This document shows, piece by piece, positions 1-64,000 of a stretch of DNA of 64,000 bases (the first letter of the stretch is position 1; each line of letters starts with the position of its first letter). Made by a program: the position numbers and the translations under genes. A model generated the notes under the pieces. That model did no database searches. It was not told where the DNA came from and saw nothing but the letters and a program-made list of their open reading frames with translations. Origin of the DNA: an uncultured Desulfobacteraceae bacterium (GTDB lineage Bacteria > Desulfobacterota > Desulfobacteria > Desulfobacterales > UBA5852); contig CAJXSL010000007.1 of NCBI GenBank assembly GCA_913060875.1, positions 202,769 through 266,768 on the forward strand. Reading direction: 5' to 3'.

Positions 1-171
1 CACAGTGGCGGTCCGGATGACGAAACCTTTCGCGGCCCCATGAACAAGATCGTCCAGATCGAAACCGGCAACTACTACCTGACCCGGCTCTTCGGCGAAG
101 AACGGTTGACCTTCTGGGTCAACAACGTTGCCGTGGCCCTGCTCGTTCTCATGATGGGAGGTGCCCTGTGA
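1..171 (+). CDS. echA: Ech hydrogenase subunit A, C-terminal fragment
   Basis: Only the last 56 residues are in the window, with no start. They end in a hydrophobic helix (NNVAVALLVLMMGG) and lie directly before a NuoH-like subunit. By family knowledge this position in an ech operon belongs to the large antiporter-like membrane subunit (NuoL/HyfB family), which helps couple hydrogen turnover to ion translocation. The fragment itself has too few conserved residues to prove the family, so the call rests mainly on gene order. Its TGA overlaps the GTG start of the next gene by GTGA, which indicates translational coupling. Confidence 0.7.
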   Translation, partial: HSGGPDDETFRGPMNKIVQIETGNYYLTRLFGEERLTFWVNNVAVALLVLMMGGAL

Positions 172-1019
172 TCAAGGATACCCTGCTCGTTCTCTTCGCC
201 CTGGCGGGTGCACCGCTGCTGGGCGGCTTTATGGCCGGCATCGACCGCCGCATCACCGCACGCCTGCAGGCGCGCTTCGGCCCGCCCATCATGCAGCCCT
301 TCTACGATGTGGCCAAACTCTTCGGCAAACAGATGATCGTGCCCAACTCGTGGCAGGTCTTCTGCGCCTATGTCTACCTGGTGGGCGCCGTGCTGTCGGT
401 GGTGCTCTTCTTTCTGCAGTCGGATCTCCTGCTGATCTTCTTCGTCCAGGCCGTGGGGGCGGTCTTCCTGGTCCTTGGCGGCATGGCCGTGCCCTCGCCT
501 TACGCCCAGGTGGGCGCCCAGCGGGAACTGATCCAGGTGCTGACCTACGAGCCCCTGTTGATCCTGGTATTCGTCACCATCTATTCGGTGACCGGCAGCT
601 TCAAGATCTCCGCCATCTACGCCCACGAGGCGCCCCTGCTGAAAGAGCTGCCCCTGATTTTCATCGTCTTGACCTATGCCCTGACCATCAAACTGCGCAA
701 GTCGCCCTTTGATTTTTCCACTTCCCACCATGGTCATCAGGAAATCGTCAAGGGCGTGCTGACCGAGCACTCCGGCCCCATCCTAGGCCTTATCGAGGTG
801 GGGCACTGGTATGAGACGGTTTTGATCCTGGGGCTGTGCGCCCTGTTCTGGGCCACCAGCCCGGTGGGTATGATTATCCTGATCACCGCCACCTATTTTG
901 CGGAGCTGATCGTGGACAATGCCATGGCCCGCATGACCTGGCGCTGGATGCTGGGCTACGTCTGGAGCGTGGGACTGGCCATGTCGGTTATTAACATAAT
1001 CTGGCTTTACGCCAAGTAA
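168..1019 (+). CDS. echB: Ech hydrogenase membrane subunit B (NuoH/HyfC family)
   Basis: This 283-residue polytopic membrane protein anchors the hydrogenase arm and corresponds to complex I subunit NuoH. Seen in the sequence are the cytoplasmic loop RRITARLQARFGPP near residues 27-40, FDFSTSHHGHQEIVKG near residues 180-197 (typical of HyfC/EchB-like proteins) and about eight hydrophobic segments. The start is GTG, overlapping the upstream stop by four bases. The stop codon lies inside a 144-bp imperfect palindrome that separates this gene from echC. Family membership is clear; the Ech assignment rather than another group 4 hydrogenase depends on the whole operon. Confidence 0.9.
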   Translation: MIKDTLLVLFALAGAPLLGGFMAGIDRRITARLQARFGPPIMQPFYDVAKLFGKQMIVPNSWQVFCAYVYLVGAVLSVVLFFLQSDLLLIFFVQAVGAVFLVLGGMAVPSPYAQVGAQRELIQVLTYEPLLILVFVTIYSVTGSFKISAIYAHEAPLLKELPLIFIVLTYALTIKLRKSPFDFSTSHHGHQEIVKGVLTEHSGPILGLIEVGHWYETVLILGLCALFWATSPVGMIILITATYFAELIVDNAMARMTWRWMLGYVWSVGLAMSVINIIWLYAK

Positions 1020-1161
1020 GGTCCTTTCAGAAATGGTCTTTTTGAACCTGCTCGTCGTTCTCCGCAGATTTTCCTGCTGCGGCGTACCAAAGTACGCCTC
1101 ACAGCAAAACCCTTGTGCGGCCTTGATCAGGATCAAAAATCCTCACTTCTGAAAGGACCTT
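1018..1161. repeat. 144-bp imperfect palindrome within the ech operon
   Basis: The outer arms AAGGTCCTTTCAGAA (1018-1032) and TTCTGAAAGGACCTT (1147-1161) are perfect 15-bp inverted repeats. The centre GGCGTACCAAAGTACGCC (1081-1098) is also palindromic, and both share the midpoint 1089.5. The 72-base arms can therefore fold into one long interrupted hairpin. The element begins in the echB stop codon. The right half resembles a second element at 2225-2397, including the shared stretch CCTTGATC-GGA-CAAAATCC. A mobile palindromic repeat or an RNA processing signal are both possible. Confidence 0.8.
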
Positions 1162-1205
1162 GCGATAATCTCGCCCGACCAATTTATAAAGAGAAGAAAA
1201 ACACC

Positions 1206-1649
1206 ATGATCAAAGACTTCATCGAAAAATCACGCGCCAAATCCCCATGGATGGTTCACTTCGACTGCGGCAGCTGCAACGGCTGCGACATCGAAACCCT
1301 GGCCTGCCTGACGCCCATCTATGACGTGGAGCGCTTCGGGGTGGTGAACGTGGGCAACCCCAAGCACGCCGACCTCCTGATGGTGACCGGGGCCGTGAAC
1401 CACCGCAACAAACACGCCCTCAAAAAAATCTACGACCAGATGCCGGATCCCAAGGCGGTTGTGGCCATCGGCGCCTGCGGCCTGTCCGGGGGCGTATTCC
1501 GGGAAGCGTACAATGTGGTGGGCGGCATCGACAAGGTCATCCCCGTGGATGTCTACGTCTACGGTTGCCCCCCGAAACCGGAAGCCATTATCGATGGCGT
1601 GGTCAAGGCCATCGAAACCTTCAAGGCCAAGGCCCGTGAAGCGGCGTGA
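1206..1649 (+). CDS. echC: Ech hydrogenase small subunit (NuoB-like)
   Basis: This 147-residue subunit carries the proximal [4Fe-4S] cluster that passes electrons to or from the [NiFe] site. The motif CGSCNGCD (Cys21, Cys24, Cys27), a Cys in GACG (Cys91) and YGCPPKPE (Cys121) match the NuoB/hydrogenase small-subunit pattern. An open frame extends upstream to 1113 inside the palindrome, but ATG 1206 follows a purine-rich AGAGAAGAAAA stretch and gives the expected N-terminus, so it was chosen. There is no Tat signal, as expected for a cytoplasm-facing energy-converting hydrogenase. Confidence 0.92.
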   Translation: MIKDFIEKSRAKSPWMVHFDCGSCNGCDIETLACLTPIYDVERFGVVNVGNPKHADLLMVTGAVNHRNKHALKKIYDQMPDPKAVVAIGACGLSGGVFREAYNVVGGIDKVIPVDVYVYGCPPKPEAIIDGVVKAIETFKAKAREAA

Positions 1650-1656
1650 AGCTAAT

Positions 1657-1684
1657 GGGCCAGGGGTTCAAGGATTCGAGGGGG
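1657..1684 (+). repeat. short interspersed repeat GGGCCAGGGGTTC, copy 1
   Basis: The sequence GGGCCAGGGGTTCAAGG continues as ATTCGAGGGGG in the gap between echC and echD. Related copies lie at 4104-4125 (same strand) and 8863-8897 (opposite strand). All three are in intergenic DNA just downstream of genes. Confidence 0.55.
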
Positions 1685-1838
1685 CGAGTGAAAGGTTCTT
1701 ATAGGAAGCGCCAAGCTCAAAGCGTCAAGCTGAAAGGAACAGCAGGCGTTGCTGGAGGTTTGAGGTTGGAGGAACTATCCGGGCCGCTGAAACAGGACAT
1801 CAGAAAACCGTGATTCAGGAAAACAGGAAAAACAGATC

Positions 1839-2228
1839 ATGATCGAAAATATGTATTCCATCAGCGTGGATGAAATCGTTGGCCAGGCCGGCCGCATGAA
1901 GCAGGACGGCTACCGCCTGGTGACCCTGACGGCGGTGGATCTCAACGAGCATGAGGTGGACCTTATCTATCACTTCGACCGGGACCTGAAAATGAAGCAT
2001 TTTCGGGTGAACGTCACCAAAGGGCGCAAGGTGCCCAGCATCAGCGCGGTATATTTCGGCGCCGTCCTGGTGGAAAACGAAATCCAGGACCAGTTCGGCC
2101 TGCATTTCGACGGTTTGGCCCTGGATTACGACGAAGGCCTCTACCTGGAAGAAGAGGCCGGGCGCACCCCGTTTTGCAAGTACGGCGTCATAACCAAAGC
2201 GGCTTCGGCAAAAGCGATCACCGATTAG
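1839..2228 (+). CDS. echD: Ech hydrogenase subunit D (NuoC-like)
   Basis: This 129-residue hydrophilic protein belongs to the 30-kDa (NuoC) family and connects the small and large hydrogenase subunits. It contains GYRLVTLTAVD near residue 24, VDLIYHFDRDLK, and ENEIQDQFGLHFDGL near residue 80, which corresponds to the conserved NuoC motif ERE..D.FG. Length agrees with stand-alone EchD subunits. ATG 1839 follows GAAAAACAGATC, a weak ribosome-binding site. It is preceded by 189 bp of non-coding DNA and followed by a second palindromic element. Confidence 0.85.
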   Translation: MIENMYSISVDEIVGQAGRMKQDGYRLVTLTAVDLNEHEVDLIYHFDRDLKMKHFRVNVTKGRKVPSISAVYFGAVLVENEIQDQFGLHFDGLALDYDEGLYLEEEAGRTPFCKYGVITKAASAKAITD

Positions 2229-2397
2229 AAGCTATCTTAAAAAAGTCTTTTGGCCCCATATCGGCGTTGGACGCTCGTTTCATGTCCTCGAAATACCGAT
2301 GTATTTACCCCAAGGGCACTTCCTTCGGGGCGCCTGCGGATGAAACTCGAGTCCGCCTTGATCTGGAACCAAAATCCTAATTTTAAGACGGCTTCTA
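2225..2397. repeat. second imperfect palindromic element in the ech operon
   Basis: This fills part of the 382-bp gap between echD and echE. The ends pair as TAGAAGC (2226-2232) with GCTTCTA (2391-2397), and the complementarity continues inward as TCTTAAAA/TTTTAAGA. A central palindrome AAATACCGATGTATTT lies at 2291-2306, slightly off centre. The right half shares the CCTTGATC-GGA-CAAAATCC stretch with the element at 1018-1161, so the two appear to be members of one family. Nothing gene-like was seen in 2398-2610 beyond a GC-rich stretch just upstream of the echE ribosome-binding site. Confidence 0.6.
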
Positions 2398-2610
2398 TAA
2401 ATGATTCTAAACATTCATATCGGTATTAGAGCAATTTTAGCGGGCGGCGGACGGGACCGGCTCCTTTGTTCCCCAACAATGCGGCGAAAGCCTGTCCATG
2501 CGAAATGTGGCTAAACAACAACGGACCCGTCACCGCCGGCTATAAACGAGGCTGCCGGCGTCGTCTTCGCCAGGACGCGCCGGCAGCCCTCAACCACACG
2601 AGGTAAGACA

Positions 2611-3687
2611 ATGTCGAAAATGACCATCCCTTTCGGCCCCCAGCATCCGGTCCTGCCGGAACCGCTGCACCTTAAACTGGTGATGGAAGATGAAATCGTC
2701 ACCGAGGCCATCCCCCAGATCGGGTTCGTGCACCGGGGCCTGGAAAAACTCTGCGAGATTCGCGATATCCACCAGATGATCCAGGTGGTGGAGCGGGTCT
2801 GCGGCATCTGCTCCATGATTCACGCCATGTGCTACTGCCAGGCCATCGAGAAACAAATGGGCGTGGAGGCGCCGCGCCGGGCCCGCTTCCTGCGGGTGAT
2901 CTGGTCGGAATTGCACCGCATGCACAGCCACCTGCTGTGGCTGGGGCTCTACGCCGATGCCTTCGGTTTCGAAAGCCTCTTCATGCAGCTCTGGAAGATC
3001 CGCGAGCGCATCATGGACATCAACGAGGCCACCAGCGGCAACCGTGTTATCGTGTCCGTGAACGTCATCGGCGGTGTCCGCTACGACATCCCACCCGAGC
3101 AATTGTCCTGGATTCTGAAGGAACTCGGCCAGGTGGAAAAAGAACTCAAAGCCATCCAGAATACCATGCTCAACGATTATACGGTAAAGAAACGTACCGT
3201 GGGCAAGGGGGTTTTGGACAAAGCCACGGCTTACGAGTTGGGGGCTGCCGGCCCCACCCTGCGGGCCAGCGGGTGGGCCCAGGATGCCCGCCAGCTCCGC
3301 TACGCCGCCTTCGACGAGCTTGATTTCGAACCGGTGGTGGAAACCGCCGGGGATTCCTACGCCCGGGGGGCGGTCCGTTTCCGGGAGACCCTGCAGTCCA
3401 TCGACCTGGTCCGCCAGGCCATCGACAAGCTGCCGGCCGGGGAGATCAACGTCAAGGTGAAGGGCTTTCCGGAAGGCGAAATGGTCGCCCGCGTGGAACA
3501 GCCCCGCGGTGAACTGCTCTACTACATGAAATGCGACGGGTCCAAACACCTGGACCGCCTGCGCATTCGCACCCCCACCTTCGCCAATATCGCCCCCCTG
3601 CTGGCCATGCTGCCCGGCTGCCAGTTGGCGGACGTACCGGTTATCGTCCTGTCTATTGACCCCTGTATCAGCTGCACCGAACGATAG
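2611..3687 (+). CDS. echE: Ech hydrogenase large subunit ([NiFe] site, NuoD-like)
   Basis: This 358-residue catalytic subunit binds the [NiFe] centre that makes or oxidises H2. Four metal-ligand cysteines are visible: RVCGICS (Cys64, Cys67) near the N-terminus and DPCISC (Cys352, Cys355) near the C-terminus. The protein ends three residues after the last cysteine (TER), so there is little or no tail for endopeptidase removal. The C-terminal ligand is Cys, not selenocysteine. The start follows CACGAGGTAAGACA. FGPQHPVLPEPLHL at the N-terminus is typical of the NuoD-like group 4 large subunits. Confidence 0.95.
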   Translation: MSKMTIPFGPQHPVLPEPLHLKLVMEDEIVTEAIPQIGFVHRGLEKLCEIRDIHQMIQVVERVCGICSMIHAMCYCQAIEKQMGVEAPRRARFLRVIWSELHRMHSHLLWLGLYADAFGFESLFMQLWKIRERIMDINEATSGNRVIVSVNVIGGVRYDIPPEQLSWILKELGQVEKELKAIQNTMLNDYTVKKRTVGKGVLDKATAYELGAAGPTLRASGWAQDARQLRYAAFDELDFEPVVETAGDSYARGAVRFRETLQSIDLVRQAIDKLPAGEINVKVKGFPEGEMVARVEQPRGELLYYMKCDGSKHLDRLRIRTPTFANIAPLLAMLPGCQLADVPVIVLSIDPCISCTER

Positions 3688-3699
3688 GAGACTGCCATC

Positions 3700-4086
3700 A
3701 TGATGTTCATGACGCCCCACATCCTGAAAAACCTGTTCCAGAAAAGCGCCACCCGCATGTATCCGCTGGAACAGCGTGAACCTTTCGAGCGCGCCCGGGG
3801 AGAGCTTGCCATCACCGTCGAAGACTGCATCTTCTGCGGGGCATGTGCCCGCAAATGCCCGTCCCAGTGCATCACGGTGGATAAAAAGACCGCCACCTGG
3901 ACCCTGGATCCCATGGCCTGCATCTGCTGCGGTATATGCGTGACCGCCTGCCCGAAAAACTGCCTGCAGCAGGAGCTGGTCTATCGCCGCCCCTGCACGG
4001 AACGCGAGCAGATCAGCCGGCAGGGTGAAATCCGGCGCAGACCCAGGAAGGTCAAGCCGGCCGACGAAGAAAAAAAGGCGGCGTAG
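3700..4086 (+). CDS. echF: Ech hydrogenase polyferredoxin subunit F
   Basis: This 128-residue electron-transfer subunit has two [4Fe-4S] motifs: CIFCGACARKCP near residues 44-55 and CICCGICVTACP near residues 74-86. By family knowledge EchF exchanges electrons with soluble ferredoxin. The C-terminus is Lys/Arg-rich (RRRPRKVKPADEEKKAA). It begins 12 bases after echE with GGAG spaced nine bases from ATG 3700. It is the last gene of the operon, and no hydrogenase maturation genes follow. Confidence 0.93.
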   Translation: MMFMTPHILKNLFQKSATRMYPLEQREPFERARGELAITVEDCIFCGACARKCPSQCITVDKKTATWTLDPMACICCGICVTACPKNCLQQELVYRRPCTEREQISRQGEIRRRPRKVKPADEEKKAA

Positions 4087-4103
4087 CAGCGAAGATCAAA
4101 ATA

Positions 4104-4125
4104 TGGGGCCAGGGGTTCGAGGGTT
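4104..4125 (+). repeat. short interspersed repeat, copy 2
   Basis: TGGGGCCAGGGGTTCGAGGG lies just after the last ech gene and matches the copies at 1657 and, inverted, 8863. It is followed by an AT-rich tract (ATAATTTTTTTTAAAA) that could contribute to transcription termination. Confidence 0.55.
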
Positions 4126-4585
4126 ATAATTTTTTTTAAAACCGACCCTGTTCTCCAGCCGATCCTGGGAAAAAGACCGCAGGGTAAAGAAGATTTCCCG
4201 TTTTAGCCGCTATGGCCCAAGAGCAGTAACGCAATAAACCTTTTGTTTGAATTGACATCATTTTCTGCCGACGAGGCTCCCTGCCTCCGTCATCGAAGCC
4301 CGTTCCCCGGCTGTACTGCCGCAGCCGGGGAACCCTCCTTTCCTCCGCCGGGGGCCCCGACCCGAACATGGGCCACACGTGATCAAGGCCATAATGAAGC
4401 GATTCTTCAGAAAAACAATCAGAACAAACAACTTCGCCCTATTTCCAGCAAGGGATATAGGCGCGCTTGGTTATACTGGTGGGATAATGCCGCCTCAAAA
4501 GGATCAACAGGCATATCCATGACCGGTTTCTGCCCGGTCGTTTCCATGGTAGGCTTCAAACCGAAGGATCAGGCACGGGAAGGTG
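4126..4585. other. non-coding gap between convergent units, with two hairpins
   Basis: No convincing gene is seen between echF and the convergent minus-strand gene. Two adjacent inverted repeats are present: GACGAGGC/GCCTCCGTC (4270-4291, one bulge) and a perfect 12-bp stem at 4302-4313 with 4322-4333 around an 8-base loop. There is no U-tract after either, so they are not classical intrinsic terminators. A 220-residue plus-strand open frame crosses this area but runs antisense to a real gene and shows no family features. Confidence 0.5.
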
Positions 4586-5545
4586 TTACTGAACGGAACG
4601 ATCCCGCGCGGAGTCGGGCGACCACCGCCCCAAGCGTGAACTCCGGGGAATGTACTGCTCTAAAAAGTGGCCGGCATGCCGCCAGCCGACAGCCTTTACC
4701 GCCGACAGGCCCAGCACAATGCCGACTATTATCAGGACGCGGTATTCGTTCACCGGGACAAGGGACGCGCCGACCGTCACGAGCAACGCCATCAGCAGCC
4801 CTTCCAAAACCGAAAAAACCAACCCCGGGTAGTAGAGACGGGTATAGAAATGCCCGCCGCCGGGAAACAGAAAGGCCATCATGCCGGCCATCCCCTTGGT
4901 TTTGAAGGGCAGCTCGCAGCGTCGGCAGCTCATCTTGCGCTCCGACAGGACCGCGCCGCAACGCGGGCACAGGTGACGCCGCCCCACCGGCTGGAGCACC
5001 TGCTTCACCAGGGGCAGCGCCGGAAGGAGCTGTTTGATTTTTTTGCGCTCCCGTAATGCCACTCCGCTGAAGCGCTCGGAACGCCCGTTTTTATAATCGA
5101 TCTCGAGAGTTCGCCAACGCAGCCGGATACGCCGGATATCCCGATAACGCACCTGGGCAATGGACTGGCGGTAGGCATAATCGCTGCCGGTGGGAATATG
5201 CAGGATGCGGTAAGTGGTAAAAACCAGAAACGCGTTTTCCATTCCCAGGAAAACCCCCCCGGTGAAAAGCTGCAGATACCACTTCATCGGTGAACGGGCA
5301 GAAGTGATTCTCAGAATGCGCTCGCCGGACAGCAGAAAGGCCTTGAGAAACGACAGTTTGACGATCCACTGCCGCTGGCGTTTTTCGACGGGCGCCTGGT
5401 AGACATTGTGATCGTCGGTGAAAAGGATGTCCCGATCCACCGGCAGACCGAACACCTTTTCCCGCAATACGGGAGATGCGGCTTTATCTTCGGGCGGGGC
5501 TGCGAATTGTGTTGGAGGCGCATTACCGATAGCGTTGACCAGCAT
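4586..5545 (-). CDS. membrane protein with PH-like domain and zinc ribbon
   Basis: This 319-residue protein of unknown role has three visible parts. The middle (roughly residues 60-170) resembles a bacterial PH-like domain: hydrophobic segments, then FTTYRILHI and a strand-rich stretch ending in a basic loop. A zinc ribbon follows with CPRCG and CRRC near residues 190-207. The C-terminal third has two or three hydrophobic helices (GLVFSVLEGLLMALLVTVGA; VLIIVGIVLGLSAVKAVGW), perhaps a TM2-like hairpin. The N-terminal 40 residues look disordered. It stands alone, convergent with the ech operon. Domain calls are by eye. Confidence 0.75.
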   Translation of the reverse strand: MLVNAIGNAPPTQFAAPPEDKAASPVLREKVFGLPVDRDILFTDDHNVYQAPVEKRQRQWIVKLSFLKAFLLSGERILRITSARSPMKWYLQLFTGGVFLGMENAFLVFTTYRILHIPTGSDYAYRQSIAQVRYRDIRRIRLRWRTLEIDYKNGRSERFSGVALRERKKIKQLLPALPLVKQVLQPVGRRHLCPRCGAVLSERKMSCRRCELPFKTKGMAGMMAFLFPGGGHFYTRLYYPGLVFSVLEGLLMALLVTVGASLVPVNEYRVLIIVGIVLGLSAVKAVGWRHAGHFLEQYIPRSSRLGRWSPDSARDRSVQ

Positions 5546-5969
5546 GAAGTACCCTTTCTTCCGTCGACATCATCTCGAAGCAGGATCAGTGGGGTTCCGT
5601 CAAATCGTATCCAAAAAGATACGCCAATTTTATTCTTAAGCGTATGCTGTTTCCTCACGCAAACCAGAAAATTTTACTATCTATTCGTTTTTATATAAAT
5701 TTTTACTTCCTCTTGAATCACCTTGACACCCTACCCATAAGTAATTTTGCAAGTTTCAGGCCATTTAGCCAAGCATCTTTTCCATCTTCCCGATCCGGCC
5801 GTTGAAAATGTCCTAAACCCTGCGTAAGGCTTCCCCGCAAAAATGAACAGCAGCCAGGCCAATCCATCGGCCACCGGGCGGCAACGCCCCCCACAATGGG
5901 TTGCCGTCGGTGCCCATCCGTTGTATGCATGGCGCTCGCCGAACGAAATACAATCCAAGGGGAAAACCC
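5546..5969. other. AT-rich divergent intergenic region
   Basis: This 424-bp gap separates the minus-strand PH-like gene from the plus-strand gene at 5970. It includes a strongly AT-rich stretch (about 5615-5715) that probably holds the promoters. A TTGACA at 5723-5728 has no good partner at the right spacing. GGCAAC/GTTGCC can pair around 5880-5905. No gene is seen. Confidence 0.4.
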
Positions 5970-6473
5970 ATGTCCGACGACCATAGCTTGATCGAAGACG
6001 AACTTTTGGCCATTCACCACTCCGGGGAGATGCCCGAAGTGGCGCTGCACGCCGCACTGCATTATCTCCAAAATGATCCGGACGGGCCGCAAATCCGGCT
6101 TTCCCGCGAAGACTTGCAGCGCCTGAGGGATGCCGTCGAAAAGCGCTATAAACGCATTCTCATGCGGGATCTCAACCCGCGCTACCGGGGCAAATCCATC
6201 TATCGCGGCCTGGCCCGAGCCGCCGCCAACTGGCAGCGCCTGGTCCGCTTCGGGCAGCGCGCAAACCGCGATATCAGCGTTCACCGTCAGGAGGTCGCCC
6301 ACGCCCTGGAGGCCTTTCTGGAAATTGAAACGACAGATGTCGCCGCCGGGAAAAGGTTGTCTTCGGTCAACTGCACGGCCGACAATCTGGCCGCCTTTGC
6401 GGAGAGTGTCGGATTGGCGCCCTCCCGGCTGCCCGACGGCTGGCAGGCACTTTGTCCCGCGACAGCGGTTTGA
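5970..6473 (+). CDS. hypothetical protein (167 aa)
   Basis: No family was recognised. It is a charged, largely helical soluble protein with no signal peptide or membrane segment. The central region (RDAVEKRYKRILMRDLNPRY) is very basic. The longer open frame starts at 5901, but ATG 5970 has a good AAGGGG ribosome-binding site seven bases upstream. The gene stop (6471-6473) overlaps the -35 element of the promoter proposed for the aminotransferase leader, so the two units abut. Confidence 0.6.
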   Translation: MSDDHSLIEDELLAIHHSGEMPEVALHAALHYLQNDPDGPQIRLSREDLQRLRDAVEKRYKRILMRDLNPRYRGKSIYRGLARAAANWQRLVRFGQRANRDISVHRQEVAHALEAFLEIETTDVAAGKRLSSVNCTADNLAAFAESVGLAPSRLPDGWQALCPATAV

Positions 6474-6498
6474 CATCACAGCCCGAATCCCCTATGGT
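6470..6498 (+). promoter_or_regulatory. sigma-70-type promoter of the alaC leader
   Basis: TTGACA (6470-6475) and TATGGT (6493-6498) are separated by exactly 17 bases. The -35 is a perfect consensus and the -10 matches four of six positions. Transcription would start near 6505, producing a leader of about 225 nt before the aminotransferase start codon. Confidence 0.65.
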
Positions 6499-6527
6499 GG
6501 CTTTTATCCATCAACCAAGGAACTAAT

Positions 6528-6605
6528 ATGACAACGCTGATCCTACGATCAGCTGCCGCGGCCGCAGCCGGGATGCCAGTCCTTACAGCGGTCGACAGCA
6601 GCTAA
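6528..6605 (+). CDS. 25-residue alanine-rich leader peptide of alaC
   Basis: The short frame reads MTTLILRS, then six alanine codons in a row (6552-6569: gct gcc gcg gcc gca gcc), then GMPVLTAVDSS and TAA. A strong AAGGAA ribosome-binding site lies at 6517-6522. The frame begins about 23 nt after the predicted transcription start and ends before two terminator-like hairpins that precede an alanine-forming aminotransferase. This is the layout of ribosome-mediated attenuation, with alanyl-tRNA as the inferred signal. A GC-rich chance frame is the alternative, but promoter, start site, codon run and terminators all coincide. Confidence 0.65.
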   Translation: MTTLILRSAAAAAAGMPVLTAVDSS

Positions 6606-6628
6606 AACCAAACCACGCTGTTACCACT

Positions 6629-6662
6629 GCCATGGGCTGGCCAATCGGCCCATGGCGTTTTT
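6629..6662 (+). terminator. leader hairpin 1
   Basis: GCCATGGGC (6629-6637) pairs perfectly with GCCCATGGC (6648-6656) around a ten-base loop, followed by GTTTTTG. It could be a weak terminator or the upstream hairpin of an attenuator. Confidence 0.6.
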
Positions 6663-6666
6663 GCGA

Positions 6667-6701
6667 ACCCCGGGTCGAGCCTACCGACCGGGGTTTTTTT
6701 A
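6667..6701 (+). terminator. leader hairpin 2, intrinsic terminator upstream of alaC
   Basis: The left arm ACCCCGGGTCG and right arm CGACCGGGGT pair with a single bulge and are followed by seven T residues (6694-6700). This is the strongest intrinsic terminator seen in the window, and it lies inside a leader, 30 bases before the alaC start. CGGTCG at 6589-6594, within the end of the leader peptide frame, is complementary to CGACCG (6685-6690) in the terminator right arm and could act as the antiterminator. Confidence 0.75.
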
Positions 6702-6730
6702 TTGCATCAGACAACCAGAGGGGAACCGCC

Positions 6731-7942
6731 ATGAACAACGATCACGCGACCATTCGTTTCGCCCAACGCATGAACCAGCTCCCGCCCTACCTGTTCGGCA
6801 TGATCAACAAGTCTAAAATGGCCAAGCGCCGCCGGGGGGACGACGTCATCGATCTCGGCATGGGCAACCCCATCGATCCGGCCCCTTCAACGGTCAGCGA
6901 AAAGCTGAGTGAAGTGGCCCGGGATCCCAAGACCCACCGTTATCCGACCGCCGACGGCCTGCGCAGCCTGCGGCGGGAAATCGCCATCCGCTACAACCGG
7001 GACTATGGGGTGGAACTGGACAGCGATAGCGAAGTCATCTGCACCATCGGCTCCAAGGAGGGCATCTCCCACCTCTGCCTGGCCCTGGTGGGGCCCGGGG
7101 ATACCGTCCTGGTGCCCGCACCGGCCTTTCCGGTGCATATCTACGCCGCCATTATCGCCGGGGGAAGTGTCATCCGCATCCACCTGGACGAGGACGAAGC
7201 GTTCGTGCGCCGCATCGCCGACATGTGCAGCAATGTCTCCCCGCGCCCCAAACTGCTGATCCTGAATTACCCCCACAACCCCACGGCCGCCCTGGGCAGC
7301 CGCGACCTTTTCAAGGAAATCGTGCGGCTGGCCAAACGCTACGACTTCATGGTCATCCACGATTTTGCCTACGCCAAGATCGCCTTCGACGGCTACCAGC
7401 CCCCCAGCTTCCTGGAAGTCCCCGGCGCCCGGGATGTGGGGGTGGAGTTCGGCAGCTTTTCCAAAACTTACAACATGGCCGGCTGGCGCCTGGGCTACTG
7501 TGTGGGCCAGCGCCGCATCATCGAGGGGCTGGCCAAGATCAAGGGCTATTATGACTACGGGATTTTCTCCGCCATCCAGGTTTCGGGCATCATGGCCCTG
7601 CGCCACTGCGACAGCGAAGTGACCGAACAGGTGGAGAAATACCAATTGCGCCGGGACATCCTCTGCGAAGGTCTCGAGCGGATGGGATGGGCCATCAACC
7701 GCCCCAAGGCCGGCATGTTCGTGTGGGCCCAACTGCCGGCCCCCTTCGATCGCATGGGGTCCATGGAGTTCGCCCTGCGCCTGATGGAAGAAGGCAATGT
7801 GGCGGTGGCCCCGGGGATCGGTTTCGGTGAAGAGGGCGAGGGCTATCTGCGGCTGGCCCTGGTGGAAAACGAGCACCGCATCCGCCAGGCCCTGCGGCAG
7901 ATGCGCCGGGCCCTGCCGCTGATTCAGCCGGAAGCTGATTGA
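6731..7942 (+). CDS. alaC: AlaC-type alanine-forming aminotransferase
   Basis: This PLP-dependent class I/II aminotransferase (403 residues) closely follows the layout of E. coli AlaC, which converts pyruvate and glutamate to alanine and 2-oxoglutarate. Seen are LPPYLFGMINKSKMAKRRR near the N-terminus, IGSKEGISHL, NYPHNPTA, the HDFAYAKI aspartate segment, and the PLP-lysine motif SFSKTYNMAGWR. LL-diaminopimelate aminotransferase is a related alternative. A longer frame begins at 6632 within the attenuator, but ATG 6731 has AGGGGAACC at the right distance. The upstream polyalanine leader supports a role in alanine synthesis. Confidence 0.9.
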   Translation: MNNDHATIRFAQRMNQLPPYLFGMINKSKMAKRRRGDDVIDLGMGNPIDPAPSTVSEKLSEVARDPKTHRYPTADGLRSLRREIAIRYNRDYGVELDSDSEVICTIGSKEGISHLCLALVGPGDTVLVPAPAFPVHIYAAIIAGGSVIRIHLDEDEAFVRRIADMCSNVSPRPKLLILNYPHNPTAALGSRDLFKEIVRLAKRYDFMVIHDFAYAKIAFDGYQPPSFLEVPGARDVGVEFGSFSKTYNMAGWRLGYCVGQRRIIEGLAKIKGYYDYGIFSAIQVSGIMALRHCDSEVTEQVEKYQLRRDILCEGLERMGWAINRPKAGMFVWAQLPAPFDRMGSMEFALRLMEEGNVAVAPGIGFGEEGEGYLRLALVENEHRIRQALRQMRRALPLIQPEAD

Positions 7943-7947
7943 AGGTC

Positions 7948-8020
7948 ATGCCGGACCTGATCCGGCATCTTGTGGATCAACAGTATGAAGTTGCGAAAAA
8001 TTCCGGATCGCGTCCGGAAT
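7948..8020. repeat. REP-like pair of hairpins downstream of alaC
   Basis: Two GC-rich palindromes lie 31 bases apart: ATGCCGG/CCGGCAT (7948-7968) and ATTCCGGA/TCCGGAAT (8000-8020). Paired short palindromes after a gene resemble REP/BIME units and may stabilise or terminate the alaC transcript. The rest of the 315-bp gap up to 8257 shows no gene. Confidence 0.65.
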
Positions 8021-8257
8021 GAGAATCCCAATGGGGATCCACCTGCACACGGAGGCATGAACGCGGAAGGACGCTCTCGGTGTCAACCAACTTCACACCC
8101 CAAGTCTACACGGTTAACGATTTGACCACGCGGAGGAGAAGAAAACACCAGGCCAAACCATACGAGAATACAGGCGAGGTATAGGAAAACGGGTTATTCC
8201 TCGTTAGATGGCCGCCCACCGTATTTCTGGCACGACATATGCGTTGGAAGGGGTATT

Positions 8258-8782
8258 ATGCTTCCGGAACTTCCTGAAACGATTGCGGCCCTTGACGACA
8301 GCCAGGTCATTATCTGCTGCCGGGCCCTGGTGCTCCTGCTGGACCGCCGCCTGGCCGCAGACCCCGCCAGCCATCGGCCGAAAGATTTTTACGTGTCGGA
8401 TTTCAGCCAATGGATCGAACGGGGCGGCGACGGAACCCGGGCGCTTGTCACCAAGCTTTCCCAGGGCCGACTTGCCGATGCCGCCCTCATCGGACGCGGC
8501 CTCATGTTCGCCTGCCGCCGGGCGGGGTTCGCCGAAGACGTCCGCAGCGCCTGCCGCCTGGTGATGATGCCGGTCGACTTCCTGGGCACCCTGTCCCCGG
8601 GAGTGATCGTGGCCGCCCTGGCCACAGTCCTGTCATGGCACCCGGGATGCCCCGACTTGGCCCCCCTGCTGCAGCCATCCCGCCGACAATCTACCCGTCC
8701 GCCCGAAGGACGACGCCGCTACCCCTGGTTTCAAGCCCCGCCCAAAACCATCGAACAACGCCTCCCGGAAAAAGAAAAATAG
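8258..8782 (+). CDS. hypothetical protein (174 aa)
   Basis: No family was recognised. The first 125 residues look folded and helical, with hydrophobic stretches (VIICCRALVLLLDRRLA; LMFACRRAGF; PGVIVAALATVLSW). The C-terminal 45 residues are Pro/Arg-rich and probably disordered. There is no signal peptide. ATG 8258 follows GAAGGGGTATT, a reasonable ribosome-binding site. It stands between the alaC unit and the convergent signalling operon. Confidence 0.55.
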   Translation: MLPELPETIAALDDSQVIICCRALVLLLDRRLAADPASHRPKDFYVSDFSQWIERGGDGTRALVTKLSQGRLADAALIGRGLMFACRRAGFAEDVRSACRLVMMPVDFLGTLSPGVIVAALATVLSWHPGCPDLAPLLQPSRRQSTRPPEGRRRYPWFQAPPKTIEQRLPEKEK

Positions 8783-8862
8783 GCCCCATTATCATGCCCT
8801 ATTTCCTGGTTGCCTTTCAGCTTGCCGCTGGACACACGCCCCATCCAACCCGCATTTCACTC

Positions 8863-8897
8863 GGCCCCCTGGCCCCTTGAACCCTCGGACCCTTGAA
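8863..8897 (-). repeat. short interspersed repeat, copy 3
   Basis: On the minus strand this reads AGGGTTCAAGGGGCCAGGGG, the reverse complement arrangement of the copies at 1657 and 4104. It lies between convergent transcription units. Confidence 0.5.
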
Positions 8898-8971
8898 ACT
8901 TCCCCACTCCTCTGGGAGATGATCCCCCCAAACGGTAGGGAAAGAGCCACCGCCAGTCCCGCATTATCTCC

Positions 8972-10120
8972 CTAATCTGTAATCTTGATCACCACCAACG
9001 TGGCGTCATCCTCCGGCGGATTGGGCTCCCGGAAGGCGTCTAAGGCATCCAGGATGGTGCGAGCCATCTCCGGCGCAGGCCGCTCCGCACTCTGTCGCAC
9101 AAGGCTCATCAACCGATTCTTCCCAAAGTATTCTCCCCGGGGGTTGCGGGCCTCCCAGATGCCGTCGGTGCCGATCACAATCACCTGCCCGGGGTGCAGC
9201 GCCCGCCGGCTTTCCTCATAGACCGCAGCATCCATCACCCCCAAGGGCAGGGGGAACCCCGGACCGGCCAACTCGTCCACGGCATCCGACCCGGGGGTAT
9301 GAACCAGGGCGGGGTCATGCCCGGCCCGGGTCCAGCAGATGCCGCGCCGGTTGGCATCGATCTCAGCGTAAAACATGCTCATGAAACGATGGGTGCCGTC
9401 CACATCCCGGGCCAGGTGCCGGTTGACGTCGGACATGATGGCGGCGGTGGAGCCCGGGGCTGTGATCCGCTCCCGGAGAAAAGCGCGCGCCGTGGTCATC
9501 AGGAGGGCCGAAGGAATGCCATGGCCGGTGACATCGCCGATGACGATACCGGTGCGCGACTGCCCCTCCACCGTCCGGGAGAAAAAATCATAATAGTCCC
9601 CCCCGGTTTCGTCGCACCACCGGCTTTGCCCGGCAATCTCAAGGCCTTCGGCGAGCCGGTGTTCTTTGGGCATCAGGTTGCGCTGGACTTCACTGGCCAA
9701 CGCCATGGATTTTTCCATAGCCTTTACCTGGGCATTCCGGGCGGCTACCTGACGGTATTGGGCAACACCCTGATCGATGGCCCGGGCCAGAACATCGGCC
9801 GGGCAGGGCTTCAGGTGGAACTGGAAGATATGGCCTTCGTTGACCGCCTGAATGGCCGTTCCCAGATCGGTGGAACCGGTCAGCATCATACGCACCGTGT
9901 CGGGACGGATGGCCTTGATCCGGGCCAGAAGATCGCTACCGTTCATCCCCGGCATGCGATAATCGGCCACCACCACCGCATAGGCCTCCCGGTCTGCCAC
10001 CATCTGCAGGGCTTCCGCCCCCCCGGCAGCGGTCTCGATATGGAACTGCCGCCGGAGTTTCCGTTTGAGGCCGGCCAGCAGCAGGGGGTCGTCATCCACC
10101 AGGAGAATGCGGGGCTTCAT
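8972..10120 (-). CDS. response regulator with PP2C-type phosphatase output (RsbU-like)
   Basis: Residues 1-120 form a receiver domain (LLVDDDP; phosphoacceptor Asp in VVADYRMPGMNG; LTG; K in HLKPCP). A linker leads to a SpoIIE/RsbU-type PP2C phosphatase domain with GGDYYDFF near residue 178, GDVTGHGIPSAL near residue 200, and a C-terminal DDATLVVIKI. Such proteins dephosphorylate anti-sigma-factor antagonists in partner-switching pathways. It is the last of three overlapping signalling genes (four-base overlap with the HDOD regulator). No anti-sigma partner is seen nearby. Confidence 0.9.
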   Translation of the reverse strand: MKPRILLVDDDPLLLAGLKRKLRRQFHIETAAGGAEALQMVADREAYAVVVADYRMPGMNGSDLLARIKAIRPDTVRMMLTGSTDLGTAIQAVNEGHIFQFHLKPCPADVLARAIDQGVAQYRQVAARNAQVKAMEKSMALASEVQRNLMPKEHRLAEGLEIAGQSRWCDETGGDYYDFFSRTVEGQSRTGIVIGDVTGHGIPSALLMTTARAFLRERITAPGSTAAIMSDVNRHLARDVDGTHRFMSMFYAEIDANRRGICWTRAGHDPALVHTPGSDAVDELAGPGFPLPLGVMDAAVYEESRRALHPGQVIVIGTDGIWEARNPRGEYFGKNRLMSLVRQSAERPAPEMARTILDALDAFREPNPPEDDATLVVIKITD

Positions 10121-11334
10121 GGCATATCCTCCTCCAGATCAGCGCAGGCCTGCTGCCAGGCGGCCAAGTTTTCGACCAGTCCCAGATCTTCCAGATAGGC
10201 CATATCGAAATCCTCGTCCGGATGGCCGCCGCCCTGGTGAGAATCAGTCAGGCGGTGATCATACCCGTTGGCCAGATGGACGGCCATCAGCGGTTCCAGC
10301 CCGCCGACCGGGCTGTTTTGGGGACAATGGTGAAAGGCGATGGCCGTCAGGATGGACCGCTCCAGCCCCCACAACCCCATGAGGTAGGCCCCGATCTCGG
10401 CATGGGTCGTTCCGATAAGCTCCCGCTCCCGGTCCAGGCGCTCGCCGGTGGTGGCAGGCACCTCCCGAAGCAGTTCCCGGTAGGTTGTGCTGAAATTGAC
10501 GGCCAGGATCAGCTTACCGATGTCGTGCAGCATCCCGGCCAGGAAAGCGGCCGTGGCCCTGTCCCGTTCCCCGGTGGCCAGGGTCATGATCCGGCGGGCA
10601 TAGCCGCCCGCGGCCAAGCTGTGGCGCCACAGGCCCTCGAAATCGAAAAAGGGAATCTTGCGCGTGTTGAAGGCGGAAAAGACATTGATGGAAAGCACCA
10701 GGGCCTTGATGGCATCGAGCCCCAGCAGCATGACCGCGTTCTTCACATCGGTAACCCGGCGGTAAAGCCCGAAAAAGGCGGAGTTGACCATCTGCAGAAT
10801 CTTGGCGGCCATGCCCAGGTCACGGGCAATCAGGTCGGCCACCCGCTGGATGGAGGCCTCATCGGATTGGAGTTCCGTCATGATCGCGGTGCAGCTGGCC
10901 GGCATGCTGGGCAGGGTGTCGATGCGGGCCACCACGCGCCGGATGGCATCATCCGCCAGAATCTGATTGAGGGCCAGGGTCTTTTGCAGGGCGTCGCGCA
11001 GCACGGTCATGTCGCAGGGTTTGGCCAGCAGTTGATGGGCCACCCGGACGGATTTCAGGGTCATGTCCCGGTCGAGCTGGCCGCTCAGGATGATGCGCAC
11101 CACCTTGGGGTGCCGTTCCTTCACGATGTCGAGCAGTTGGGCGCCGTCCATGCCCGGCATGCGCATGTCCGAAATCACCACGTCAACCGGCTGGGAGGCC
11201 AGCAGGTCCAGGGCGGCTTCGCCGCTTTCGGCATACAGGGCTTCCCATTCGGCGCGCATTTTGCGCAGGGTCCGCTGCAGGCCTTTTAAGACCATGGGCT
11301 CGTCATCCACGAAGAGCAGGCGTTTCTTATCCAT
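10117..11334 (-). CDS. REC-HDOD response regulator
   Basis: An N-terminal receiver domain (LLFVDDEPM; VVISDMRMPGMDG; KPCD) is followed from about residue 140 by an HDOD domain, recognised from LPSMPASCTAIM, MVNSAFFG, the pattern VMLLGLDAIKALVLS and a downstream LHDIGKL. HDOD proteins are non-catalytic or cryptic HD-family signalling proteins often linked to c-di-GMP and motility. The open frame can start at 11352, but ATG 11334 (MDKKRLLF) follows GGGAGGTGG and gives the normal receiver N-terminus. It overlaps the upstream kinase gene by eight bases. Confidence 0.9.
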   Translation of the reverse strand: MDKKRLLFVDDEPMVLKGLQRTLRKMRAEWEALYAESGEAALDLLASQPVDVVISDMRMPGMDGAQLLDIVKERHPKVVRIILSGQLDRDMTLKSVRVAHQLLAKPCDMTVLRDALQKTLALNQILADDAIRRVVARIDTLPSMPASCTAIMTELQSDEASIQRVADLIARDLGMAAKILQMVNSAFFGLYRRVTDVKNAVMLLGLDAIKALVLSINVFSAFNTRKIPFFDFEGLWRHSLAAGGYARRIMTLATGERDRATAAFLAGMLHDIGKLILAVNFSTTYRELLREVPATTGERLDRERELIGTTHAEIGAYLMGLWGLERSILTAIAFHHCPQNSPVGGLEPLMAVHLANGYDHRLTDSHQGGGHPDEDFDMAYLEDLGLVENLAAWQQACADLEEDMP

Positions 11335-12226
11335 GCGCGGCCACCTCCCCATGAAGCGGCAGGCGAATCACAAACGTGGTGCCCTCCCCCGGCACACTCT
11401 CAAACGTCAGGTGGCCGCCATGGTTGTCGACGATGACCGCATGGGCGATGGCCAGGCCCTGGCCGGATCCCAGGCCTTCTTCCTTGGTGGTGAAAAACAG
11501 GTCGAACACCTGGTGGCGGACCGCCTCGGGGATGCCGGCCCCCGTGTCCTGGATACGGATCTCGGCCCATTCGTCCCGGGCACGGGTCACGATGCGGATG
11601 CGCCCTTTGTCTGCGGGGCTGCGCCCGATCTTCTCACTAATGGCGTGGGCCGCGTTGGTGATCAGGTTCAGAATGACCTGGTTGATTTCCCCGCACCGGC
11701 CCGGTACCGACGGCAGGGCGGGGTCGAAATCCGTCTCCAGGTCGGCCACGTATTTCCATTCGTTGCGGGAGATGATGACCGTGCTTTCGATGGCCTCGTT
11801 GAGGTCCAGGGGTTTCTTTTCGGCATCCCCGGGATGGGCGAAAAATTTCATCGAGCGCACAATCTTGGAAATGCGGCCCACCCCGTCCAGGATATGATCG
11901 ATGGCCAGGGGGATTTCCGCCACCAGGTAATCCAGATCCACCTCGTTCACGGCGGCATCAACGGCCTGGAGCAGCTCCACCGGGTCATTCTCTTGCCGAA
12001 CCGATGCGGCCAGGGCCTGGTAGCGCGCCATCACCTTTTGTAGATCATCGAAAGCTTCGCGCAAAAAATGGGTGTTGTCGCCAACAAACTGGGCCGGCGT
12101 ACTGATCTCATGGGCGATGCCGGCGGCCAGGTGCCCGATGGCCTCCATCTTCCGGGACTGGGCCAGCTGGTCTTCCAACAGGCGGCGTGTGTCGCTGTCG
12201 TTTCCGATGGTCATGGGTCCTTTCAT
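11327..12226 (-). CDS. soluble sensor histidine kinase
   Basis: This 299-residue kinase has no membrane segment and no obvious sensory domain. The HisKA-like box AIGHLAAGIAHEISTP carries the phosphoacceptor His near residue 40. The catalytic domain has NLITNAAHAI (N box), IQDTGAGIPEA (G1) and GSGQGLAIAHAVI (G2). It is the first gene of a three-gene operon with REC-HDOD and REC-PP2C regulators and probably phosphorylates both. A second ATG at 12214 sits close behind AAAGGA and is an alternative start. Confidence 0.9.
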   Translation of the reverse strand: MKGPMTIGNDSDTRRLLEDQLAQSRKMEAIGHLAAGIAHEISTPAQFVGDNTHFLREAFDDLQKVMARYQALAASVRQENDPVELLQAVDAAVNEVDLDYLVAEIPLAIDHILDGVGRISKIVRSMKFFAHPGDAEKKPLDLNEAIESTVIISRNEWKYVADLETDFDPALPSVPGRCGEINQVILNLITNAAHAISEKIGRSPADKGRIRIVTRARDEWAEIRIQDTGAGIPEAVRHQVFDLFFTTKEEGLGSGQGLAIAHAVIVDNHGGHLTFESVPGEGTTFVIRLPLHGEVAAHG

Positions 12227-12412
12227 TTTTTCATTCCAACCCCGGCATCGGGCGCAACGCAGGAACGCCCTGCCACCATATGCGAATGGGGTTCTGTCAT
12301 CTATTTTCGGCTGATCAGCGGAAAACCTTAGCGGTTGAGGGAAGGTATTAAAACAGGCCGCCGACAGGGCCGACGCCCTTGAAGGCCTAACGGCGCCAAC
12401 AAACCGGCATTG

Positions 12413-13339
12413 TCACCGGGGCAACGGTCGTGGGGTCAGCGTGTCCGCCAGGGTGCGGGCCTCTTCCAGGGAGGGAACCCCCATGCGGCCGCCGTAGGCC
12501 CGGCAGGACAGTGACGCGACGGCCACGGCCAGCCCTACGGCCTGGGGAACATCATCGCCCCGGCTGATGGCCAGGGCAAAGGCGGCGTGGAAATTGTCGC
12601 CGGCGCCGGTGGTATCGCGCACGTTTACGGCGGGCGCCGGAATCTGCCGCCATTGGCCGTCTTCCCGGTAATAGGCCCCCTTCCGGCCGTCCGTGGCCAC
12701 CAGGCGTCCCCGGATTCGTTCCTGCAGCCGGTCCAAGCCTGTCACCAGGGTTCCGGGGCGGCGGCCGAAGTGGCGATCCGCCAGAAAATCGCGGCTGGGA
12801 ATGAAAAAATCGGCGGTGGCCATCATGGTTCCCATGCCGTCCCGCCACCGCTCCGCATCGTACACCACCAGGGGGCGCGAGGCGGCCGGCAGCAGGTCGG
12901 CCAGGTAGGTGGTCTCGGGATCCAGCAGCAGCACCTTGGCGGCGGTCAGAAGATCAGCCGGCAGGTCATGAGGCGCCAGCCGCGGCAGGGTGTTGGGCTC
13001 GTAAAAAATCGTCCGACGGCCCGAGGACGCCGTCACGAAGATAAAGGCCTCGGGCGTACAACCTCCCGGCACGACCTGGACATGGCCGGTATCCACACCG
13101 AAGGCCGCCAGGCGATCCAGGCAGATCCGGCCGGCATCGTCATCCCCCACCCGGCCCACATAGCAAACCCGCCCCTCCAGCCGGGCAATGCAGGCGGCGG
13201 CCGTTCCCCCCTGCCCGCCGCCTTCCACAAGGCGCTGCGACAGGCCGGCTTTGGTGTTTTCCCGGGGGAAGGCGTCCACCACGGCGATGGTATCCACACA
13301 GCTGCGGCCAATCACGAGAACATCGTAGGGGGGCATCAT
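12413..13339 (-). CDS. PfkB-family carbohydrate kinase
   Basis: This 308-residue sugar kinase is ATP-dependent by family. GGGQGGTAAACIARL near residue 40 is the substrate/Gly-rich region, and DTTGAGDNFHAAF near residue 250 holds the catalytic Asp and anion hole. Substrate cannot be read from the sequence; fructokinase, ribokinase and sulfofructose kinase relatives share this layout. It begins with two ATGs behind AGGA. It stands alone, downstream of which lies the divergent promoter region of the signalling operon (12227-12412). Confidence 0.85.
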   Translation of the reverse strand: MMPPYDVLVIGRSCVDTIAVVDAFPRENTKAGLSQRLVEGGGQGGTAAACIARLEGRVCYVGRVGDDDAGRICLDRLAAFGVDTGHVQVVPGGCTPEAFIFVTASSGRRTIFYEPNTLPRLAPHDLPADLLTAAKVLLLDPETTYLADLLPAASRPLVVYDAERWRDGMGTMMATADFFIPSRDFLADRHFGRRPGTLVTGLDRLQERIRGRLVATDGRKGAYYREDGQWRQIPAPAVNVRDTTGAGDNFHAAFALAISRGDDVPQAVGLAVAVASLSCRAYGGRMGVPSLEEARTLADTLTPRPLPR

Positions 13340-13430
13340 CCGAATTCCTGAAGGAAAGTAGTTTGCTTTATCGGTTTTAAAATGGACCGTACCACGGAAT
13401 CCCTAAGCGATCCCACGGCGGCTGTCAAAC

Positions 13431-13766
13431 TTGGAAAACTTCTGCCATGGCGCCGGCCAGGAAAGCGGCCGACGGGCGGGAACGGAAAATGTGGCCTTGA
13501 TCGTTGGTTTGGGGAAGGCCTGCGCCCTGGCCGCTCGCGACCTTGCACGCAACGATGCCCACATGCGCCGGATGCGGGATCATCTGTATGAGGGCTTGCA
13601 GGCCGGGTTGGAAAATATGCACCTGAACGGCCATTCGGAAAAGCGGCTGCCCAACACGCTTAGCGTGTCCTTCCCGGGAATCGCCGCCGACCGCCTGCTG
13701 GCCACCATCGGCGACACCGTCGCGGCCTCGGCGGGGCGGACGGGAACAAGCGCGCGGACTGTCTGA
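13431..13766 (+). pseudogene. cysteine desulfurase (IscS/NifS-like) remnant
   Basis: The frame reads HGAGQESGRRAGTENV near the start and continues with IVGLGKAC, a helical segment, LPNTLSVSFPGI and DTVAASAG. This is the C-terminal-middle part of a class V aminotransferase fold cysteine desulfurase. The N-terminal two-thirds, with the PLP lysine, and the catalytic cysteine loop that should follow AASAG are both absent; the frame ends in unrelated RTGTSARTV. Only a TTG start is available. It is best read as a degraded fragment. Confidence 0.7.
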
Positions 13767-13784
13767 GCCCGCCGAAAGGCGGGC
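13767..13784. terminator. GAAA-capped hairpin after the desulfurase remnant
   Basis: GCCCGCC, a GAAA loop and GGCGGGC form a perfect 7-bp stem immediately after the remnant's stop. There is no U-tract, so terminator function is uncertain. Confidence 0.45.
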
Positions 13785-13993
13785 GAGTTTCCGCGTGCTC
13801 CGGCCGCACCGACGACGCGCAGGGAAGTGCGAAGCACCGCGGGACACGGGCGTCTGAAGCCTGTCACGCCGTTTTCAGGGGAGGCGTGATTGGTTCGTTT
13901 TCTTCCACGCGGAAGAAAATGAACGGTAAAACAATCCTTGATCAAAAAAACTGCTCCAGGTCCTCCACCTGAAGTGGAGGGAGTGGCGCAACC

Positions 13994-14275
13994 CTACGCG
14001 GTGCGACTGGTCACCTCCAGCAGATGAAAACCGAACTGGGTCCGCACGGGTCCCAGCACCGTGTTCAGCTCTCCGCTGAAGACCACCTCGTCAAATTCGC
14101 GCACCATCTGACCGGGACCGAATTGCCCCAGATCACCGCCCTCCCGCCCTGACGGGCAGGTGGAATGCTTCCGGGCCACCTCGGCGAAATCGGCGCCGGC
14201 CTGGATTTCCTTTTTGAGTTCTTCACATTTTTCCTCGCTGTCGACCAGGATATGTCGTGCCGTAGCTGTGGTCAT
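13994..14275 (-). CDS. parvulin-type peptidyl-prolyl isomerase
   Basis: This 93-residue single-domain PPIase is the length of E. coli PpiC. Seen are ARHILVDSEEKCEEL at the N-terminus, FAEVARKHSTCPSG, GGDLGQFGPGQMV and VRTQFGFHLLEV, which together span the parvulin fold. There is no signal peptide, so it acts in the cytoplasm. The start follows GGAGGAAAAAC. It is transcribed away from the MarR gene, and a CCTCCAC/GTGGAGG stem with a nearby T-run (13945-13982, minus strand) may terminate it. Confidence 0.92.
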   Translation of the reverse strand: MTTATARHILVDSEEKCEELKKEIQAGADFAEVARKHSTCPSGREGGDLGQFGPGQMVREFDEVVFSGELNTVLGPVRTQFGFHLLEVTSRTA

Positions 14276-14427
14276 TGTTTTTCCTCCGTAGTCTTGATGC
14301 CGGTTATGGAACTGTTTAAATCAGATGACAAATGGTTTGCGGATCGTAAAAGTGCAGACCCAACATAGACGTTTTTTCCTTTAAAGCAACACCCGATTTG
14401 ATTCAAGGGGCCCGATTGCATTCAACG

Positions 14428-14449
14428 CGGATATTTCATGAAATATCCG
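14428..14449. repeat. 22-bp perfect palindrome matching the ends of the 257-bp repeat
   Basis: CGGATATTTCATGAAATATCCG is a perfect palindrome. Its two halves equal the terminal inverted repeats of the larger elements at 16318 and 57235, joined with no interior. It may be an internally deleted copy of that element or a regulatory dyad for the MarR gene 50 bp downstream. Confidence 0.6.
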
Positions 14450-14462
14450 GGCCAAAGCGCTA

Positions 14463-14499
14463 TTGACAACACGCTGTCATTTTGTTAGTCTGCTGTCAA
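14463..14499 (+). promoter_or_regulatory. MarR promoter and candidate autoregulatory operator
   Basis: TTGACA (14463-14468) is followed after 17 bases by TAGTCT, a partial -10. TGACA and TGTCA half-sites form a dyad (14464-14479) over the -35, and a third TGTCA lies at 14494-14498. A start site near 14498 would place the ATG at the 5' end of the message, and no Shine-Dalgarno is present, which suggests a leaderless transcript. Confidence 0.45.
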
Positions 14500-14500
14500 A

Positions 14501-14947
14501 ATGAATCCCTCCACACCATCACGCACACCGTCAGCAGAGCTGCTGACCCGGCTGATACTGACGATATTCCAGGTCAATGGCCAATTGCTGGCGGCCGGCG
14601 ATCGGCTGACCAAAAATCTGGGACTTACAAGCGCCCTCTGGCAGGTGTTGGGCGCCGTCAAGGAAACCCCTCTGACGGTGGCCCAGATCGCCCGCAACAT
14701 GGGGTTGACCCGCCAGAGTGTCCGCAGGTCGGCCCATGTTTTGAAGGACAGGGGGTTCGTGGAGCTTCAGGACAACCCCCACCACCAACGGGCCAAACTT
14801 GTTGTCCTTACCCGAGAGGGGCGTACCGTGCTCGACCAGGTGGCCGCCGTTCAGGCGGAATGGTCCAACCGCATGGCCGAAGGATTGGCAACAGAGAAAC
14901 TGCAAACCACGATCCAGACCCTGGGCAGGCTGGGTGAGCGCCTGTAA
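14501..14947 (+). CDS. MarR-family transcriptional regulator
   Basis: This 148-residue regulator has the MarR winged helix: LTVAQIARNMGLTRQSVRRS near residues 64-84 is the helix-turn-helix, followed by LKDRGFVELQDNPHHQRAK as the wing. Dimerising helices lie at both ends. It heads a short unit with DUF169 and PilZ genes, and half-sites over its own promoter suggest autoregulation. The inducer is unknown; a phenolic compound or redox signal is usual for the family. No ribosome-binding site is seen before ATG 14501. Confidence 0.9.
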   Translation: MNPSTPSRTPSAELLTRLILTIFQVNGQLLAAGDRLTKNLGLTSALWQVLGAVKETPLTVAQIARNMGLTRQSVRRSAHVLKDRGFVELQDNPHHQRAKLVVLTREGRTVLDQVAAVQAEWSNRMAEGLATEKLQTTIQTLGRLGERL

Positions 14948-14974
14948 AGCAGGCGCATTATCAAGGAGGCTTCC

Positions 14975-15826
14975 ATGAATGCTTCAATCTTGACGTCATG
15001 GCCGGAATTTCGCGAACTGGCGGGGCTCGACGAGGAACCCCTGGGGCTGTTTTACACGGACCAGGAGCCGTCCGAGGGGTTTTCACCGCGGCCCGGCCGA
15101 TTGCCGACCCGGGGAAAGGAAATAAAAGGGGCAATCGACTGGCAGGAAGTTTTCGGCGGTTTCTCCTGCGCCCTGGGCCACATCTGGCGGGCCCGTAAAA
15201 AAAGGATCGCCGCCTATTTTTCTTCAGAGCAGTTCGGATGTCCCGGCGGTGCGTTCTGGATGGGTTTCATGAAGCCCCAAACAGATGCGATCATGCATTA
15301 TATCTCCACCGGCATACCCAATTGGATGGACGGCGAGTTGTATTGCGACTCGCCGGACACCATCAAGCAAATTTTCGAATATGTGGATCCCCGGCCCGCC
15401 CCCCGGAAATACTGTGTCGTCAAACCCATCGGCCAATTCGCCGGGGATGAAACCCCGGAACTGGTGATGGTGTTCACCCGTCCGGAGGCGCTGTGCGGGC
15501 TTCACCAGCTCGCTACGTTCGTGACCGGGGACCCCGAGGTGGTCATGTCGCCCTGGAGCGCGGCCTGCGGCGGCCTGGCCGCCTGGCCGCTGCATTATCT
15601 GTCAAAGGGGCAAACCAAAGCCGTCATCGGCGGCTGGGATCCATCGGCCAGAAAATTCTTTCAAACCGACGAGCTTTCCTTTACGATACCCTATCCGATG
15701 TTTGTGGAAATGCTCGCGCGCGGTCGGGAATCGTTTCTGACCACCAAAACCTGGCAAACGGTCAAAAAGAAAATCGCCCGCAGCCGCAACGCATGGCGCG
15801 CGCCCAGGGAAAACACGCGTGCATAA
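14975..15826 (+). CDS. DUF169 domain protein
   Basis: This 283-residue cytoplasmic protein of the DUF169 family has no known biochemical function. The recognisable parts are EPLGLFYTD near the N-terminus, SSEQFGCPGGAFWMGF near residues 86-102, CVVKPIGQF in the middle, and the Cys-bearing WSAACGGLAAWP. The conserved cysteines could bind metal or heme; this is speculation. It starts 27 bases after the MarR stop with AAGGAGG upstream and is likely the MarR target gene. Confidence 0.8.
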   Translation: MNASILTSWPEFRELAGLDEEPLGLFYTDQEPSEGFSPRPGRLPTRGKEIKGAIDWQEVFGGFSCALGHIWRARKKRIAAYFSSEQFGCPGGAFWMGFMKPQTDAIMHYISTGIPNWMDGELYCDSPDTIKQIFEYVDPRPAPRKYCVVKPIGQFAGDETPELVMVFTRPEALCGLHQLATFVTGDPEVVMSPWSAACGGLAAWPLHYLSKGQTKAVIGGWDPSARKFFQTDELSFTIPYPMFVEMLARGRESFLTTKTWQTVKKKIARSRNAWRAPRENTRA

Positions 15827-15836
15827 AGGAGCACCC

Positions 15837-16172
15837 GTGGTATCGCAAGAAGAACGGCGAAACGCGATCCGGCACCCCAGGCTGGAAAACTACCGCGTGG
15901 AAATCAAGCTCGTGGGTCAGCCGATCTACCAGTTCCGGGTCACGGATGTATCCACCAAAGGCGCCGGCCTGCTGATCAGCAGGGACTCCGCATTTTTAAA
16001 GCTGATCGAAGTGGGGCAGGAACTGGACGTCAATTTCATTTCGCCCCAGGGCTTCCAACCCGCAGGCCTGCACAAAGCGGAAATCCGGCACATCACCGAC
16101 AACAGCCACAACAAATACCGCGGCGCCCTGCTGGTGGGCATTCAGATCAGGGAGTGCCTGGAAACCTCCTGA
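15837..16172 (+). CDS. PilZ-domain protein (c-di-GMP receptor)
   Basis: This 111-residue protein is essentially one PilZ domain. RRNAIRHPR near the N-terminus corresponds to the RxxxR c-di-GMP-binding motif, and VTDVSTKGAGLLIS corresponds to D/NxSxxG. It probably reads c-di-GMP and passes the signal to a partner that is not evident here. The frame is open from GTG 15819, overlapping the DUF169 gene, but GTG 15837 has AAGGA at normal spacing and was preferred. Confidence 0.8.
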   Translation: MVSQEERRNAIRHPRLENYRVEIKLVGQPIYQFRVTDVSTKGAGLLISRDSAFLKLIEVGQELDVNFISPQGFQPAGLHKAEIRHITDNSHNKYRGALLVGIQIRECLETS

Positions 16173-16704
16173 CGGCATTCCGATAGCTTCCCGCCGGGGA
16201 TTCACGCAAACCGCATGTGCAACTGCATCGGCGACAGGCCCTAAATCAAGCGCCGACACGCTGATTTTTCCCTTCCATTATTTTATAGTATATGCTTATT
16301 AATTCGGCATGTCTGCCAACCCGAATATTTCATGAAATTTTTTCTACACAAAAATTTTTATGCAATAAATCAAACCCATAAGCGTTATTCGGGGTATGAT
16401 TTTCCCGTGACAGTTTGTAATCTGCGTCGTTTTCCAGGAACGCAGAAAAAATTTCACCCTGCGGGCGCGTCCGAGATGTCCATTGGCTGCGTTATCAGGG
16501 GCTTGCGGTAGCAGAAGTACAGCGGCGCCCCTGATGCCTTGCCCATGAACATCTCGAAGGCGTGAAATATCCGGGCAAAGGCCGTCCAAGAAACGTCCAA
16601 TCTGCCTGAATCAATAAAAAAACGACAATATGCCGCATCATCGGCAGCCAGTGATTGTTTTGAGGGGGACACAGGATCAACCTTAAAAGCGAAAGGGGGT
16701 TGTT
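16173..16704. other. non-coding region upstream of the selenium cluster
   Basis: This 532-bp gap holds the 257-bp repeat described separately and an AT-rich stretch (16261-16310). No gene is supported. A minus-strand frame of 325 residues crosses it but runs antisense to the peroxiredoxin. The promoter for the selenoprotein cluster must lie here, probably in 16577-16690, but no clear hexamers were seen. Confidence 0.5.
16318..16574. repeat. 257-bp palindrome-ended repeat, copy A
   Basis: The ends AACCCGAATATTTCATG and GAAATATCCGG are imperfect inverted repeats. Inside, CGAGATG/CATCTCG and ATCAGGGGC/GCCCCTGAT nest as further stems, so the right half can fold into a branched hairpin. A second copy lies at 57235-57490; the last 120 bp differ at about ten positions by eye, while the left halves are more diverged. 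There is no transposase, which fits a non-autonomous MITE-like element. Confidence 0.8.
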
Positions 16705-17430
16705 ATGCCAGAAGAGGTAGATGTTGGTTGTGCCAGACCGACCGGAGGGCCGGTTGGTGAAACTGTACCTGAAGAGGACGAGCCTATCGTGGAAGCCATT
16801 TACAGCAAGGAGGAAACGACCATGATTCAAGTGGGAAAAAAAGTGCCTGATTTTACGGCACCGGGATATCATCAGGGCAAATTCATGTCGACGACCTTGT
16901 CGGAGTACCTTGGCAAGTGGGTACTGCTGTGCTTTTACCCGGGTGACTTCACATTTGTATGAGCAACCGAAATTTCGGCAGTTGCCGAAAAATATGCCGA
17001 GTTTGAAAAACTGGGCGTCCAGATTCTCTCCATGAGCATCGACAGCGTTTTTGTCCATAAAATGTGGGATGATCACGAGCTCTCGAAAATGGTCAAAGGC
17101 GGTGTCCCCTTCCCCATGCTGTCCGATGCCGGCGGCAAGGTCGGCAAAATCTACGGTGTATACGATGACGATGCCGGGGTCGAAACCCGCGGCCGTTTCA
17201 TTATCGATCCCGACGGTGTTCTGCAGGGCTACGAAGTGCTGACACCGCCCGTGGGACGCAATGTCATGGAAAGCATCCGCCAGGTGCAAGCCTTTCAACT
17301 GATCAGGGAAAGCCAGGGCAAGGAAGCGACCCCGTCCGGGTGGAAACCCGGGAAAAAGACGCTCAACCCCGGGCCGGATCTGGTAGGCAAAGTCTGGGAG
17401 GTCTGGAAAACGGACATGGCCTTCGACTGA
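16705..17430 (+). CDS. selenocysteine-containing peroxiredoxin
   Basis: This AhpC/Prx-family peroxidase is interrupted by one in-frame TGA at 16960-16962. The TGA falls exactly at the peroxidatic cysteine: FYPGDFTFV-U-ATE corresponds to FYPxDFTFVCPTE. Strong homology resumes in the same frame (LGVQILSMSIDSVFVHKMW; RGRFIIDPDGVLQGY). The usual C-terminal resolving Cys (VCPxxWKPG) is replaced by ATPSGWKPG, so the enzyme would be of the 1-Sec type. GTG-free ATG 16705 gives a 39-residue acidic extension (DVGCARPTGGPVGE) with a GGGGG site; ATG 16822 has AAGGAGG and is the alternative start. Confidence 0.9.
16963..16985 (+). promoter_or_regulatory. candidate bacterial SECIS hairpin, peroxiredoxin
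   Basis: GCAAC (16963-16967) pairs with GTTGC (16981-16985) directly after the UGA, enclosing the self-complementary CGAAATTTCG. A stem-loop immediately 3' of the UGA is what bacterial SelB requires to insert selenocysteine. Confidence 0.6.
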
Positions 17431-17625
17431 TGCAGCCCCCACGCATTCAAAGGTGAAACACGCCAAGACCATGCTGGGGTATCAAGCCGTTTGTCGCTTC
17501 CACTTGCCACAATAAACATGATATCCCGGCATCTTTTAAAATTCAGGCCCCTTCCGCAGGCCGGAATGTTTTGGCAACGGAACGGTTTACCCTACCCCAA
17601 AAATTCCAACCGGAGGGAACACCCC

Positions 17626-18459
17626 ATGCGCTGGAAACAATTCTTCACACCGGCAGAATCGATGCCTGCCACGGAAGCCAAAACCTTCATGGCGGAGAAA
17701 TCCCAGGATGAATTCAACCTGGTCGATGTTCGCCAACCCAAGGAATACGAAGCCCACCACATACCCGGCTCCAAACTGATTCCCATTGCCGACCTGGACA
17801 AACGGCTCGACGAAATCGATCCTTCCAAGCCGACACTCGTATATTGAGCGGTTGGCGGGAGGAGCCGTGTCGCTGCTCAAATGCTTTCAGGCAAGGGGTT
17901 TGACAATGTGATCAATATGGCCGGCGGCATCAAGGCCTGGGACGGCCACATCGCCGTCGGCGGCGAAGATCTGGGCCTCGAATTGCTGACCGGTGAGGAA
18001 TCCATCGAAGAGACGCTCGTGGCCGCCTACTCGCTCGAGGCCGGGCTGCGCGACTTCTACCTGTCGATGATCGCCAAAGTGCCGCAAGCGGATGTCAAAA
18101 GCCTTTTTCAAAAACTCTCCGACATCGAAACATTGCACCAGAACCGCATCTTCGATGAATATCTTCAGGTTTCCGGGAACACCCTGAGCCGCGAAGACTT
18201 TGACAAAAATTTGGTCGTGAGCGCCGTAGAGGGCGGGCTGACCACCGATGAATATATCCGGATGTTTCAGCCGGACATGGAATCGGCCGTGGATGTCATC
18301 TCCCTTGCCATGTCGATCGAAGCCCAGGCCCTGGATATGTATACCCGCGCCTCGGAACGCAGTACCGATGCACGCAGCAAAGAGGCCTTGCAGCGAATCG
18401 CGGAAGAAGAGCGCGGCCATCTGGAACAGCTCGGCAAACTCATGGATAAGAGGGTCTAA
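17626..18459 (+). CDS. selenocysteine-containing rhodanese fused to a ferritin-like diiron domain
   Basis: The N-terminal domain (residues about 10-115) is a rhodanese: NLVDVRQPKEYEAHHIPGS, then TLVY-U-AVGGRSRVAAQ, then NMAGGIKAW. An in-frame TGA (17845-17847, codon 74) replaces the catalytic cysteine of the CxxGxRS loop. The frame continues unchanged into a four-helix ferritin/rubrerythrin-like domain (residues about 125-275) with helix ligands SLEAGL, IETLH (ExxH), SIEAQA and EERGH (ExxH), a complete diiron set. The start follows CGGAGGG. It sits 195 bp after the Sec peroxiredoxin and two bases before a flavoprotein. Sulfur- or selenium-transfer linked to peroxide reduction is inferred. Confidence 0.85.
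17848..17873 (+). promoter_or_regulatory. candidate bacterial SECIS hairpin, rhodanese
   Basis: Directly after the UGA, GCG (17848-17850) can pair with CGC (17871-17873), and GGC (17854-17856) with GCC (17864-17866), leaving a G-rich apical loop GGGAGGA. The stem is short and has an internal loop, but its position is right for SelB. Confidence 0.5.
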
Positions 18460-18461
18460 CA

Positions 18462-19574
18462 ATGGGGAAACATCTGGTCCTTATCGGCGGCGGCCATGCC
18501 CACATGGTCACGCTGGCCAAGCTGCATACCTTTATTGAGAAGGGGCACCGGGTCACCGTTATCGGCCCTTCCGACCATCACTATTATTCCGGTATGGGGC
18601 CGGGCATGCTCGGGAAGACTTACACCCCGGCCGACATCCGGTTCAGGACCCGGCATGTGGTGGAAAAACAGGGGGGAACGTTTATCTGCGATAAGGCGAC
18701 CAAAATTATCGCCGCTGAAAAACAGGTGGTTCTGGCCTCCGGGGAGAAAGTTGGCTACGATATCATTTCCTTTAATGCCGGCAGTTATGTCCCCCGCCTT
18801 GACCTTGCCGAGGATGCCCAGGACGTCTATTCGGTGAAACCCATTGAAAGGCTGATGGAAGCCCAGGCCCGCATTCTGGCACTGGCGGCCCGAAAAAAAA
18901 TCACCATCGGCATCCTGGGCGGCGGCCCCTCTTCCGCTGAAGTGGCCGGCAATATCTGGCAGCTGACACAAAATGCCCAGGGGCACCGGCCGGCCATCAA
19001 AATCTTCGCCGGCAAGCGGTTTATGTCACGCTTCCCGGGCAAGGTTTCTGCCAAAATAAAAAGAATCCTTACCCAGCGGGGTGTCGCCATCAACACGGAC
19101 GGCTATGTGCAATCCGTTCAGTCAGGGGCGGTAACCCTTGCCTCCGGCGCTACGCATAATTTGGATTTCATCTTTCTGGCCATGGGGGTGAAGCCCAACC
19201 CCATCTTCCGAAACTCGGACCTGGCCACAGGGCCGGATGGCGGCCTGCGTGTCAACGAATGCCTTCAGAGTGTCGATCATCCGGAGATGTTCGGCGGCGG
19301 CGATTGCATCTATTTCGAAAAACAGCCCCTCGACAAGGTCGGCGTATATGCGGTCCGCCAGAATCCGGTGCTCTATCACAACCTCATGGCGGCCCTGGAA
19401 GACACACCGCTGCAGCCCTTCGATCCGGGCGGCGACTACCTGCTCATCTTCAATCTGGGGGGCGACAGTGGGGTTTTGCGCAAACGCTGGCTGCTGATGG
19501 ACGGCAAACTGGCGTTCAAGGTGAAAGATTATATCGACCGCAAATTCATGAAAGAATTCCAGGCCATCGAATAA
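18462..19574 (+). CDS. FAD/NAD(P)-dependent oxidoreductase like the NDH half of NDH-SelD fusions
   Basis: This 370-residue two-dinucleotide-fold flavoprotein has LVLIGGGHAHMVTL at the N-terminus for FAD, IGILGGGPSSAEVAG near residue 150 for NAD(P)H, and MFGGGDC near residue 283. The C-terminus KVKDYIDRKFMKEF resembles the end of the NADH-dehydrogenase-like module found fused to selenophosphate synthetase in some organisms, but no SelD domain follows. There is no catalytic CxxC. It starts two bases after the Sec-rhodanese, so they are co-translated. It is a plausible electron donor or sulfide/selenide oxidoreductase for the cluster. Confidence 0.85.
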   Translation: MGKHLVLIGGGHAHMVTLAKLHTFIEKGHRVTVIGPSDHHYYSGMGPGMLGKTYTPADIRFRTRHVVEKQGGTFICDKATKIIAAEKQVVLASGEKVGYDIISFNAGSYVPRLDLAEDAQDVYSVKPIERLMEAQARILALAARKKITIGILGGGPSSAEVAGNIWQLTQNAQGHRPAIKIFAGKRFMSRFPGKVSAKIKRILTQRGVAINTDGYVQSVQSGAVTLASGATHNLDFIFLAMGVKPNPIFRNSDLATGPDGGLRVNECLQSVDHPEMFGGGDCIYFEKQPLDKVGVYAVRQNPVLYHNLMAALEDTPLQPFDPGGDYLLIFNLGGDSGVLRKRWLLMDGKLAFKVKDYIDRKFMKEFQAIE

Positions 19575-19927
19575 TAAGCCTGTCCCAAATCAACACCAGG
19601 GCCGTCGAGGTTGGGACTTGCCGCCATTGGGCTTCGGGTTTTGGCAAGCCACCAAGGGCCACAATCCGCTGGTAAGCCGCTCGAAAAGACCAAACAATAA
19701 GTGGTCGCCGGTCCGGTACCACCGTCATGCCAGAATCCCCAGTGCCTGAAATTGTTTCATTTTTCGGAACCGGTCTCCCCGTGACTTGACATTTATTTGT
19801 AATAGATAAGGTTTAATGCAGGTCGGCAGGCATTCAATTTCACCGTTCGGTGACGCATTTGGCAGCCAACCCCTGAATCAAAGACTTAAAAATTATTGCT
19901 CCTCGCTTTGCAGAGGACGGAGGCACG
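19575..19927. other. non-coding region after the selenium cluster
   Basis: A GTCCCAA/TTGGGAC inverted repeat (about 19580-19617) follows the flavoprotein and may end its transcript. TTGACA at 19786-19791 precedes an AT-rich stretch but has no -10 at ideal spacing. No gene is supported in these 353 bp. Confidence 0.4.
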
Positions 19928-20539
19928 ATGCAACTTAGGCAAGGATTGCATACCTGTATGCTTGTTTTCCTCATCCTTCTGATGATGGGGCATCTCAGTG
20001 AAGCCCGGGCGGCGGATCCATCCTTCGACTGCGACAAGGCGGATGGCTCAATCGAGGAGCTGATCTGTCAGGATGAGCAATTGACCGCTCTGGATCGCCG
20101 GCTGGCCGAGGTCTACAGGGCTGCCGCTCGCAAAGCCGCCAATGAAAAGCCGCCCGTGCTCAAGGCCGAACAGCGCGGGTGGATCAAGGGGCGCAACGCA
20201 TGCTGGAAAAGCGACGATACCCGAAGCTGTGTTGAAACCGCCTATCGCCTGCGCATCGCCGAGTTGCAGGCCCGCTATCGCCTGGTGCCTGAAAAGGGCC
20301 CCTTCTGGTTCGCCTGCGACGGCAACCCAAGCAACGAGGTGGTCGTCACCTTTTTCGCGACCGAGCCGCCGACCCTGATCGCCGGGCGCGGCGATCAGGT
20401 GTCGTGGATGATTCAACAGCCCTCCGGCAGCGGCACCAGGTACCAGGGTCGCAACGAAACATTCTGGGAGCACCAGGGCGAAGCCACGATTGTGTGGGGC
20501 TACGATGCCCCGGAAATGCGCTGCGTGCGCAAACCTTAA
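19928..20539 (+). CDS. exported LprI/MliC-like double-domain lysozyme inhibitor candidate
   Basis: This 203-residue protein has a signal peptide (residues 1-29, ending SEARAADP). Residues 31-115 match the LprI-type fold: SFDCDKADGSIEELICQD, LDRRLAEVY, RGWIKGRNACW and a paired-Cys pattern. Residues 125-203 look like MliC (FACDGNPSNEVVVTFF; GTRYQGRNETFWEHQGEATI; MRCVRKP). Both families inhibit lysozymes in other bacteria. The fusion suggests defence of periplasmic peptidoglycan. GGAGG precedes the start. Domain assignment is by eye from spaced cysteines and motifs. Confidence 0.75.
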   Translation: MQLRQGLHTCMLVFLILLMMGHLSEARAADPSFDCDKADGSIEELICQDEQLTALDRRLAEVYRAAARKAANEKPPVLKAEQRGWIKGRNACWKSDDTRSCVETAYRLRIAELQARYRLVPEKGPFWFACDGNPSNEVVVTFFATEPPTLIAGRGDQVSWMIQQPSGSGTRYQGRNETFWEHQGEATIVWGYDAPEMRCVRKP

Positions 20540-20635
20540 ATGCGTTGGGGGAAAATGGCCCTCGCGGTATTTCAACCGGCTAGCCGATAGCCCCCCCAAT
20601 GACCCCATCTGACTTTTCGCAAAGCCTGAAGTTAT

Positions 20636-22024
20636 ATGGAATCCATGGATAGCAACATGTCGCGCTACAAGATCCCGTCTTCATCCGCGAAGGGCTTACG
20701 GCACATATCGGCCGTCACGATGGCCCTTGTATGCGTGTTGGCCCTCTCCGGTTGCACAACGTTTCATACCGGTGGCTCCTACCAGCCGGAATCGATCAAC
20801 GCGGTCCGGTTCCGCGATCGGGCGGTGTCGAAGGCGGATGAGGCCGTGCGGGTGACAGTGGCCGTTCCCACGGCTGAGGAAGCCCGATCCCTGTTCGACG
20901 TCGACCTGATCAACAAGGAGATCCAACCCGTATGGGTCAAGGTCGAAAACCACAGTGACCAGGCCTACTACCTGCTCAGTACCGCCACTGATCCGAATTA
21001 CTTCTCGCCTCTCGAGGTGGTCTATGCCCTGCGGGGCGGTCTCTTTGGCGTCTATCGGGATGAGATGGAGCGCCATTTCCGGGAAATGACCTTCCAGAAC
21101 CCCATCCTGCCGAACACGGCCGTGTCGGGCTTCATTTATACCAATCTCGACGAAGGCGAAAAGGTGGTCCAGATCGACCTCATTGCCGCGGAGCAAATCA
21201 AGTTCTTCACGTTTTTCGTCCAGATCCCGGGAATGCGGGTCGACTACCGCAAGGTAGACTTCGATTCGCTATACACCACGGAAGAGATCATCGATGTCGA
21301 TGACGACGCCCTGCGTGCGACCCTGGAGGCCCTGCCGTGCTGTACCAGCAACGAGGACGGCTCGCGGTTCGGCGATCCCGCCAACCTCGTCATTATCGGC
21401 GACTTCAAGACCATTACAGCGGCTTTCGCCCGCCGGGGATGGCTGCCGGCCGAAGAGACCTACGCCACCGCCGTGTGGAAAACCATCAAGTCGTTTTTCT
21501 TCGGTTCGCGCTATCGGTACTCGCCCGTCAGTCCGCTGTTCTACGATGGGCGTCGCCACGATTTCGCCCGCCAGAAACCGCGCCACAACATCCACGAGCG
21601 CAACCACCTGCGCTTGTGGTACAGCCCCTTGCGGTATCAGGGCAAGCCGGTTTTTATCGGTCAGGTCAGCCGGGATATCGGGGTCCGCTTCACATCCGAA
21701 GCCTGGCCGCCGGTCACCCACAAGATCGATCCGGACATCGACGAGGCCCGCTACGCCCTTATCGAGGATTTGATCTACTCCCAGATGTTGGCCAGGGTCG
21801 GTTTTGTTAAAGGCGTCGGGCGTGCCAGGCCTTCCGAACCAAGAACGAACCTGACAGGAGATCCCTATTTCACCGATGGATTTCGTGCCGTCATGATACT
21901 CGACCAGGGGCCCATCGCCCTGGACCAGATCCGATCGCTCAACTGGGAAGCCCCTAAAAGCTTTCAGATTGGTGCTTCCAAGGATTCATCCGCGGGTTGC
22001 GGCCTCGTTTTGGAGTGTCCATGA
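20636..22024 (+). CDS. LssY C-terminal-domain lipoprotein
   Basis: This 462-residue envelope lipoprotein has the lipobox LALSGC (Cys near residue 40). Residues about 250-420 resemble the LssY C-terminal domain: DPANLVIIGDFKTITAAFARRGWLPAEE, then PLFYDGRRHDFARQ and RNHLRLWYSP, with GKPVFIGQVSRDIG. The domain is of unknown function and is found with PAP2 phosphatases and lipid-linked proteins. The ribosome-binding site is weak; ATG 20657 is an alternative. The stop overlaps the next gene by four bases (ATGA), so the TAXI protein is co-translated. Confidence 0.75.
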   Translation: MESMDSNMSRYKIPSSSAKGLRHISAVTMALVCVLALSGCTTFHTGGSYQPESINAVRFRDRAVSKADEAVRVTVAVPTAEEARSLFDVDLINKEIQPVWVKVENHSDQAYYLLSTATDPNYFSPLEVVYALRGGLFGVYRDEMERHFREMTFQNPILPNTAVSGFIYTNLDEGEKVVQIDLIAAEQIKFFTFFVQIPGMRVDYRKVDFDSLYTTEEIIDVDDDALRATLEALPCCTSNEDGSRFGDPANLVIIGDFKTITAAFARRGWLPAEETYATAVWKTIKSFFFGSRYRYSPVSPLFYDGRRHDFARQKPRHNIHERNHLRLWYSPLRYQGKPVFIGQVSRDIGVRFTSEAWPPVTHKIDPDIDEARYALIEDLIYSQMLARVGFVKGVGRARPSEPRTNLTGDPYFTDGFRAVMILDQGPIALDQIRSLNWEAPKSFQIGASKDSSAGCGLVLECP

Positions 22025-23013
22025 AAAGGAAACGGATATTGGTTGGGGTTGCCTGTTGTCTGGCAATCTTTGTTCTCATTGCCGGCCCGTATGATCTTCG
22101 CGCCGAGGAGATGTTTATCACCATCGGCAGCGGCGACATCTCCGGGGTCTATTTCCCCGTGGGGTTGGCCATGGCCAGGATGCTCAATGAAAAGCGCTCA
22201 GCCCACGGAATTCGGGCCGTGGTGGAATCGACGAACGGTTCCACGTTCAACTTGAAGGGGGTCTTGGCCGGGTATCTCGAATTCGGCCTGGCCCAGTCGG
22301 ATACCCAACACCAGGCCGTCAACGGACGGGTGGCATGGCAAGATAAGGGCCCGCAGAGTGAGCTGCGTTCCGTTTTCAGCCTCCATCACGAAGCGGTGAC
22401 CCTGGTTGCGGCGGTCGATGCCGGAATAACCACGCTTGCCGATCTCAGGGGCAAGCGCGTCAGCCTCGGCAATCCAGGCGTAAGCGAGCACCGCATCATC
22501 TTGAACGTCCTGGAGGCTGCGGGGATCGACCCCAAGCGGGATATCATCCAGTTCGACGTCATGGCCTCCAATGCGCCCGTTTTGATGGAAGATAACCGCC
22601 TGGACGCCTATTTTTTCACGGTGGGTCATCCCAGCGAAACGATTTACAAGGCCCTGTCCGGTAAACGCAAAGCCCGCATTGTCCCCATTTCCGGCCCCGA
22701 CATTGACCGGTTGGTGGCTGAAAAAAATTATTACATTCCCAGCACGATACCGGTGAAGCAGCTCTATCCGGAGGTGGGGGATCAGCCGGATGTACCCACC
22801 ATGGGCGTTGTCGCCATTCTGTGCACCTCGACCCGGGTTTCGTCGGATGTGGTGTACGCGCTAACCAGGGAAATATTCGAAAACTTTGAAACATTTCGTA
22901 ATCAGCATCCGGCGCTGACCCGTTTGACCAAGAAGGGGTTCCTCGCCGGGCAGAGCGCCCCGCTGCATCCCGGCGCGCTCAGGTATTTCCGGGAAACCGG
23001 GCTGATGCCCTAA
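22021..23013 (+). CDS. TAXI-family TRAP transporter solute-binding protein
   Basis: This 330-residue periplasmic binding protein has signal peptide residues 1-29. The family marks are TIGSGDISGVYFPVGLAMARML, VESTNGSTFNLKGVLAG, AGITTLADLRGKRVSLGNPGV and DAYFFTVGHPSETI. TAXI proteins normally deliver organic acids such as glutamate or 2-oxoglutarate to a fused TRAP permease, but no permease gene is nearby, so it may be an orphan binding protein or work with a distant permease. ATG 22021 overlaps the LssY gene stop; the longer frame from 21997 lacks a signal peptide. Confidence 0.88.
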   Translation: MKRKRILVGVACCLAIFVLIAGPYDLRAEEMFITIGSGDISGVYFPVGLAMARMLNEKRSAHGIRAVVESTNGSTFNLKGVLAGYLEFGLAQSDTQHQAVNGRVAWQDKGPQSELRSVFSLHHEAVTLVAAVDAGITTLADLRGKRVSLGNPGVSEHRIILNVLEAAGIDPKRDIIQFDVMASNAPVLMEDNRLDAYFFTVGHPSETIYKALSGKRKARIVPISGPDIDRLVAEKNYYIPSTIPVKQLYPEVGDQPDVPTMGVVAILCTSTRVSSDVVYALTREIFENFETFRNQHPALTRLTKKGFLAGQSAPLHPGALRYFRETGLMP

Positions 23014-23044
23014 CAACTGAAACCAAACGGCAGCGAATGTCACC

Positions 23045-24640
23045 ATGAGCCGCAACTATCCCAGCATTATCATCTTGATAGCCGTCTTTGCCGCATTGGT
23101 GGGTTGCGGACTGCCCAATGGGGCCCCGTCGGCAACCGGGCCGTATGGTACCGAACCCGTGATGCCTCCCCTGGAGCGTTTTGGCACGGATACCGGCCCG
23201 GCGCCGGTATTCGGACCGCCCGCGACCTATGCGGGGAGTCCCCATGAAGACGTGGGCCGCCAGGGTCTTTTTACTACCCATCACCCGAAGGCCAACCGGA
23301 TCGCGGTGCTGGAAAACGGCGATGCGTCCTTCGCCGCACGGGTCCGGTTATTGGAAAGGGCAAAAAAATCCATCCGCATTCAGGCATTGATATTTGCCGG
23401 CGACGAATCCGGCCTGCATATCGCCGACATCCTGAAGCGAAAAAAAGCCGAGGGCCTCGATGTCCGGGTCATCGTGGATGCCCCTTCGAACCTCGGCTTC
23501 CAGACCCAGTGGATGTATTTCGATCTGAAGCAGCATGGCATCGAGGTTCAGGGCTATGAAGCCCTTTATCTGGAATGGCTCAACGAAGTCCCCATTCCGT
23601 TTCTCTCCCCCGCCCGGGATCCCGAAGCGCCGGATAGCCGTTACCACGAAAAAATGTGGATCGTGGACGGAGAAACCGATCGTGGCGCCGCCGTCACGGG
23701 CGGATTGAACATCGCCAATGAATATTTTCGAGCGGACCCGTCGGATCCCGATGGCAACTGGCGTGATCAGGATATTATCGTGCAGGGACTCATCGTGGCC
23801 GATATGGTGGCGGCCTTCGAGCGCAATTTCGATCACTTTGCGGCCATCAAAAAGAGCCGGGGCGACTTGAATACCGATCTCTACTGGGAGAACACCCGGG
23901 AATTTCTGGATGAAGTGGGCAAGCTGGAGATCCCTTATGCGACCGATGACGATCTGCGTAGCCGTGTCCAAGAAATGGCCGGCACCAAACCCGATCTGAA
24001 ATACGTCCATGCCCGCAGCCGTTTTTTCCACAACCGCCCCCGGCTGGGCGAAACCTACATCAAGCAGGCCTACCGGAAACTGATCGACCATGCCCGGCAC
24101 GAGATCATTATCTGCAACGCCTACTTCATCCCTTCGGCCGAATTGATCGAAGCCATCCGGGCGGCCGTTGAAAGGGGTGTCAAGGTCATGATTCTTTCCA
24201 ACAGCCCTGAAACCAATGATCTACCCGAGCTGACAATGGTGGGCCGCAGCTACTACAGGAAAATCCTGGCGATAAACGGAGAAGAAGGGTCCCGGGAAAA
24301 TGACGGCCATGTCCAGGTATGGGAATGGCAGGGCCGGCGCTACGATCAGAACCATCAAACCGAAGGCACCATCCACGCCAAGTACGCCGTCTTCGACCGG
24401 CGCTACAGCCTGGTCGGGTCCTACAACTTGGACCCGCGCAGCGAAAAACTCAACAGCGAGACGGCCGTGGTGTTCGAAAGCGACGCCCTCTCCACCGCGC
24501 TCGCCAGAATATTCTATGAAAACGATTTGGCCTACAGCCGCCAGGTGACCCCCCAGGATGCGGATGCGTTCAATGAACCCACCGATGCCCTTTATAAACT
24601 TCGCAAAGAATTCGGCAGCCTGTTTGAGTCCGAACTGTAG
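23045..24640 (+). CDS. phospholipase D / cardiolipin-synthase-like lipoprotein
   Basis: This 531-residue lipoprotein (lipobox LVGCG near residue 20) has two HKD catalytic motifs: HEKMWIVD near residue 200 followed by TGGLNIANEYF, and HAKYAVFD near residue 443 followed by GSYNLDPRS. This is the pattern of cardiolipin synthases and periplasmic phospholipase D enzymes, which exchange or hydrolyse phospholipid head groups. Its neighbours are a lipase, a SYLF lipid-binding protein and an LssY-C protein, so a role in envelope lipid turnover is inferred. Confidence 0.88.
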   Translation: MSRNYPSIIILIAVFAALVGCGLPNGAPSATGPYGTEPVMPPLERFGTDTGPAPVFGPPATYAGSPHEDVGRQGLFTTHHPKANRIAVLENGDASFAARVRLLERAKKSIRIQALIFAGDESGLHIADILKRKKAEGLDVRVIVDAPSNLGFQTQWMYFDLKQHGIEVQGYEALYLEWLNEVPIPFLSPARDPEAPDSRYHEKMWIVDGETDRGAAVTGGLNIANEYFRADPSDPDGNWRDQDIIVQGLIVADMVAAFERNFDHFAAIKKSRGDLNTDLYWENTREFLDEVGKLEIPYATDDDLRSRVQEMAGTKPDLKYVHARSRFFHNRPRLGETYIKQAYRKLIDHARHEIIICNAYFIPSAELIEAIRAAVERGVKVMILSNSPETNDLPELTMVGRSYYRKILAINGEEGSRENDGHVQVWEWQGRRYDQNHQTEGTIHAKYAVFDRRYSLVGSYNLDPRSEKLNSETAVVFESDALSTALARIFYENDLAYSRQVTPQDADAFNEPTDALYKLRKEFGSLFESEL

Positions 24641-25649
24641 ATTCGGGTCTACAGCGCTTTTCGTCGGCCTGATCGTTTTGCTGCTGCCTATCGACGGGCG
24701 GGCGGAAGGGACATCGTTCTGCAAAAAAGCAATCCCCCGAATCACGTTTGAAAATATTTCACCCCCCTTCGATCAATACGATTACTTTCAAAATAGCCTT
24801 TCTTTCCCCTTCGAGTACGACGCGTCGTCCTTCAGCCTGGTCAATGCCTGGTGGCTTGCCGAAATTTCCACCCTCGTCTATTCGGACGCGCCCTACATAT
24901 GGCAGCGATTGCGCCAGGTCGGATATAAGCAGGTTCAATTTATCCAACACGACGGCACCTACGGCTTCGTCGCCGCGCATAAGCGCTTCGCCATCGTCGC
25001 CTTCCGGGGCAGCGAAATCTGGCGGCGTGAGGAGCGCTTCGATCTCCAACGTGTATTGGCTGATCTGAAAACCAACATCGACATTCGCCTGTCCGATTGG
25101 GCGGAGGGGGAACGTGTTCACAGCGGGTTTAAAGCGGCCCTGGAGGATGTCTGGACCGTGCTGCAGCCGGAAATCGAAAATTTGCATCGCCAGGGCCTTA
25201 CGATCTGGCTCACCGGTCACAGTCTGGGGGCGGCGCTGGCGACGCTGGCCGCCGATCGTCTGCCGGATGTCCAGGGCCTGTACACTTTCGGATCCCCCCG
25301 TGTGGGCGACAAAGGGTTTCAATCCCATTTTCGGGTCAAAGCGTATCGGCTGGTCAACGGAAAAGACATCGTCCCCACCGTTCCCGGCGAGGGACCATTC
25401 CGTCATGTGGGCGAGCTCATCCCTATTGACGTCGAAGACGGCCAAAATGACGGGCTCGGCCATGGGAAGATGCCGGGGGATGCTGGCTGTCCCGGTGACA
25501 CGCAAGCCCCGGCGGGCACCGGGGAGGGCGTCAGGATCGACTCAGGTCTTTTGATCCCGCGCGCCTTCCGCGACCATAATCCGGTGCTCTATTCCGTTCA
25601 TCTCTGGAACGCGTTGGTGGACAGCCTGGCCGACGAAAACAGGCAATAG
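24558..25649 (+). CDS. class 3 lipase, exported
   Basis: This alpha/beta hydrolase of the fungal-lipase-like class 3 family carries the nucleophile elbow LTGHSLGAA (Ser near residue 221), AIVAFRGSE as the oxyanion region, an Asp in GKDIVPTVPG, and a C-terminal His in VHLWNA. An internal hydrophobic segment (GSTALFVGLIVLLLP, ending RAEG) is the probable signal peptide. The frame overlaps the phospholipase gene by 83 bp; ATG 24573 and ATG 24585 are alternative starts giving a more usual signal peptide length. The two genes are clearly co-transcribed. Confidence 0.85.
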   Translation: MRMRSMNPPMPFINFAKNSAACLSPNCRFGSTALFVGLIVLLLPIDGRAEGTSFCKKAIPRITFENISPPFDQYDYFQNSLSFPFEYDASSFSLVNAWWLAEISTLVYSDAPYIWQRLRQVGYKQVQFIQHDGTYGFVAAHKRFAIVAFRGSEIWRREERFDLQRVLADLKTNIDIRLSDWAEGERVHSGFKAALEDVWTVLQPEIENLHRQGLTIWLTGHSLGAALATLAADRLPDVQGLYTFGSPRVGDKGFQSHFRVKAYRLVNGKDIVPTVPGEGPFRHVGELIPIDVEDGQNDGLGHGKMPGDAGCPGDTQAPAGTGEGVRIDSGLLIPRAFRDHNPVLYSVHLWNALVDSLADENRQ

Positions 25650-26010
25650 AAGCCAACGTCCTGTTTACCATGCCGAGCGGATTTGCACGGGACGCCCGAA
25701 ATCCCGTGGAAAGACAAGGGGGTTTCGGTGGTAACGTATCGCAACGATTGACTTCCGGAAGAAGCATACTTACCTAATCTTTTATCGAACACGATCTGAC
25801 AAATGGATGACGGCAGTTCAAGACCCCCGTGTGGCCTCGCCGGCGGACGCCAAACATTGGCGAGTTTGTTCGATTCAGCAGGGAGGTTACCTCAAACGTT
25901 ATCTTGATTTTCACGACCACTCGCTTTGATTTTTAAAGTACCTGCTCATAGTGTCCTTCCCCTGCCATGCATTCGTCACATCAAACCAATCAACGAAAGG
26001 AATTAAGAAA
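25650..26010. other. non-coding region before the SYLF gene
   Basis: These 361 bp hold no supported gene. TTGACT at 25748-25753 is followed by TACCTAAT about 18 bases on, a weak promoter candidate. The last 30 bases carry the ribosome-binding site GAAAGGAATTAAGAAA for the SYLF gene. Confidence 0.35.
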
Positions 26011-26586
26011 ATGATCAAAAAGACAGCTGTATACATGGTCTTAGGGCTATTCGTACTGTTCTCGGCCACAGCAGTTGCTGAGGCGGAGAACTACTCCAAA
26101 ACGATCCAGGTGTTTAAGGAATCGCCGGTCGTGGCCGAATTTTTCAAAAACGCCTATGGCTACGCCGTATTCCCGACCGTCGGCAAGGCCGGTTTTGTCA
26201 TCGGGGGCTCATATGGCAAGGGCCAGGTCTATCGCGGCGGCAAGGTCACAGGGAAATCGGCGCTGGTCGAAGGATCGATCGGGCTCCAGCTGGGTGGGGA
26301 AGCCTTCAGCGAGATCATTTTTTTCCAGGACAAACGGGCGTATGATGAATTTACCAGTGGTGAATTCGAATTCGGCGCCACGGCCCAGGCGGTTGCCATC
26401 ACCGCCGGCGTCCAGGCCAAGGCCGGAACCGAGGGGGCAACGGCCGGGGCCAGTACAGGACCCAAGACCAGTGTCCAGGCCAACACCCAATATCACAAGG
26501 GCATGGTGACGTTCGTCCACGCCAAGGGAGGCCTCATGTACGAGGCGTCTATCGGAGGACAAAAATTTACCTTTGAACCACTGTGA
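26011..26586 (+). CDS. SYLF-domain (YSC84-like) lipid-binding protein
   Basis: This 191-residue exported protein has a signal peptide (residues 1-25) and a SYLF domain, which binds phosphoinositides and other acidic lipids in characterised members. Seen are AYGYAVFPTVGKAGFVIGGS, GKVTGKSALVEGSIGLQLGG and the C-terminal HKGMVTFVHAKGGLMYEASI. The longer frame starts at 25951 but ATG 26011 has the ribosome-binding site and the signal peptide. A fragment with the same C-terminal sequence lies at 52147-52353. Confidence 0.88.
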   Translation: MIKKTAVYMVLGLFVLFSATAVAEAENYSKTIQVFKESPVVAEFFKNAYGYAVFPTVGKAGFVIGGSYGKGQVYRGGKVTGKSALVEGSIGLQLGGEAFSEIIFFQDKRAYDEFTSGEFEFGATAQAVAITAGVQAKAGTEGATAGASTGPKTSVQANTQYHKGMVTFVHAKGGLMYEASIGGQKFTFEPL

Positions 26587-26951
26587 TCCGGTCTTATCCG
26601 GATAGGTGAGCGCGCGGTCTGGATTATTCCGACTTGAAAACAACGCTTTCAAAATTCAGGCCGCGCTGCCGGACGCTTGCTCTGCCCTCCATCAGATCCC
26701 TTTGATTGCAGCCTGTCCTTTTCCATCGTCCTCCCCAAAATGTCGAAACGCGAGAAACAAAAGCAAAAGCACGTCCACAGGTTTCGTGCCGGTCATGTCG
26801 CACATTATCTTCGGGGAAAATTCGATAAGGTTCATCTCCTGTCGAGAAGCCCGTCCTCTGCGTCTATGCCCCTCTGAAAAACTTGTACCTTGACCGCGTT
26901 GGTGATAAATCTAAATAAAGATTTCAGCATGTTTCCGAAAGGCAAGGCACG
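26587..26951. other. non-coding region before the hybrid kinase
   Basis: These 365 bp show no supported gene. TATCCGGATA at 26597-26606 is a short palindrome after the SYLF gene. Short plus-strand frames here (for example 26606-26893) lack codon bias, family features and a ribosome-binding site. Confidence 0.35.
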
Positions 26952-29282
26952 ATGACAAATCCCCCCTCCTATGATGAGTTGGCGGAAAGGGTCCGCCAAC
27001 TGGAAGCCGAAAACCAGCGCCTGACCAGTGTCGAGGCCGAGTTTCAGGCCCTTTTTACCATGTCGCTGGACATGCTCTGCATCGCCGACATCCGAACCGG
27101 AACCTTCCTTAAGGTCAACCCGGCTTTTACGGCAACCCTCGGCTACAGTGAGGCCGAACTGCTGGGGCAGCCCTTTGCCGCATTTATCCATACCGAAGAC
27201 ATTGGCCCCACCCGGATGGTGTTGGATGAACGATTGCAAAAGGGTGAAAAGGTCATCAATTTTAAAAACCGCTATCGCTGCAAAAACGGGGACTACCGCT
27301 GGCTGAGCTGGGTGTCCCACCCGCTGGCGGAGCAGGGCCTGACCTACGCTGTGGCCCATGACATTACGGCGGAGATTGAAGCCCAAGAGGAAATCCGTGA
27401 ACGCCGGTTGTTTCTCGAATCCGTGCTCTATCATGCCCCCGATGCCATCGTCACCATGGACGCCCGGCATCAGGTCGTGGACTGGAATCCCGGTGCGGAG
27501 AAGATGTTCGGCTTCACGCCTGAGGAAGCCATGGGCAGGCCGCTCGACGACCTTGTGGCCGGTCAGGAGCATATGGACGAGGCCGGCGCTAAAACCCAAC
27601 AGGTACTGTCCGGTCATCGGGTGGAGGCCTTTGAGACGGTGCGCTTCCACAAAGACGGCACCCCCCTCAATGTGATTGCCGCCGGATCGCCTATTTTGGT
27701 GGACGGGGTTTTGAAGGGCGTGATGGCGGTCTACACCGACATCACCGACCGGGTAAGGGCCGAGCAAGCCCTGAAAACCTCCCATCAACGTTTCCTGACG
27801 GTCATGGACAGCATTGATGCCACCGTCTACGTCGCCGACATGGAAACCCACGAAATCCTTTTCATGAACCGGAACATGATCGATAACTTCGGACGGGACA
27901 TGACCGGTGACATCTGCTGGCAAGCGTTCCGGGGCGAAACAGGCCCCTGCCCCCACTGCACCAACCATCAATTGGTGGACGACCGCAGCCGGCCCACCGG
28001 CGTTCAAACATGGAAGGGAAAAAATCCGGCCAACAACCGATGGTACATCAATTATGATCGGGCCATCGAATGGACGGACGGACGCCTGGTGCGCCTCCAG
28101 ATCGCCGTCGACATCACCGAAAACCAAAAAATGGAAGCGGCCTTCCAGCGCGCCCAGAAAATGGAAGCCATCGGCACCCTGGCCGGAGGCATTGCCCACG
28201 ATTTCAACAACCTGTTGACCGGCATCCAGGGCTACGCCTCCCTGATGAAGGTGGATCCGGATATTGCCGACCTTCACAGGGAACAGGTCCTGGCTATTGA
28301 AAGCTACGTCAACAGCGCCCGGGATCTGACCGCCCGGCTGCTGGGTATCGCCCGCGGCGGCAAGTATGAAATCGTCCCTGTGGATATCAACAAACTGATG
28401 GCGGATACGGCCGCCATGTTCGGCCGCACCCGCAAAGAGATTCAACTCCATCAGGAATTTCATACGCCCCCTTTGATCGTGGAGGTCGACCGCCGGCAGA
28501 TCGAACAGGTGGTGCTGAACATCTTCATCAACGCCATGCACGCCATGACGGCCGGCGGAGATCTGTTCCTGAAAACGTCCGCGGTCAGCCTGGACGCCGC
28601 TTTCTGCGAACCCCACCATATCGAAGCAGGCGCCTACGTCAAAGTCTCCATAACCGATACGGGCATCGGGATGGACGCGGACACGCAACAAAGAATATTC
28701 GACCCCTTTTTCACGACCAAGGAGAAGGGCCGCGGTACAGGCCTGGGGTTGGCATCCGCGTTCGGCATTGTGAACAATCATGGCGGAACGATCACCGTCT
28801 ACAGCGAGCCGGGCCTTGGCGCCACCTTCAATATTTATCTGCCCGCATCCGGCAAGCAGGCCGGCCCGGAAACGGTTGTCACCGATCAGATTATCACGGG
28901 CTCGGAGACGATTCTGCTGGTGGACGACGAAGAGATGATCCAGATGGTGGCCCGCGCCATGCTGAAGAAACTGGGCTATGGTGTAATCGTGGCGTCGAGC
29001 GGCACCGAAGCCGCGGACATGGTGGCCCGGCAGGGGGATGCCATCGCCCTGGTCATCCTGGACATGATCATGCCGGGGATGGACGGGAACCAGACCTTCG
29101 ATCGGCTGCGGGAAATCGCCCCCCGGCTGCCAGTGCTGCTCTCCAGCGGCTATGCCATCAACGGCCAGGCCATCGACATCATGCAAAAGGGCTGCAACGG
29201 CTTCATCCAGAAACCCTTCAGCATCTCCGAGCTGTCCCAAAAAATACGCGGCATACTGGATAAACGCGAAGACGCTCTCTAA
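26952..29282 (+). CDS. soluble PAS hybrid histidine kinase
   Basis: This 776-residue cytoplasmic hybrid kinase has three PAS domains beginning near residues 32, 157 and 280. The third contains closely spaced cysteines (GPCPHC) that could bind a metal or respond to redox. HisKA box [16 protein letters not shown] has its His near residue 417. The ATPase domain has [16 protein letters not shown] and [14 protein letters not shown]-terminal receiver ([19 protein letters not shown], Asp near residue 703) completes the phosphorelay. A coiled coil precedes the first PAS. No dedicated partner is adjacent; the sigma-54 activator at 34188 is the nearest regulator. Confidence 0.92.
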
Positions 29283-29567
29283 AAGATCCCGCCATGGCCG
29301 GATGGAGGCGTGGTTTCATATCCATGGGCGCCACGAAAAAAAGGGTTTTCCTTGAGGTGCTGTCAAGCAATTCTGCAAGTCAAGGATTCTAGCAAGCCTT
29401 GGGGTTTGAGCCATACAGCATCAAGCTATCTTCCGGTGATTAAGTCTGGACAGCGAGTTTGAGCGTGTGGGGAACTCGAGAAGGTGATCGAGCTGGCGGT
29501 TTTGTACACTCGGGGAGACATTGCTGAGGCCGTTGAATATTCCGCAGAAGGCTGTTAAGCTCATTGC

Positions 29568-30935
29568 ATGAAAAGAGAACCGGCCCCTTCCCGGCAGCGG
29601 CTACAAGCGGTCCTGGGATCCATGACAGGACGGACCCCCCAACGAACCTCCCGCCGCCGGTTTCTAAATAATCTGATATTGCATTTCCGCCCCACGACCG
29701 TACCGGCGGCAACCTTGCCGTTGACGGTTTCCTGGGGTCTGGGCGGCATGGCAGCCATCCTCGTTCTGACCCAGATGGTAACCGGCAGCCTGCTCAATTT
29801 TATTTATGAGCCTGTCCCCTCTTTGGCGTATCCTTCCATCCTGATCATCCACGACGATATCGTCTTTGGTAAACTGGTGCGCAATTTACATCATTGGGGG
29901 GCCAATCTTCTGGTCATCGTTGCGGGTCTTCATATGTTGCGCGTCATTTTCACCGCGGCCTTCTATGCACCCCGGCACGTCACCTGGTATCTTGGCTTGG
30001 GGCTCATGGCACTGGTGCTGGGCGCAAATTTTTCCGGCTATTTGCTGCCCTACGATCAGCTGGCCTATTGGGCGGTAACCATCTGCACCGGCATGCTGGA
30101 TTACATTCCCTGGCTGGGCCCTTATCTCAAAGCGCTGATCATGGCAGGGGAAGAAATCGGACCGGCGGCCCTGAAGCTTTTCCACACGGTTCATACAACC
30201 GTCGTGCCGGCCCTTTTCCTTTTTCTGATGACGTACCATTTCTGGCGGATACGTAAGGCCGGCGGCCTGGTGGTTCCCAAGCAACCCGAAGATCCGCCGA
30301 CCGGAACGCCTTTGCGGGTGCCCACTGTGCCAAACCTCATTGTCCGGGAAATGGCGATGACCGCGGTCATACTGGCAGTCCTTCTTGTGCTGGCCGTTTT
30401 CTTCGATGCGCCGCTGGGTGAACCGGCCAACCCGGGCCTGAGCCCCAACCCCACCAAGGCCCCCTGGTATTTCGCCGGTCTGCAGGAGCTGCTGCTGCAT
30501 TTCCCTCCCGTCCTGGCTGTGACCGTGATACCGTTCCTTGCGGGTTTGCTGCTGCTGGCCTTACCCTTTGCCAGCCAGCCGAATGAGGCCGCCAGTATCT
30601 GGTTTGGCACCCGGCCGGATCGGATTGCCGCCGGTGCTGCAGCCATAGGGGGCGTCATCGTTACCCTGCTGTGGGTCTTCCTCAATGAATACTTTCGCAC
30701 GGAGGGTTGGCACGCGTCTGGTATCCATAGGGTTTTTAGCGGTGAAATCGCCTTCGGCCTGGGACTGGCAGGCCTGGCGGGGTTCTTCTTCATTCTGCGT
30801 CGTCGGGTCGATTTATCCCGACATGGTGCCTTTCAGGCCGTCCTGATGTTGCTGACAAGTGTGTTCCTGACGTTGACCATTATCGGCGCCGGATTCCGGG
30901 GTGCCGGTATGCGGCTCACCTGGCCGGGAGGATGA
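29568..30935 (+). CDS. cytochrome b/b6-type quinol-oxidising subunit
   Basis: This 455-residue membrane protein is a full-length fused cytochrome b. The first half is b6-like with two pairs of heme-ligand histidines: NLHHWGANLL and GLHMLR in the second helix, and FHTVHTTVVPAL and YHFWR in the fourth. The segment GYLLPYDQLAYWA lies near the Qo site, and the C-terminal half has the subunit IV-like helices with PWYFAGLQE. It is followed by Rieske and multiheme cytochrome genes and forms a bc-type complex with them. The N-terminal extension is basic, and ATG 29622 is an alternative start. Confidence 0.92.
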   Translation: MKREPAPSRQRLQAVLGSMTGRTPQRTSRRRFLNNLILHFRPTTVPAATLPLTVSWGLGGMAAILVLTQMVTGSLLNFIYEPVPSLAYPSILIIHDDIVFGKLVRNLHHWGANLLVIVAGLHMLRVIFTAAFYAPRHVTWYLGLGLMALVLGANFSGYLLPYDQLAYWAVTICTGMLDYIPWLGPYLKALIMAGEEIGPAALKLFHTVHTTVVPALFLFLMTYHFWRIRKAGGLVVPKQPEDPPTGTPLRVPTVPNLIVREMAMTAVILAVLLVLAVFFDAPLGEPANPGLSPNPTKAPWYFAGLQELLLHFPPVLAVTVIPFLAGLLLLALPFASQPNEAASIWFGTRPDRIAAGAAAIGGVIVTLLWVFLNEYFRTEGWHASGIHRVFSGEIAFGLGLAGLAGFFFILRRRVDLSRHGAFQAVLMLLTSVFLTLTIIGAGFRGAGMRLTWPGG

Positions 30936-30937
30936 TT

Positions 30938-31519
30938 ATGAAAAAACGTAAAAAGAACCCGGCCGGTGGAAAGCGCCCCAAACAGATTGCCGCGCCTGAA
31001 GCGCCGACACAGACCCCTGGCGATATTCAGCCGTCGCGGAGGCGTTTTTTAAATCGCATCTGGCTAATTCTGGCGGCCATCGGGGTTGTGGAATTTGGCG
31101 TCATGCTGATCCATTTTTTTCGTCCCCGCAAACCCCAGGCCGGGCTGCCAGAAGCGAAAACGAGAATCACCGTCGGTCGTATCAGCGATTTCAGGCCCGG
31201 ATCGGTTACCGCCTATCCGCAAGGCCGGTTTTACCTGGTGTGCCTCGAAGATGGCGGTTTTATGGCCTTATCCCGACAGTGCACCCACCTGGGATGCACG
31301 GTCCCCTGGGATGCCGAGAACCAGCAATTTGCATGCCCCTGTCATGCCTCCGTGTTCGACATCACCGGAGGGGTGATCAATGCACCGGCACCGCGCCCCC
31401 TGGATCGTTTCCCCGTAACGATTGAGAACGAATGGGTTCACGTGGACTTCGGCCAGCGCATCCGGCGCGGCCAGTTTCGGGACGATCAAGTCGTTTACGC
31501 GAAGAACGACAACGAATAG
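30938..31519 (+). CDS. Rieske [2Fe-2S] protein
   Basis: This protein of about 193 residues carries the Rieske cluster motifs CTHLGC and CPCHAS, with GGVINAPAPRPLDRF following as in typical bc-complex Rieske proteins. A single N-terminal transmembrane helix (IWLILAAIGVVEFGVML) anchors it, preceded by a long Lys/Pro-rich tail. The start was placed at ATG 30938, spaced six bases from GGGAGG; ATG 30932 overlaps the cytochrome b stop and sits directly on the ribosome-binding site. Confidence 0.93.
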   Translation: MKKRKKNPAGGKRPKQIAAPEAPTQTPGDIQPSRRRFLNRIWLILAAIGVVEFGVMLIHFFRPRKPQAGLPEAKTRITVGRISDFRPGSVTAYPQGRFYLVCLEDGGFMALSRQCTHLGCTVPWDAENQQFACPCHASVFDITGGVINAPAPRPLDRFPVTIENEWVHVDFGQRIRRGQFRDDQVVYAKNDNE

Positions 31520-31522
31520 CTT

Positions 31523-33862
31523 ATGACATCGACTGCCCCGCCATCGGAAGCACACGCCGCCCTGCGGTCCTGGACGCTAACCGGGATTGTCGCCACCCTC
31601 GTTATAGTCCTGTCCCTGCCGCTTTATATTCTTAAAGAGCGCTTCGTGTTTCCCACCAATGAGCGCTCCGGGCATGAAACCCTGGCAACGTTCGCGGGTA
31701 GTGAGGCCTGCCGCGATTGTCACCGACCGCAATATGACCGCTGGAAGAATTCACATCACGATATGGCAATGGATGTTGCGACCGATGCCACCGTACGCGG
31801 CGATTTCAATAACGTCACATTCGAGCATGACGGGATTGTCTCCCGCTTCTACCGGAAGGAAGGGCGTTATTTCGTCCATACCCAGGGGCCGAAGGGCGCA
31901 ATGGCCGATTTTGAAATCACCCACACTTTCGGTGTCGAGCCGCTGCAGCAGTACCTGGTGCCATTCCCCGGCGGTCGTATGCAATGCCTGCCGATCGCCT
32001 GGGATGTCCGCCAAAATCGCTGGTACCATCTCTATCCGGGGAGCGCTCCGGAACCGGACGACTGGCTTTACTGGACAAACGCCGGTCAAAACTGGAACGG
32101 TATGTGTGCCGAATGCCACAGCACCAACCTGAAAAAAAACTATGATCCGGACACCGGGGCGTATGCAACAACCTGGGCGGATATCGATGTCGGCTGCGAG
32201 GCCTGCCATGGACCCGGATCCCGGCATATCGCCTGGGCGCGTTTGCCGGAGATGGCCAGACCGAAGACGGCCGATTTCGACCTGGTCGTGAATTCGACCC
32301 ATTTGCCGGCCCGCCAGCAGATCGAACTATGCGCTCCCTGTCATTCACGAAGATCGTCTCTTGGGGATAACACCCATGACTTTGATGATTTTCTGGACTA
32401 CGCCATGCCCCAGTTGCTGACCGAGGGCATGTATTATCCTGACGGCCAGATATTGGAAGAAGTCTACGTCTATGGCTCTTTCATGCAAAGCAAGATGTAT
32501 AACCGCGATATCCGCTGCAGCGACTGCCACGACGTGCACAGCACCCGGAGGGTCAAAGAAGGCAATGCGCTTTGCCTGCAATGCCATCGGGCCGATGTCT
32601 ACGATACGGCCGCGCACCATTTCCATAAAAAGGCCGGCGAAAAGGGGGACCCCATCAAGGGACCGGACAGTGCGGTGCTGTTCGAAGTCGGATCAGGCGC
32701 GTCCTGCGAGCAATGCCATATGCCGGGCCGTGTCTATATGGGCATTGACTACCGGCCGGATCACAGCTTCCGCGTGCCCCGTCCCGATCTTACGGCCAAG
32801 ACCGGTGCGCCCAATGCCTGCAGCCGCTGCCACTGGAACAAGTCGTACCAATGGGCCCAGGACTATATCATCCGGTGGTACGGCCAGAAGACCAAACCGC
32901 ATTATGGGTTGGTTTTAGACGGTGCCCGCAGGGGAGACCCGCGTTCCGAAGCCGATCTCATCCGGCTGGTGCGGGATCGACTGCTGCCGGCCATCGTCCG
33001 GGCGACGGCAATGTCCCAGCTGAGGGATTATCCCAGTTCGGATAGCCTTAAGGTTTTTGAAGAGGGTCTGACCGATGCGGAGCCGTTGGTCCGCATGGCG
33101 GCGGCGCGCTTCATTCCTGTTCAGAACAATGCCCGGCATCGCCGACTGCTTGTTCCGCTGCTCTATGATAATGTAAGGGCCGTAAGGATCGAAGCTGCCC
33201 AGGCTCTGGCCGCCCTCCCAGAGGATATCATTCAGGGCCCCGAGCGCCATCAATACGAACAGGTTCTGGAGGATTACCGTCAGGCCATGCTCTATACGGC
33301 TGATTTTGCCGCATCACGGCACAATCTGGGCAATCTATACGGCAATCTGGGGCAGCCGGACAAGGCGGAGCATCACTACCGCAAAGCCATCGAGATCGAC
33401 GATCAATTCTACCCCGCCAAGGTCAACCTGGCCATGCTCTACAATCAGCGCGGTCGTAACAATGAAGCTGAAAAGCTCCTTCGACAAGTCGTTGCCCAAC
33501 ACCCGGATCTTTATCAGGTTCACTACTCGCTGGGGCTTCTGCTGGCCGAAGAAAACCGTTTCGAAGAAGCCACTATCTATTTAGGGCAGGCCGCTTCAGG
33601 CCTCCCGCAGCGATCGCGGATTCATTACAATCTGGGCCTTCTGCTGCAAAAACTCCATCGTGATGTCGAAGCCGAATCCGCTCTGCAAAGGGCGCTTGCC
33701 ATCGAACCCAACCAGCCGGAATATCAGTACGCCCTGGCCGCCTTTTATCTGGAACGCCGCGACTGGGACAAAGCGGAGCAGATGACCCTGCGACTATTGG
33801 AGACATACCCTGACAGACCTGATATTCTGAAGCTGCTAAGGATTATCGAATCGCGAAAGTAG
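31523..33862 (+). CDS. octaheme cytochrome c with C-terminal TPR domain
   Basis: This 779-residue membrane-anchored periplasmic protein (helix near residues 17-38) has eight CxxCH heme sites: CRDCH, CAECH, CEACH, CAPCH, CSDCH, CLQCH, CEQCH and CSRCH, all in the first 440 residues. A HEAT-like stretch (residues about 470-580) and four or more TPR repeats (residues about 590-775, such as ASRHNLGNLYGNLGQPDKAE) follow. It is last in the b/Rieske operon and replaces cytochrome c1 as electron acceptor in this inferred quinol-oxidising complex. The TPR end may dock another electron carrier. Confidence 0.9.
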   Translation: MTSTAPPSEAHAALRSWTLTGIVATLVIVLSLPLYILKERFVFPTNERSGHETLATFAGSEACRDCHRPQYDRWKNSHHDMAMDVATDATVRGDFNNVTFEHDGIVSRFYRKEGRYFVHTQGPKGAMADFEITHTFGVEPLQQYLVPFPGGRMQCLPIAWDVRQNRWYHLYPGSAPEPDDWLYWTNAGQNWNGMCAECHSTNLKKNYDPDTGAYATTWADIDVGCEACHGPGSRHIAWARLPEMARPKTADFDLVVNSTHLPARQQIELCAPCHSRRSSLGDNTHDFDDFLDYAMPQLLTEGMYYPDGQILEEVYVYGSFMQSKMYNRDIRCSDCHDVHSTRRVKEGNALCLQCHRADVYDTAAHHFHKKAGEKGDPIKGPDSAVLFEVGSGASCEQCHMPGRVYMGIDYRPDHSFRVPRPDLTAKTGAPNACSRCHWNKSYQWAQDYIIRWYGQKTKPHYGLVLDGARRGDPRSEADLIRLVRDRLLPAIVRATAMSQLRDYPSSDSLKVFEEGLTDAEPLVRMAAARFIPVQNNARHRRLLVPLLYDNVRAVRIEAAQALAALPEDIIQGPERHQYEQVLEDYRQAMLYTADFAASRHNLGNLYGNLGQPDKAEHHYRKAIEIDDQFYPAKVNLAMLYNQRGRNNEAEKLLRQVVAQHPDLYQVHYSLGLLLAEENRFEEATIYLGQAASGLPQRSRIHYNLGLLLQKLHRDVEAESALQRALAIEPNQPEYQYALAAFYLERRDWDKAEQMTLRLLETYPDRPDILKLLRIIESRK

Positions 33863-34187
33863 ACTTCAGGGGTGGCTTGAAATGGTATTCAGATCGGGTT
33901 TCTGCCTGAATAAAGACGCTATTCAGTTTGGATCATTTCCGAATAAAACTGGCAGCAGGTGGTGGCGATCAACCACGACAACCGCTCCCGGATTAGACCC
34001 ATCGAAGTGACGGTTGCGGGCGTCGCCGGATGATGCTTGATCGGCTGCTATGAGTGACTTTTTACACTTGATTAAAGCACGCGAAAAACGGTAAGATCAT
34101 TTGTTGTGTCAGGACCACAGGGTTCTCCCCGTACCCATTTGGACTTCATCCCATTACACCCGGACTAAGAAATAAGGTGGCGATCCC
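33863..34187. other. non-coding region between the octaheme gene and the sigma-54 activator
   Basis: These 325 bp show no gene. Several ATTCAG and CTGAAT words (33895-33940) form weak inverted repeats. No -24/-12 promoter with conserved GG and GC was found. The final part carries AAGGTGG, the ribosome-binding site of the TTG-initiated activator gene. Confidence 0.4.
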
Positions 34188-36137
34188 TTGAAGAAAGCAG
34201 TCGCGATTGACGAGCACCTGCGTTTCGAGCAGATGATATCCAATCTGTCGGCACGGTTCATCAACCTGCCCGGGGAACGCATCGATGAGGAAATCGAGAA
34301 TGCCCTGGCAGAATTGCTGGATATTTTCCAGGTCGACCGTTGTGCGCTTTTACTAACGATGCCGGGCAAAGAGGCTTGGCAAATTACCCATGTGGCCGCT
34401 TCGGCGGATGCCCCAACGGTTCCAAAAAACACGATCCTCCCCAGATCGATCAACCCATGGGCCTATGGGCAATTGACGGAACGGGGTGAGGCGGTATGCT
34501 TTTCGAATTTTGACCAGGTCCCGCCCGAAGCCCACGTCGACAAGCAAACCTGGGCAAGCTGGGGCATTCGCTCCAATCTTTGCATACCGATTCTTCTTGG
34601 GAATTCGGTCGGCCACCTCATTGCCATCAATTCAATCACGCGCGAACGAAGCTGGCCGGCGGAATACATCCCACGGCTGCAGCTTCTTGGCGAAATCTTT
34701 GTCAATTCTTTGGAGCGGCGCAAGGCCGAATTGGCGCTGATTGCTAGCGAGGAGCGGATACGTCTGGCGGCCGCGGCCGCCGACGCCGGACTCTGGGAGA
34801 TCTGTATCGACACGGGATGGCTCTGGGCCACTGACAAGACGCGTGAAATCTTCCACTTTTCCCCGGACGAAGAATTGAGCTTCGAGCGGTTTCTGGAAAC
34901 CGTGCACCCGGACGACCGTGAGAGCGCCCAGGCCACCCTGGCGCGATGCCTGGAGACTCGCGACATGGTGCGCCTGGAATACCGCATTCTGCAGCCCGAC
35001 GGGAGCATGCGCTGGATCGTATCCCGCGGTCGCTCCTGTCCTGCGACCTCGGAACAGACGGAGCGCGTGATGGGGGTTGTCGTCGACATTACCGAGCGCA
35101 AAGAAATGGATGCCCGGATAAATGATCAGATGGTGGAAATCCAAGAGCTGAAAGATCAGCTGGAACAGGAAAATATCTACCTGCGGGATGAAATCGTGCA
35201 CCAGCAGGGGCATGAGGGTATCGTAGCCCATAGCAGCGCCATGAAAAAGATTCTGGCCCAGTTGGAACAGGTAGCCGACACGGATGCCACCGTTCTCCTG
35301 ACCGGCGAAACCGGCACCGGCAAGGAACTCCTGGCCCAGAGGATCCACAGCCTCAGTCGTCGCAGGAAACGGGCCCTGGTGACCATCAACTGCGCGGCCC
35401 TGCCGCCCACCTTGATTGAAGGCGAGCTTTTCGGCCGGGAGAAGGGGGCCTATACCGGGGCGCTCACCCGCATGGCGGGCCGCTTCGAGGTGGCGAACCA
35501 TTCCACCTTTTTTCTGGATGAAGTCGGCGAGCTTTCCCCCGAACTGCAGGCCAAGCTCCTGCGGGTGCTGGAAGAAGGGCGTTTTGAACGTCTGGGCTCC
35601 ACCAAAACCCAGACGGTCGACGTCCGCATTATTGCCGCCACCAATCGGGACCTGGCGCAAGAGGTTGCCGCAGGCCGGTTTCGCAGCGATCTCTACTACC
35701 GGCTGAATGTTTTTCCCATTGCCATTCCTCCGTTGAGGGAGCGCCCCGAAGATGTGCCCCCGCTGGTCTGGATGTTTGTCAAGCACAACGAGAAAACGCT
35801 GGGCAAGCACATCGACCGCATATCCCGCAAAAGCCTAAGCGCCCTGCAGCGCCATGCCTGGCCGGGTAACTGCCGGGAGCTGCGCAATATCGTCGAACAT
35901 GCCATGATCTTGAGTAAAGGTGAAATCCTACAGATACATACGCCGGAATCAAAAAGTGCGTCGACGCCCCCGGCGGCCACTCTGGATGAAGTGGACCGCC
36001 GGCATATCCAGGCGGTGCTGACCAAAACCGGCTGGCGTATCTCCGGCCCAAACGGGGCGGCCGAAATCCTGGGACTGAAACGCACCACGCTGCAATCCAA
36101 GATGAAAAAGCTGGGCATCCAGCGGTCTACCGAATGA
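34188..36137 (+). CDS. GAF-PAS sigma-54-dependent transcriptional activator
   Basis: This 649-residue enhancer-binding protein has a GAF domain (about residues 15-180), a PAS domain (about 185-305), a coiled coil and then the AAA+ motor. Walker A is GETGTGKE near residue 372, the sigma-54 contact loop is GAYTGA near residue 421 in place of GAFTGA, and Walker B is FFLDEVGE. The C-terminal Fis-type helix-turn-helix is AAEILGLKRTTLQSKMKKLG. TTG 34188 is the only start that keeps the complete GAF domain and is preceded by AAGGTGG. The target genes are not evident. Confidence 0.93.
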   Translation: MKKAVAIDEHLRFEQMISNLSARFINLPGERIDEEIENALAELLDIFQVDRCALLLTMPGKEAWQITHVAASADAPTVPKNTILPRSINPWAYGQLTERGEAVCFSNFDQVPPEAHVDKQTWASWGIRSNLCIPILLGNSVGHLIAINSITRERSWPAEYIPRLQLLGEIFVNSLERRKAELALIASEERIRLAAAAADAGLWEICIDTGWLWATDKTREIFHFSPDEELSFERFLETVHPDDRESAQATLARCLETRDMVRLEYRILQPDGSMRWIVSRGRSCPATSEQTERVMGVVVDITERKEMDARINDQMVEIQELKDQLEQENIYLRDEIVHQQGHEGIVAHSSAMKKILAQLEQVADTDATVLLTGETGTGKELLAQRIHSLSRRRKRALVTINCAALPPTLIEGELFGREKGAYTGALTRMAGRFEVANHSTFFLDEVGELSPELQAKLLRVLEEGRFERLGSTKTQTVDVRIIAATNRDLAQEVAAGRFRSDLYYRLNVFPIAIPPLRERPEDVPPLVWMFVKHNEKTLGKHIDRISRKSLSALQRHAWPGNCRELRNIVEHAMILSKGEILQIHTPESKSASTPPAATLDEVDRRHIQAVLTKTGWRISGPNGAAEILGLKRTTLQSKMKKLGIQRSTE

Positions 36138-36397
36138 TGCCCAAATATCGGCAAATTGCCGGTATTTAGGCAGCACACCTTTCTTGCATATACCCATAAC
36201 TACATAGCAATACGGAATTACTGTATAATTCCGACCATTCAGCGCTTTTCCGTGGCACCCTCCATTATGGAATGCTTTTCGCATTCTGCTGTCTTTCAGA
36301 TCTTTTTAAAACGCCATTTCCATAATCACCGCCCTCGAGGTGCTTCCATTTGCCAGATTCTACAGGAATAACGCCTGCTGTAAGCGATCGGACCTCT

Positions 36398-36766
36398 ATG
36401 GATTATAGCATCCGTGCGACGCTTCGGATGAGGATTCCGGTCCGTAAGCGCAAAGAGGCCCGGCGCATCCTTGGTTCTTTGATCGAACGGATCAAACTGG
36501 AGGAAGGCTGCCTTGGCTGCAGCCTCTACCAGGATGCGTTGGACAAGGGCACCCTCATGTTCGAGGAAGTTTGGGCCAATGAGATCAGTTTCCAGAAACA
36601 CCTTCGATCCGATGAATTCCGAACCGTGCTGATCGTGGTGGAAATGGCCAGCGCACCACCGACTATCCGGTTCGATCGAATTACCCATTCGGCGGGCATG
36701 GCCACCATCGAAAGCATGCGGAGTCCAGCAAATATCAAACCCGGTGCATCCGGATCGTCGCCGTAA
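36398..36766 (+). CDS. antibiotic biosynthesis monooxygenase (ABM)-like protein
   Basis: This 122-residue protein has the dimeric alpha+beta barrel pattern of ABM-family proteins (quinol monooxygenase YgiN type): IRATLRMRIPVRKRKEARRI, then LEEGCLGCSLYQDA, then MFEEVWANEISFQKHLRSDEF. Some members oxidise quinols and others have no known activity; the C-terminal 30 residues look disordered. The frame is open from 36350 but ATG 36398 gives the family's normal N-terminus. It lies between the sigma-54 activator and a binding-protein gene. Confidence 0.75.
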   Translation: MDYSIRATLRMRIPVRKRKEARRILGSLIERIKLEEGCLGCSLYQDALDKGTLMFEEVWANEISFQKHLRSDEFRTVLIVVEMASAPPTIRFDRITHSAGMATIESMRSPANIKPGASGSSP

Positions 36767-36861
36767 GTTCAGGCAACGTTCCGATGCATGGGGTGTCACC
36801 GGCGGTAAGCGACATATGCGGCCGCAGGCCGCCAACCGAAACGATTCCAAAAGGAGTATGC

Positions 36862-37698
36862 ATGAAACGTCACCACCTTATTAGAACGCTGGATTTCATT
36901 CTCATTATTTTTGTTTTGTTTGGCTGTGCCCAGGTGCAGCCAGCGTCGGCGTCTTCCACCACGCCGTCGCCGGTCCTGGATCGCATCCTCGAGAAAGGTG
37001 AGCTGCGGGTGGGCATGTCCGGCGACATGCCGCCGCTGAACATGACCACCAAAGAAGATGGGCTCATCGGACTGGATGCCGACCTGGCTGCCATCATCGC
37101 CGATGCCATGAACGTCAAACTGAGCCTGCAACCCATACCGTTTGCCGAACTCCTGCCCGCCCTCGAAGCCGGACGCATCGACATGATCATCGCCAACATG
37201 ACCATCACGCCGGAGCGTAACCTGAAAGCCGTATTCGTGGGCCCCTATTTTACTTCGGGTAAAGGGATTCTGACCAAGCGGGCGACCCTGGCCCAGGCCA
37301 TGGGGATGGAGGATCTCAACAGCGCGGAATTCACGCTCGCCGCTGTCAAGGGCACCACCAGCGAACTGGTGGCGCGCAAGGGCGCTACCCGGGCCGTCCT
37401 GTTGACGGCCGCCTCCAAGGATGAGGCCGTGCAAATGGTGATCGACGGGGATGCCGACGCCATGATCGCCGACTTTCCCATCTGCGTCGTGGCCGCTTAC
37501 CGCCATCGGGACGCCGGTCTGGTGGCCGCCAGCACCCCAATTACATACGAGCCCATCGGCATCGCCATCCCCAAGGGCGATCCGCACCTGGCTAACTGGC
37601 TGGAGAACGTCCTGGACGGCCTCCGCAAGGCCGGGGTCATGAAAGCTTTGAAAAAGAAGTGGTTTGGTGAACCGAAATGGATCGACCAGTTGAAATAG
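36862..37698 (+). CDS. family 3 extracellular solute-binding lipoprotein
   Basis: This 278-residue periplasmic protein is of the amino-acid ABC transporter binding type. It has the lipobox VLFGC (Cys near residue 22), ILEKGELRVGMSGDMPPLN, GLDADLAAIIADAM, RIDMIIANMTITPERN and IAIPKGDPHLANWL, the order seen in SBP_bac_3 proteins. Ligand is probably an amino acid or similar, but no ABC permease or ATPase is encoded nearby. ATG 36862 follows AAAGGAG; the longer frame from 36784 lacks a signal. Together with the TAXI protein it is a second orphan binding protein. Confidence 0.88.
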   Translation: MKRHHLIRTLDFILIIFVLFGCAQVQPASASSTTPSPVLDRILEKGELRVGMSGDMPPLNMTTKEDGLIGLDADLAAIIADAMNVKLSLQPIPFAELLPALEAGRIDMIIANMTITPERNLKAVFVGPYFTSGKGILTKRATLAQAMGMEDLNSAEFTLAAVKGTTSELVARKGATRAVLLTAASKDEAVQMVIDGDADAMIADFPICVVAAYRHRDAGLVAASTPITYEPIGIAIPKGDPHLANWLENVLDGLRKAGVMKALKKKWFGEPKWIDQLK

Positions 37699-37744
37699 AA
37701 TCAAATGGTGTTTTCAATCACCGCATCAACGAAAGGAGCACAAC

Positions 37745-40294
37745 GTGAAGCCGAAAGTAACGATTGGATTTATTGCCCTAATGGCTGTTCTGTTGCTCGC
37801 GGCCTGCACCACCATGCAGGGTACAAGCCCAGAGGTGACCGGCGAATTGGGGACGCCCAACGCCACCACCACCATCAGCGGCAAGCAGCTGCCGGCACCC
37901 GAGCCCGAATTCGGGGGCGATATCAAGGACGGCGCCCTGCAATCGAAGCCCTGGTGGTCGCCCCGCATCGTGCCGCCCAAGAAGGCGCCCAATGTCCTGG
38001 TGATCATGCTGGACGACGCCGGCTTCGGCGTGCCCAGCACCTTCGGCGGGGTCATCCCCACCCCGACCATGGACCGCATCGCCAAAAACGGCCTGCGCTA
38101 CAACAATATCCACTCCACGGCCCTGTGCTCGCCCACGCGGGCCGCCCTGATCACCGGGCGCAACCACCACTCGGCGGGATTCGGCGTCATTTCCGAGCAA
38201 TCCACCGGTTTCCCCGGCTACAACAGCATCATCGAGAAGGACAAGGCCACCATCGGGCGGATTCTGCTCGACAACGGCTATGCCACGGCCTGGTTCGGCA
38301 AGGACCACAACACGCCGGCCTTTACCGCCAGTTCGGTGGGGCCCTTCGACCAGTGGCCCACGGGTCTGGGCTTCGAGTATTTCTACGGGTTCGTCGGCGG
38401 GGATGCCAACCAGTGGCAGCCCAACCTCTTTCGCAATACCACCCAGATCTATCCCTTCAAGGGCAAGCCGGGCTGGAACCTCATTACCGGCATGGCCGAC
38501 GACGCCATCGAATATCTGAACCGCATCAACCAGATCCAGCCGGACAAGCCCTTCTTCGTCAAGTATGTGCCCGGCGCCACCCACGCGCCCCATCACCCCA
38601 CCAAGGAATGGGTGGACAAGATCAGTGCCATGCATCTGTTCGACGACGGCTATGAGAAGCTGCGCGAGCGGATCTTCGAGAACCAGAAGAAGCTCGGCGT
38701 GATTCCGGCGGATGCCCGGCTGGAGCCCTGGCCCAAGGATCTGCTCAAACCCTGGGACGATCTGACGCCCGAGGAGCAGAAGCTCTTCATCAAACAGGTG
38801 GAAGTGTTCGCCGCCTATGCCGCCTATACCGACTGGGAGATCGGCCGCGTCGTCCAGGCCGTCGAGGACATGGGCAAGCTGGACAACACCCTCATTATCT
38901 ACATCAACGGCGACAACGGCACCAGCGCCGAGGGTGGTCCCATGGGCACGCCCAACGAGGTGGCCTGGTTCAACGGCGTCAACGACATGCCGGCCAAATT
39001 GCAGATGAAGTGGTATGACGTGTGGGGCACCGAAGAAACCTACAACCACATGTCGGCCGGATGGTCCTGGGCCTTCGACACGCCCTTCACCTGGTTCAAA
39101 CAGAATGCCTCGAGACTCGGCGGCATCCGGCAGAACATGGCGGTGATGTGGCCGGAGCGGATCAAGGACAAGGGCGGGCTCCGCGAGCAGTTCATGCACG
39201 TCATCGACGTGGTGCCCACCATTCTCGAGGTTGCCGGTATTCCCGCCCCCCAGTATGTGGACGGCATCAAGCAGGCCCCCATCGAGGGCACCAGCTTCGC
39301 CTACACCTTTGACAAGGCCAACGCCAAGGCGCCGTCGCAGCACAAGACCCAGTATTTCGAGATGATGGGCCAGTGGGCGCTCTATCACGAGGGCTGGCTC
39401 CTGAGCACCAAGGTCAACCGCGCGCCCTGGAAGGCCTTCGGCGCCGCCAATCCCGACCCGCTCAACAACCAGGTGCTCGAGCTGTACAATCTCGAGGAAG
39501 ATTTCACCCAGTCCAACAACATCGCCGACCAGCACCCGGACAAAGTGCAGGCGCTCAAGAAGCTGTTCATTGCGGAGGCCCGGAAGTACCAGGTGATGCC
39601 CATGGACGCCTCGGTGGTGACCCGCCTCGTCGCCCCGCGGCCGAACATCACCGCCGGTCGCTCCGAGTTCGTCTACACCCTGCCCATGACCGGTCTGCCC
39701 CAGGGTGACTCGCCAATGCTCCTCAATGCGTCCTACACCATCACCGCGGACATCGAGGTGCCCAAGGGCGGCGCCGAAGGCATGATCCTGACCTCGGGCG
39801 GCCGTTTCGCCGGTTACGGCTTCTACCTGCTCGAGGGCAAGCCGGTCTTCCTGTGGAACCTGGTCAATCTGAAGCGCGTCAAGTGGGAAGGTCCCGAGGC
39901 GCTCAGCCCCGGCAAGCACACCATCGAATTCGATTTCAAATACGATGGCCTCGGGGTCGGCACCCTCGCCTTCAACAATATGAGCGGCATCGGCCGCAGC
40001 GGCACCGGCACGCTGAAAGTGGACGGCAAGGTGGTGGACACCAAGGAGATGAAACGAACCCTGCCGATCATCCTGCAGTGGGACGAGTCCTTCGACATCG
40101 GCTCCGACACCCTGACCGGTGTCAACGATGCGGATTACAAACCGCCCTTTGCGCTGACGGCCAAGCTCAACAAGCTGACCATCAGGGTGGACCGTCCGCA
40201 GCTGAGCAAAAAGGACCTCGACAAGCTCGAGGCCTCGCAGGCGACGGCCGTGGACGGCAACCCGATCAAACACCTGCAGGGCGGGCCGCATTAA
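37745..40294 (+). CDS. arylsulfatase lipoprotein
   Basis: This 849-residue type I sulfatase hydrolyses organic sulfate esters. NVLVIMLDDAGFG near residue 85 gives the metal-binding aspartates, and CSPTR at residues 128-132 is the C-x-P-x-R motif whose Cys is converted to formylglycine. FGKDHNTP follows. The lipobox LLLAAC near residue 21 places it on the periplasmic side of a membrane. The C-terminal 200 residues form a beta-rich accessory domain. Base composition is more GC-rich than neighbouring genes, and no formylglycine-generating enzyme is seen in the window. Confidence 0.93.
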   Translation: MKPKVTIGFIALMAVLLLAACTTMQGTSPEVTGELGTPNATTTISGKQLPAPEPEFGGDIKDGALQSKPWWSPRIVPPKKAPNVLVIMLDDAGFGVPSTFGGVIPTPTMDRIAKNGLRYNNIHSTALCSPTRAALITGRNHHSAGFGVISEQSTGFPGYNSIIEKDKATIGRILLDNGYATAWFGKDHNTPAFTASSVGPFDQWPTGLGFEYFYGFVGGDANQWQPNLFRNTTQIYPFKGKPGWNLITGMADDAIEYLNRINQIQPDKPFFVKYVPGATHAPHHPTKEWVDKISAMHLFDDGYEKLRERIFENQKKLGVIPADARLEPWPKDLLKPWDDLTPEEQKLFIKQVEVFAAYAAYTDWEIGRVVQAVEDMGKLDNTLIIYINGDNGTSAEGGPMGTPNEVAWFNGVNDMPAKLQMKWYDVWGTEETYNHMSAGWSWAFDTPFTWFKQNASRLGGIRQNMAVMWPERIKDKGGLREQFMHVIDVVPTILEVAGIPAPQYVDGIKQAPIEGTSFAYTFDKANAKAPSQHKTQYFEMMGQWALYHEGWLLSTKVNRAPWKAFGAANPDPLNNQVLELYNLEEDFTQSNNIADQHPDKVQALKKLFIAEARKYQVMPMDASVVTRLVAPRPNITAGRSEFVYTLPMTGLPQGDSPMLLNASYTITADIEVPKGGAEGMILTSGGRFAGYGFYLLEGKPVFLWNLVNLKRVKWEGPEALSPGKHTIEFDFKYDGLGVGTLAFNNMSGIGRSGTGTLKVDGKVVDTKEMKRTLPIILQWDESFDIGSDTLTGVNDADYKPPFALTAKLNKLTIRVDRPQLSKKDLDKLEASQATAVDGNPIKHLQGGPH

Positions 40295-40345
40295 ACCGGC
40301 ACGGCGCCCTGAAAGTGTTGTCATCGCGATCGTGAAACGCGGAGG

Positions 40346-40369
40346 CCGGCCCGCAAGCATCCGGGCCGG
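40346..40369 (+). terminator. GC-rich hairpin downstream of the sulfatase gene
   Basis: CCGGCCCG (40346-40353) pairs with CGGGCCGG (40362-40369) around an 8-base loop. There is no U-tract, so it may stabilise the 3' end rather than terminate. Confidence 0.45.
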
Positions 40370-40514
40370 TCTGCGCCACCGAAGTGATCAAAGCGAAAGG
40401 CGGTGGCCGCTATGAGCGGGGCCCTCGGATCCATGCGCTTACATCAGGCGGCGGCAAGATGACGACCAGGGCAGCAACAATAAGAAATGCGGAAATGATA
40501 TTAGGAGAAAAATC

Positions 40515-41285
40515 ATGAAAGCAAAATACCTTTTACTCGCCACGGCATGGGTCCTGGTGGCAACCTTGGCGGCCGCCCCGGCGGTATCCCTGGCCCAGGA
40601 GGACGACGCCACGGCCATCCTCAAGGCCATGTCGGACTATGTGGGCAGCCAGGAAACCATCGAACTCACCTTCGACAGCGCCATCGAAATCATCACCCCG
40701 CAACTGGAGAAGATCCAGTTCACCAATTCCGGTCAGGCCCTGCTGCACCGCCCGGACAAGCTGCGCGCCCACCGGGTGGGCGGCTACGCGGATGTGGAAA
40801 TGTTCTACAACGGCAAGACCACCAGCGTCTATGGAAAGCACGTCAACGGGTACGCCCGGTTCGAAGCACCGGGCACCGTCGATGACCTGATCCATGCGTT
40901 GAGGGAGGGCCACGGCGTTGCCCTGCCGGGGGCCGACCTGCTGCTGACGAATTCTTATGCGGTGCTCGCGGAAGACATCCTGGAGGCCAAACACATCGGC
41001 CGCGGCGTCATCGACGGCGTGGAGTGCGAGCATCTGGCCTTCCGCAACTTCGACACCGACTGGCAGCTCTGGGTGGCGGTGGGACCGCAGCCCATCCCGC
41101 GCAAGATGGTCATCACCAGCAAAACCTTGAACAGCGCCCCGCAGTATACCCTGCAGGTGAAGGAATGGAAATCCGATGTCACGCCACCGAAGGACGCGTT
41201 CACGTTCACGCCCCCGGAAGGCGCCGTAGCGCTCGACCCCGACGCGCTCCTTGAACTTGACGAACTGCCGCCGGGTGCGGAGTAA
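40515..41285 (+). CDS. DUF2092 exported protein
   Basis: This 256-residue periplasmic protein has a cleavable signal peptide (ending VSLAQED near residue 29). The body matches DUF2092: AILKAMSDYVGSQETIEL, LLHRPDKLRAHRVGGYADVE, NGKTTSVYGK and GVECEHLAFRN, ending in FTFTPPEGA. The fold is probably LolA/LolB-like, but function is unknown. It follows the sulfatase and precedes a small exported protein by 11 bases, and a good AGGAGAAAAATC ribosome-binding site is present. Confidence 0.8.
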   Translation: MKAKYLLLATAWVLVATLAAAPAVSLAQEDDATAILKAMSDYVGSQETIELTFDSAIEIITPQLEKIQFTNSGQALLHRPDKLRAHRVGGYADVEMFYNGKTTSVYGKHVNGYARFEAPGTVDDLIHALREGHGVALPGADLLLTNSYAVLAEDILEAKHIGRGVIDGVECEHLAFRNFDTDWQLWVAVGPQPIPRKMVITSKTLNSAPQYTLQVKEWKSDVTPPKDAFTFTPPEGAVALDPDALLELDELPPGAE

Positions 41286-41296
41286 GGAGGAAATCC

Positions 41297-41536
41297 ATGA
41301 AACGCACATTCGGAAAAAGTCTTCTCATATTGGGATTGGCGGCTGCCGGATGGTTGTGGAACGGCGACGTCAAGCTTCCACCAGAAAAAATGGTCGCCAC
41401 GGCGGAGGCCGTTATCGGCCGTCCCCGGACGCCGGTCAGTTATGCCGGCGTGGCCCGCCGCACCACTGTCCGAGTGGCGCGACGGGGGGTAGGTGTCAAC
41501 CGGGGCGGCCCCGTGAACCGGGTCGGCCGGTGGTAA
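41297..41536 (+). CDS. small exported protein with GRPxTPxSYAGVARRT motif
   Basis: This 79-residue protein has a short signal-like helix (LLILGLAAAGWLW) and the motif AVIGRPRTPVSYAGVARRT, followed by a basic Arg/Gly tail. The same motif recurs in the protein at 42187. No family was recognised. TAAGGAGGAAATCC gives a strong ribosome-binding site, and it is co-transcribed with DUF2092. The compact Arg/Gly-rich product may bind an acidic envelope polymer, which is speculation. Confidence 0.65.
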   Translation: MKRTFGKSLLILGLAAAGWLWNGDVKLPPEKMVATAEAVIGRPRTPVSYAGVARRTTVRVARRGVGVNRGGPVNRVGRW

Positions 41537-41635
41537 ATAGCTTCGCATGACCCACGAATAGGTAAACGGGTCAGCGGCGGCACCCGCCAACCCGCTTCCC
41601 CCGAACGGGCTGTCGAAAGAAACCGGGAAGAAAAA

Positions 41636-42175
41636 ATGAGCTTTGCAGCAAAACTGAAAGAAGAAATCAGGGCGGTCTTGATAGCAACCCTTTATTTCGG
41701 TTGCTGGATCCTGGCCCTGATGGTGATCAAGTGGCTGATCCTGGCCGAGTACGCCATCGCTTTCCGCGGGTGGTCCATGGCCTTTGTGGGCGCGCTTGTG
41801 CTCGCCAAGGTGGTGCTCGTGCTCGAGCATGTCTCCCTGGGGGACTGGGTGCGAAGACAGCCCGCCTGGGTCGATGTGGTCCTGCGCACTGTCCTTTATA
41901 CACTGGGTGTTGCCCTGGTGCTCATCCTTGAAAAAGGATTCGAAGGCCGTCACGCGGCAGGGGGCTTCGGCCCGGCCGTACAGCACCTCTTCCAGCAGGC
42001 GGACTTCTACCATGTGTGGGCCACCATTCTCTGCATTGCCGGTGCGCTGCTGGGCTATAATGCCATCATGGTTGTGCGACGGCATCTCGGCAACCGCGAA
42101 CTCTTCCGGATTTTTCTGGCGCCGATTCCGGAAGAACCGGATGAGCATCCGGTGTCGCCATCGCGGGAACCGTAA
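41636..42175 (+). CDS. four-helix integral membrane protein
   Basis: This 179-residue protein has four predicted membrane helices (VLIATLYFGCWILALMVIKW; GWSMAFVGALVLAKVVLVL; VVLRTVLYTLGVALVLIL; YHVWATILCIAGALLGYNAI) and a short acidic C-terminal tail. No family was recognised with confidence. It lies between the two genes that encode the GRPxTPxSYAGVARRT motif, and is spaced 11 bases before the second, so a membrane partner role is inferred. A GAAGAAAAA stretch precedes ATG 41636. Confidence 0.65.
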   Translation: MSFAAKLKEEIRAVLIATLYFGCWILALMVIKWLILAEYAIAFRGWSMAFVGALVLAKVVLVLEHVSLGDWVRRQPAWVDVVLRTVLYTLGVALVLILEKGFEGRHAAGGFGPAVQHLFQQADFYHVWATILCIAGALLGYNAIMVVRRHLGNRELFRIFLAPIPEEPDEHPVSPSREP

Positions 42176-42186
42176 AGGAGATAACG

Positions 42187-42627
42187 ATGAAAAAAAGATC
42201 GCAAACCCTTCTCATAATTGGCGCACTGATGACACTGCTGCTCTTTGACGTCCCCCCCTGGGTGCCGGTACCCGCCGACTTCGTAAACGAAGCCGCCGCG
42301 ATTATTGGACGCCCCCTGACACCACTGTCCTACGCCGGCGTGGCCCGGCGCACCAGCCGCCGTGTCTTCCGCCGCAACATGGCCTATTCCTCCGCAGCGG
42401 CAACAACGTATACGACCACACCGGCCCCGGCGCCGGCCCATCACGCCCCACCCCCGGCGCCAACCCATCCCACGGGCGCTCCGCCGGTGGGGACCGTCGT
42501 GAACAAACTTCCCTCCGGCTGTGTGTCAAGCCCAAAGGGCGGAATCGAGTACTACAATTGCGGCGGCGTTTACTACCGACCGGTCGTCCAGGGCAACAAC
42601 CTGGTCTATATGGTCGAGCACCCCTAA
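42187..42627 (+). CDS. exported Pro/Ala-rich protein, paralogous motif to 41297
   Basis: This 146-residue protein has a signal helix (LLIIGALMTLLLF), then AAAIIGRPLTPLSYAGVARRT, which matches the small protein at 41297. A Pro/Ala/Thr-rich linker (residues about 75-105) leads to a C-terminal Cys-containing module with GCVSSPKGG and EYYNCGGVYYRPV. The end resembles periplasmic proteins of unknown function that carry the pattern Y-x-C-x-G-x-Y-Y-x-P. AAAGGAGATAACG is a strong ribosome-binding site. Function unknown. Confidence 0.65.
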   Translation: MKKRSQTLLIIGALMTLLLFDVPPWVPVPADFVNEAAAIIGRPLTPLSYAGVARRTSRRVFRRNMAYSSAAATTYTTTPAPAPAHHAPPPAPTHPTGAPPVGTVVNKLPSGCVSSPKGGIEYYNCGGVYYRPVVQGNNLVYMVEHP

Positions 42628-42724
42628 GGCGGCGGACGATTAGGGCAATCGCAACAGCCCCTCCAGGGGGGACGGACCATCCCGGGACAATACGTCACGG
42701 GAAAAGGAGACACACCTTAGGACA

Positions 42725-45253
42725 ATGGGACACGGGTTGACCCATAGAGGAATGCTGCTGATCATCCTGGGACTGCTGTTGGGACTTTGCACGGTGGCGG
42801 CTACCGGTGTTGTTGCACAGGAATCCCAGGAACAAAAGGTTGCTTCGGCCGACAAAGCGGAAGAGGTGATACCGCCGGACAATGTCGCCACCCGCGCCAC
42901 CGAGGTGTCGAACCTGCTGACCGAGTTGACCACCAAGTTCGCCACGCTTACGGACGTCGATGACATACGATCGCAATTTCTCAAGGTTCGCCAAATCATC
43001 GCGACGGAAATAGACGAAGCCCAAAGCGTCCTTCAGGGAACGGCGACCATCGAAACGCTCCAGAATCTTCAGGCGCGGTGGAAGCCCCGGCAGGTGCAGA
43101 TTGGCGGCTGGCTCGACCAGCTTACCCAAAAGGCCCTCGCCTTGCAGGATGCCCTGAGTCACCTGGAAGATCGGCACGCCCTGTGGAACCGGACGCGGGA
43201 CCGTTTGCGTACATCGGCGGCGCCGCCGGCCACGCTGCATCAGGTCGCACAAGTACTGACGGCCATCGAAGCGGGTCGGACGACCCTGAGCGACAAACAT
43301 GACAAGGTGCTGAATCTTCAGAGCCGGGTATCCGAAGAAATGACGCGCTGCAATGGCGTCCTGGCACATATCGACAAAGCGCAGAAAGGTGCCGTTGCTG
43401 GCCTTTTGACCCGCGAACGTGAACCCATCTGGCACTCGGAGAGCTGGGCTGTCGCGAAAAGGCTGCTGCCCGATCAAGTCCGCAAGACGACCGGGGCCGT
43501 GCGCACCGATATCGTCCAATTTGTCCGTGACCCCCACAAAGGAATGCCCCTGCAGGCGGTCCTTTTGATTGTGCTGACCGTGGTGTTCACGGCCGTCCAC
43601 CGTGTCGTTAAAAAGCGGTCTGCCGATGCCGTAAATGGTGCGGCCCTTAAAGGGCTATTCGAGCGGCCGTATGCCGCTTCCTTTTTCATGGTGTGGCTCT
43701 ATGCCACCCGCTACGCTTCTCCGACCCCGCCAATGGTCCAGGAGCTTTTTACGGTTTTGGCATTTATTCCGACCTTGAGGCTTTTACAGCCGGTGATCAG
43801 GGCGGAATTCATGCCGGGGCTGTATGCTCTGGGCGTGTTGTTCGTGGTGGACACGTTGCGCGGGCTGTTGGCCGGCGCCCTTGTGGTGGAACCCTTGCTG
43901 CTGATGGTTGAAGGCCTGGGCGGGCTGCTGGTGCTGGGATGGCTGCTGACCACTCGAAGAGAAGCCATCGTTTCGGATGACCCGGTCCGAACAGGACGGT
44001 CGGTCATCGCCACTGTTATTCAGTTTGTCCTCGTTTACCTGGCAGTGGGGATTGCGGCCGGCGCCGTCGGTCACATGCGGGTAGCGCGGCTCATCACCTC
44101 AGGCACCCTGACGGCCTGTGTGCTGGCCCTGGAGCTTTGGGCCGCCGTGCGGGTGTTTGGCGGTATCCTGGCGGTGGGGCTGCAATTGTGGCCCCTGCGG
44201 CTGCTTCGAATGGTACAAAATCATAGCGATCTGCTGACCAAACGCGTCTATCGATTGCTGGTGGTGATGGCTGTCCTGGGCTGGGCCCTTCGCCTCTGTG
44301 AACGGCTAGGGTTTCTTGACCCCATCCAGGCCATCGGAAGCGGCGTTCTGTCCATGAAGCTGGAACGTGGATCGATCAGTATTTCCATCGGCGATATCAT
44401 GGCTTTCCTTGCGGCCATGGCCGTGTCCTACCTGCTGTCGGCCTTTCTCCGCTTCACCCTCAAGGAAGAAGTCTATTCCCGGGCCAGCACCCCGAGCGGT
44501 ACGGCGTATGCCTCTTCGCGTCTGATTCATTATTCCATTTTGGCGCTGGGGTTCGTCATTGGTTTGGGGCTTTTGGGAATGGATCTTGCCAAGGTAAGCG
44601 TTCTGGCGGGTGCCTTGGGGTTAGGCATCGGCTTCGGCCTTCAGGGCGTGGTCAACAATTTCGTCTCCGGGTTGATCCTGCTCTTCGAGCGGCCGGTCCA
44701 CGTGGGAGACGCCGTAGAGGTGAGCGGGCTTTACGGCGAGGTGCGGCGGATCGGGTTCCGTGCCAGCACCGTGCGCACACGCCAGGGTTCGGACATCATC
44801 ATCCCCAATGCCGAGTTCATTACGGCCAACGTTACCAATTGGACTTTCAGTGATCATCTGCGGCGCATCCAGGTGCCGGTAGGGATCAACTATGCGTCGC
44901 ATCCGAAAAAAATCATTCAATTGCTGGAGGAAGTAGCCCGGACTCAGCCCCAGATCCTTGCACGGCCGGCACCCAGATGCCTTTTCTTAGAATACGGCGA
45001 GAGCGCAATCCATTTCGAGCTCCGTTGCTGGACCGACCAGCCCATCAATTACAACCGAATCCGCAGCGATCTCAATACGGCGGTCTACGACGCCGTCAAA
45101 GCGGCGGGCATATCGTTCCCTTTCCCCCAGCGGGAGGTACGATTGTTACAAGACACCCCATCAACCTCATCGCATGGCGATCCGGCGCAGAATCCCGAAG
45201 TGCGTAGGGCAGAACTTACAACCAGAGAAACCCAAAAAGACAAGGAGGCGTAA
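42725..45253 (+). CDS. MscS-family mechanosensitive channel with large periplasmic domain
   Basis: This 842-residue protein has a signal helix, a coiled-coil periplasmic region (residues about 40-250, DUF3772-like by arrangement), about ten membrane helices and a C-terminal MscS module. The pore-lining helix and beta domain are seen as GALGLGIGFGLQGVVNNFVSG (quoted here in part), FERPVHVGDAVEV, GFRASTVRT and the IIPNAEF motif. The architecture resembles MscK/YbdG-type large channels. It releases solutes on osmotic downshock. A second, unrelated-length MscS gene lies at 54515. Start spacing from AAGGAG is long. Confidence 0.9.
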   Translation: MGHGLTHRGMLLIILGLLLGLCTVAATGVVAQESQEQKVASADKAEEVIPPDNVATRATEVSNLLTELTTKFATLTDVDDIRSQFLKVRQIIATEIDEAQSVLQGTATIETLQNLQARWKPRQVQIGGWLDQLTQKALALQDALSHLEDRHALWNRTRDRLRTSAAPPATLHQVAQVLTAIEAGRTTLSDKHDKVLNLQSRVSEEMTRCNGVLAHIDKAQKGAVAGLLTREREPIWHSESWAVAKRLLPDQVRKTTGAVRTDIVQFVRDPHKGMPLQAVLLIVLTVVFTAVHRVVKKRSADAVNGAALKGLFERPYAASFFMVWLYATRYASPTPPMVQELFTVLAFIPTLRLLQPVIRAEFMPGLYALGVLFVVDTLRGLLAGALVVEPLLLMVEGLGGLLVLGWLLTTRREAIVSDDPVRTGRSVIATVIQFVLVYLAVGIAAGAVGHMRVARLITSGTLTACVLALELWAAVRVFGGILAVGLQLWPLRLLRMVQNHSDLLTKRVYRLLVVMAVLGWALRLCERLGFLDPIQAIGSGVLSMKLERGSISISIGDIMAFLAAMAVSYLLSAFLRFTLKEEVYSRASTPSGTAYASSRLIHYSILALGFVIGLGLLGMDLAKVSVLAGALGLGIGFGLQGVVNNFVSGLILLFERPVHVGDAVEVSGLYGEVRRIGFRASTVRTRQGSDIIIPNAEFITANVTNWTFSDHLRRIQVPVGINYASHPKKIIQLLEEVARTQPQILARPAPRCLFLEYGESAIHFELRCWTDQPINYNRIRSDLNTAVYDAVKAAGISFPFPQREVRLLQDTPSTSSHGDPAQNPEVRRAELTTRETQKDKEA

Positions 45254-45258
45254 TTCCC

Positions 45259-46557
45259 ATGTTACGTTATTGGTGCCCTATCCTATTTATCATCATTTTT
45301 TCCCTCTCATTCGTGAATGGTGCCTCCGCCGGCGGCCTTTACCTCTACGAAGTCGGCAGTCCGGACGTGGGCCTGGCCGGGGCCGGCTATGCCGCCCGGG
45401 CCGATGATGCCGCCACGGTTTTCACCAATCCGGCCGGAATGACCCGCATCGACCAACCCTCCGTCCTGATGGGCACTCAGCCGGTGTATATGGACATGGA
45501 GTTCAGCCCCGACGGCAACACGTCGGCCGCAGCCGCGACCCTCCCCAGTGGTGCACCGGCCAAGGACGGCGACACCAGCGGCTGGATGCCGGCGGGAGGA
45601 CTTTATTATGTCCACCCGGTCAACGACCAACTCCGGTTGGGACTCTCTGTGAACGGCTATTTCGGTCTTTCTCTCGATTACGAGAGTGACTGGGTGGGCC
45701 GCTATTACGTCAAGGAGGCCACCCTCCAGGGGATGGCCGTCCAGCCCGCCGTGGCCTGGAAAGTCAACGACTGGCTGTCGTTGGGCGCGGGCGTGGCGGC
45801 CATCTACGGCATGATGGAGGAAAAGGTCGCTGTCAACAACATCAATCCGCTCCTGGGCGACGGCGAGCTCAAGGTCGAGGATCAGGACTGGACCGCCCAG
45901 TTCAACCTCGGTGTTCTGACGGAACCCCGCAAAGGGACCCGCTTCGGCCTCACCTACCTCTCGGAAGCAAAGCTCGACTTCTCCGACCGGGTGGAATGGA
46001 AGGGGCTCGGCCCGGTTCTCGCGGCCTCCCTCGACGGCCGGGGCTTGCTGGACGCCAGGCTGGACCTGGGCATGTACATGCCCCAGGCAGTGATGTTCAG
46101 CGCCTACCACGAACTCACCGACCGATTGGCGCTGATGGCCAATCTGGGCTGGCAGGACTGGTCGCGGTTCGGCAAGGTCCACATCGGCCTCACCTCACTG
46201 ACGTCCACCAGCCTGACCGTGGACATGGACTACAAGGACACCTGGCACGTGGCGTTAGGGGCCGAATACAAGGCGTCCGATGCCTGGCGCATTACCGGCG
46301 GCGTGGCCTACGACAGCGAGATGGTGGACGAATCGGACGTGGAGCCCAACATGCCGGTGGGCGAAAACTGGCGCTTCGGCCTGGGGAGCCGTTACGACTG
46401 GTCGGAAGACCTGAGCCTCACGGGCGCCTACGAACTGGTTTGGGTGGGTGACATCGATATGGACACGGATCGGGGCCCGCTGGCGGGACGCGTCTCCGGA
46501 ACGTATGACGATGTCAGTCTGCACGTATTCTGTCTGACCCTCGAATGGCGATTTTGA
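45259..46557 (+). CDS. OmpP1/FadL-family outer-membrane transporter
   Basis: This 432-residue beta-barrel protein has a signal peptide (residues 1-27, ending ASAGG). YEVGSPDVGLAGAGYAARADD followed by FTNPAGMTRI is the FadL plug signature with NPAG. The remainder consists of alternating strands ending in VFCLTLEWRF with a terminal Phe, as expected for BAM-dependent insertion. Family members import long-chain fatty acids or aromatic hydrocarbons. It starts five bases after the MscS stop, inside a cluster of lipid-related genes, which fits lipid uptake. Confidence 0.92.
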   Translation: MLRYWCPILFIIIFSLSFVNGASAGGLYLYEVGSPDVGLAGAGYAARADDAATVFTNPAGMTRIDQPSVLMGTQPVYMDMEFSPDGNTSAAAATLPSGAPAKDGDTSGWMPAGGLYYVHPVNDQLRLGLSVNGYFGLSLDYESDWVGRYYVKEATLQGMAVQPAVAWKVNDWLSLGAGVAAIYGMMEEKVAVNNINPLLGDGELKVEDQDWTAQFNLGVLTEPRKGTRFGLTYLSEAKLDFSDRVEWKGLGPVLAASLDGRGLLDARLDLGMYMPQAVMFSAYHELTDRLALMANLGWQDWSRFGKVHIGLTSLTSTSLTVDMDYKDTWHVALGAEYKASDAWRITGGVAYDSEMVDESDVEPNMPVGENWRFGLGSRYDWSEDLSLTGAYELVWVGDIDMDTDRGPLAGRVSGTYDDVSLHVFCLTLEWRF

Positions 46558-46636
46558 ACGTCCAAACCCGGATGCGGGTGGGGTTAATCGGCTATACTTC
46601 AAACATTAGGAGGGGTTCTATCCCGGAGGAGGTCTT

Positions 46637-46951
46637 ATGAAACGCACATGGACATGGACAGTCATCGTCGCAGTCTTGATGCTCTGGGGACTGCCGGCCG
46701 GAATTACAGCACAGGAAGCCGGGCAATGCTATTTTCAGGCCACCGAAGATATCTACCTTAAAATCTACCATCTCGACAAAGACGGGGTCGAGGAAGGGAC
46801 CTACTGGAGCGGCCACTTGCCGGAAGGCGGAACCAAGTCCTACAACGCACCCCATGGCCGGGTCGGGTACGCCACCAAGAAGAACCCGGACGACCCCTGG
46901 GAAGGAACCCAGGGAGAATGCTTCGGTGGCGAAGCGATTCAAATTCCCTGA
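46637..46951 (+). CDS. small exported protein, unknown
   Basis: This 104-residue protein has a signal peptide (cut after GITAQ near residue 25). The mature part has two cysteines (Cys32, Cys98 approximately) and aromatic-rich strands (DIYLKIYHLDKDG; GYATKKNPDDPWEGT). It is probably a small beta-sandwich stabilised by a disulfide. No family was recognised. GGAGGTCTT precedes the start. It lies between FadL and VWA-OmpA genes. Confidence 0.6.
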   Translation: MKRTWTWTVIVAVLMLWGLPAGITAQEAGQCYFQATEDIYLKIYHLDKDGVEEGTYWSGHLPEGGTKSYNAPHGRVGYATKKNPDDPWEGTQGECFGGEAIQIP

Positions 46952-47056
46952 CATGCGTCATGCGTTATAGGGCTTTTAGAATAAAAAAACGCATGGTTGC
47001 GGCATAATGGTTGTCAAGCGGAAAAGCCGCCAATTGGAATCGTAAAGGAGGATGCT

Positions 47057-48163
47057 ATGAGACGCCCTTTGGCCACTTACATTGCCGTATGGTTTGTGTC
47101 GACGCTATTGTTTGTCCCTTCTGTCGGCGCTTTCGAAATCATCACCGAAGATGACATCTCCCAGAACATCATCACCCGCGAGATGCTCATCGCAACGACC
47201 GACAACTTCATTGTACTTTACGACGCCTCGGGCTCGATGGCGAAGGAATACAAAGCCGGGGTACAGAAACTCGACGCCGAGCTGCAGATTTTAAAGCAGC
47301 AGAATGCTATTTTGCCCGAGCTGGGCTATAACGCCGGCCTGTATTGCTTCACGCCCTTCAAGGCGTATTACGAAGTGCAACCCTACGACCGGGCTGCATT
47401 TGGCCGCGCCATCGATCAACTGCCCAACACCGAGACCGCCGGGGGATTTGCCGGACAGCCGACCCCGTTGGCCGAGGGCATCGCCGCTCTGGATCCCATC
47501 CTGGCCCAACTTTCCGGCAAGACCGTGGTGTTCATTTTCACCGACGGAACCTACACCTACAACCGGGTTACCAAGCAGCGCCCCCTGGATGTTGCCAAGC
47601 CCCTGGTGGACAAATACAACGTCTGCTTCTACCTGATCAGTTCAGCCTCCACACCCAAGGCCGAAAAACTGCTCAATGACATGGCTGCGTATAACGAATG
47701 CTCACGGGTGGTATCCTTCGACGCTTTCTACAAGAATCCCCTGTGGGGACAGGGGGTACTCTTCGTTGTGGATTCCACGGTGGAAGTGGAAACGATCACC
47801 GAGCGCAAGGTGGTCGGTGTGGAAGTTAACGACATCAATTTCGCTTTTGACCAAGTTGCCATCCAACCAGGGGATCACAACAATCTACGGCAGGTGGCGG
47901 ACTTTCTGCAAAACACCCCAAAAGCCTACGCGGTTTTGGCGGGGTTTACGGACAGCAAGGGGCATCCGGAATACAACCTGCAGCTATCGCGCATGCGAGC
48001 CCAGAGCGCCAAAAATTACCTTCTGGAGCACAGCCGCATCGACCCGGATCGGGTTGTTCTTCTGTGGTACGGAGCGACCAACTTTATCGCGGACAATGAC
48101 ACCCCCGAGGGTCGCGCTAAAAATCGCCGGGTGGAAATGGCTATCGGCATGCTGGATGAATGA
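47057..48163 (+). CDS. VWA-like / OmpA-domain protein
   Basis: This 368-residue exported protein has a signal peptide (ending SVGAFE near residue 23). A von Willebrand factor A domain has the MIDAS motif DASGS near residue 58 and FIFTDGTY further on. The C-terminal OmpA domain, which binds peptidoglycan, shows INFAFDQVAIQ, LAGFTDSKGHPEYN, LSRMRAQSAKNYLLE and AKNRRVEM. It likely links a periplasmic or outer-membrane partner to the cell wall. AAAGGAGGATGCT precedes ATG 47057, which was preferred to the longer frame from 46997. Confidence 0.9.
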   Translation: MRRPLATYIAVWFVSTLLFVPSVGAFEIITEDDISQNIITREMLIATTDNFIVLYDASGSMAKEYKAGVQKLDAELQILKQQNAILPELGYNAGLYCFTPFKAYYEVQPYDRAAFGRAIDQLPNTETAGGFAGQPTPLAEGIAALDPILAQLSGKTVVFIFTDGTYTYNRVTKQRPLDVAKPLVDKYNVCFYLISSASTPKAEKLLNDMAAYNECSRVVSFDAFYKNPLWGQGVLFVVDSTVEVETITERKVVGVEVNDINFAFDQVAIQPGDHNNLRQVADFLQNTPKAYAVLAGFTDSKGHPEYNLQLSRMRAQSAKNYLLEHSRIDPDRVVLLWYGATNFIADNDTPEGRAKNRRVEMAIGMLDE

Positions 48164-48269
48164 TGGTGGCATCCGCTCCCCGATTTTATTAAAACGCGAA
48201 ATCTTCGGAGCCAGGATCGGCCCGGGGAGCGGTGTTTCTCAACCCGCAAGGTGAAAGCGAGGTTTGACG

Positions 48270-48776
48270 ATGTGCGCTAGAACTGGAATTTTCAGGACTG
48301 CAATGGCGGTATTATGCACCGGTATCATCTGGGCCTCATGCCTGGCGGGCTGCCAGTCTTTGGGCCAGCGGGATGTGGGACGGCTGGTGCCGGACTTTTA
48401 TCGAGTGGCTATCCCCAGCGAAGGGACGGCCTCGGAAACCTTCAAGACCCGCGACATGACGGTCCATTACCAGTATCGGAAGGCCGGCGACAAACTGAAG
48501 ATCTGGGGGTCGGGAAACATCCGCTACAAGAGCATCAACGAGTTGACCTTTCACCTCTATTTTCTGGATGGGCGGGGGGAAGTGATCGGGATACATAATT
48601 TCTTTTCTTTTTTGGACCACAGCGATTTTATGGAGCTGGCCGTCGCAAAACGCCAGATCCACCGCGACTTTACCATACCTGCCGGTGCAGCGGCGTTTGC
48701 GATTGGATATGACGGGGTTACCGGCCGTATGCCGGGTGAAAACGCCATAGCGTTTTTCCATTATCCCTTCGACTAA
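48270..48776 (+). CDS. lipoprotein, unknown
   Basis: This 168-residue protein has a lipobox LAGC (Cys near residue 27). The mature part looks like one beta-rich domain (VHYQYRKAGDKLKIWG; LTFHLYFLDGRGEVIG; FTIPAGAAAFAIGYDG). The pattern of a polar strand followed by HNFFSFLD resembles small outer-membrane lipoproteins, but no family is assigned. ATG 48270 follows GCGAGG; the frame is also open from TTG 48264. It belongs to the VWA-OmpA run of exported genes. Confidence 0.6.
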   Translation: MCARTGIFRTAMAVLCTGIIWASCLAGCQSLGQRDVGRLVPDFYRVAIPSEGTASETFKTRDMTVHYQYRKAGDKLKIWGSGNIRYKSINELTFHLYFLDGRGEVIGIHNFFSFLDHSDFMELAVAKRQIHRDFTIPAGAAAFAIGYDGVTGRMPGENAIAFFHYPFD

Positions 48777-48796
48777 CCGGAAGGATCCCGTGTTTT

Positions 48797-49264
48797 ATGA
48801 GGCATAAGATGATCCGTAAAGCAAGAGTTGCCATGCAGACCCAGGCCGCAGAAGACCAGGGCTGGTTGGGCCGTGCCCTGGTCTTCATCTTCTTCTTTGT
48901 CGTTGCTGCTGGAGCAGGCCCGCAGGATTTCCTTGCGTCTGCCGGTGAGTCTCAGAGAGACTCTGTGCAGGTTGTGGGGCGCTGGCAGCGAACGGATGGA
49001 AACTATGTTCTGGAACTGCGCAATCCCGCTTTCGATGGCGGTTTGACAGCGGCTTATTTCAATCCACGGCCGGTTAATGTTTCACGCTCGGAATGGGTGC
49101 TTGAAGGCGGCAACCTGATGGTGCTGGTCGAATTGCGCGATCAGGGGTATCCCGGGAGCACCTACATGCTGGCCTACCGGCAAGACAGCGACCGGCTGGT
49201 GGGGATCTACTACCAGGCGGCCACGCAGCAGCGCTTTGAGGTCATATTTCAAAGGATAGAATAG
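48797..49264 (+). CDS. membrane-anchored or exported hypothetical protein
   Basis: This 155-residue protein has one N-terminal hydrophobic segment (ALVFIFFFVVAAGAG) after a basic, charged stretch. The C-terminal 95 residues form a lipocalin-like strand pattern with VVGRWQRTDGNYVLELR, LTAAYFNPRPVNVS and LMVLVELRDQGYPGSTYMLA. No family was recognised. An internal ATG near residue 13 could be the start. It lies 20 bases after the preceding lipoprotein gene. Confidence 0.6.
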   Translation: MRHKMIRKARVAMQTQAAEDQGWLGRALVFIFFFVVAAGAGPQDFLASAGESQRDSVQVVGRWQRTDGNYVLELRNPAFDGGLTAAYFNPRPVNVSRSEWVLEGGNLMVLVELRDQGYPGSTYMLAYRQDSDRLVGIYYQAATQQRFEVIFQRIE

Positions 49265-49340
49265 ACAGCATGTTTGGCACAACCACAGCGGCCTGCGGTG
49301 CCAACCCGGCGCCTTCACTAGCGCGGCAAGCAACGATCTG

Positions 49341-49544
49341 GTGGCGGTATTCGGACCGAACAGTTCGTTTGCAATAGCGGTGCGCGGCACTTTCGATGCC
49401 CGCACAGGTACTCTGAAGCTTGCATTTGCCGGCGGCCCGCCGGCTTTGGTGCTGAAAACGGGCACCGCTCCCCGCTGGATTCATACACCCGGGATTCCGC
49501 TGGGCCTATCGATGCACATAACCGTTGGCGGGTTAACATCATAA
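49341..49544 (+). pseudogene. possible gene remnant (67 aa)
   Basis: A GTG-initiated frame encodes AVFGPNSSFAIAVRGTFDAR and then KLAFAGGPPALVL. Strand-like, protein-like sequence continues upstream in the same frame without a start (FTSAASNDLVAVFG), so this may be the end of a lost gene. The whole 305-bp interval 49265-49569 holds nothing else. Confidence is low because no family is recognised. Confidence 0.3.
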
Positions 49545-49569
49545 AACCATCAAGCAAGGAGGAGCAGAA

Positions 49570-49896
49570 ATGAAGAAATTGATGATTGCAGTCTTGGTAG
49601 TCAGCCTCGCTCTGACGATGGCATCCTGTGCCATGCAACAAAAAAAGGTCGAAAAGGAGATGAAACAACCCATCAATTGCGCTACGGCGGAGGGCGATTT
49701 GCGTGCGCTTGAACATGAGAAAACGCATGTGGCCCAACAGATCGCCGAGGGTGTGACAGCCCTTGTTCCGGCCAGCCTGGTGGTGGGTGTGCTGACCGGA
49801 ACGGAAGGCACCAAATTTGAAGTGGCAACCGGCGAATACAACAAAATGATCGACAAGCGCATCGCTGAAATCAAGGCGCATTGCGGTATTGACTAA
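49570..49896 (+). CDS. small lipoprotein, unknown
   Basis: This 108-residue protein has lipobox TMASC (Cys near residue 20), a Lys-rich stretch, then a helical region (TAEGDLRALEHEKTHVAQQI) and a short hydrophobic segment (GVTALVPASLVVGVLTG) that may dip into the membrane. The final helix is EYNKMIDKRIAEIKAHCG. No family was recognised. Strong AAGGAGGAGCAG precedes the start. Confidence 0.65.
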   Translation: MKKLMIAVLVVSLALTMASCAMQQKKVEKEMKQPINCATAEGDLRALEHEKTHVAQQIAEGVTALVPASLVVGVLTGTEGTKFEVATGEYNKMIDKRIAEIKAHCGID

Positions 49897-50198
49897 AAAC
49901 GCCATCCTTCCCGCGTCTCTGATGACGAACCCGACGGTTCGTTGTCAGGGGCGGAATGGTGTTGTGACCGGATAACGGCAGCCCTTTTCGGGAATAATGC
50001 TTTCCCGTGGCCGGAAATCTCTCGAAGAGCAGCTGCCTTAGACATAGCTCTTTCGGGATGGCGGTGTTGCGTAGTTGTTGTCACCTCGTTCTCCAGTGCG
50101 ATTGAATGCGTGAAGGCTATAAAAATATAGTCTTATGAAAAGAGCACTGCCAGGCAGGGAGCCGCGTTCATGGATTCGGCAAAGCAACGGGCAGATAC
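49897..50198. other. non-coding gap
   Basis: No gene or clear signal was seen in these 302 bp apart from an imperfect GAACCCGACGGTTC dyad near 49926. Short frames in both directions look random. Confidence 0.3.
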
Positions 50199-50570
50199 AT
50201 GAAAAAGATTATCTGTCATATCGTATGGCTCGGCATTTTGGTGGTTCTTATGCCCGTCGGGCCCGCCTTGGCAGACGATGGTGTCGTGGAACGCACCGAT
50301 GTCTGCCGCAAAGGTACGGTTATCATCAAAACCGATGATGATATGTATGTAGCCGCCTATCAGGCTGGCATGGTTAGCGAAGATCACAGCCCCTGGGCGG
50401 ATAACGAAAGCCAACCCTGCTCCTTTTTTACCGGTGAAAGGGTTAATGGCGATTTGAGCGGATACGGCACGGTGATGCTGAGGAATAGCAGCGGAAGGGA
50501 ATGCGAATATGTGATCGAGGGGTCGGGCTTCAGCATGCAGGATGCCGTGCAGATTCTGGGATGTGAGTGA
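50199..50570 (+). CDS. small exported Cys-containing protein, unknown
   Basis: This 123-residue protein has a signal peptide (ending ALADDG near residue 27). The mature part has four cysteines in two spaced pairs (DVCRKG, QPCSFF, RECEYV, LGCE), which suggests two disulfides in a beta-sandwich. No family was recognised. The ribosome-binding site is weak (GGGCAGATAC). It precedes the patatin lipoprotein gene by 191 bp. Confidence 0.55.
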   Translation: MKKIICHIVWLGILVVLMPVGPALADDGVVERTDVCRKGTVIIKTDDDMYVAAYQAGMVSEDHSPWADNESQPCSFFTGERVNGDLSGYGTVMLRNSSGRECEYVIEGSGFSMQDAVQILGCE

Positions 50571-50761
50571 TCCGCCTTATGCGGTATAAAACAACTTTTG
50601 CGCCGAACGAAAGGGAAGTGATGCTTACGCCCCATAGGGATCTTCCTAACCCGTCTTCGATTAAGACCTTCGAATATTTCAATCCGTTGCGGCTGCCCGG
50701 GAGTGGATGGACCGCATTGTTTCGGATGTTTAATGTCGAATTTGTAAGCCTGCAGTGATGA

Positions 50762-52150
50762 ATGGGGAAGAAAATGCATATACGTAGACGTCTGCTGAAG
50801 ATTTCTGACCCGGTTGTTTTTGGTCTGATCATGGTCTTAGCCGGTTGTGCCAGTTTTTCGGCCACCGATAAGCCCCTTGCCCAATGGACGCCGCCCAAGC
50901 CTGTCCTGTCAGAGGATTTAAGTTCGAACGACCTGCTTGTCTTGTTAGGTTTTTCCGGCGGAGGAACCCGCGCTGCGGCATTCGCCTATGGCGCCCTTAA
51001 AGCCCTCGGCGACACCACGGTTTTGACTGAATCGGGCAAACGTTCGTTGTTGCGGGAGGTGGACGTCATCTCTTCGGTTTCAGGCGGCAGTTTTACATCC
51101 GCCTATTACGGGCTGAGGGGCGAAAAGATCTTCGAGGAGTTCGAAGGCCGTTTCCTGCGCAAAAACGTCGAAGGCGCCCTGATCGGCAAGCTGTTCAATC
51201 CCGTCAACGCGATACCGCTCATGAGCGACATATACGGCCGGAGCGATATGGCCGCCGCATACTACGACGAGAATATCTTTGGCCACGCGACCTTTGCGGA
51301 TCTCAAGCGGCCGGGAGCACCGTTAGTAGTGATCAACGCCACCGATCTGGCCACGGGTATGCGGATTGCGTTTCTTCCGCCCTTTTTTGAAATGATCTGT
51401 GCCGACCTTGATCGATACCCGCTGTCGCGGGCGGTCGCCGCATCCTCGGCCGTGCCGGTCCTTCTCACCCCGATAACCGTCAAAAGCTATGCCGGGTCCT
51501 GCGGATTCGAACCGCCGGATTGGCTGACGGCGGCCGAAAAAGACGTTGGCGAATTCTCCCGAAAAGAAGAGGCGCGTGGCCTTATGAGCTATATGGACCG
51601 TAAGAAACGGCCGTGGCTTCACCTGGTGGATGGCGGCATCGCCGACAATTTAGGGCTGCGGGCCTTTTACACCCCCTTCAGCCTTCAGGAAGATGCCCAT
51701 GAGACCTTCCGCTACCTCGGCCACCCCGCAGTACGCCATGTTTTGATCATCTCGGTCAACTCGTTCGCTGAAAAAAAAGCGAAATGGTCTCTTCTTAGAG
51801 ATACACCGGGTATTGCGGATGTGATCCAAAGCATTAGTTCGGACCAGATCGGCCGCTACAATTACGACACCCTTGATATCGTGCGCTACTCCTATGATAA
51901 CTGGACAAAGCAAGTTTCCACCCCGCAGCGGCCGGTAACCTTCGATTTTGTCGAGGTGAGCTTCAATGCGGTTCGCGACGCCGAGCAGCGTCGAGCCCTC
52001 AACGAGATCGGCACGAACTTCGACCTGGGGGATGAGGACGTGGATCTTCTGATCACCACCGCCGGCCAGGTACTGAGGCAATCGTCCGAATTCAAATCCT
52101 TTCTGAAACGCACCAGTGGATCCATCAAACCCCTCAGCACCGATGATTGA
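50762..52150 (+). CDS. patatin-like phospholipase lipoprotein
   Basis: This 462-residue protein has a lipobox VLAGC near residue 28. The patatin oxyanion loop is LGFSGGGTRAAAFAYG near residue 61, the nucleophile is in ISSVSGGSFTSAYYG near residue 105 (S-G-G-S in place of the usual GTSAG), and the catalytic Asp is in VDGGIADNLGLR. Family members cleave phospholipid acyl chains. Together with the patatin at 53102 and the PLD and lipase genes earlier it points to lipid turnover at the envelope. ATG 50762 follows weak AATGGGG context. Confidence 0.85.
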   Translation: MGKKMHIRRRLLKISDPVVFGLIMVLAGCASFSATDKPLAQWTPPKPVLSEDLSSNDLLVLLGFSGGGTRAAAFAYGALKALGDTTVLTESGKRSLLREVDVISSVSGGSFTSAYYGLRGEKIFEEFEGRFLRKNVEGALIGKLFNPVNAIPLMSDIYGRSDMAAAYYDENIFGHATFADLKRPGAPLVVINATDLATGMRIAFLPPFFEMICADLDRYPLSRAVAASSAVPVLLTPITVKSYAGSCGFEPPDWLTAAEKDVGEFSRKEEARGLMSYMDRKKRPWLHLVDGGIADNLGLRAFYTPFSLQEDAHETFRYLGHPAVRHVLIISVNSFAEKKAKWSLLRDTPGIADVIQSISSDQIGRYNYDTLDIVRYSYDNWTKQVSTPQRPVTFDFVEVSFNAVRDAEQRRALNEIGTNFDLGDEDVDLLITTAGQVLRQSSEFKSFLKRTSGSIKPLSTDD

Positions 52151-52353
52151 TCCGAAGGGTGGTCCACACGGAGGGGCTTCATGCCTCGGCCGGCACGGCC
52201 GGCAAGACAGCCGGGGTTACGGCCGGCCCCAAGACCGGGGCTCAGGCCAAGACGGTATACCACAATGGTATGGCTGCTTTTGTCCATCAAAAGGGCGGCC
52301 TGATGGCCGGGATGTCCGTGGGGGGCCAGAAGTTCAGTTTCGAACCAAAATAG
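52147..52353 (+). pseudogene. SYLF-domain C-terminal fragment
   Basis: The frame after residue 13 reads TAGPKTGAQAKTVYHNG and then FVHQKGGLMAGMSVGGQKFS, a close match to the last 55 residues of the SYLF protein at 26011. It lacks the signal peptide and the N-terminal two-thirds of the domain and has only a TTG start overlapping the patatin stop. It is probably what is left of a SYLF gene deleted between the patatin and DUF3313 genes. Confidence 0.75.
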
Positions 52354-52366
52354 AAAGGGCGTATCG

Positions 52367-53041
52367 ATGAAAAAAGCATTAGGTGTAATGGCGGCCATGT
52401 TGCTGATCGCAGGCTGCGCCACGACAAACGGGGGTAGCGATGCCTCATCAACCTATGCCAAAACAGGTTTTCTGAAAGGTTACTACGACCAGCTGGAGCC
52501 CGGGCCCAAAGACGGGGCCAAATTGCGCTGGATTAAAGAGGATGCCGATTGGGGCCGTTACAACTACGTGATGCTCGACAGCGTGGTGTTTTTCTTTGAT
52601 GACGCCTCCGAGTACAAGGGCATCGACGCCGGCGAGTTGAAGAAACTGGCCGACGGCTTTAACAAAGCGCTCGCGGAAACCCTTAAGGACAGCTACCCCA
52701 TCAAGACGGAGCCGGGCATCGATGTCCTGCGGATCCGCTTTGCCATCACCGATCTCGAGCAGAGCCATCCCGGCATCAGCGCCATCTCGACGGTGGTGCC
52801 CGTGGGGTTGGCCGTCAGCACGTTGAAGAAAGGGGCCACAGGATCCTGGGCCGGATCGGGCGCCACCAGTACGGAGATGATGGCTCTCGATTCCATGAGC
52901 AACGAGGTGCTGGCCGTGGCCAAGGATGAAAGGTCGGCAAGTTTTGGCGATCGGTTCTCGAAATGGGGTTCCGCCGAGGAGGCCTTCGAATACTGGGCGG
53001 GTAAGGTGAAAGCCTATCTGGAACATGTCCAGGGGAAATAG
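52367..53041 (+). CDS. DUF3313 lipoprotein
   Basis: This 224-residue lipoprotein has lipobox LIAGC near residue 17. The body matches DUF3313: TGFLKGYYDQLEPGPKDGA, LRWIKEDADWGRYNYVMLDS, then IDVLRIRFAITDLEQSHPG and VGLAVSTLKKGATGSWAGSG, finishing with FSKWGSAEEAFEYWAGKV. Function is unknown, but the family is often near SYLF and patatin genes. It starts 13 bases after the SYLF fragment with AAAGGGCG upstream, consistent with former SYLF-DUF3313-patatin gene order. Confidence 0.8.
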   Translation: MKKALGVMAAMLLIAGCATTNGGSDASSTYAKTGFLKGYYDQLEPGPKDGAKLRWIKEDADWGRYNYVMLDSVVFFFDDASEYKGIDAGELKKLADGFNKALAETLKDSYPIKTEPGIDVLRIRFAITDLEQSHPGISAISTVVPVGLAVSTLKKGATGSWAGSGATSTEMMALDSMSNEVLAVAKDERSASFGDRFSKWGSAEEAFEYWAGKVKAYLEHVQGK

Positions 53042-53101
53042 AGGCTTGCGGTGGCCGGTTCATCGCCGGAGAAGTCAAGAAAAAAACAGAAAGGACACCC
53101 C

Positions 53102-54283
53102 ATGAAAACCAGCCTCATAGCAGCGCTGACCATGCTCACCCTGACGACTTTTTTTCTCTCGGGATGCGGTACGATACCGACACGCAACCCTCTGCCGGAA
53201 GCACTCGGTGATCAGGCCCAGATCCCGGGGATCCCCCGGGCCAAGTTCTGGGGGGACGAAACCCCGAATTTCGCCGGCGCCGTTTTGGGGCAGTCACGGG
53301 AAAAACTGAAAGCCCAGTTCCCTGGCATCATGGGGCGGACCCACCACTACCTGGCTCTTTCCGGCGGCGGGGCCAACGGTGCCTTCGGGGCCGGGCTGCT
53401 GGCGGGGTGGTCCGCTACCGGAACCCGCCCCGAATTCACCATGGTCACCGGCATCAGCACCGGGGCCCTTATAGCACCCTTTGCTTTTCTGGGATCGGCC
53501 TATGACGCCCAACTCAAGGAAATGTACACCGCCTATTCCACCAAGGACCTCGTTATCAAGCACAGCCTCTTGAATGCTCTCACCGGATCTTCGGCCGTCA
53601 GCACGGCCCCCATGCGAAAAATGCTGGCCAAATATATCAACCAGGCGGTCATGGAAGCCATCGCCGCCGAGCACCGGAGGGGACGGCGGCTCTTTGTGTC
53701 CACCACCAACCTCGACGCCAAGCGCCCGGTGATCTGGAATATCGGCCGTATCGCCGTCAGCGGGCATCCCGATGCCCTGGCGCTGATTCATCAAGTCGTC
53801 TTGGCCTCGGCCTCCATCCCTGCGGTCTTCCCCCCGATGCTGATCGAGGTGGAAGCCGAAGGCAAGCCCTATGATGAGATCCATGTAGACGGCGGCACCG
53901 CCTCCCAGGTTTTCCTTTACCCGGCCAGTATGGACTGGAAACAGGTTTTGGAAAAACTCGAGGTGCCTGGCACGCCCGAGGTGTACGTGGTTCGCAATTC
54001 ACCTCTCAATCCCGACTGGGAAACGGTACACCCATCGATTCTGCCCATTGCCAACGTATCCATCGATTCCCTCATTCGAACCCAGGGCATCGGGGACATG
54101 TACCGGATTTACCTCGACTGCCAGCGGGATGGCATCGATTTCAACCTGGCTTATATCCCCGAAGGCTTCGATGCGACGCCCAAAGAGGACTTCGACCCGG
54201 TTTATATGGGCAAACTCTTTGATTTCGCCTATGAACTGGCGAAGGAAGGCTATCCCTGGTCCGATGCGCCGCCGGGATTTTAA
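53102..54283 (+). CDS. patatin-like phospholipase lipoprotein
   Basis: This 393-residue protein has a lipobox FLSGCG near residue 21. The oxyanion motif is LALSGGGANGAFGAGLLAG near residue 82, the nucleophile Ser lies in VTGISTGALIAPFAF (GxSxG) near residue 120, and the catalytic Asp lies in HVDGGTAS. This is a more typical patatin than the neighbour at 50762. It would hydrolyse phospholipids at the periplasmic side. ATG 53102 follows AAAGGACACCC; the longer frame from 53051 lacks a signal. Confidence 0.9.
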   Translation: MKTSLIAALTMLTLTTFFLSGCGTIPTRNPLPEALGDQAQIPGIPRAKFWGDETPNFAGAVLGQSREKLKAQFPGIMGRTHHYLALSGGGANGAFGAGLLAGWSATGTRPEFTMVTGISTGALIAPFAFLGSAYDAQLKEMYTAYSTKDLVIKHSLLNALTGSSAVSTAPMRKMLAKYINQAVMEAIAAEHRRGRRLFVSTTNLDAKRPVIWNIGRIAVSGHPDALALIHQVVLASASIPAVFPPMLIEVEAEGKPYDEIHVDGGTASQVFLYPASMDWKQVLEKLEVPGTPEVYVVRNSPLNPDWETVHPSILPIANVSIDSLIRTQGIGDMYRIYLDCQRDGIDFNLAYIPEGFDATPKEDFDPVYMGKLFDFAYELAKEGYPWSDAPPGF

Positions 54284-54344
54284 GCTGGAATTTAATTACG
54301 GGGATGGTGGCCAGGAATAGTTGCTTCGAAAAGGAGATGTGAAG

Positions 54345-54374
54345 GCAATGGCAACGTGTGTTCACCGCCATTGC
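54345..54374 (+). terminator. hairpin between the patatin and MscS genes
   Basis: GCAATGGC (54345-54352) pairs perfectly with GCCATTGC (54367-54374) around a 14-base loop, followed by TTTCTGCGTTTTTG. This is a moderate intrinsic terminator candidate. The motif AAGCAATG recurs twice just downstream. Confidence 0.5.
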
Positions 54375-54514
54375 TTTCTGCGTTTTTGAAGCAATGGTCC
54401 ATTATCCGAAGCAATGCATAAATGACAAAAGGAGTGGCCGCTGCATGTCGATGAACATTTCACATTTCGACGTCCTTTCGGCAGAAGCCGGAATTTTTAA
54501 ATAAGGATATAGGC

Positions 54515-56926
54515 ATGAAGAAGATAACGTTTTGCTTAGCGCTTGTCATTATCCTGCTGCTGTCAAATTCTGTCTTGGCCGCCAATCCTGCGCGGGCAGC
54601 CCAGGCCCATGAGAGCCGGGAGGTACCAGGCCAGGAAGTGGTCACACTCCAAAAGGATTTGGGCGTCGGTGATATCGCGGCGATATTGGCCCGTCTCGAC
54701 GATGACCAGGTGCGGCGCCTGCTGATCGCCCAACTGCAGGCCGAAGCTCAAAGGGGTTTAGCGGCGGATATCCCGCAGGAGAGCGCTTTCGTTCGTGCGG
54801 TCCGCTGGTTCGACAGCCGCTACGAGCTGTTTGTAAGCCGGAGCGTGCGGCTGGTGGAAAGTCTACCGGCGATTCCGGGCGATGTTGCGAAGGCGGTGAC
54901 ACGGTTGACGGATGACCGAGGGGCTGGACAGTTATGGAAGATGGTCTTGATCGTCCTGGTGTTCCTGGCGGCCGGGTACCTTGCGGAAAGAACCTTCGAC
55001 CGTCTGACGGTGCATTTCCGAAGCCAGGTCGAGAACATGCCTGGTATGGAGGGCATCCTCAAATTCTGGGGTGCACTGATTCACTTTATTCCCAAACTGT
55101 TGGGCCTTGCTGTTTTTTTTCTGGTCGCGTTTACGCTGTTCCTCCTTTTCATCGACAAGGAGGAAAGAGGCCTGCGTTTACTTTTCCTGGCCGTCCTGCT
55201 GGCGACAACGGTCATCCGACTGGCGGCGGACCTCCTGCAAATCGTTTTTTCCAAAGCGACCGCGAAGCTGCGGCTGATCCGTATCTCGGATGCAACCGCT
55301 CACTACCTTTCACATCGCCTGCTACTGGCAACCGGCATTCTGGCCGTCGGTATGATCGGCTTGGTGCTACTCCAGCATTTGAATACTATTCTGCCCACCC
55401 AGACCTGGTGGTATTTTATTTTCGGTTCGACAATCATTTTGATTTTGGCTGAGATGGTATGGGGTAACCGGCTGCGTGTAAAGGAGCACCTAATGCAGCC
55501 GGGGTTGGTTGAAAGCAAGACGGGCCGTTGGTTGCGGCGCCAGTTCGCCGATATGTGGCACATCCTTGTGACAGCCTACCTCTTTCTGGTGTGGCTGCTG
55601 GCGATGGTCAACCTTGTGATGGCCGATGCCATTCGCTTTCGCGGAACATTTGTCTTAAGCATCCTGATCGTCCCAATTTACCTGGTACTGGACCGACTGG
55701 CCGTCTGGTGTTTTGAGTCCACCGTGGTCAAAAAAACCGCAGAGCGATTCGAGGCGCCGGCTGAAGAAGCGGCTGAAAAGAGTGGCACCGAAGCAGCCGA
55801 AACCTCACAGGCGGACAAAGGCAGCTATCTCGTCATCGTCCGGCGGGTGGTGCGCCTTGTGGTATTCATTGCCGTTATGCTCTGGTTCCTGGATGTTTGG
55901 GGGTTGGGCGTCCCTATTGGGGAAGAGGCTGTGGACGCCGTTGTAGAAATTCTGGTAACCCTTCTGTTGGCCCACGCCGCATGGGATTTTATCAGTACTG
56001 CCATCGGCCGCAAGCTGGCCGAGGGCGGCTACGTCGTGGAGGCTGAAAAAGAAGGGGAAGACGACGAATGGGGTGGCGGTGTTGCACAGGATCGCTCCCA
56101 GACACTGCTGCCCATGCTCCGTAAGTTTCTGGGGGTTGTCATTGTGGTGATGACGACCTTGATTGTGCTTTCGGCCCTCGGCATCAATATAGGGCCGCTC
56201 CTGGCGGGGGCCGGGGTGGTGGGTCTTGCCATCGGGTTCGGGGCCCAGAAACTGGTGCGCGACATCCTTTCGGGCATCTTCTTTCTCATGGACGATGCCT
56301 TCCGGGTCGGGGAATACCTGGATGCCGGCGGCGTTTCCGGCACTGTGGAGCAGATCACCCTGCGCACCATCAAGCTGCGCCACCACCGGGGCATGCTCCA
56401 GATTGTGCCTTTGGGTGATTTGAAGTCCATCACCAACTTCATGCGTGGCGGCATCGTGGTCAAGTTCAACCTGCAATTGCCCTACGACACGGACATCGAG
56501 AAGGTGCGCAAAATCATCAAGAAGGTCGGCAAAGCAATGCTGCTGGACGAGAATCTCGGCCCCGACTTTATCAAACCGGTCAAGTCTCAGGGAGTCCGCA
56601 GCGTAGGAGATTCGGTGATGACGTTTCGGGTGAAATTCACGGCGCGGCCCGGCACCCATTTCGTCATCCGTCGGGAAGCCTTCCGGCGGATCACCGAAGC
56701 CCTGGAAAAGAGAGGTATCCACTACGCCCACCGCAAGGTCATTGTGGATCTGGCCCCGGAGCTGGCCGAAAAAATGGATGTCGGCCCGGCCAGCACGGCC
56801 CGGGCCGGGGAAGCGCCTTCTGAGGAATTGACATCCGAGCAGAAAAAACAGGCCGTCACCGCCGGGGCAGCTGCAGCGCTTGACACGATTCTCGAGAAGG
56901 AGGGAGGAGAATCAAAGGGTAAATAA
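54515..56926 (+). CDS. MscS-family mechanosensitive channel
   Basis: This 803-residue protein has a signal helix, about ten membrane segments and an MscS core: LAGAGVVGLAIGFGAQKLVR is the pore helix, followed by LSGIFFLMDDAFRVGEYLD, GTVEQITLRTIKLRHHRG and IVPLGDLKSITNFMRG. The C-terminal alpha/beta vestibule and an acidic tail follow. It resembles YnaI/YbiO-like large channels. It is preceded by 231 bp containing a hairpin, so it probably has its own promoter. It ends the plus-strand exported-protein island. Confidence 0.92.
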   Translation: MKKITFCLALVIILLLSNSVLAANPARAAQAHESREVPGQEVVTLQKDLGVGDIAAILARLDDDQVRRLLIAQLQAEAQRGLAADIPQESAFVRAVRWFDSRYELFVSRSVRLVESLPAIPGDVAKAVTRLTDDRGAGQLWKMVLIVLVFLAAGYLAERTFDRLTVHFRSQVENMPGMEGILKFWGALIHFIPKLLGLAVFFLVAFTLFLLFIDKEERGLRLLFLAVLLATTVIRLAADLLQIVFSKATAKLRLIRISDATAHYLSHRLLLATGILAVGMIGLVLLQHLNTILPTQTWWYFIFGSTIILILAEMVWGNRLRVKEHLMQPGLVESKTGRWLRRQFADMWHILVTAYLFLVWLLAMVNLVMADAIRFRGTFVLSILIVPIYLVLDRLAVWCFESTVVKKTAERFEAPAEEAAEKSGTEAAETSQADKGSYLVIVRRVVRLVVFIAVMLWFLDVWGLGVPIGEEAVDAVVEILVTLLLAHAAWDFISTAIGRKLAEGGYVVEAEKEGEDDEWGGGVAQDRSQTLLPMLRKFLGVVIVVMTTLIVLSALGINIGPLLAGAGVVGLAIGFGAQKLVRDILSGIFFLMDDAFRVGEYLDAGGVSGTVEQITLRTIKLRHHRGMLQIVPLGDLKSITNFMRGGIVVKFNLQLPYDTDIEKVRKIIKKVGKAMLLDENLGPDFIKPVKSQGVRSVGDSVMTFRVKFTARPGTHFVIRREAFRRITEALEKRGIHYAHRKVIVDLAPELAEKMDVGPASTARAGEAPSEELTSEQKKQAVTAGAAAALDTILEKEGGESKGK

Positions 56927-57151
56927 TGAAATCTTTATGGCAAGGCTTCTATCCGGCTGTGGTCGGAGGATAATGGAATGTAATCCTGCTAAATTGATCG
57001 CCTTGACGATATCCCCCGGCACCATCTTCAGCATGATCCCGCGCTGTTCGGCATTGATAACGTCCTTCCATTTTCCGCCGATAATTTCCAAAGTCGTCCC
57101 CACCAGGCATCCGATGATCCATTTCGAGGTACCCTTTCGTTTTGCCCCCAT
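56912..57151 (-). pseudogene. HxlR-family regulator remnant
   Basis: The first 31 residues, GCLVGTTLEIIGGKWKDVI in part, match the intact HxlR regulator at 58619 (GCPVEATLEIIGGKWKGVI). After that, similarity is lost and the rest looks unrelated. Upstream DNA is collinear with the intact copy. This is a decayed duplicate, and its 3' end runs into the MscS gene. Confidence 0.6.
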
Positions 57152-57153
57152 TA

Positions 57154-57234
57154 GTATACATTTTGTTACTACGTCATTAAATAGTGCCTACTTGCGACAT
57201 CAGGATGCAATAACTACTCTCCCCTCACCTTGCT
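57154..57234. promoter_or_regulatory. duplicated HxlR promoter/operator region, occupied copy
   Basis: This 81-bp block matches 58961-59041 base for base in length and order, sharing CATTTTGTTACTACG, then TTAAA-AGTGCCTACTTGC and ending TTGCT. It once lay between the HxlR copy and the quinone oxidoreductase gene, and is now separated from the latter by the 256-bp repeat. Confidence 0.6.
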
Positions 57235-57490
57235 AACCCGAACATTTCATGAAATTTTTTCTACGCAATAAAATTTATGCCGATATTCAGGATTATCAAA
57301 GCTATTCGGGGAATACTTTTCAGGTGACACCTTGTACCCTGCATCGATTGCCAGAATCATCGAAAAAATTCACCCTGCGGGCGCGCCCGAGATGCCCATT
57401 GGCCGCGTTATCAGGGGCTTGCGGTAGCATTCGTACAGCGGCGCCCCGGATGCCTTGTCAATGAACATCTCGAACGCGTGAAATATCCGG
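57235..57490. repeat. 256-bp palindrome-ended repeat, copy B
   Basis: This copy of the element at 16318 has the same inverted ends (AACCCGAACATTTCATG and GAAATATCCGG) and the same conserved right half with nested stems. GCT flanks both sides (57232-57234 and 57491-57493). The paralogous region at 59037 reads TTGCTGAGGTCAATTG without the element, whereas here TTGCT-element-GCTGAGTTCAATTG is found. This identifies the insertion point and a probable 3-bp target duplication. Confidence 0.85.
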
Positions 57491-57551
57491 GCTGAGTTCA
57501 ATTGAAATGATGACGATTTCGTCAGGAGAAAACAAAAGGAGAAAAAGACCA

Positions 57552-58538
57552 ATGAAAGCCATGATAATTCGGGACTTTGGCAGTTCCAACGTATTTGAGT
57601 CCACGGAAATCACCAAGCCGGAGGTCAAGCCGGGCCACGTATTGGTTAAAATTGCGGCAACCAGCATCAACACCGTCGATACCATGATTCGCCAGATGGG
57701 CAAGGAGCTGCCGATTTCACCGGAACTTCCGGCTGTTTTGGGGATGGACTTCGCCGGCACGGTCGAAGCGGTGGGCCAGGGAATTTCTGAATATGCTGTT
57801 GGCGATGAGGTATACGGCTGTGCCGGAGGCTTGGGTGATTTGCCGGGCACCCTTGCGGAATACATGGTTGCGGATGCCAATTTGATCGCTCACAAACCGA
57901 AAACCCTTTCCATGCGTGAAGCGGCCGCCTTACCGTTGGTGGGCATCACGGCGTATGAGGGGCTGACACGGGCGGGCACGGCCCAGGGCCAGAAAGTACT
58001 GGTCCATGGCGGTTCCGGCGGTGTCGGTCATGTCGCCCTGCAGCTGGCACGCCATTTCGGAGCGGAGGTCTATTCCACAGGCGGCGGTGACAAGCAGTTG
58101 GCCCTGATCGAGGAGTTGGGGGCTACCGGTATAAACTACAAGACGGAAACAGTTGCCGACTACGTTGCCAACTATACAGACGGTGCCGGTTTTGATGTTG
58201 TTTTCGATTCTGTTGGTGGACCGAACATGGCCAATTCTTTTGAAGCGGCGGCGCTCAATGGCCAGGTCGCTTCGACCGTGGCCATGGTTGAGTTGGATTT
58301 GTCGTTAGCGCATTTTAAGGGGCTGTCACTGCATGTCGTGTTCATGTTGATCCCGATGATCCACAACCATAAACGGGAAGAACATGCCAAAATTCTTTCT
58401 GAACTGGCCAAGATCGTTGATGCGGGCGGTTTGCGTCCGGTGCTGGATGAAAAAGAATTTTCCCTCGAGGACGTTGGGAAAGCCCACGACCGTCTTTCCA
58501 GCGGCCAGGCTATGGGGAAAGTCGTTGTCGCGATATAG
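57552..58538 (+). CDS. zinc-independent quinone oxidoreductase-like MDR
   Basis: This 328-residue medium-chain dehydrogenase/reductase is of the quinone oxidoreductase (QOR) type. It has MGMDFAGTVEAVGQG, VLVHGGSGGVGHVALQLA (NADPH fold, residues about 150-170) and ELGATGINYKTE, and lacks zinc-binding cysteines at the catalytic site. It reduces quinones or reactive carbonyls by family analogy. ATG 57552 follows AAAAGGAGAAAAAG. It is downstream of a repeat-disrupted HxlR operator region, and a strong bidirectional terminator follows. Confidence 0.9.
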   Translation: MKAMIIRDFGSSNVFESTEITKPEVKPGHVLVKIAATSINTVDTMIRQMGKELPISPELPAVLGMDFAGTVEAVGQGISEYAVGDEVYGCAGGLGDLPGTLAEYMVADANLIAHKPKTLSMREAAALPLVGITAYEGLTRAGTAQGQKVLVHGGSGGVGHVALQLARHFGAEVYSTGGGDKQLALIEELGATGINYKTETVADYVANYTDGAGFDVVFDSVGGPNMANSFEAAALNGQVASTVAMVELDLSLAHFKGLSLHVVFMLIPMIHNHKREEHAKILSELAKIVDAGGLRPVLDEKEFSLEDVGKAHDRLSSGQAMGKVVVAI

Positions 58539-58561
58539 CTGACTTCGCGTAGTGAACATCA

Positions 58562-58594
58562 GGGGGTGTTAATCGGCCCAGATTAACACCCTCT
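58562..58594. terminator. bidirectional terminator between convergent genes
   Basis: GGGTGTTAATC (58564-58574) pairs perfectly with GATTAACACCC (58581-58591) around a 6-base loop. It lies between the convergent quinone oxidoreductase and HxlR genes and can serve both. Confidence 0.8.
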
Positions 58595-58618
58595 GGCCTA
58601 TTTACATTTCAATACGAT

Positions 58619-58945
58619 CTACAGGCCAAAATGGTTCCGCCCCCAATCCCGCATCATCATCATGACATCCCTCAAGCTCTCGCCGACATCGGAAAGCGAG
58701 TATTCGACCTTGGGCGGCACTTCCGCATAAACCTTACGGTGGATAATCCCATCGGCTTCCAGTTCACGGAGCTGCTTGGTCAGCATGCGCTGGGTTACGC
58801 CCGGCATCACCCGTTTCAATTCGCCAAAACGGTAGGTGCGCTCCATCAGGTGATAAAGGATGACCCCTTTCCATTTTCCGCCGATAATCTCCAATGTCGC
58901 CTCTACGGGGCATCCATTATTACATTTATACGTGCTGTGACGCAT
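58619..58945 (-). CDS. HxlR-family redox/quinone-sensing regulator
   Basis: This 108-residue winged-helix regulator has CNNGCPVEATLEIIGGKWKG and then FGELKRVMPGVTQRMLTKQLRELEADG (quoted in two parts), the standard HxlR helices, ending VGESLRDVMMMM. N-terminal Cys8 and Cys12 are in the region where YodB- and QorR-type members sense quinones or diamide by thiol modification. It is divergent from the SDR gene across a 125-bp operator region. A decayed copy with the same upstream DNA precedes the quinone oxidoreductase gene at 57552. Confidence 0.9.
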   Translation of the reverse strand: MRHSTYKCNNGCPVEATLEIIGGKWKGVILYHLMERTYRFGELKRVMPGVTQRMLTKQLRELEADGIIHRKVYAEVPPKVEYSLSDVGESLRDVMMMMRDWGRNHFGL

Positions 58946-58960
58946 TGATTCTCCTCATTG

Positions 58961-59041
58961 GTATCCATTTTGTTACTACGATATTTAAAAGTGCCTACTT
59001 GCACATACAGAATGTACGAACTATTATCCCAACACGTTGCT
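58961..59041. promoter_or_regulatory. duplicated HxlR promoter/operator region, empty-site copy
   Basis: This divergent promoter region between HxlR and the SDR gene shares an 81-bp alignment with 57154-57234. Conserved words are CATTTTGTTACTACG and AGTGCCTACTTGC. Conservation of these non-coding words between copies suggests that they are the regulator binding sites. GTGC/GCAC (58991-59004) forms a small dyad in this copy. Confidence 0.55.
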
Positions 59042-59070
59042 GAGGTCAATTGAAATAAGGAAATAGAAAT

Positions 59071-59880
59071 ATGCAGAAAACAATTTTGATTACCGGCGCC
59101 ACCGATGGCATCGGGTTGGAAACCGCCAGGATGTTGGTCGCAGCTGGCCACAGGGTATTGCTGCACGGTCGCAGCCCGGCAAAACTGAAAAACGTGGAAA
59201 GCACGCTATCGGCGATAGCGGATGGCGGGGAGGTTGAAAGCTACCTGGCCGATCTGTCGGACATGACCGATGTCGAGGCCCTGGCCAAGGCTGTCGCTGC
59301 AAAGCACACGAACCTCGATGTGCTCATCAACAACGCCGGCGTTTACAGCACGCCCGATCCTATCACGAAGGACGGGCTCGATGTGCGCTTTGCCGTCAAT
59401 ACGATAGCACCCTATCTGCTCACAAAACGGCTTGTGCCGCTGATGGCATCCTCGGGGCGGGTCGTCAACCTGTCCTCCGCGGCCCAGGCCCCAGTCCATC
59501 CCGAAGCACTGCGCGGACGCGTCAGGATGTCCGACGGTATGGCTTATGCGCAAAGCAAGCTGGCGATTACCATGTGGTCACGCCATATGGCCCTTGCCCT
59601 CAAAGATGGCGGCCCGGCCATCATTGCCGTCAATCCCCGGTCGATGCTCGGCAGCAAGATGGTGAAAGAAGCCTATGGGGTAGCCGGGGGCGATCTCCGC
59701 ATCGGCGCGGAAATTCTCTACCGGGCCGCCCTGTCAGATGACTTCGCAGCGGCGTCCGGCCGGTACTTCGACAATGACATCGGTCAGTTTGCCTCGCCCC
59801 ACCCCGATGCGTTGAACAATGAAAAATGTGACGCCCTTGTTCGGGGCATCGAGGCGGTTATCGCTGGAATCATCCAATAA
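59071..59880 (+). CDS. short-chain dehydrogenase/reductase
   Basis: This 269-residue SDR has the cofactor motif TGATDGIG (residues 8-15), NNAG near residue 90, the catalytic Ser in NLSSAAQ and the YAQSK motif (Tyr, Lys) near residue 153. It resembles retinol-dehydrogenase/WW-domain oxidoreductase-like SDRs. Substrate is unknown. It is divergent from the HxlR regulator and directly followed (12 bases) by the radical SAM gene, so HxlR probably controls SDR, radical SAM and SelW-like genes as one unit. Confidence 0.92.
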   Translation: MQKTILITGATDGIGLETARMLVAAGHRVLLHGRSPAKLKNVESTLSAIADGGEVESYLADLSDMTDVEALAKAVAAKHTNLDVLINNAGVYSTPDPITKDGLDVRFAVNTIAPYLLTKRLVPLMASSGRVVNLSSAAQAPVHPEALRGRVRMSDGMAYAQSKLAITMWSRHMALALKDGGPAIIAVNPRSMLGSKMVKEAYGVAGGDLRIGAEILYRAALSDDFAAASGRYFDNDIGQFASPHPDALNNEKCDALVRGIEAVIAGIIQ

Positions 59881-59892
59881 CAGGAAATCAAT

Positions 59893-60768
59893 ATGGTTTA
59901 CGAAGGAAAAATATACCGGCCCTGGATGGAGGCCAACAGCCTGCTGATTCAGACAACCCTGGGCTGTACCCACAATAAATGCACGTTCTGCGACATGTTC
60001 AGGGACAAGCGGTTTCGCATCCGAGAGATGGATGCCATCTTTGCGGACATCGAAGAAGCCCGGCGAATGTACCCGCATATCCGGTCCATCTTTCTCATTG
60101 ACGGGAATGTACTCGTCCTGAAGACCGATTTTCTTGTTAAGATCCTTGACAAGATTACCGCGACTTTTCCGGAGTGTTCCCAAATTGCCCTCTATGCCGG
60201 GTTGAATGATTTGAGACGCAAATCGGTCGATGAACTCAAGCAAATGAAGCAGGCCGGATTGACGCTGGCCTATACCGGATTGGAGTCCGGCGATCCCGTA
60301 ACCCTCGAGCGGATCAAAAAGGGCCTGACCCCGGAGCAGGCCGCCAAAGGAATGGCCAAGGCCAAAGCCGCGGGCATCGACATCCTTGTGTCCATCATCT
60401 TCGGTATCGGCGGCAAAGAACGTTCCCGGGAACACATCGTCACGACCACCAGGCTGCTCAACATCATGAAGCCGGAACAAATCGCCCCCATGGCCCTGGC
60501 CATCCAGCCGGGCACCGAACTGGCGCAACAGGTTGAAACCGGCGCATTCATCCAGGCCACCCCTTTGCAGATCCTCGAAGAAGAAAAATACCTCCTGGAA
60601 AACCTGGCGGGCTTTGAAACCATTTACTGGGGGGATCACGCGAATAACATTGTCTCGTCCAGGGGCATCCTGCCGGAATCCCAAAAGCGGTTTCTGGGAA
60701 AGATCGACCATGCCATCGCCACCCATCCGGTGACGCAGCAGGAAGTACTGGTGACATCACCATGGTAG
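59893..60768 (+). CDS. radical SAM protein
   Basis: This 291-residue protein has the radical SAM cluster motif CTHNKCTFC near residues 25-33, which is CX4CX2C, a variant of the usual CX3CX2C. YTGLESGD and GIGGKERSREH further on resemble the Elp3/MiaB-like B12-independent group. The motif-flanking residues TTLGCTHNKCTFCDMF are characteristic of an uncharacterised radical SAM family. It is followed 42 bases later by a SelW-like selenoprotein, which suggests a functional link. Substrate is unknown. Confidence 0.88.
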   Translation: MVYEGKIYRPWMEANSLLIQTTLGCTHNKCTFCDMFRDKRFRIREMDAIFADIEEARRMYPHIRSIFLIDGNVLVLKTDFLVKILDKITATFPECSQIALYAGLNDLRRKSVDELKQMKQAGLTLAYTGLESGDPVTLERIKKGLTPEQAAKGMAKAKAAGIDILVSIIFGIGGKERSREHIVTTTRLLNIMKPEQIAPMALAIQPGTELAQQVETGAFIQATPLQILEEEKYLLENLAGFETIYWGDHANNIVSSRGILPESQKRFLGKIDHAIATHPVTQQEVLVTSPW

Positions 60769-60810
60769 CCGACGAAACAATTGTTTCTTTCAGATAAACA
60801 GGAGATCCAA

Positions 60811-61044
60811 ATGGAAATTTCCATCACGTACTGTTCCCAGTGAAACTACAAACCCCGGGCAGTCAGTTTGGCTGCCAAAATTCAACGGGCCTTGGGCGCT
60901 TCACCCGAACTCATCCCCGGAGGGGGCGGAATCTTTGATGTCGTCGTTGGAGGCGAGCTTGTATATTCAAAGTTCAAAACGGGAGCATTTCCGGATGAGG
61001 AACAACTGACGAATGATTTGGTTGCGGCCTGCGGTCGTAAATAG
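60811..61044 (+). CDS. SelW-like (Rdx family) CxxU selenoprotein
   Basis: This 77-residue protein is interrupted by one in-frame TGA (60841-60843, codon 11). Reading it as selenocysteine gives YCSQU, the CxxU redox motif of SelW, and the frame continues with YKPRAVSLAAKIQ, LIPGGGGIFDVVV and FPDEEQL, matching the thioredoxin-like Rdx fold. AGGAGATCC precedes ATG 60811. It is the last gene of the SDR/radical SAM unit. Family members are thiol-based oxidoreductases in eukaryotes and bacteria. The alternative of a nonsense mutation is less likely because the frame is otherwise intact. Confidence 0.88.
60858..60876 (+). promoter_or_regulatory. candidate bacterial SECIS hairpin, SelW-like gene
   Basis: GGCAG (60858-60862) pairs with CTGCC (60872-60876) around a 9-base loop that contains G and U residues, beginning 14 bases after the UGA. 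Position and size suit a bacterial SECIS element. Confidence 0.5.
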
Positions 61045-61172
61045 TGCCCATCCATCAATGGCATATTTCGGCCCCTGGCGGCGTTCTTGCACGTTTTTGA
61101 TCCTCGCAATAGCGGGCTATTCCTCCGGTTTACACCCACCGATCGGAATCGATTAGACGGCAAGTACTGTCT

Positions 61173-61208
61173 AGCGGGATCATATCCTGTCAAGCGGGAT
61201 CATATCCC
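61173..61208. repeat. tandem 20-bp direct repeat
   Basis: AGCGGGATCATATCC occurs twice with a 20-bp period (61173-61187 and 61193-61207), followed by CGCGCAGCGGGG. It is in the gap between the SelW-like gene and the end of the convergent AraC gene. An AATAG/CTATT mini-hairpin lies upstream near 61110-61125. Function unknown. Confidence 0.45.
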
Positions 61209-61300
61209 GCGCAGCGGGGAAACGCGCTCGGGCCTTGCCAAGGAAAAAATCTACCATTTATGGAAGGACAATACTCAGGAAATTGGGACGACTGTCTTCA

Positions 61301-62185
61301 TCATGCGGCACGCGCTTCTCTCATCATCTCGGCCGGGCTTTGTCCGAAGTAGCGTTTGAATTCCCGGCTGAACTGAGATGAGCTTTCATATCCGACCTTG
61401 TCAGCCGCGATATAAGCTTTCATGTTTTCCTGCACGATAAAATCCCTGGCCTTGGTCAGCCTGACCTTTTTGAGATACTGCATGGGGGAATCCGATGTGA
61501 TCTCCTTAAACGCCCGGTGAAACGCCGATGCACTCATGCGGGCCATACCGGCCAATTGCTCCACATCAAGTTTCGCGGCATAGTCACTTTGCATGACCTT
61601 CAAGGCATGTGCCACCTGGGCAAACGTGCCCCCGTGCATCGCCAGGGAATAGAGAATCGGTGCCTGGGTACCGCAAAGGGCCCGATAAAGAATTTCCCGC
61701 ACCAGGCCCGGGCCAAGAATTTGAGCTTCCGCCTCTGACGGCAGGCACTTTAACAACCGTGTCGTTGCATCCGCCATATCCTCATCCATGACGGCCGGAC
61801 CGATACCGCGAGGCAAACCCTTTTTATTGGCACCGCCAACCTCTGCTTGAAGCCCCAATCGACCAATCAGGTCATGCAACTGGGCCATATCGATATCGAT
61901 AAAAAGACCTCGCAGGGGTTTCTCGGGGCTTGCAAAGGCCTCGCATTCGAAGGGCATGGTCACCGAAGTCACCAGGTAATGGTTGGCATCGTATTGAAAC
62001 TTCCGGCCACCGAGGTACCCGGTTTTTTGGCCTTGAACAATAATGCAAATACCAGGATCATATACCATCGGCTGTCGGGGTATCGGTTTTGTTTCTTTAA
62101 AAAACCGAACCCCTTTGAGCCGCGATTCATAAAGTCCGTCATCGATTGTCGGAAAGCTATTCAACAAATCAGCCATTGATGGCAT
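61301..62185 (-). CDS. AraC-family regulator (AraC_N plus HTH)
   Basis: This 294-residue regulator has an N-terminal AraC_N sensing domain (PMVYDPGICIIVQGQKTGYL; ANHYLVTSVTMPFECEA) and a C-terminal double helix-turn-helix with MARMSASAFHRAFKEITSD, then VGYESSSQFSREFKRYFGQSP. It is divergent from the alcohol dehydrogenase/cupin pair across 179 bp and probably activates them, as AraC_N proteins do for YqhD-type aldehyde-detoxification genes. ATG 62176 is an alternative start. Confidence 0.93.
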   Translation of the reverse strand: MPSMADLLNSFPTIDDGLYESRLKGVRFFKETKPIPRQPMVYDPGICIIVQGQKTGYLGGRKFQYDANHYLVTSVTMPFECEAFASPEKPLRGLFIDIDMAQLHDLIGRLGLQAEVGGANKKGLPRGIGPAVMDEDMADATTRLLKCLPSEAEAQILGPGLVREILYRALCGTQAPILYSLAMHGGTFAQVAHALKVMQSDYAAKLDVEQLAGMARMSASAFHRAFKEITSDSPMQYLKKVRLTKARDFIVQENMKAYIAADKVGYESSSQFSREFKRYFGQSPAEMMREARAA

Positions 62186-62364
62186 GCAAAATCCCTCCCT
62201 TCATATGCATCAGCTTTAGACAATATTATTCGCAATCAAGCAACTAAAAATAAACAGACAAGCAGGAATAGGCAATATTTGGGGAGGATTAGATATTCCC
62301 CATCGGCCTGCCGCGGCTTATTATCCGTTCCAAACAATCAGCCAACCTAATCAAGGAGGTCTTC

Positions 62365-63552
62365 ATGGATTTCGAATTTTACAACCCGACCCACCTCATC
62401 TTCGGCGCTGGAAAACTCGCCCAGCTCGGTGATGTGGCGGGCAAACACGGCAAAAAGGCGTTGATCGTCACCGGCGGCGGCAGTGTCAAACGCAGCGGCA
62501 TTTTTGACAAGGCGGTCGCCAGCCTGAACGCCGCAGGGGTCGCCTATGCGGAATGCGAGGGCGTCGAACCCAATCCGCGAATCACGACGGTCAGACGCGG
62601 TGCACAAATCGCCAGAGATGAAGGCTCCGATGTCATCATCGCCCTTGGCGGCGGCAGCACCATGGACGCCGCCAAAGTGATCGCGGCTGCGGTCCTCTAT
62701 GATGGCGATCCCTGGGACCTGATCGGGCATGGCCAGGAGAACTGGGTGATCCCGAACCAGGCTTTGCCCATCATCACCGTGCCGACCCTGGCGGCCACCG
62801 GATCGGAAATGAACTGCGGCGCGGTCATCAGCAACGATGAGACCAAGGTAAAATCCTTCGTGCAGACCGAATGCCTCTTTCCCAAAGTTGCTTTGGTGGA
62901 TCCGGAACTGACTTTGAGCGTGCCCAAAGACCAGACCGCCTACGGCGTCTGTGACATTATCACCCATGTGACCGAGGGATATTTCAACGGTGTGGACGGC
63001 ACCCCGATCCAGGACCGGTTCGCCGAAGGCGTCATCCTCAACACCATCGCGTGGGGCCAGAAAGCGGTGGCCGACGGCAGCGACCTTGAAGCGCGTGCCC
63101 AGGTGCAGTGGGCTTCCATCGTGGCGCTGAACGGCTTTGTGCAGGCCGGTGTCGAAATGCTCCCCCCGGTGCACATGATCGAGCACGCGCTCTCCGCCCA
63201 CCATGACATCACCCACGGCGCCGGACTGGCTGTCGTCAACCCGGCCTGGATGCGGTTTGCCGCCAAGGCCCGTCCGGCGAAATTCGTGCAATTTGCCGAG
63301 CGTATCTTCGGCCTCAGGGCAAAAAACAGCAACGATTTGGACTGCGCCCTCAAGGGCATCGAGCGTTTCGAGGATTTCCTCAAATCCATCGGCTGCCCCA
63401 CCCGTCTCTCGGAGCTCGGCATCGACGATGCGTTGTTTTCGCAATACGCCGATGATGCGGTGCTGGTCCTGCATGACGAGGACGGCAATCTCCTCGGACG
63501 CCCGCCCATGAGCAAGGAGGATATCGTCGGGGTGCTGCGGTCTGCATTGTAG
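62365..63552 (+). CDS. iron-containing alcohol dehydrogenase (BDH/YqhD-type)
   Basis: This 395-residue class III alcohol dehydrogenase has IIALGGGSTMDAAKVIA near residue 93 (NAD(P)H binding), VPTLAATGSEMNCGAVIS, and metal-ligand histidines in MIEHALSAHHDITHGAGLAVV. These match butanol dehydrogenase and YqhD-type aldehyde reductases. AAGGAGG precedes ATG 62365. The gene is divergent from an AraC regulator and followed by a cupin, an arrangement typical of inducible aldehyde-reducing units. Confidence 0.95.
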   Translation: MDFEFYNPTHLIFGAGKLAQLGDVAGKHGKKALIVTGGGSVKRSGIFDKAVASLNAAGVAYAECEGVEPNPRITTVRRGAQIARDEGSDVIIALGGGSTMDAAKVIAAAVLYDGDPWDLIGHGQENWVIPNQALPIITVPTLAATGSEMNCGAVISNDETKVKSFVQTECLFPKVALVDPELTLSVPKDQTAYGVCDIITHVTEGYFNGVDGTPIQDRFAEGVILNTIAWGQKAVADGSDLEARAQVQWASIVALNGFVQAGVEMLPPVHMIEHALSAHHDITHGAGLAVVNPAWMRFAAKARPAKFVQFAERIFGLRAKNSNDLDCALKGIERFEDFLKSIGCPTRLSELGIDDALFSQYADDAVLVLHDEDGNLLGRPPMSKEDIVGVLRSAL

Positions 63553-63657
63553 CGGGATAGATCCATGTCGCATCCGGGTGGCGGTTTAAATGAATCGCTC
63601 TCTCGAGATGCGGCATTATACTAATAGATTCACCCAACCGTAAACGGAGCATAACAG

Positions 63658-64000
63658 ATGGAAATCAAAAAAAATGGATCGCAAGTCTCCGTCAAAGGAC
63701 CGGAGGACTGGTTTACCGGAACCGTCCGTATTGACCCTCTCTTTCTCAAGGCAGAAGATCCGGCCCGCGCTACCGGTGCCAGTGTTACTTTTGAACCGGG
63801 TGCGCGGACGGCCTGGCATACTCACCCTTTGGGACAGACCCTGATTGTCACCGCCGGCTGTGGCTTGGTGCAGCGGGAAGACGGCCCCATAGAGGAAATT
63901 CACCCCGGGGATGTGGTCTGGTTTTCACCGGCCGAAAAACATTGGCACGGAGCAGCTCCCCGCACCGCCATGACCCATATCGCCATCCAGGAAACATTTA
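63658..64000 (+). CDS. cupin-domain protein, 3' end outside the window
   Basis: The first 114 residues show a cupin fold: [22 protein letters not shown] (quoted in part) is motif 1 with the metal-binding HTH, and [17 protein letters not shown] is motif 2. The usual length of this small cupin family is about 130 residues, so the gene is nearly complete. CGGAGCATAACAG precedes ATG 63658. It is probably co-transcribed with the alcohol dehydrogenase. Confidence 0.9.

Follow-up and report, generated by a model that had tools for sequence, protein, structure and literature searches.

Selenocysteine-containing peroxiredoxins (PrxU) and rhodaneses with selenocysteine (Sec) are, as classes, already known. 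A PrxU enzyme of Eubacterium acidaminophilum was reportedly described by Sohling in 2001, a work cited in PMC9312934 and PMC13188914. Classical rubrerythrin combines a C-terminal rubredoxin domain with a four-helix domain, whose iron ligands follow the order E, ExxH, E and ExxH. NDH-SelD fusions join an NADH dehydrogenase-like half (TIGR03169) to SelD. In NADH-dependent persulfide reductase (Npsr) and CoADR-RHD (6pfz, 3nta, 3icr), an FAD pyridine-nucleotide oxidoreductase works with a C-terminal rhodanese domain in one chain; according to the account in PMC7969121, the rhodanese Cys of Npsr is the first sulfur acceptor, FAD-driven reduction follows, and the active-site Cys of the flavin enzyme is Cys 42 in A. 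fulgidus. Rhodanese-like selenoproteins are tabulated as forms 1-5 in a 2026 review, with the motif UxxG in forms 2 and 4 (PMC13188914); MBM9537886.1 and MCY3690685.1 are published representatives of the UxxG rhodaneses.

The locus described here lies in the window, the 64,000-nucleotide stretch of DNA that was analysed, and belongs to a Desulfosarcina-like bacterium. A prxU gene neighbours a gene for a rhodanese domain fused to a ferritin-like/rubrerythrin domain, here termed RhoRbr, and a flavoprotein gene comes next (Table 1). Profile matches bear out the family calls of the original prediction: AhpC-TSA/PrxU, rhodanese plus rubrerythrin, and a pyridine-nucleotide oxidoreductase near TIGR03169. 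A single in-frame UGA had been predicted in each of the first two genes, at the catalytic Cys of its family, and both codons are found there, each as the sole stop inside its frame. On computational evidence, it is close to certain that both genes, prxU and RhoRbr, truly encode selenoproteins, with this stop codon read as Sec.

Table 1. Features of the prxU-RhoRbr-flavoprotein locus (positions within the window).
Feature	Position	Strand	Basis or context
prxU, selenocysteine-containing peroxiredoxin	16705..17430	+	NF040737 392.8 bits (cut-off 270); PF00578 126.3 bits
prxU N-terminal extension GCARPTGGPVGE	16705-16821	+	seen in relatives; catalytic domain starts at 16822
prxU UGA for Sec at the peroxidatic position (codon 47, counting from Met 16822)	16960..16962	+	context FYPGDFTFV-U-ATEI
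prxU SECIS-like hairpin, 7 pairs, 4-nt loop	16973..16990	+	97% of cells paired, 27 distinct sequences
RhoRbr, rhodanese domain and ferritin-like/rubrerythrin domain	17626..18459	+	PF00581 71.8 bits; PF02915 39.7 bits
RhoRbr UGA for Sec at the catalytic position of the rhodanese (codon 74)	17845..17847	+	context PTLVY-U-AVGGRS
RhoRbr SECIS-like hairpin of 7 positions, one of them a G-G mismatch in the window, with a 6-nt loop; about 18 nt 3′ of the UGA	17859..17878	+	covariation
Flavoprotein, type II NADH dehydrogenase fold, near the NDH half of NDH-SelD fusions	18462..19574	+	TIGR03169; Foldseek

The genome itself has selA, selB, tRNA-Sec (selC) and two selD genes, each selD with one in-frame TGA; absence of this machinery had been set beforehand as a possible refutation. 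In both RhoRbr and PrxU the UGA aligns with the catalytic Cys of homologues, and a hairpin just 3′ of it is supported by pair conservation and covariation, with the Cys forms as a control for RhoRbr and none for prxU. A permissive Rfam search of 16000-20000 returned three chance matches and no SECIS. Together with folding energies of single sequences, by which Sec and Cys forms cannot be told apart, this counts against the overall explanation. Minimum-energy folds of 48-base stretches have z-scores of about -3.4 to +1.3, with Sec and Cys forms both spread across the range. Because such energies are not decisive, fixed pairs were compared across orthologues. The 63 aligned rows were reduced to 56 by dropping L112 (35% identity), L115 (a chimera) and identical stretches; the covariation of the Sec forms (n = 29) was reached by none of 300 shuffles, that of the Cys forms (n = 27) by 108 of 300.

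Codon 74 is TGA, TGC or TGT in every one of the 63 RhoRbr rows spanning it, a set that includes the window and counts some records twice. Alternation of U and C among homologues had been proposed as a check, with random stops as the contrary outcome; the orthologues hold either UGA or a Cys codon at this position, and the recoded reading stands. A further 297 genomes of the phylum (this genome included) gave 67 RhoRbr matches, of which 27 have a single TGA, one has a TAG, none has a TAA and 39 are stop-free, the counts referring to stops anywhere in the match. That the UGAs are instead ordinary stops of decaying or split genes is extremely improbable: nothing in the window genes speaks for it, and the frameshifted RhoRbr of D. 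cetonica, with a one-base deletion a few codons 5′ of the UGA, is the one point in its favour. Against it stand the absence of TAA and TAG at codon 74 in the 63 rows, homology that continues in frame past the UGA, hairpin covariation confined to the Sec forms of RhoRbr, and the Sec machinery of the genome.

Genuine recoding also fits a pattern of repeated switching. The best RhoRbr tree (52 rows, 25 Sec and 27 Cys) has 11 Sec/Cys changes, seven of them forced by well-supported branches, and the hairpin tracks the Sec state in independent pairs. The tree omits the frameshifted, split or partial genes L100 (D. cetonica), L113, L068 and L069, as well as L073 and duplicate records. Over the 39 bases from codon 74 on, the Cys form of RhoRbr in D. 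widdelii and the Sec form in D. cetonica are identical except at two bases: one difference is in codon 74 itself, and the other is synonymous and disrupts a single pair of the hairpin. The D. widdelii gene looks like a further case of Sec-to-Cys change. The 2026 review describes such changes as rare, with most of the documented ones in FdhA and SelD (PMC13188914), although a table from 2006 counts some in FrhD and HesB-like proteins as well (PMC1794560).

The window PrxU is an ordinary member of its family (NF040737), far over the cut-off, with Sec at the peroxidatic position and an N-terminal extension that falls inside the model length. Its frame starts where predicted, and relatives keep the extension. 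Among 27 PrxU matches (E ≤ 1e-40, 58 genomes, window included), 25 have the TGA; the others are a fragment in G022 that starts behind the codon and a second copy in G057, at 43% identity, whose Cys aligns with the prxU TGA. In the hairpin, one pair formed by synonymous third-codon positions covaries as G-C in 16 sequences, A-T in nine and T-A in one, and is unpaired in one. In the C-terminal stretch, where peroxiredoxins usually have their resolving Cys, 13 of 14 readable PrxU loci have a Cys-free sequence like KEATPSGW, and one (G044) has KEVCPADW.

The rhodanese domain of RhoRbr (about residues 22-106) and its ferritin-like/rubrerythrin domain (about 129-273) both score above the gathering thresholds (PF00581 22.2 bits, PF02915 22.8 bits), and the structure model has a mean pLDDT of 90.2. 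Like other rhodanese-like selenoproteins, RhoRbr has Sec in a rhodanese domain, and its UAVG fits the UxxG of forms 2 and 4, which may be the same family, the comparison being by motif alone. It reaches 28.2 bits against NF041203, the model for rhodanese-related (seleno)proteins, where the cut-off is 115. Among solved proteins, the rhodanese half matches the thiosulfate sulfurtransferase 1yt8 best by sequence and the beta-lactamase/rhodanese protein 3tp9 best by fold; Npsr, CoADR-RHD and persulfide dioxygenase-rhodanese fusions are also among the matches. The second domain shares the rubrerythrin four-helix fold, and its E138, E168xxH171, E232 and E262xxH265 are conserved in 52 sequences, which amounts to the full di-iron ligand pattern. 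Unlike in classical rubrerythrin, a Pfam search found no rubredoxin domain, and an N-terminal rhodanese is present instead.

The complete ligand set and the missing rubredoxin domain raise the prospect that catalysis lies mainly with the di-iron domain, which as a rubrerythrin-like peroxidase or oxidase would draw electrons from the flavoprotein through Sec74 or Cys74 in place of rubredoxin. Genes of oxidative-stress type agree with this: they lie near 16 of the 57 loci of RhoRbr (608 kb) and near 1 of the 49 loci used as a control (177 kb), although the queries were picked after the fact from the RhoRbr loci themselves. However, position 74, G77, R79 and S80 of the rhodanese loop are invariant, as much so as the presumed iron ligands, and rhodanese loops in general usually carry sulfur rather than electrons. 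This role for the di-iron domain is unlikely, though it deserves some weight. A recurrent neighbour, in eight loci, is cluster c4, TVP38-like by sequence reading.

The flavoprotein starts two bases past the RhoRbr stop, as had been claimed. Its predicted kinship with the NDH half of NDH-SelD fusions holds as a resemblance, with 252.9 bits against TIGR03169 over the full model, and falls short as membership, the curated cut-off of 310 bits being reached neither by this protein nor by any of 58 relatives. The protein has 370 residues and a single Pfam domain, with no SelD domain, and stands beside RhoRbr. A 784-residue frame in G035 was considered as a fusion of the flavoprotein and rejected, since the frame ends with an unfused flavoprotein. 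The fold is of the NDH-2/SQR type. Sulfide:quinone oxidoreductases (SQR) have a catalytic pair of Cys residues; the flavoprotein has one invariant Cys in 42 sequences, C282 in GGGDC, and so lacks such a pair, and none of its conserved Cys lies near the Npsr position, in contrast with Npsr and CoADR-RHD. The arrangement differs too, with two genes in place of one chain and the rhodanese fused to a di-iron domain.

Gene order and co-occurrence make it very probable that RhoRbr and the flavoprotein form a conserved two-gene redox module. A flavoprotein orthologue adjoins RhoRbr in 40 of the 55 other loci with room for it, with gaps of 6-150 bases in 39 and 273 in one, and does not directly follow in the remaining 15; the count omits the window, L112 and four duplicate records, and keeps split or partial genes. 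Conservation of this order had been named in advance as a check. The flavoprotein occurs in 14 of 17 RhoRbr genomes, two of which have partial or split genes (G042, G054), against 13 of 41 others (one-sided p = 0.0005). The 15 loci without a directly following flavoprotein and the 13 genomes that have it without RhoRbr count against the overall explanation.

PrxU behaves differently. The original prediction had proposed a dedicated chain from flavoprotein to Sec-rhodanese to Sec-peroxiredoxin, and the three genes do adjoin in the window, D. widdelii and D. cetonica; as a looser link, 5 of 26 PrxU loci have a rhodanese-domain gene of some kind no more than 1.5 kb away, namely the window and four further loci in which the gene is of another kind. 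But PrxU shows no enrichment with RhoRbr, occurring in 8 of 17 genomes that have RhoRbr and in 18 of 41 that do not (one-sided p = 0.53), and in the RhoRbr loci examined it stands next to RhoRbr only in those three Desulfosarcina-like cases. The D. widdelii RhoRbr is a Cys form though its PrxU has a UGA. In the window, 195 bases separate prxU from RhoRbr; over 16200-20000 there are 5 promoter-like matches against 2.3 in shuffles and 9 terminator-like matches against 4.7, some of them in this gap, which speaks neither for nor against a shared transcript. The chain is thus not supported and is very improbable. PrxU is a known enzyme and would act as a separate peroxide reductase; it stands beside RhoRbr, as far as seen, only in the Desulfosarcina lineage.

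The resemblance to TIGR03169 suggests a role in selenium handling, in which RhoRbr would carry selenium as perselenide and the flavoprotein would reduce it to give selenide for SelD, a task that may also fall to the NDH half of the fusions. Published suggestions are that SelD receives a selenium compound reduced by the NADH oxidoreductase (PMC2432076) and that a rhodanese can bind selenium (PMC8538045). In line with this, selB (E ≤ 1e-75) is found in 65 of the 66 genomes that have RhoRbr and in 202 of the 231 that do not (one-sided p = 0.004, uncorrected for kinship), and in the first sample it was over the cut-off in 15 of 16 RhoRbr genomes and in two pieces in the 16th. On the other side, selB is present in 267 of the 297 genomes anyway, one RhoRbr genome (G320) lacks it at this threshold, no SelD relative occurs in 57 RhoRbr loci, the nearer selD of this genome is about 31 kb from RhoRbr, and 27 of the 52 tree rows have Cys. 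Selenium delivery is an improbable role, and a weaker candidate for the mechanism than a split sulfane-sulfur reductase.

For a split sulfane-sulfur reductase, the mechanism can be outlined as follows. Sulfane sulfur of polysulfide, persulfide or thiosulfate would pass to Sec74 or Cys74 of the rhodanese, forming a Se-S or S-S adduct. The neighbouring NAD(P)H flavoprotein would reduce this adduct, directly or through a small thiol, releasing sulfide and freeing the selenolate. The di-iron domain fused to the rhodanese could reduce O2 or peroxide before they oxidise the selenolate, or could drain electrons to them. RhoRbr and the flavoprotein would then share an Npsr-like function split over two genes, with a rubrerythrin-like domain added. 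We infer this from the rhodanese matches to Npsr and CoADR-RHD, the NDH-2/SQR fold of the flavoprotein, the complete di-iron ligands and the precedent of Npsr; the oxidative-stress-type genes add weak support. Against the mechanism count the lack, in the flavoprotein, of a conserved Cys near the Npsr position and of the SQR pair, which bears on how electrons would reach the rhodanese adduct, and a one-chain flavoprotein-rhodanese protein that apparently already exists in this genome (a 570-residue frame).

Taken whole, with two selenoproteins, a two-gene module, a split NAD(P)H sulfane-sulfur reductase and a separate PrxU, this is the best explanation, held tentatively and at somewhat less than even odds. 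Still more tentatively, RhoRbr and the flavoprotein may constitute an undescribed, selenium-optional NAD(P)H sulfane-sulfur (or perselenide) reductase of Desulfobacterota with a built-in di-iron guard against O2 or peroxide, about ten Sec/Cys flips in its history and a SECIS hairpin that appears and decays in step. The literature searched yielded no description of the di-iron fusion with its flavoprotein partner, though an earlier listing is possible, for example in the selenoprotein list of Desulfobacterium autotrophicum (PMC2702500); neither ferritin nor rubrerythrin is mentioned in the review (PMC13188914).

RhoRbr adds a likely new architecture to the bacterial selenoproteins. The more useful gain is its orthologues, 25 with Sec and 27 with Cys, which form a natural series showing codon and hairpin changing together. 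For the flavoprotein half familiar from NDH-SelD fusions, the module offers a partner that can be tested, and the flavin enzyme, lastingly paired with RhoRbr, may handle reactive sulfur.

The three genes treated here are listed below. The peroxiredoxin (PrxU) is of a known family (NCBIfam score 392.8 bits, cut-off 270), and the rhodanese/ferritin-like fusion (RhoRbr) has domains PF00581 and PF02915, each above its gathering score. The flavoprotein is matched over its full length, at 252.9 bits and under the cut-off of 310, by TIGR03169 ('Nterm_to_SelD'), the N-terminal half of NADH-dehydrogenase/SelD fusions.

Coordinates of the three genes in the window
Gene	Position	Strand	Single in-frame UGA
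PrxU	16705-17430	+	16960-16962
RhoRbr	17626-18459	+	17845-17847
Flavoprotein	18462-19574	+	

The closest named relatives of RhoRbr are in Desulfosarcina widdelii (82%) and D. cetonica (81%), and the host is therefore taken as Desulfosarcina-like. The host genome, 5.88 Mb in 30 contigs at 99.7% completeness, carries the selenocysteine (Sec) machinery that the original prediction presupposes: selA, selB above cut-off, tRNA-Sec above the Rfam gathering score, and two selD above cut-off, each with one in-frame TGA. Elsewhere in the window, 13431-13770 (+) resembles the C-terminal part of what we take, from its motifs, to be a cysteine desulfurase; it stops at the active-site region, lacks the N-terminal part and is probably a gene remnant.

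The predicted alternation of Sec and Cys holds without exception: codon 74, the catalytic position of RhoRbr, is TGA, TGC or TGT in 63 of 63 rows covering it (window included, some records counted twice). In 297 genomes of the phylum, a draw that contains the host genome and possibly overlaps the other sets, the RhoRbr profile has 67 matches in 66 genomes; wherever located in the match, 27 have one TGA, one has one TAG, none has TAA and 39 have no stop. With column 74 excluded, a tree of 25 Sec and 27 Cys rows (52 in all) requires 11 state changes, against a mean of 17.6 for shuffled labels, and well-supported branches force 7. Sec is found in the window and the next three rows of its supported clade, and Cys in D. 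widdelii; a change from Sec to Cys there would explain this most simply, its direction coming from parsimony alone. The D. cetonica gene, absent from the tree, has UGA; in strain JCM 12296 (L100:6001-6830) one base is deleted a few codons 5' of it, by draft error or real frameshift.

Among 630 stems scanned behind codon 74 (offsets counted from its first base), the best paired in Sec forms is the five-pair stem 16-31, followed by the six-pair stem 15-32 that encloses it, each with a loop of 6 bases. Pairing at the six positions reaches 88.5% of cells among 29 distinct Sec forms, compared with 63.0% among 27 distinct Cys forms. With shuffles that ignore kinship, the covariation score is 0.170 in Sec forms (shuffled 0.079, reached in 0 of 300) and 0.085 in Cys forms (shuffled 0.083, reached in 108 of 300). 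At least five of the six pairs form in 22 of 25 Sec tree rows versus 3 of 27 Cys rows, and seven kinship-independent pairs divide on average into 5.7 where the hairpin goes with Sec, 0 against and 1.3 without difference (sign test, median p 0.031, range 0.031-0.063). Over 39 bases counted from the start of codon 74, the genes of D. widdelii and D. cetonica are identical except for the codon itself and a synonymous change breaking one hairpin pair. The window gene forms five of the six pairs, with one G-G mismatch. Two results count against the hairpins: single-sequence folding energies are mixed, and an Rfam search gave no SECIS match. In prxU, a stem of seven pairs is formed in 97% of cells (27 distinct sequences, a set with no Cys-form control) and covaries at one pair of synonymous third-codon positions (G-C 16, A-T 9, T-A 1, unpaired 1).

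Conserved gene order was borne out for RhoRbr and the flavoprotein, but not for PrxU. Of 55 loci that leave room behind RhoRbr, 40 have the former two next to each other on one strand (Sec forms 24/29, Cys forms 16/26). Excluded before this count were L112, the window itself and four duplicate records; one further locus had no room. Across 58 genomes the flavoprotein has 27 matches above 200 bits, in 14 of 17 genomes with RhoRbr versus 13 of 41 without (one-sided p = 0.0005, kinship ignored). PrxU occurs in 8 of these 17 versus 18 of 41 (p = 0.53, kinship ignored), and among the RhoRbr loci examined it adjoins RhoRbr only in the window, D. widdelii and D. cetonica. Of 26 PrxU loci, five have some rhodanese-domain gene no more than 1.5 kb away, a hint that peroxide and sulfur are linked more loosely; these are the window, genome G012, with a distant rhodanese-rubrerythrin paralogue, and genomes G003, G011 and G047, which share one kind of rhodanese gene.

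A second rhodanese-rubrerythrin family (26-32% identity, no in-frame stops) is common in the order; it is present in the host genome (contig C1:502784-503557) and relatives (L041-L053) and lies directly behind PrxU in G012. In Desulfococcaceae SF_100_bin68 (L115:6001-6524), the start of RhoRbr passes into the end of the flavoprotein gene, which looks like a deletion scar in an additional copy of the two genes. Among PrxU loci L146-L170, an N-terminal extension with a GC..P motif is present in 14 of 14 readable loci, of which 13 have lost the C-terminal Cys (KEVCPADW type); the resolving Cys could be the N-terminal one. The PrxU of L166 (G025) has, besides its Sec UGA, an in-frame TAG near residue 20, a residue that is coding, mostly Lys, in the other copies examined; candidate readings are pyrrolysine, error and decay.

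Rhodaneses with Sec are already established as a class: a 2026 table lists five forms, two of which share UxxG with RhoRbr (PMC13188914, excerpt). RhoRbr could fall within broader listings, as excerpted: Sec forms of 'Sulfurtransferase COG0607' (PMC2398784), a 'sulfurtransferase homologous to a rhodanese-like protein' with Sec in 24 organisms (PMC5029168), or 'a rhodanese-like domain' with Sec in a marine deltaproteobacterium (PMC8318568). In the literature searched, which took in few subscription papers and no supplementary tables, neither a selenoprotein of rhodanese/ferritin-like architecture nor the RhoRbr-flavoprotein pairing was found described. The D. widdelii RhoRbr should be outside the 38 known selenoprotein genes of that species in the deep-Sep paper (PMC12013277, excerpt), because it has Cys.

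The RhoRbr and flavoprotein models have mean pLDDT of 90.2 and 93.7. The best 50 of 755 Foldseek rows for RhoRbr hold rhodaneses, including those of NADH-dependent persulfide reductase (Npsr), CoADR-RHD and persulfide dioxygenase fusions, with 2fzf (Pyrococcus furiosus) as sole match to the ferritin-like half and no entry spanning both halves. The flavoprotein matches bacterial type II NADH dehydrogenases (TM-score 0.84-0.88 in the first 20 rows) and sulfide:quinone oxidoreductases (0.81-0.85). In 52 RhoRbr sequences E138, E168, E232, E262 and H265 are invariant and H171 almost so, a pattern that we take, from knowledge of the family, as a predicted di-iron site. Position 74 is their sole conserved Cys/Sec. 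Two rival readings of the module are a rubrerythrin-like peroxidase that would receive electrons via Sec74, and selenium delivery to SelD. In favour of the latter, selB is present in 65 of 66 RhoRbr genomes versus 202 of 231 others; against it, no SelD relative was found in 57 RhoRbr loci.

A persulfide reductase offers the analogy for our own reading. Npsr first takes sulfur onto a Cys at the surface of its rhodanese domain, and bound CoA passes it to a Cys beside FAD (PMC7969121, excerpt); the flavoprotein here lacks the Cys of Npsr, and C282 is the sole invariant Cys in 42 flavoproteins. At contig C1:354430-355872 of the host, a flavoprotein match and a rhodanese match each fall within an open frame of 570 aa, which apparently encodes a single-chain protein resembling Npsr or CoADR-RHD. 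By analogy with Npsr, sulfane sulfur would pass to Sec/Cys74 of RhoRbr, with NAD(P)H electrons supplied by the flavoprotein, and the predicted di-iron half may remove O2 or peroxide.
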